12,492 nt of DNA from Flavobacteriales bacterium UBA2426 (GTDB taxonomy: Bacteria > Bacteroidota > Bacteroidia > Flavobacteriales_F > PHOS-HE28), in assembly GCA_002342985.1 (NCBI GenBank), contig DDRC01000077.1:3887-16378 (forward strand), read 5' to 3'. The notes beneath the pieces are model-generated. The model did no database searches. It had not been told where the DNA came from and saw only the letters and a list, made by a program, of their open reading frames with translations. A program made the translations under genes and the position numbers. This document shows positions 1-12,492 of the stretch, one piece after another. Within the stretch, counting starts at the first letter, position 1. Each line of letters starts with the position of its first letter.

Positions 1-197
1 AGGGCAACGACCGCGACCCCATCCTGGTGGCCATCGGCGGCGCCGTGCCCACCAACACCATTGCGGGCTACCGCAGCGAGGACGTGAACCTGGACGGCAC
101 CGTGCGCTATGTGGGCGAGGGCAACGACCGCGACCCCGTGCTGGTGAACATCGGCGGCAGCGTGCCCACCAACACCAGGGCCGCACAGCTGCCCTGA
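1..197 (+). CDS. C-terminal end of a large secreted protein with dockerin-like repeats (partial)
   Basis: The open frame enters from the left edge (first whole codon at base 3) and stops at TGA 195-197, leaving 64 residues. These hold two copies of a 39-residue unit. The first copy of the segment beginning GNDRDP starts at base 3 and the second at base 120. Between them is DVNLDGTVRYVGEGNDRD, which has the regularly spaced Asp/Asn of a dockerin or EF-hand-like calcium loop. The protein ends VPTNTRAAQLP. From general knowledge of the phylum, very similar endings close large extracellular Bacteroidota proteins. Calcium binding and cell-surface or secreted location are inferred. The rest of the protein, and so its function, lies outside the window. 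Confidence 0.8.
   Translation, partial: GNDRDPILVAIGGAVPTNTIAGYRSEDVNLDGTVRYVGEGNDRDPVLVNIGGSVPTNTRAAQLP
3..177 (+). repeat. 39-codon tandem repeat, dockerin-like
   Basis: A 117-nt period is visible. The segment from base 3 recurs from base 120 with few differences (ILVAIGGAVPTNT against VLVNIGGSVPTNT). The second copy runs to about base 177, after which the unique C-terminal tail begins. Further copies may lie upstream of the window. Confidence 0.75.
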
Positions 198-217
198 GCA
201 GGCACGCCCCATGATCG

Positions 218-256
218 ACGCGCACCGCCCGGCCCTTGTGGTCGGGCGGTGCGCGT
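218..256 (+). terminator. GC-rich hairpin after the first gene
   Basis: A perfect 14-bp inverted repeat pairs ACGCGCACCGCCCG (218-231) with CGGGCGGTGCGCGT (243-256). The stem can extend inward by a G-T and a C-G pair, leaving a 7-nt loop. It lies 20 nt past the stop at 197. There is no T-run directly after it, so it is not a classical intrinsic terminator. It may still end transcription or protect the 3' end of the mRNA. Confidence 0.6.
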
Positions 257-283
257 TGGGGGGCTGCACTGCCGTCCCCCCGG

Positions 284-322
284 ACGTCCTTTTCACACTC
301 CGTCCCCACGTCTTTTTCACCT
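284..322 (+). promoter_or_regulatory. Tandem T-rich motif upstream of the lipoprotein/kinase operon
   Basis: Two related boxes occur 24 nt apart: ACGTCCTTTTCAC (284-296) and ACGTCTTTTTCAC (308-320). The second extends to CCACGTCTTTTTCACCT (306-322), identical to part of the arm found at 5057 and, on the minus strand, at 10763. The boxes lie 52-90 nt before the ATG at 375. A TTCCTTTG at 346-353 partly fits the Bacteroidota -7 consensus TAnnTTTG, but no clear -33 element was found at the right spacing. The region could be the operon promoter or operator. The role is inferred. Confidence 0.35.
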
Positions 323-374
323 GCCTATGCCTGGCACCGCGCGGTTTCCTTTGTCCCAAACCCACCTCCCCGCC

Positions 375-1259
375 ATGAAGCACAACAATCCCCTCCTCGG
401 CGCCGCCGCACTCGGTGCACTGCTGCTGGCCCACACCGGCTGCGAGCTGAAGCAGCACGATGAAAAGCCGCCCGGTGAAGCCCCTCCGGCCCTGCTCCAA
501 TTGAATGCGGGCTGCGCCAACGGCGACCTGGGCAAGCGCTCGAAGCTCTACAACGACGGCACCTTGAAGAACGCGGCGGACGCCTTCCAGGTCCACTTCA
601 ACGCGTGGGTGGACGGCAGCAACAAGGACATCACCGGCACGGCGGTTCCGTTGCTGGTGGACAAGCTGAAGGACCTGCGCGACAACATGACCCCGAAGCC
701 CGTGGCGCTGATGGTGCACTACGGCCTGGACGAGGACCGCTTCGCGCCGGTGTTCCAGTTCATGGAGCTCTCGGCTGATGGCGCCCATGCCGTGCCGGTG
801 GGCGACCAGTACGTGGCGGTGAACGGCGAGCTGGTGCTGCCCGGCGTGGCCGGGCCTTCGGCGAAGGACCTGATGGACAACTACGCGAGCGGCATCCGCA
901 TCCGCCGCACCATCGACACCACCTGGTCCAGCGCCATCCTCGCACCCACGGATTACCCCGACCCGCTCGGCGAATGGTTCCGCTTCCCCCTGGAGCTTGA
1001 CCGGCTGGTGGCGGAGAACGGCGGCGACGACATGGCGCTCGTGCTCACCTGCATCAGCGAGCCGCTGTGCTACTCGGCCGCTGCGGCCTTTGCGCCCGGC
1101 CAGGGCGAGGAATACCGCCACCTCATCGCCTGGCACGTGGCACACGGCAACCAGCCGCAGCTCGGCAACGACGACCTGGACGCGCCGCAGCCCGACGACA
1201 AGCTCTACCTGCAGCGCGCCGTGGACCTGGGCCACCTGTGCCCGCCGCGCTGCCGTTAA
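375..1259 (+). CDS. Exported lipoprotein, paralogue of the one at 3477
   Basis: This 294-residue protein belongs to no family I recognise. The ATG at 375 is preferred over the in-frame ATG at 249 because it gives a proper lipoprotein signal: basic start, hydrophobic helix 7-19 and lipobox AHTGC with Cys23. The residues after Cys (ELKQHDEK) are charged, so surface exposure is possible but unproven. The mature part has a VHYGLDE segment (114-120), VGDQYVAVNGEL (142-153), LIAWHVAHG (250-258) and a closing CPPRC (289-293). Each has a counterpart in the same order in the 294-residue lipoprotein at 3477, so the two are probably paralogues. It is first in a unit with a membrane protein, sensor kinase and response regulator. 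A sensory or ligand-binding accessory role is inferred from that context only. Confidence 0.85.
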   Translation: MKHNNPLLGAAALGALLLAHTGCELKQHDEKPPGEAPPALLQLNAGCANGDLGKRSKLYNDGTLKNAADAFQVHFNAWVDGSNKDITGTAVPLLVDKLKDLRDNMTPKPVALMVHYGLDEDRFAPVFQFMELSADGAHAVPVGDQYVAVNGELVLPGVAGPSAKDLMDNYASGIRIRRTIDTTWSSAILAPTDYPDPLGEWFRFPLELDRLVAENGGDDMALVLTCISEPLCYSAAAAFAPGQGEEYRHLIAWHVAHGNQPQLGNDDLDAPQPDDKLYLQRAVDLGHLCPPRCR

Positions 1260-1318
1260 GCCCCGGCGGTGCACGGCCATGCGCCCCGGTGGATAGCTTC
1301 GATGCCCGCGCTTCCGCC

Positions 1319-1975
1319 ATGGAACCCCTCACGCTGCTGAAGATCGCCGTGCAGGCCGCTGCGCTGGGCGCCTGGGCACTGCACCGCCGCTGGGCCCCCC
1401 CCGCGCTGCGCCCCTTGATGCTCTTCCTGGCGCTGAGCGTGGCGGTGGAGAACGCCGCCCTGCTCCTGGGGCGATACACCGGCAACAACACCTGGCTCTA
1501 CAAGGCCTGGGTGCCCGCGCTCATCGTGCTGCTCAGCTACTGGCTGTGGCGCAGCATGGCGCGCCGCTGGGCCACGGCGGCGATCGCTGCGGCGCTCGCC
1601 GTCTACCTGGGCCTGCTCGGCTGGGAGGCCGCCACGGCGAATGCCGAGCGCATCCTCTTCGCCCGCAGCCTGCTCTTCGGCTATGCCTTCATCAGCGCGC
1701 TGTGCGCCGCGGAGCTGCTGCGGCTGGCCACCACCGCCAGCAGCGTGCTGTGGCGGCTGCCGGCCTTCTGGGCGCACCTGGCCTTCTTCGCCTCGCTGGG
1801 CCCGGCCATTCCCTACCTCGGCCTGCTCAACCGCCTCTATGCCGCCGACCGCCAGCTGGCCGACGCCCTCTTCGTGATCGTGGACGTGCTCTTCCTGCTG
1901 CAGTTCGCGGCACTGGGCGTGGCCGGCCTGCTGCTCCGTCCCGCCCCCATCACCCCCGCCCATGGAGAAGGCTGA
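1319..1975 (+). CDS. Seven-helix integral membrane protein linked to the sensor kinase
   Basis: This 218-residue protein is very hydrophobic, with about seven predicted membrane helices (roughly 4-22, 29-50, 60-78, 84-102, 112-135, 148-170, 181-206). I do not recognise a named family. The ATG at 1319 is chosen because it begins directly before the first helix; the open frame continues upstream into the previous gene without a membrane signal. Its end overlaps the kinase start by 14 nt (ATG 1962, TGA 1973-1975), which suggests translational coupling and a shared job. It resembles the protein at 4385 in length, topology and the RLAT...RLPAFW signature (135-151). A role as the kinase's membrane input partner is inferred, not shown. 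Confidence 0.85.
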   Translation: MEPLTLLKIAVQAAALGAWALHRRWAPPALRPLMLFLALSVAVENAALLLGRYTGNNTWLYKAWVPALIVLLSYWLWRSMARRWATAAIAAALAVYLGLLGWEAATANAERILFARSLLFGYAFISALCAAELLRLATTASSVLWRLPAFWAHLAFFASLGPAIPYLGLLNRLYAADRQLADALFVIVDVLFLLQFAALGVAGLLLRPAPITPAHGEG

Positions 1976-2750
1976 CATCGCCTGGGCGGTGGTGGTGAGC
2001 ACCTTGGTGCTGCTGGCCATGGCCGCCTTCGTGGTGCTGCTGCTGGTGCTCAACAGCCAGCGCCGCATGCGCCACCGCACCGAGCTGGCCGAGGCCGAGC
2101 GCGTGCGGCAGACCGAGGTGGCGCGCGCCGAGCGCGAGGCGGTGCGCCACACCCTGCGCGACCTGGGGCGCGAGCTGCACGACAACGTGGCGCAGCTGCT
2201 CACCGTGGCGCAGCTCGGCCTCAACGGCCTGATGGCCGAGCGCCCCGATGCGCGGATCGCCGCGCTGCGCGATGCGGTGGACCGCGGCGTGGAGGAATTG
2301 CGCCGCGTGGCGCACGGGCTCGATGCCGACCTGTGGGCGCGGCGCTCCCTCGCCGATGCCATCGTGGCCGAGGCCGAGCGCATCGAGCGCGTGAGCCGCG
2401 TGCGCGCGCACGTGCTGTGCACCGGCCCGCCGCCGGCCCTCGATGGCGACACCAGCACCATCCTCTTCCGCGTGTTCCAGGAGGCGGTGAACAACGCGCT
2501 GAAGCACAGCGGCGCCGACACCCTCACCATCACCCTCTACGGCGACACGCCCATCACCCTCTGCATCGCGGACAACGGCCGCGGATTCGACGCCGCCACC
2601 ACTCCGGGCAACGGCGGCCTGGCGGCCATCCGCCACCGCTGCGCCCTCATCGGCTTCGATGCGTGGTGCGCCAGCACCCCCGGCCGCGGCTGCATCTGGA
2701 CCCTCACCCAAACCCTGCCCCATGGAACTGCCGATCGCTTTGGTGGATGA
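1962..2750 (+). CDS. Sensor histidine kinase, NarL/DegS type (HisKA_3 + HATPase)
   Basis: This 262-residue kinase of a two-component system autophosphorylates on His and passes the phosphate to its regulator. A single membrane helix (about 7-30) is followed by a charged helical linker (33-66). The HisKA_3 dimerisation region has the phospho-acceptor motif RELHDNVAQ with His73. The ATPase domain (about 163-255) shows the N box FQEAVNNALKHSG (172-184), the G1 box DNGRGFD (204-210) and a GNGGLAAIRHR G2 region. There is no PAS, GAF or periplasmic domain. Only about six residues precede the helix, so sensing must be cytoplasmic or through a partner. It overlaps the membrane protein by 14 nt and the regulator by 29 nt. 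The cognate pairing is inferred from this overlap. Confidence 0.95.
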   Translation: MEKADIAWAVVVSTLVLLAMAAFVVLLLVLNSQRRMRHRTELAEAERVRQTEVARAEREAVRHTLRDLGRELHDNVAQLLTVAQLGLNGLMAERPDARIAALRDAVDRGVEELRRVAHGLDADLWARRSLADAIVAEAERIERVSRVRAHVLCTGPPPALDGDTSTILFRVFQEAVNNALKHSGADTLTITLYGDTPITLCIADNGRGFDAATTPGNGGLAAIRHRCALIGFDAWCASTPGRGCIWTLTQTLPHGTADRFGG

Positions 2751-3402
2751 CCACCACCTGGTGCGCAGCGGGCTCGCCGCTGCCGTGAACGCCTTGGGCG
2801 GCTACGCCGTGCACGTGGAGGCCGGCAACGGCCGCGAGCTGATCGCCGAGCTCGAGCGCGGCGCCGCCCCCCGCATCGCCATCGTCGACCTCAACATGCC
2901 CGTGATGGACGGCTTCGAGACCATCGCCTGGCTGCGCGCCAACGCCCCCCAGGTGCTGCCCCTGGCGCTCACCTTCGATGCCGCCGAAGAGGCCATGGTG
3001 CGCGCCGTGCGCGCCGGCGCCCGCGGCTTCCTGCTGAAGAACGCACGGCCCGAGGTGCTCAAGCGCGCGCTCGACAGCCTGGCGCAGACCGGCTACTACT
3101 ACTCCGACGACCTGAGCGGGGCGTTGCAGCGGCACCCCGACATGAAGACGCGCGCCGAGCGCGAGCGCGACCGCGTGCTGGAGCAGATCACCCCGCGCGA
3201 GATGGAGTTCCTGCTGCTGGTGTGCGACGAGGCCGAATACACCTACGAGCAGATGGCCGAGCGCATGGGCGTGCACCGCCGCACGGTGGACAACTTCCGC
3301 ATCGGCCTCTTCGAGAAGTTCGGCATCAAGAGCAAGACCGGCCTGGTGCTCTTCGCGCTGCGCTGGGGGCTGCTCGGCAACGGCGACGGGCGGCACCTGT
3401 GA
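2722..3402 (+). CDS. Response regulator, receiver + LuxR/NarL-type HTH
   Basis: This is a 226-residue DNA-binding response regulator. The receiver domain (about 1-120) has the acidic pair Asp9-Asp10, phospho-acceptor Asp56 in [11 protein letters not shown], Thr84 and Lys106 in FLLKN. The C-terminal part (about 156-219) is a LuxR/GerE-type helix-turn-helix, beginning [12 protein letters not shown], with [18 protein letters not shown] as the core and [11 protein letters not shown] following. The ATG at 2722 fits the start of the receiver strand ([12 protein letters not shown]) and overlaps the kinase end by 29 nt. Its partner is presumably that kinase. Its stop codon lies inside an 18-bp palindrome that could be an operator for the next genes. 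Confidence 0.95.
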
Positions 3403-3428
3403 AAATTCACAGGGCCCGGCTGTGAAAA
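3396..3428. promoter_or_regulatory. Cluster of three CTGTGAA half-sites, candidate operator
   Basis: The 18-nt sequence CCTGTGAAAATTCACAGG (3396-3413) is an inverted repeat with 8-bp arms and a 2-nt centre. A third half-site, CTGTGAAAA, follows at 3420-3428, 23 nt after the first and facing the middle one. The cluster covers the regulator's stop codon and ends 48 nt before the ATG at 3477. A dyad of this size suits a dimeric regulator such as the LuxR/NarL-type protein just upstream. That link is inferred. It could instead form a small mRNA hairpin. Confidence 0.45.
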
Positions 3429-3476
3429 CAACGCTGTTCGCGGCGGTGCCGGGGGCCTTGCTTCGGCCCTTGAACC

Positions 3477-4361
3477 ATGGCCGCCGCGATCCGCATCCCC
3501 GCCTGCTGGGCCTTCGGCCTCGGCGCCGCCGCGCTGATCGCGCTGGCCTCGTGCGGCGCCGACGGTGCGATGCATGAAACACCGCATGCCCTGGGGCTGC
3601 CGCAGCTCGATTCGGCGCTCAAGGCCGCACTCCCCGCCCTCTACGATGGGCAGGGGCTCTCGCGCAGCGGGCTCATCCGCGCCACGGCGCGCTTCGCGCA
3701 GCACGTGGGCCATGGCCTGCCCGCCGACCCGCGCCCCATCGCCGTGCCGAGCGGCGGCTTCGCCGTGCTGGCCGCGGACCTGCTGGCCGCCTGGGACCGC
3801 TGCCCCGATGCCGCGCCCCGCGCCATGGCCGTGCACCATGGGCTGGACAGCGCCGGCGCCTACACCGTGCGGCTGCAGCCGCTGTGCCCCGCCGGGCCCG
3901 ACCACTGCCTGCGCATCGGCGACGCGGGCCGCCTGCACCCCGATTCCGGGGGCCTCGCGGCCTGGTACGCTCCTGGCGGCCCCGGCCACCGCTACCGCAG
4001 CCGCCTGCTGCTGCGCCCGGTGGTCGCCGACAGCGCATGGCGGACCGTCGGCACCGCACCGCACCCGGCCGTGTTCCCCGAGGAAGCGCTGCGCGCGCTG
4101 ATCGCGGACAACGCGCTGGCCGAAGGAAGGCTGGCGCTGGTGCCCATCGCGGTGCACGATGCCGGGCCGAAAGCTGGCGGCGACGCCACTTCCGACCTGC
4201 TGCCCGGCATCGCCTGGGTGCCCGTGGGCGTGCCCCTCAGCGATAGCCTGCATCCCGCAGCGCCCTACCGCCACAAAGCGCTGGGCAAGGGCGCGCCGTG
4301 CCCGCCCCTCTGTCCGCCCCTACCGCCATCCGCCACAGGGCACGGCGCGGAGCGGCACTGA
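3477..4361 (+). CDS. Second exported lipoprotein, paralogue of the one at 375
   Basis: This protein of unknown function has 294 residues, exactly the length of its paralogue. The N-terminus has a basic residue, a hydrophobic stretch (about 8-24) and lipobox ALASC with Cys26. Segments matching the first lipoprotein in the same order include VHHGLD (119-124), IGD (147-149), a basic strand [10 protein letters not shown] (171-180), [13 protein letters not shown] (200-212), GIAWVPVGV (244-252) and CPPLC (275-279). Identity is low, so the duplication is old. The tail after CPPLC is Pro/Ala-rich. It begins 74 nt after the regulator stop, behind the half-site cluster, and is followed 23 nt later by a membrane protein. 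The arrangement copies the lipoprotein/membrane-protein pair at 375-1975. High GC makes several other frames open here, but only this one has a signal sequence and paralogy. Confidence 0.8.
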
Positions 4362-4384
4362 GGCCCGTGATCCACGCCACCGCC

Positions 4385-5026
4385 ATGACCCTGTACCAGT
4401 TCTGCGCCACGCTCCTGATCGCCGCCATGGCGCTGGCCCTGCTCGCCTACACGCGCGTGCCGTGGCCCCGCCAGCGCGTGTACCGGCTGGCGGGGCTGCT
4501 CACCGCGCTATCGCTGGCCGCGGCGGCCGCAGGGCTCATCGCCGCAGGGCTGCAGGTGAACGGCAGCGCGATCTGCAACGCCTTCATCGCCGCCGAAGCG
4601 CTGCTGGTGCTGGCGGCGGTGCGCGCGCAGCAGCCCGCGTGGGGGCCGCGCCTCGCCGCGGTGGGCGCTGCGGGCATCGCCGCCCTGGCGATCGACCTGT
4701 CGGTGCTGGGCAGCCTGAATCATCCGCTCTCGGTGGGCCTGGCGGTGAACGCCGCGCTGCTGGCCGCCGTGCTCGGCGCACAGCTCTGGCGCCTCGCCAC
4801 GAGGAGCGTGGCACCGGTGCAGCGCGTGCCCGCCTTCTGGCTCTTCGCCGGCATGCTCCTCCACTTCATCGCGCTGCCGCCGGTGACGGCGCTGGCGCAG
4901 CTGGTCGCCCCCGCGGATCCGGCCCTGGCCCGAGCGCTCTGGAGCGTGCCGCTGCTGCTGGGCACCTTGCGCTACCTGCTCGCCGCCTTCGCCTTCCGCC
5001 TTGCCTCTGCCAAGCCTGGGGCGTGA
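4385..5026 (+). CDS. Second seven-helix membrane protein, paralogue of the one at 1319
   Basis: This 213-residue integral membrane protein has about seven predicted helices (roughly 4-22, 34-56, 62-80, 88-108, 116-135, 148-172, 181-204). The ATG at 4385 is chosen because it starts the first helix directly; an in-frame ATG at 4298 would add an Arg/Ala-rich stretch inside the preceding gene. The LWRLAT...RVPAFW signature (134-152) falls at almost the same residue numbers as LLRLAT...RLPAFW in the protein at 1319, which supports paralogy. Unlike that copy, it is not followed by a kinase; an unrelated secreted-protein gene comes next. Function is unknown. A receptor or receptor-modulating role is inferred from the duplicated layout. 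Confidence 0.8.
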   Translation: MTLYQFCATLLIAAMALALLAYTRVPWPRQRVYRLAGLLTALSLAAAAAGLIAAGLQVNGSAICNAFIAAEALLVLAAVRAQQPAWGPRLAAVGAAGIAALAIDLSVLGSLNHPLSVGLAVNAALLAAVLGAQLWRLATRSVAPVQRVPAFWLFAGMLLHFIALPPVTALAQLVAPADPALARALWSVPLLLGTLRYLLAAFAFRLASAKPGA

Positions 5027-5032
5027 TCGCGC

Positions 5033-5068
5033 GGCCGCAGGAGAACGCTGCCGGGGCCACGTCTTTTT
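5033..5068 (+). terminator. Possible intrinsic terminator after the second membrane-protein gene
   Basis: GGCCGCAG (5033-5040) can pair with CTGC (5048-5051) and GGCC (5055-5058), leaving a 7-nt loop and a 3-nt bulge. The T-run TTTTT (5064-5068) follows five bases later. It lies just after the stop at 5026. The bulge and the gap before the T-run make it weak, and the T-run is also part of the dispersed element at 5057. Confidence 0.35.
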
Positions 5069-5086
5069 CACCTTGTGGCGCATCCG
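5057..5086 (+). repeat. Dispersed element, left half of a split palindrome
   Basis: A 21-nt arm (5057-5077) begins CCACGTCTTTTTC and ends CACCTTGTG. It is directly followed by GCGCATCCG (5078-5086). The same arm occurs perfectly on the minus strand at 10743-10763, where GCGCATCCG precedes it on the plus strand. The two copies together spell arm, 9-nt loop, inverted arm. A shorter 17-nt match lies at 306-322. This copy is 83 nt before the ATG at 5170. It could be a remnant of a small palindromic repeat, or a conserved upstream regulatory element. Confidence 0.65.
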
Positions 5087-5169
5087 CTGCACGCCTTGCT
5101 TCGCCTTGCGTTGGCGCACTGCCAACAGCGATGCCCTGATCGATCCCCTCACCAACACCGCACGGTCCC

Positions 5170-7647
5170 ATGCGCCCCCTCACCGCCCTCCTGGTCCTGC
5201 CCGTCGCCCTCCTGATCGGCACCGATTCCATGGCCCAACGCGTGCTGCCCTTTGGCGAAGGCAGCGTCGGCGGCTTGGGCGTGTTCGACCTGGTCGAGCA
5301 CGAAGGCCGGCTCTATGTGGGCGGGCTCTACACCTCCTTCCTCGGCAATCCACGCCGGAACATCCAGGCGTGGGACGGCACCACCTTCCACGACCTGCCG
5401 GGGGCCTTCACCAGCGCTTCCCAGCGGGTGCGTGACCTGGAAGTGTACAACGGCGAGGTCATCGCCACGGGCAACGACGCCGCCTTGGGCCATGTGGGGC
5501 GCTGGGACGGTGCCGCCTGGCAGCCCATGGGCGCCGGGCTGGCCGCGCAGGGCCGCGCATTGTGCATCCACAACGGCGAACTCTACGTGGCGGCGAACGA
5601 TGGCGCGGTGAACCGGTGGGACGGTGCCGCCTGGCAACCGGTGGGTGCGGCCTTCAACGCAGCGGTCGCCTCCCTGCAGTCGCACAACGGGCAGCTGTAC
5701 GCCGGTGGCGCGTTCGACTTCGATGCCGATTCCACCCAGCAGCTCCGGCGGCTGGCCCGCTGGACGGGAACGGCTTGGGAGGAGGTGGCCACCGGCCTGA
5801 ACAACGCGGTCTCCGACCTGCTCTCCACCCCGGAGGGCCTGGTGGTCGTCGGCTCATTCACCACCCGCGGTGATGGCGCCTTGCAGCTGCCGCGATGGAC
5901 CGTGTATGATGGTGCGGACTTCTCCGAACCGACCGCATCCATCCCCAACGTCGTGAGCATCGAGGCTGTTTGCGCGCACCCTGACGGTGGCTACCTGCTC
6001 GGAAGTGGCTCCGGCTCTCTTTGGGTGAACGGTGCCGCGGTGCGGAACATCCGGTACAACTCCTTGCGCGCGGCCGTTCCCTTCGGTGGCAAGCTGTTGG
6101 TGGGCGGGCTCAACGGCAACTCCTATGCCCCGGTGGGCATCGTGGGCCACTTGACGGACGGCAGCGACCTGGAGCATGTGGATGCGAACCAGATCAAAGC
6201 AGCCGCGATCCCCTCCACGTACCTCTTCAACGACGGCTCGGGGCTCCGGCCCGGCTTCGAAGTGCCACAGGGGAGCGGCGTGCACAGCATCTACTCGGCA
6301 TCCCCCTGGGTCACCGGCTTCCACAGCGGAACCCTCCACAGCGCGGCACCCACCTACGACAATCAGCCGGCGCCCACGGCGGGGCCGCACGCTACGGTGA
6401 TGGATGCCGACTTCTACGAGCGCTACTACCAGGTGTGGAAGCTGGACCAGGCCACCATCAGCCAGCATGCCCAGCAATGGGATCAGAGTGGCTATGTGAT
6501 GCCGTACGCCATCGCCACCTGGCCGGGCAACGGCGATGTGAGCAACGGGGAGCCCGCCCAGCTGGCGCCTTACAAGGACCTGGACAACGACGGGCTGTAC
6601 GAGCCTGCCAGCGGTGAATACCCGCTGATCCGCGGGGACCAGGCCGTGTACTTCATCCTCCACAGCGAGCAGGATGCCGACAGCCTGCACCCGCCCATGC
6701 TGCTGGACCTGCATGTGATGCACTACGCCTACAACACGGGCGGCAACACGGACCTGCAACGCACCGTTTTCACCAACTACCGCATCGTGAACCGCGGCAG
6801 CCTGGACTTCACCGGTGTGCGCTTCGGCGCCTTCACGGACATGGACCTGGGATTCTACGACGATGACCTGGCCGGCTGCGACTCGCTGCTGGGCCTTTTC
6901 TTCACCCATAACGGCGACGGTGACGATCAGACCACATCCAGTGCTGCTGGGTATGGTGCCGACATCCCGGCCCAGGGGGTGCTCTTCCTGAACCAGGCGA
7001 TGAGCGCGCACAATGCGATCAGCCGCAATGCACCCTTTAACACTCCGCTGGAGGATGCCATCAATGGCACCTGGCAGGGGGCGCCCTTCGCCCAGCCGAT
7101 CAGTCCCTTGGACTACCCCACGCACTTCGAATACCCCGGTGGTGCCTGGGTGGATCAGCTCAACCTCGCCAGCCCCGACCGCTACGCGGTGGGCTCGGCC
7201 GGTCCATTCATGCTCAATGCCGGCGATACCCTGTGCGTGGACCTGGCCTATCCATGGGCACGCGCGGCGAGCGGCGACCCGTTGGAGAGCCTGGAGGCCC
7301 TCCGCACCCGGGCGCAGGCGGTGAAGAACTGGTACACCGCGCAGCAATGGACCTGCGGGGAGGTGGAGGACATCATCTCCGGGGTGGCGGAGGCGGCTGA
7401 TGCGGCCGGCCTGCAGGCCTTCCCGAACCCCGCGCAGCACCGGCTTACGCTGACCCGCACGGCTGGCATGGGGCCTGGCATGCTCTCCCTGTATGCGGCC
7501 TCCGGGGCCCAGCTGAGGCTGGTGCGCTGGCCCGCCGGCACCGAGCGCCTGCAGCTGGACGTGCACGACCTGCCGGCGGGCATCTACCACGCCGTGCTCG
7601 CCACCGGAAACGCGTTGCATCGCACGCGGGTGATGGTGACGCCGTGA
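5170..7647 (+). CDS. Secreted T9SS cargo protein with N-terminal propeller-like repeats
   Basis: This 825-residue protein has a signal peptide (about 1-22, hydrophobic TALLVLPVALLIG, cleavage near SMA/QRV). Residues about 30-230 carry propeller-like repeats that pair an (L/V)xRWDGxAWxxVG strand (near 109, 147 and 195) with an HNGxLYxGG strand. Residues about 350-740 form a domain that I know only as common in large Bacteroidota secreted proteins. It includes an Asp-rich, probably calcium-binding loop DLDNDGLYEPASGEYP (470-485) and then YPLIRGDQAVYFI. Residues 748-825 are a type A T9SS sorting domain, starting LQAFPNPAQ and ending in LPAGIYHAVL and RVMVTP. It is therefore exported by the Sec and type IX routes and probably released or anchored at the surface. 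No catalytic motif was seen, and substrate or partner is unknown. It appears monocistronic. Confidence 0.9.
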   Translation: MRPLTALLVLPVALLIGTDSMAQRVLPFGEGSVGGLGVFDLVEHEGRLYVGGLYTSFLGNPRRNIQAWDGTTFHDLPGAFTSASQRVRDLEVYNGEVIATGNDAALGHVGRWDGAAWQPMGAGLAAQGRALCIHNGELYVAANDGAVNRWDGAAWQPVGAAFNAAVASLQSHNGQLYAGGAFDFDADSTQQLRRLARWTGTAWEEVATGLNNAVSDLLSTPEGLVVVGSFTTRGDGALQLPRWTVYDGADFSEPTASIPNVVSIEAVCAHPDGGYLLGSGSGSLWVNGAAVRNIRYNSLRAAVPFGGKLLVGGLNGNSYAPVGIVGHLTDGSDLEHVDANQIKAAAIPSTYLFNDGSGLRPGFEVPQGSGVHSIYSASPWVTGFHSGTLHSAAPTYDNQPAPTAGPHATVMDADFYERYYQVWKLDQATISQHAQQWDQSGYVMPYAIATWPGNGDVSNGEPAQLAPYKDLDNDGLYEPASGEYPLIRGDQAVYFILHSEQDADSLHPPMLLDLHVMHYAYNTGGNTDLQRTVFTNYRIVNRGSLDFTGVRFGAFTDMDLGFYDDDLAGCDSLLGLFFTHNGDGDDQTTSSAAGYGADIPAQGVLFLNQAMSAHNAISRNAPFNTPLEDAINGTWQGAPFAQPISPLDYPTHFEYPGGAWVDQLNLASPDRYAVGSAGPFMLNAGDTLCVDLAYPWARAASGDPLESLEALRTRAQAVKNWYTAQQWTCGEVEDIISGVAEAADAAGLQAFPNPAQHRLTLTRTAGMGPGMLSLYAASGAQLRLVRWPAGTERLQLDVHDLPAGIYHAVLATGNALHRTRVMVTP

Positions 7648-7746
7648 GGCGGCCGCTCCCCTGACCGGGCATCCGCGCCGAACGAACAGCGCCGGAACCT
7701 GAGGAAAAGACCTGTCCCCGTTACAACCACCCTCCCACCTTCACTG

Positions 7747-7762
7747 AAGAACAATAAAAAAA
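7747..7762 (+). promoter_or_regulatory. A-rich leader before the lipoprotein start
   Basis: An A-rich stretch ending in seven A residues (7756-7762) lies 10-26 nt before the ATG at 7773. It stands out sharply in this GC-rich DNA. No Shine-Dalgarno sequence is present. A-rich leaders that help initiation are common in Bacteroidota, so this supports the chosen start. It is a general signal rather than a specific site. Confidence 0.45.
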
Positions 7763-7772
7763 CCATCACGCC

Positions 7773-8312
7773 ATGAAGACCTACCCTGTCATTGCGGCAG
7801 CGCTGTGCGCCCTGCTGAGCACCGGATGCACCAAGGAGGAGCAGGAGCAACTGGCCGTGGAGGCCGAGCTGTTGCTGCAGTACAACGCCATTGAATTCAC
7901 CGTGGAGCCCGGCGCCTACGACGGGCAGGTGGAGCTCAACCTCACCTTCAATGGCCAGGAGCTGAACACCCTGCTGAGCAACAACGGCTACACCATGGAC
8001 CAGCTGCAGGAGTTCACGTTCACGAAGGCCGACCTGCGCATCCTCTCGCCCGACGAGCAGAACTTCGATCCGGTGGACATGGTGGAGATGCGACTGAGCG
8101 CATCGGGTGCCGATGCGCGGACCATCGCTTCCCTCAACCCCGTCCCCGATGGCGTGCGCGAGCTGTCCCTTGAGCTGGCGAACGTGAACGCAGCCGGCAT
8201 CCTGCGCAGCTCCGACGTTGCGCTGAAGATGGTCGCTGAGGTGCATGGCACCTTTGCCGAGCCGGTGCTGATGCGGGCGGACCTGGGCGGCCGAGTGGTG
8301 GTGCGGCTCTGA
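7773..8312 (+). CDS. Small lipoprotein with a surface-export-like signal
   Basis: This 179-residue protein has a lipoprotein signal: MKTYPVIAAALCALLSTGC, lipobox LSTGC, Cys19. The residues after Cys are TKEEQE. A Lys followed by two acidic residues right after the lipidated Cys matches the pattern described for the lipoprotein export signal (LES) that sends Bacteroidota lipoproteins to the cell surface. The mature part (about 40-179) alternates hydrophobic and polar residues and is probably a beta-sandwich. It carries no motif I recognise, and function is unknown. An outer-membrane-protein gene starts 19 nt downstream, so the two are probably co-transcribed and may work together at the outer membrane. 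Confidence 0.85.
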   Translation: MKTYPVIAAALCALLSTGCTKEEQEQLAVEAELLLQYNAIEFTVEPGAYDGQVELNLTFNGQELNTLLSNNGYTMDQLQEFTFTKADLRILSPDEQNFDPVDMVEMRLSASGADARTIASLNPVPDGVRELSLELANVNAAGILRSSDVALKMVAEVHGTFAEPVLMRADLGGRVVVRL

Positions 8313-8331
8313 GGCGCCCGCCGAACGATCC

Positions 8332-9738
8332 ATGCCCGCGATGCGGTCCGTGATCCCGATCGCCGCTGCGCTGCTGCTCGCCGCGGCCCCGTGCCGCGCC
8401 CAATACGGCCAGGGCATCGCAGGAAGCACCTGGGAAGGGGTCTGGGGCGTCGGCAGCCAGCCGGCGTGCCTGACGCTGAATGCCGACCGGGCCGAGATCG
8501 CACTGGTCCGTGCGGGCGTCGACCTGGACAACAGCTTCCTCTTCCTGGGCAGGGAGCAGCTCGGCCTCTTCGGCTTCGGCCGCCGCATCCGCGTGGACAC
8601 CACGGCGATCGAGCTGGGCGACCTCACCACGGACCGCGAGCGCGCCGTATCGCTCGACCTGCGGGTGATGGGGCCCTCCTTCTCCCTGCGCATCGGCGAG
8701 CGCCAGGCCATTGCCTTCACCAACAGCGTGCGCGCGTCCCTCACCGCATTGGACCTGAACGACCTGGCGCGGAAATTCGGCATCGACACCATCGCGCTCA
8801 ACCCCGGCGAGGCCCGGCGCGTGGACGAGGCCACCGTGCGGTCGAGCGCCATGAGCTGGACCGAGCATGGCCTCACCTACGGGCGCCTCTTCCCGCTGGG
8901 CGGGCGCCGGCAGCTGCACACGGGCATCACGGCCAAGTACCTGCTCGGGATCTTCGGCCTGTATGCGGACAACCGGGCCCCGCTGTTGAGCGCGCTCAAC
9001 GACAGCGTACAGACGGTGACGGAGGTGAGCATGCGCTACGGGCTCGTGCAGCTCACCGAGGCCCCATGGGCCGGCGGATCGGGCGGCTGGGTGCATGGCC
9101 ACGGATGGGGGCTCGATGCGGGAGCGGTGTATGCGGTGCTGCGCCGGCCCGGCGGCCAGGATGCGGGAGCGCCCGGGCACCATGCCCTCCGCATCGGTGC
9201 GGCGGTCACCGATATCGGCCGCATCCGGTTCAACCGGAAGGCCGCCAGCCATGCGATCGCCAACGGGAGCACCACCGTGAGCGCCCTGGAAGGGCTTGAC
9301 ATAGGCGGCATGAACGAGGTGGACACCGCGCTGAGCAGCCTCTTGCTGGGCGACCCGCAGGCCTCCCGGACGGGCCGCGCATTCACGCAGATGCTCCCCA
9401 CGGCGGTGCACCTGAGCGTGGACTACAGCCCGATCAAGCACCTCGCGCTGCGGATGGAGGCCGTGCGCGGCACCACCGCACCGATCGACGGCCCTTCCGT
9501 GCGCGACCAGCTCAGCCTCACGCTGCGCTTCGAGACGCGCAACTTCTGCGCAGCGCTGCCGGTGAGCGCCGATGCCTTCGGCAACTGGGGCATCGGGCTC
9601 ATGCTGCGTGCGGCCGGTTTCATGATCGGCACGGACCGCATCGGCGGGCTCTTCGGCCTGAACGACCTGCGCGGAGCGGACCTCTACTTCGGCGCCAAGG
9701 TGCGGCTGAAGGGCCGCAAGCGTCCGGCCGGGGACTGA
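8332..9738 (+). CDS. Outer-membrane protein, DUF5723-like
   Basis: This 468-residue protein has a signal peptide ending PCRA/QYGQG. A second in-frame ATG at 8341 would give 465 residues with an equally good signal, so the exact start is uncertain. The pattern after the signal (a Gly-rich start, then LNADRAEIALVRAGVDLDNSFLFLG, a FSLRIGERQAIAF strand, GLTYGRLFPLGGRRQLHTGITAKYLLG, and a closing LYFGAKVRLKG strand) resembles the DUF5723 family of Bacteroidota outer-membrane proteins. Strands alternate through the whole length, as expected of a beta-barrel. The family's function is not established. It follows the lipoprotein gene by 19 nt and converges on the minus-strand gene that ends 13 nt later. 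Confidence 0.8.
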   Translation: MPAMRSVIPIAAALLLAAAPCRAQYGQGIAGSTWEGVWGVGSQPACLTLNADRAEIALVRAGVDLDNSFLFLGREQLGLFGFGRRIRVDTTAIELGDLTTDRERAVSLDLRVMGPSFSLRIGERQAIAFTNSVRASLTALDLNDLARKFGIDTIALNPGEARRVDEATVRSSAMSWTEHGLTYGRLFPLGGRRQLHTGITAKYLLGIFGLYADNRAPLLSALNDSVQTVTEVSMRYGLVQLTEAPWAGGSGGWVHGHGWGLDAGAVYAVLRRPGGQDAGAPGHHALRIGAAVTDIGRIRFNRKAASHAIANGSTTVSALEGLDIGGMNEVDTALSSLLLGDPQASRTGRAFTQMLPTAVHLSVDYSPIKHLALRMEAVRGTTAPIDGPSVRDQLSLTLRFETRNFCAALPVSADAFGNWGIGLMLRAAGFMIGTDRIGGLFGLNDLRGADLYFGAKVRLKGRKRPAGD

Positions 9739-9751
9739 CCGTGCGCTGCGG

Positions 9752-10672
9752 CTACCGATGCGCCGGAACCGGCCGGATCGATCGGCTCCGGCGGTGCCCC
9801 TCACCCCGGCTGCGCAACGCGGCCAAGGCCGCATGCGCGAAGACGGTGCGGTCGGCGCCGCGGTGCACGAAGCGGTGAGCGCCGGCGCCCGGGGTGAAGC
9901 ACGCGCGGCCGCGCCAAAGGTCCTCGATGCATTGCGCCTGCGCCTCGCGGTTGAAGCGCCGCCAGCCGATGCGGCCGCGCACCGGCTCCAGCATCCAATC
10001 GTAGGCCGCACGGCCATGCGCCGCCTGGGCGGCCAAGGCCTCCGCGGCATAGCGCGGGCCCCAGCGCCGGTACTGCCACACGTGCACGGCTTCGTGCACC
10101 AGCAGCGCGCCATCGGTGCGCCCGCCGCGCCGCTTGAGGTAGATCGAATTGCCCAGCGCGAAGGGGCGCGCGCTGAGGCCGAAGAGCCCGGCGCGGCCGT
10201 CCACGATGCGGATGCCGGCGGGCGCCAGCGCATCACCGAACACCGTGCGCAGCAGAGCATATTCGGCTGGCGTGAGCGGCCGGTCGGCGGCCTGGGCGCC
10301 CACCAGCCGCTGCACCAGAGCCACCAGCTGCCCCGCCGTCACCAGGGCGCCGCCGGCGAGCGCCGCGCATGGATGGAGCAGTCCTCGCCATAGTCCGGCG
10401 CGATGACCGAGCAGGCCGCACACGCTCCGCAGCGGCGCGGCGAGCACCGCCGCCAGCAGGTCTGCTCCGCCCTTGATCAACGCACCGCACAATTGCGCAA
10501 GGCCCACCGGCAGGCCGCCGGCCCAGCGGCTGCGCCGTTGCAGCGCCCGCTGCCCGGCGTCGCCCAAGGCCTCCACCCGGGCGGCTGCGCACTCGGCCGC
10601 ATCGTTCAACGCGACGACCACACCGCGTGCGCAACGGCGCAATCCGAGCATCAGCGTGAAGCGCAGGCGCAT
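9752..10672 (-). CDS. Putative HExxH metallopeptidase-like protein with hydrophobic N-terminal region
   Basis: Read on the minus strand, this gives 306 residues from the ATG at 10672. The open frame continues to 10870, but the extra 66 residues are translated from the upstream region that holds the dispersed element and look non-coding. Residues about 16-125 hold several hydrophobic helices (for example 64-80 and 102-121), suggesting membrane association. Residues about 131-250 start RPLTPAEYALLRTVFGD and contain VHEAVHVWQY, an HExxH zinc motif (His193, Glu194, His197). FNREAQAQ follows, with Glu243 a possible third ligand. The layout resembles the DUF4157/Vgr-related group, from memory. Whether it is an active protease is unknown. 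The C-terminal tail (286-306) is basic. It stands alone, divergent from the gene at 10905. Confidence 0.75.
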   Translation of the reverse strand: MRLRFTLMLGLRRCARGVVVALNDAAECAAARVEALGDAGQRALQRRSRWAGGLPVGLAQLCGALIKGGADLLAAVLAAPLRSVCGLLGHRAGLWRGLLHPCAALAGGALVTAGQLVALVQRLVGAQAADRPLTPAEYALLRTVFGDALAPAGIRIVDGRAGLFGLSARPFALGNSIYLKRRGGRTDGALLVHEAVHVWQYRRWGPRYAAEALAAQAAHGRAAYDWMLEPVRGRIGWRRFNREAQAQCIEDLWRGRACFTPGAGAHRFVHRGADRTVFAHAALAALRSRGEGHRRSRSIRPVPAHR

Positions 10673-10733
10673 GCCGCGAAGGTGAGGCCCCGTGGCGTAG
10701 GACCCCGTGCCGGTTGGTGCATCAGGGGCCGGG

Positions 10734-10763
10734 GCGCATCCGCACAAGGTGAAAAAGACGTGG
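10734..10763 (-). repeat. Dispersed element, other half of the split palindrome
   Basis: On the plus strand GCGCATCCG (10734-10742) is followed by the 21-nt arm (10743-10763) that is the exact reverse complement of 5057-5077. Read on the minus strand, the arm's T-run precedes the gene starting at 10672, with 70 nt between arm and ATG. The arm therefore faces its downstream gene as the copies at 306 and 5057 do, while the 9-nt loop is inverted relative to the arm. The last two bases overlap a small palindrome GGTGCGCACC (10762-10771). Confidence 0.65.
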
Positions 10764-10904
10764 TGCGCACCTGTGCTTTTGCCGTGCGCGGTGGGTGGGC
10801 GGAACTCCTTCTTTCGTTTCGTCGAATGCCACCCCCTGCCCCTGTTGCACGGAATGGCCTCATCGCGCATCCGAACAAACCATCAACGGCCCCAGGCTCC
10901 ACCC

Positions 10905-12492
10905 ATGAACCCCTTGCCGCCCACGAATCGCCTCCTCTCCGCACCACGCGCTGCGCTGCTCGGTCTGCTCTGCTTGATGTCCGGCATGCACGCACAGGCG
11001 CAGCCTTCGGGATGGTCGTACATCAGATCGATCGTCATCTCCAACCCCACGGCTTCGTTGGTCGTGGATTACCAGGCGCGACTGGAGATCGATACCCAGT
11101 CTCCGATCGGATCGGGCGATATGCAGCCAAGCGGTGCGGATATCCGGTTCGGCAAGGACTGTGAAGGGTTGAATCAGTACAGCTATTGGATCGAATCGGG
11201 CATCAACACGCCTTCCACGGTCATCTGGGTCAGGGTCGACAGCATTCCGGCATCGGGTCAGCGCACATTCCATATGTTCTACGGCAACCCCACTGCATCG
11301 GCCGTCTCGGCCGTGGCAGGCACATTCGTCGGCCCTCATTCCGCGACCGATAGCGTGAGCAGCGGCGGACCGGGCGGTGTCGCGAATTCACAGCGCGGCT
11401 TCCGCTTCGCGCCGACCGAGGACATCCTGGTGACCGGCTTCGGCAAGCGTGAGCCCAATGGCACGACCAGGTACGTTACGCTCTTCGACTTCAATACGAC
11501 GGCCATCCTGCGACAGATACAGGTAGCGGGGCCGGCGGCACAGTACAGCTATGGCACGATCGGAGAACCCATCTGGCTCACGCAAGGAACCCAATACCTG
11601 CTCCAGCTGTACCAAGGCGCGAATGACGGCTACTACTTCGGAGGCTCTTCGCAAATCGGCCAGCATCTGACCTATTACGATATGAGGTACTGCAACAATT
11701 GCTCTCAGAACAGTTTCCCCACAGCTGTTCTCACCAACTTCCATTATGGCTATCCGGACCTCTGGTATTTCACGAGAAAACGGGTCACGCCTGCTCCCGT
11801 GGTCGCTGTCATGAACGGCTCCATCTGTCCTTGCGCTCCGGGCTACTACAACAACGACGGGGTCTGCACCACCTGCCCGCCGGGCTCGTACTGCCCGGAC
11901 GGGGTGCAGCAACTCCCCTGCCCGGCCGGTTACTTCAACGCACTTGCCGGGCAGGCTGCTTGCCAGGCCTGCGCCGCTGGCTACTTCAGTGATGATGCAG
12001 GGGCCACCAGTTGCCAAGCGTGCGCCGCAGGCTCCTTCAGCGATGCGGTCGCCTCCACCTCCTGCACGGCCTGCGCTGCCGGCTACTATAATCCGGTCAC
12101 CGCTGCAACGGAATGCCTTGCATGCCCAGCCGGACAGTTCAGTGCCGCAACAGGATCCGTTGCATGCCAGAGCTGCGCAGCCGGCTACTACAATCCCACC
12201 ACGGCGGCCACGGACTGCCTCGCCTGTCCGCCAGGAGCGTTCAGCGATGCGATCGGTTCGGCATCCTGCACCTTGTGTCCGGCCAACACCTACAACCCAT
12301 TTGAGGCCCAGACGGAATGTCCCGCTTGTCCCATCGGCCAAACCAGCGGCGAGGGCGCCACGGCGTGCTCACCCAGCCAGGCCTGCACCACCGACCTGGA
12401 CCTGATCTGGCAGCCCGATGGCGTGAGCCTCATCAGCTGGGAGCTCCGCGAGCAGGGCACCAACGCCTTGGTGCAGGCCGGCGGCGGCATCT
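10905..12492 (+). CDS. Large secreted protein with DUF2341-like, DUF4082-like and cysteine-rich GCC2/GCC3 repeats (partial, 3' end cut)
   Basis: The frame is open from ATG 10905 to the window end, 529 codons with no stop. Residues 1-33 are a signal peptide (ALLGLLCLMSG core, cleavage near AQA/QP). Residues about 40-135 resemble DUF2341, ending RTFHMFYGNPTA. Residues about 165-290 (GFRFAPTEDILVTGFGK to DLWYFTRKR) resemble the DUF4082 beta-sandwich. Residues 308-488 are a cysteine-rich repeat region of GCC2/GCC3 (ephrin-receptor-like) type. After it, WQPDGVSLISWELREQG begins a beta-sandwich often seen in Bacteroidota secreted proteins. A T9SS sorting domain would be expected at the missing C-terminus. 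The first part appears less GC-rich than neighbouring genes. The likely role is adhesion or carbohydrate or protein binding at the cell surface, inferred from domain type only. Confidence 0.85.
   Translation, partial: MNPLPPTNRLLSAPRAALLGLLCLMSGMHAQAQPSGWSYIRSIVISNPTASLVVDYQARLEIDTQSPIGSGDMQPSGADIRFGKDCEGLNQYSYWIESGINTPSTVIWVRVDSIPASGQRTFHMFYGNPTASAVSAVAGTFVGPHSATDSVSSGGPGGVANSQRGFRFAPTEDILVTGFGKREPNGTTRYVTLFDFNTTAILRQIQVAGPAAQYSYGTIGEPIWLTQGTQYLLQLYQGANDGYYFGGSSQIGQHLTYYDMRYCNNCSQNSFPTAVLTNFHYGYPDLWYFTRKRVTPAPVVAVMNGSICPCAPGYYNNDGVCTTCPPGSYCPDGVQQLPCPAGYFNALAGQAACQACAAGYFSDDAGATSCQACAAGSFSDAVASTSCTACAAGYYNPVTAATECLACPAGQFSAATGSVACQSCAAGYYNPTTAATDCLACPPGAFSDAIGSASCTLCPANTYNPFEAQTECPACPIGQTSGEGATACSPSQACTTDLDLIWQPDGVSLISWELREQGTNALVQAGGGI
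11919..12368 (+). repeat. Nine tandem 51-nt repeats encoding CxxGxFxxxxxxxxCxx units
   Basis: Units start with a Cys codon at 11919, 11970, 12021, 12072, 12123, 12174, 12225, 12276 and 12327, an exact 51-nt (17-residue) period. The last unit is one codon shorter between its cysteines. A typical unit is CAAGYFSDDAGATSCQA. From 12072 the units alternate between a YYNP type followed by CLAC and an FS type, a 102-nt higher-order period. This indicates recent duplication of two-unit blocks. Confidence 0.9.

Follow-up and report, generated by a model that had tools for sequence, protein, structure and literature searches.

Several described signalling systems share part of their layout with the locus analysed here. 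LiaFSR/VraTSR combine in one operon a membrane accessory protein, a HisKA_3 kinase devoid of a sensor domain and a NarL-type regulator, much like our cassette, but they belong to the Firmicutes, i.e. to another phylum; their accessory protein is an inhibitor, and to our knowledge they contain neither a seven-helix receptor-shaped protein nor an exported partner. In UhpABC, a separate multi-helix protein, UhpC, senses and relays to the HisKA_3 kinase UhpB, which works with a LuxR-class regulator. UhpC is of the transporter type and UhpB contains a large membrane domain of its own, and we know of no counterpart of the X protein (see below) in that system. The 7TMR-DISM receptors also join seven helices, an extracytoplasmic part and an intracellular signalling output, but they do so in one chain, whereas four genes are used here and the parts occupy separate open frames in the window. 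Finally, sensory rhodopsin is, as in the model proposed below, a separate heptahelical protein that signals sideways to a kinase-controlling partner, its transducer; it differs in that a retinal lysine in TM7 is not conserved here, and in that the proposed partner of the 7TM protein is the kinase itself.

The window, i.e. the whole 12,492-nt stretch of DNA that was analysed, carries genes in the order lipoprotein, 7TM protein, kinase, regulator, lipoprotein and 7TM protein (Table 1). This order, the coordinates and the 294-aa length of both lipoproteins are as an earlier sequence-only reading had given them. The 7TM1 and HK genes overlap by 14 nt, and those of HK and RR by 29 nt. The interpretation that we favour, with a probability of roughly 0.55, is a split-receptor two-component system made of a fast-evolving, exchangeable input protein, a relay shaped like a GPCR or rhodopsin, a kinase, and a regulator that controls its own expression.

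Table 1. Features of the locus and its surroundings (positions refer to the window).
Feature	Position	Strand	Description
Candidate operator CACGTCTTTTTCACC	307..321	+	first 14 bases 54 nt from LP1 start codon
LP1	375..1259	+	294 aa; exported protein, lipobox-like site, C-terminal CPPRC; family profile
7TM1	1319..1975	+	218 aa; membrane protein of seven helices, charge pattern N-out/C-in
HK	1962..2750	+	262 aa; HisKA_3 (His73) and HATPase_c behind a single hydrophobic N-terminal helix
RR	2722..3402	+	226 aa; receiver (Asp56), NarL/LuxR-type HTH
Palindrome TTCACAG-N7-CTGTGAA	3406..3426	+	between RR and LP2
LP2	3477..4361	+	294 aa; lipobox LASC, CPPLC tail; divergent LP-family member
7TM2	4385..5026	+	213 aa; second 7TM member, no kinase behind it
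Candidate operator copy 2	5058..5072	+	first 14 bases 98 nt from start at 5170
825-aa protein	5170..7647	+	candidate target; operator copy upstream; weak Por_Secre_tail (type IX secretion) match
306-aa protein	9752..10672	-	candidate target; HExxH motif (HEAVH) by eye
Candidate operator copy 3	10748..10762	-	76 nt before minus-strand gene 9752..10672

The short segments that had suggested a relationship between the two pairs are all present, namely VHYGLD at 114 of LP1 and VHHGLD at 119 of LP2, LIAWHVAHG at 250 and GIAWVPVGV at 244, and CPPRC at 289 and CPPLC at 275, together with RLAT at 135/136 and R(L/V)PAFW at 146/147 of 7TM1/7TM2. Direct BLASTP was marginal for LP1 against LP2 (E 0.016, off-diagonal) and for 7TM1 against 7TM2 (E 0.002 over 56 residues); the homology of both pairs is shown by sequence profiles only. 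Profiles trained on 33 other cassettes, with pair 2 of the window and of G001 left out, recovered LP2 with 65.9 bits (E 5.3e-19) and 7TM2 with 129.3 bits (E 1.5e-38). When the sister clade was removed as well (31 cassettes left), the E values were 2.2e-16 and 2.9e-34. The top scores among 200 shuffled controls were 1.3 bits for LP2 and 0.8 bits for 7TM2. The common length of LP1 and LP2 looks like a coincidence, since their motif offsets differ and the LP2 tail is longer.

The module had been described as duplicated around the kinase. The homology of the pairs bears this out in part, but pair 2 did not arise by tandem copying of pair 1, since the pairs sit in different family branches: both LP2 and 7TM2 branch with another cassette lineage, one having its own kinase, and a duplication in situ is not supported. 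Little also speaks for the second pair as a target of the system, since the scan of LP upstream regions found no candidate operator (see below) before LP2, and LP2 starts 74 nt past the end of the RR gene, so that the pair looks co-transcribed. LP2-7TM2 would be a second receptor pair from another cassette lineage; it has no dedicated kinase or regulator at this locus and would probably feed the kinase at 1962-2750. Because one kinase is common to two or three 7TM genes at loci L228, L235 and L239, a 7TM protein with no kinase of its own is a recurring arrangement. The absence of HK and RR genes behind the pair and of an operator before it would also be expected of a functionless, decaying remnant of a second cassette, but this is less likely, as neither frame is interrupted in either of two genomes, LP2 retains its signal, GLD and CPPLC, and 7TM2 retains the invariant W and P. 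The dN/dS values between the two genomes are 0.73 for LP2 and 0.28 for TM2, with dS <0.02, so that neither is decisive.

The unit of X (a variable protein, often ending in CPPxC), 7TM protein, sensorless HisKA_3 kinase and NarL/LuxR regulator recurs among many relatives. The kinase lies directly behind the 7TM gene in 33/35 genus copies, in 39/41 best-scoring hits outside the genus and in 16/28 of a looser phylum sample, and a CPx(1-4)C-tailed protein precedes the 7TM gene in 32/35 genus copies and 30/41 best-scoring outside copies. Since both genes recur at the kinase, the sequence-only reading survives the neighbourhood survey. Apart from the phylum sample, the recurrence counts rest on best-scoring hits, with loci L007 and L008 left out; the 7TM genes of L211-L213, missed by the gene caller, were added later, and a further 20 stretches were hand-picked down the ranking, not at random. 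At most 7 candidates were scored per genome in one scan and at most 10 in another, so that the copy numbers are undercounts.

As had been supposed, no matching named system was found for the cassette. Consistent Pfam matches were absent for X, LP and 7TM members; NCBIfam likewise gave no consistent match for the LP and 7TM proteins of the window or for 25 X proteins. The hits that did appear were scattered and were rejected as family assignments: five NCBIfam families for X, each in one of the 25 (best E 6.4e-5); Acyl_transf_3 in 2/48 7TM members (best 4.6e-4), with DUF2627 and DUF6056 in one each; three Pfam families, each in one of 42 7TM members; and two Pfam families for LP, each in one of 39.

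In Bacteroidota, HisKA_3 kinases that are short and lack a sensor domain are numerous, and HK is of this kind, with HATPase_c (E 1e-10) and HisKA_3 (E 7.4e-7) matches that are both above the Pfam cutoff. That it lacks a sensor of its own, as first proposed, agrees with its single N-terminal hydrophobic helix and with the absence of a sensor domain in the Pfam scan. HK also matches UhpB. RR matches Response_reg above the cutoff (E 4.3e-20), its GerE score of 22.6 bits lies under the cutoff of 23.5, and its full-length NarL/MctR-like matches fall below their cutoffs.

Structure models have been made for LP1 and 7TM1. The 7TM1 model has a pLDDT of 92.8, and the 50 structural matches listed for it are GPCRs, rhodopsins, designed GPCR-like folds and LYCHOS/GPR155, one of them being titled only 'membrane protein'; the charge pattern of the 7TM proteins predicts an N-out/C-in topology. 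Microbial rhodopsins carry a retinal-binding lysine in helix 7; such a conserved lysine was not found, any lysine being present in the TM7 columns of only 9/42 members. The 7TMR-DISM 7TM profile, which is present in Pfam, gave no match at E <= 0.01 in two sets of 7TM members (42 and 48), and the LiaF/VraT family, which is present in the Pfam/NCBIfam libraries, gave no match to 7TM1 or 7TM2 at E <= 5.

On the X/LP side, LP1 has a lipobox-like site, HTGC, with H at -3, while its G001 ortholog (LSGC) and LP2 (LASC) are canonical, all judged by eye. The term lipoprotein is not general, since a hydrophobic N-terminus is absent in 26/40 X proteins outside the genus, by a rough score for which we picked the starts ourselves, and an envelope-only reading is thus not the whole story. 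In a profile comparison, the C-terminal half of LP aligns with the short X proteins (probability 96.7, E 3.9e-10), both ending at CPPxC.

A rare 14-mer, CACGTMTTTTTCAC, new here, is a candidate operator of the system. The candidate operator has 3 exact copies in the window against 0.00 expected, and CACGTMTTTTTCAC has 30 copies in 44 genomes against 1 for the reversed control; 10/30 copies precede LP-family genes (8 of the 10 in other species) and 2 precede RR-family genes. Among 32 other LP upstream regions, counted after one of the two halves of the frame-split LP L109 had been dropped, the 14-mer is exact in 7 (background 0.2%) and lies within 2 mismatches in 13 (background 0.5%). A class-wide motif was found in 14/40 loci against 0.79 expected, having been defined on the same 40 loci, and in held-out stretches it gave 2 hits among 17 tested of 20 (L230, L236 and L240 were left out, as no start was named). 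The copies that stand before other kinds of gene, named by eye as UMP-kinase-like (L244) and restriction-like (L257), and those with no clear gene after them would fit a rare element of the genus, either a promoter or a repeat, that has no relation to RR; this is doubtful, however, given that 28/30 copies are in genomes with a 7TM hit, that LP- or RR-family genes follow 12/30, and that all 4 copies in G001, a single-contig genome, fall into the 20 kb around its cassette. The exact palindrome between RR and LP2 occurs only in the G000/G001 loci (241 loci compared). The Por_Secre_tail match of the 825-aa protein has an E of 4.1e-4, its 21 bits being below the Pfam cutoff of 27.

The four genes diverge at very different rates. 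In 21/35 cassettes (all four genes present, kinase >200 aa, G001 left out), the mean pairwise identity is 21% for LP, 26% for TM, 48% for HK and 59% for RR. The Pearson correlations of distances are 0.38 for LP-TM (reached by 0/2000 permutations), 0.41 for TM-HK and 0.71 for HK-RR; those of LP-HK and LP-RR, both 0.10, are not significant (reached by 199 and 180 of 2000 permutations). Loci L123 and L117 are 83/85/79% identical in TM/HK/RR and 14% in LP, and from these sequences L123 seems to be a natural swap of the input protein. These data also bear on whether 7TM and X could inhibit or damp an intramembrane-sensing kinase, in the manner of LiaF towards LiaS, with the kinase sensing the membrane state. 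The short N-terminal helix of the HisKA_3 kinase, its matches to the LiaS family (E 9.5e-12, below the family cutoff) and to a VraS structure (E 2.5e-7), and the similar LiaF-LiaS-LiaR layout would agree with that, but since the kinase changes much more slowly than X and 7TM do, and since X has been swapped in L123, input specificity fits better than a constant brake, and we consider a damper improbable. Less probable again is that X/LP is an output induced by the regulator and acting at the surface or in the cytosol, with 7TM alone sensing: the candidate operator directly before X points that way, as does the presence of a hydrophobic N-terminus in some X proteins but not in others, which would be strange if X were a ligand at a single face of the membrane, but LP distances follow TM and not HK or RR, and an autoregulated operon with X first would put the operator there anyway.

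Taken together, in the split-receptor system X/LP would be a changeable input protein acting on the separate 7TM protein through a contact that we infer, and the 7TM protein would serve as a GPCR/rhodopsin-shaped membrane relay that switches the sensorless kinase, presumably also by contact. The kinase would phosphorylate the NarL-type regulator, which, if it is the reader of the motif, would bind CACGTMTTTTTCAC and turn up or down the cassette itself as well as a few exported proteins encoded nearby. An extended version, speculative and rather unlikely as a whole, is a bacterial counterpart of receptor-effector coupling. In it, the gene of the GPCR-shaped 7TM protein is separate from that of its effector, and this protein links an interchangeable protein ligand, X, to the histidine kinase, X engaging through its conserved tail. 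Cassettes would trade inputs, tandem receptors could share one kinase, and the cassette would travel with neighbouring surface-protein genes, under one operator, as an island of divergence between two genomes whose other sampled stretches are nearly identical (three of four G000 stretches were searched in G001); the divergent tract would lie left of about 3000-3300, the part to its right being near-identical. A divergent island with surface-protein genes is expected of a recognition or environment-matching locus.

For sensorless HisKA_3 kinases, the cassette suggests concretely where their input may come from, namely a 7TM receptor encoded next to them together with an input protein that varies. 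It yields two new protein families (X and 7TM), a candidate operator and the putative swap in L123, and makes input specificity directly testable.

The six genes from LP1 to 7TM2 are closely packed, with gaps of 59 nt between LP1 and 7TM1, 74 nt between RR and LP2, and 23 nt between LP2 and 7TM2, and with two overlapping gene pairs (14 and 29 nt); they therefore likely form a single operon. The RR stop codon is directly followed by a perfect palindrome (TTCACAG-N7-CTGTGAA, window 3406-3426), which is shared by G001, a single-contig genome of the same species, and was found in none of the other loci compared. A close relative of 7TM1 (88% identity) is recorded under 'Flavobacteriales bacterium'.

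Features of the cassette region and their positions (window numbering unless a genome is named)
Feature	Position	Remark
LP1	375-1259	same strand as other five genes
7TM1	1319-1975	same strand as other five genes
HK	1962-2750	same strand as other five genes
RR	2722-3402	same strand as other five genes
LP2	3477-4361	same strand as other five genes
7TM2	4385-5026	same strand as other five genes
Second operator-like copy	5058-5072	ahead of protein with weak type IX secretion tail match
Third operator-like copy	10748-10762	ahead of minus-strand HExxH protein
Repeat-rich coding stretch, counterpart	G001:C1 ~3.280-3.287 Mb	

The 7TM–kinase unit is a cassette and not a one-off, in line with the module proposed in the sequence-only reading. 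The 7TM1 search gave matches in 26 of 45 genomes, all from the window's genus, and a profile search of 32 of the 45 added one further positive (G044). In the 29 stretches around the 7TM1 matches plus the window (30 stretches, 35 7TM genes), 33/35 of the 7TM genes have the kinase immediately 3′, a CPx(1-4)C-tailed protein precedes 7TM in 32/35, and the regulator lies 3′ of the kinase in 22, some stretches being truncated by contig ends; the only two 7TM genes lacking a kinase are 7TM2 and its G001 counterpart. A class-wide profile search found 96 of 396 genomes positive, 13 of these within the genus. Around the best-scoring matches outside it (40 stretches, 41 7TM genes), a kinase is found behind 7TM in 39 and is followed by the regulator in 37; a CPxC-tailed protein stands ahead in 30, and 29 have the full set. 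As a control, such tails occur in 40 of the 862 frames of 100 aa or more in these stretches, a count that includes the X proteins (those ahead of 7TM). At the phylum level (72/296 genomes positive), a second sample chosen down the ranking (20 stretches, 28 7TM genes) is looser, with a kinase behind 7TM in 16/28, the regulator next in 10/28, the CPxC tail ahead in 14/28 and the complete set in 5/28. In three of these loci (L228, L235 and L239) two or three consecutive 7TM genes precede a single kinase, which they could have in common; L234 has three 7TM genes in a row and no kinase scored behind them.

The two LP and 7TM pairs had also been proposed to be homologous, and the motifs described in them are indeed present at the positions given. 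BLASTP alone does not show this homology (LP1 against LP2, E 0.016 and off-diagonal; 7TM1 against 7TM2, E 0.002), whereas profiles built from 33 further cassettes of the genus, with pair 2 of both the window and G001 left out, do, giving 65.9 bits (E 5.3e-19) for LP2 and 129.3 bits (E 1.5e-38) for 7TM2. With the sister clade also removed from training, LP2 and 7TM2 still reach E values of 2.2e-16 and 2.9e-34, and none of 200 shuffles scored above 1.3 and 0.8 bits, respectively. LP2 and 7TM2 each group with cassettes L120:12646 and L121 (SH-aLRT 97 in both trees), while LP1 and 7TM1 branch elsewhere, so pair 2 derives from another cassette lineage. Those two cassettes have their own kinase and regulator. 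We lean towards pair 2 being a receptor pair that uses the same kinase as pair 1 (probability about 0.4), with a remnant somewhat less likely.

Comparison of 21 complete cassettes showed mean pairwise identities of 21% (LP), 26% (TM), 48% (HK) and 59% (RR). Evolutionary coupling falls off along the LP-TM-HK-RR chain: distances correlate for LP-TM (Pearson 0.38, Spearman 0.26), TM-HK (0.41, 0.18) and HK-RR (0.71, 0.63), each Pearson value being reached by 0/2000 permutations; the correlation is lower for TM-RR (0.24, 0.03; 9/2000) and not significant for LP-HK (0.10, -0.05; 199/2000) and LP-RR (0.10, -0.07; 180/2000). Since gene order is the same as chain order, linkage may explain this decay. 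Between loci L123 and L117, LP is 14% identical while TM, HK and RR remain 83%, 85% and 79% identical, and the L123 LP shares 33-37% identity with those of L132, L130 and one L114 cassette, pointing to a natural swap of the input protein.

Outside the genus, X is either short (~100-225 aa) or long (~240-315 aa), and LP-family proteins align over their C-terminal half with the short X proteins, through the last cysteine (probability 96.7, E 3.9e-10). When starts were chosen manually and hydrophobicity was scored crudely, the N-terminus was hydrophobic in 14 of 40 X proteins (L178-L217) but not in the other 26, so that X seems to be an exported protein in some lineages and a cytosolic one in the majority of the lineages sampled. 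7TM and kinase are unchanged in either case. A profile search gave 914 relatives; among the 120 listed, none carries a Pfam domain, and such names as are given read 'hypothetical protein'. No consistent family emerged from Pfam for X, LP or 7TM members, nor from NCBIfam for the window's proteins and the 25 X proteins scanned. In L231, L232, L233 and L239 the protein at the X position has a tail that retains a glycine and prolines, and the cysteine pair is absent.

Three copies of the candidate operator CACGTCTTTTTCACC lie in the window (0.00 expected), and the window's whole genome has four, these three included; G001 has four copies within 3,267,433-3,287,110, around its cassette, and three other genomes of the genus searched have none. 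The rare 14-mer CACGTMTTTTTCAC has 30 copies over 44 genomes of the genus, confined to 13, against one for the reversed control, and 28 of the 30 fall in genomes with a 7TM match. The gene directly behind it belongs to the LP family in 10/30 cases (8 outside the window's species) and to the RR family in 2/30; others, named by eye, encode exported proteins and a few unrelated ones (for example, UMP-kinase-like), and behind some sites no gene is evident. With the window and G001 left out, 7/32 LP upstreams have the exact word and 13/32 have it within two mismatches (random stretches, 0.2% and 0.5%); it was not found upstream of LP2. A looser class-wide form, [GC]GT[AGC]TTTTT, is present in 14/40 X upstreams (0.79 expected) versus 4/314 others, having been defined on those same 40 loci, and in 2/17 held-out loci (0.44 expected). 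We infer that RR would be the reader of this site.

Elsewhere, the window's genome and G001 share 98-100% identity in two sampled stretches, across nearly 6 kb each. The window is 97-100% identical to G001 right of ~3000, but 71-94% from 1 to ~3000 and over positions 1-3886 of its contig, C188; the break therefore falls inside the RR gene or just beyond. Correspondingly, dS is 0.15-0.27 for LP1, 7TM1, HK and RR and 0.016-0.019 for LP2 and 7TM2. Contig C132, with the fourth operator copy of the window's genome, matches G001 at 85-87%, adjoining the same place. A repeat-rich coding stretch 5′ of LP1 on C188 matches several G001 places at 67-84% and continues on C132. The divergent tract has the look of an allelic exchange that took in the cassette and adjoining surface-protein genes; C188, which belongs to a fragmented assembly (3.64 Mb in 256 contigs, 83.6% complete), may instead be chimeric.

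LiaFSR and UhpABC likewise have a separate membrane partner adjoining a HisKA_3 kinase, although the partner families of the cassette are different ones and unnamed. Taken together, the cassette is best read as a two-component system whose receptor is split and whose input protein can be exchanged.
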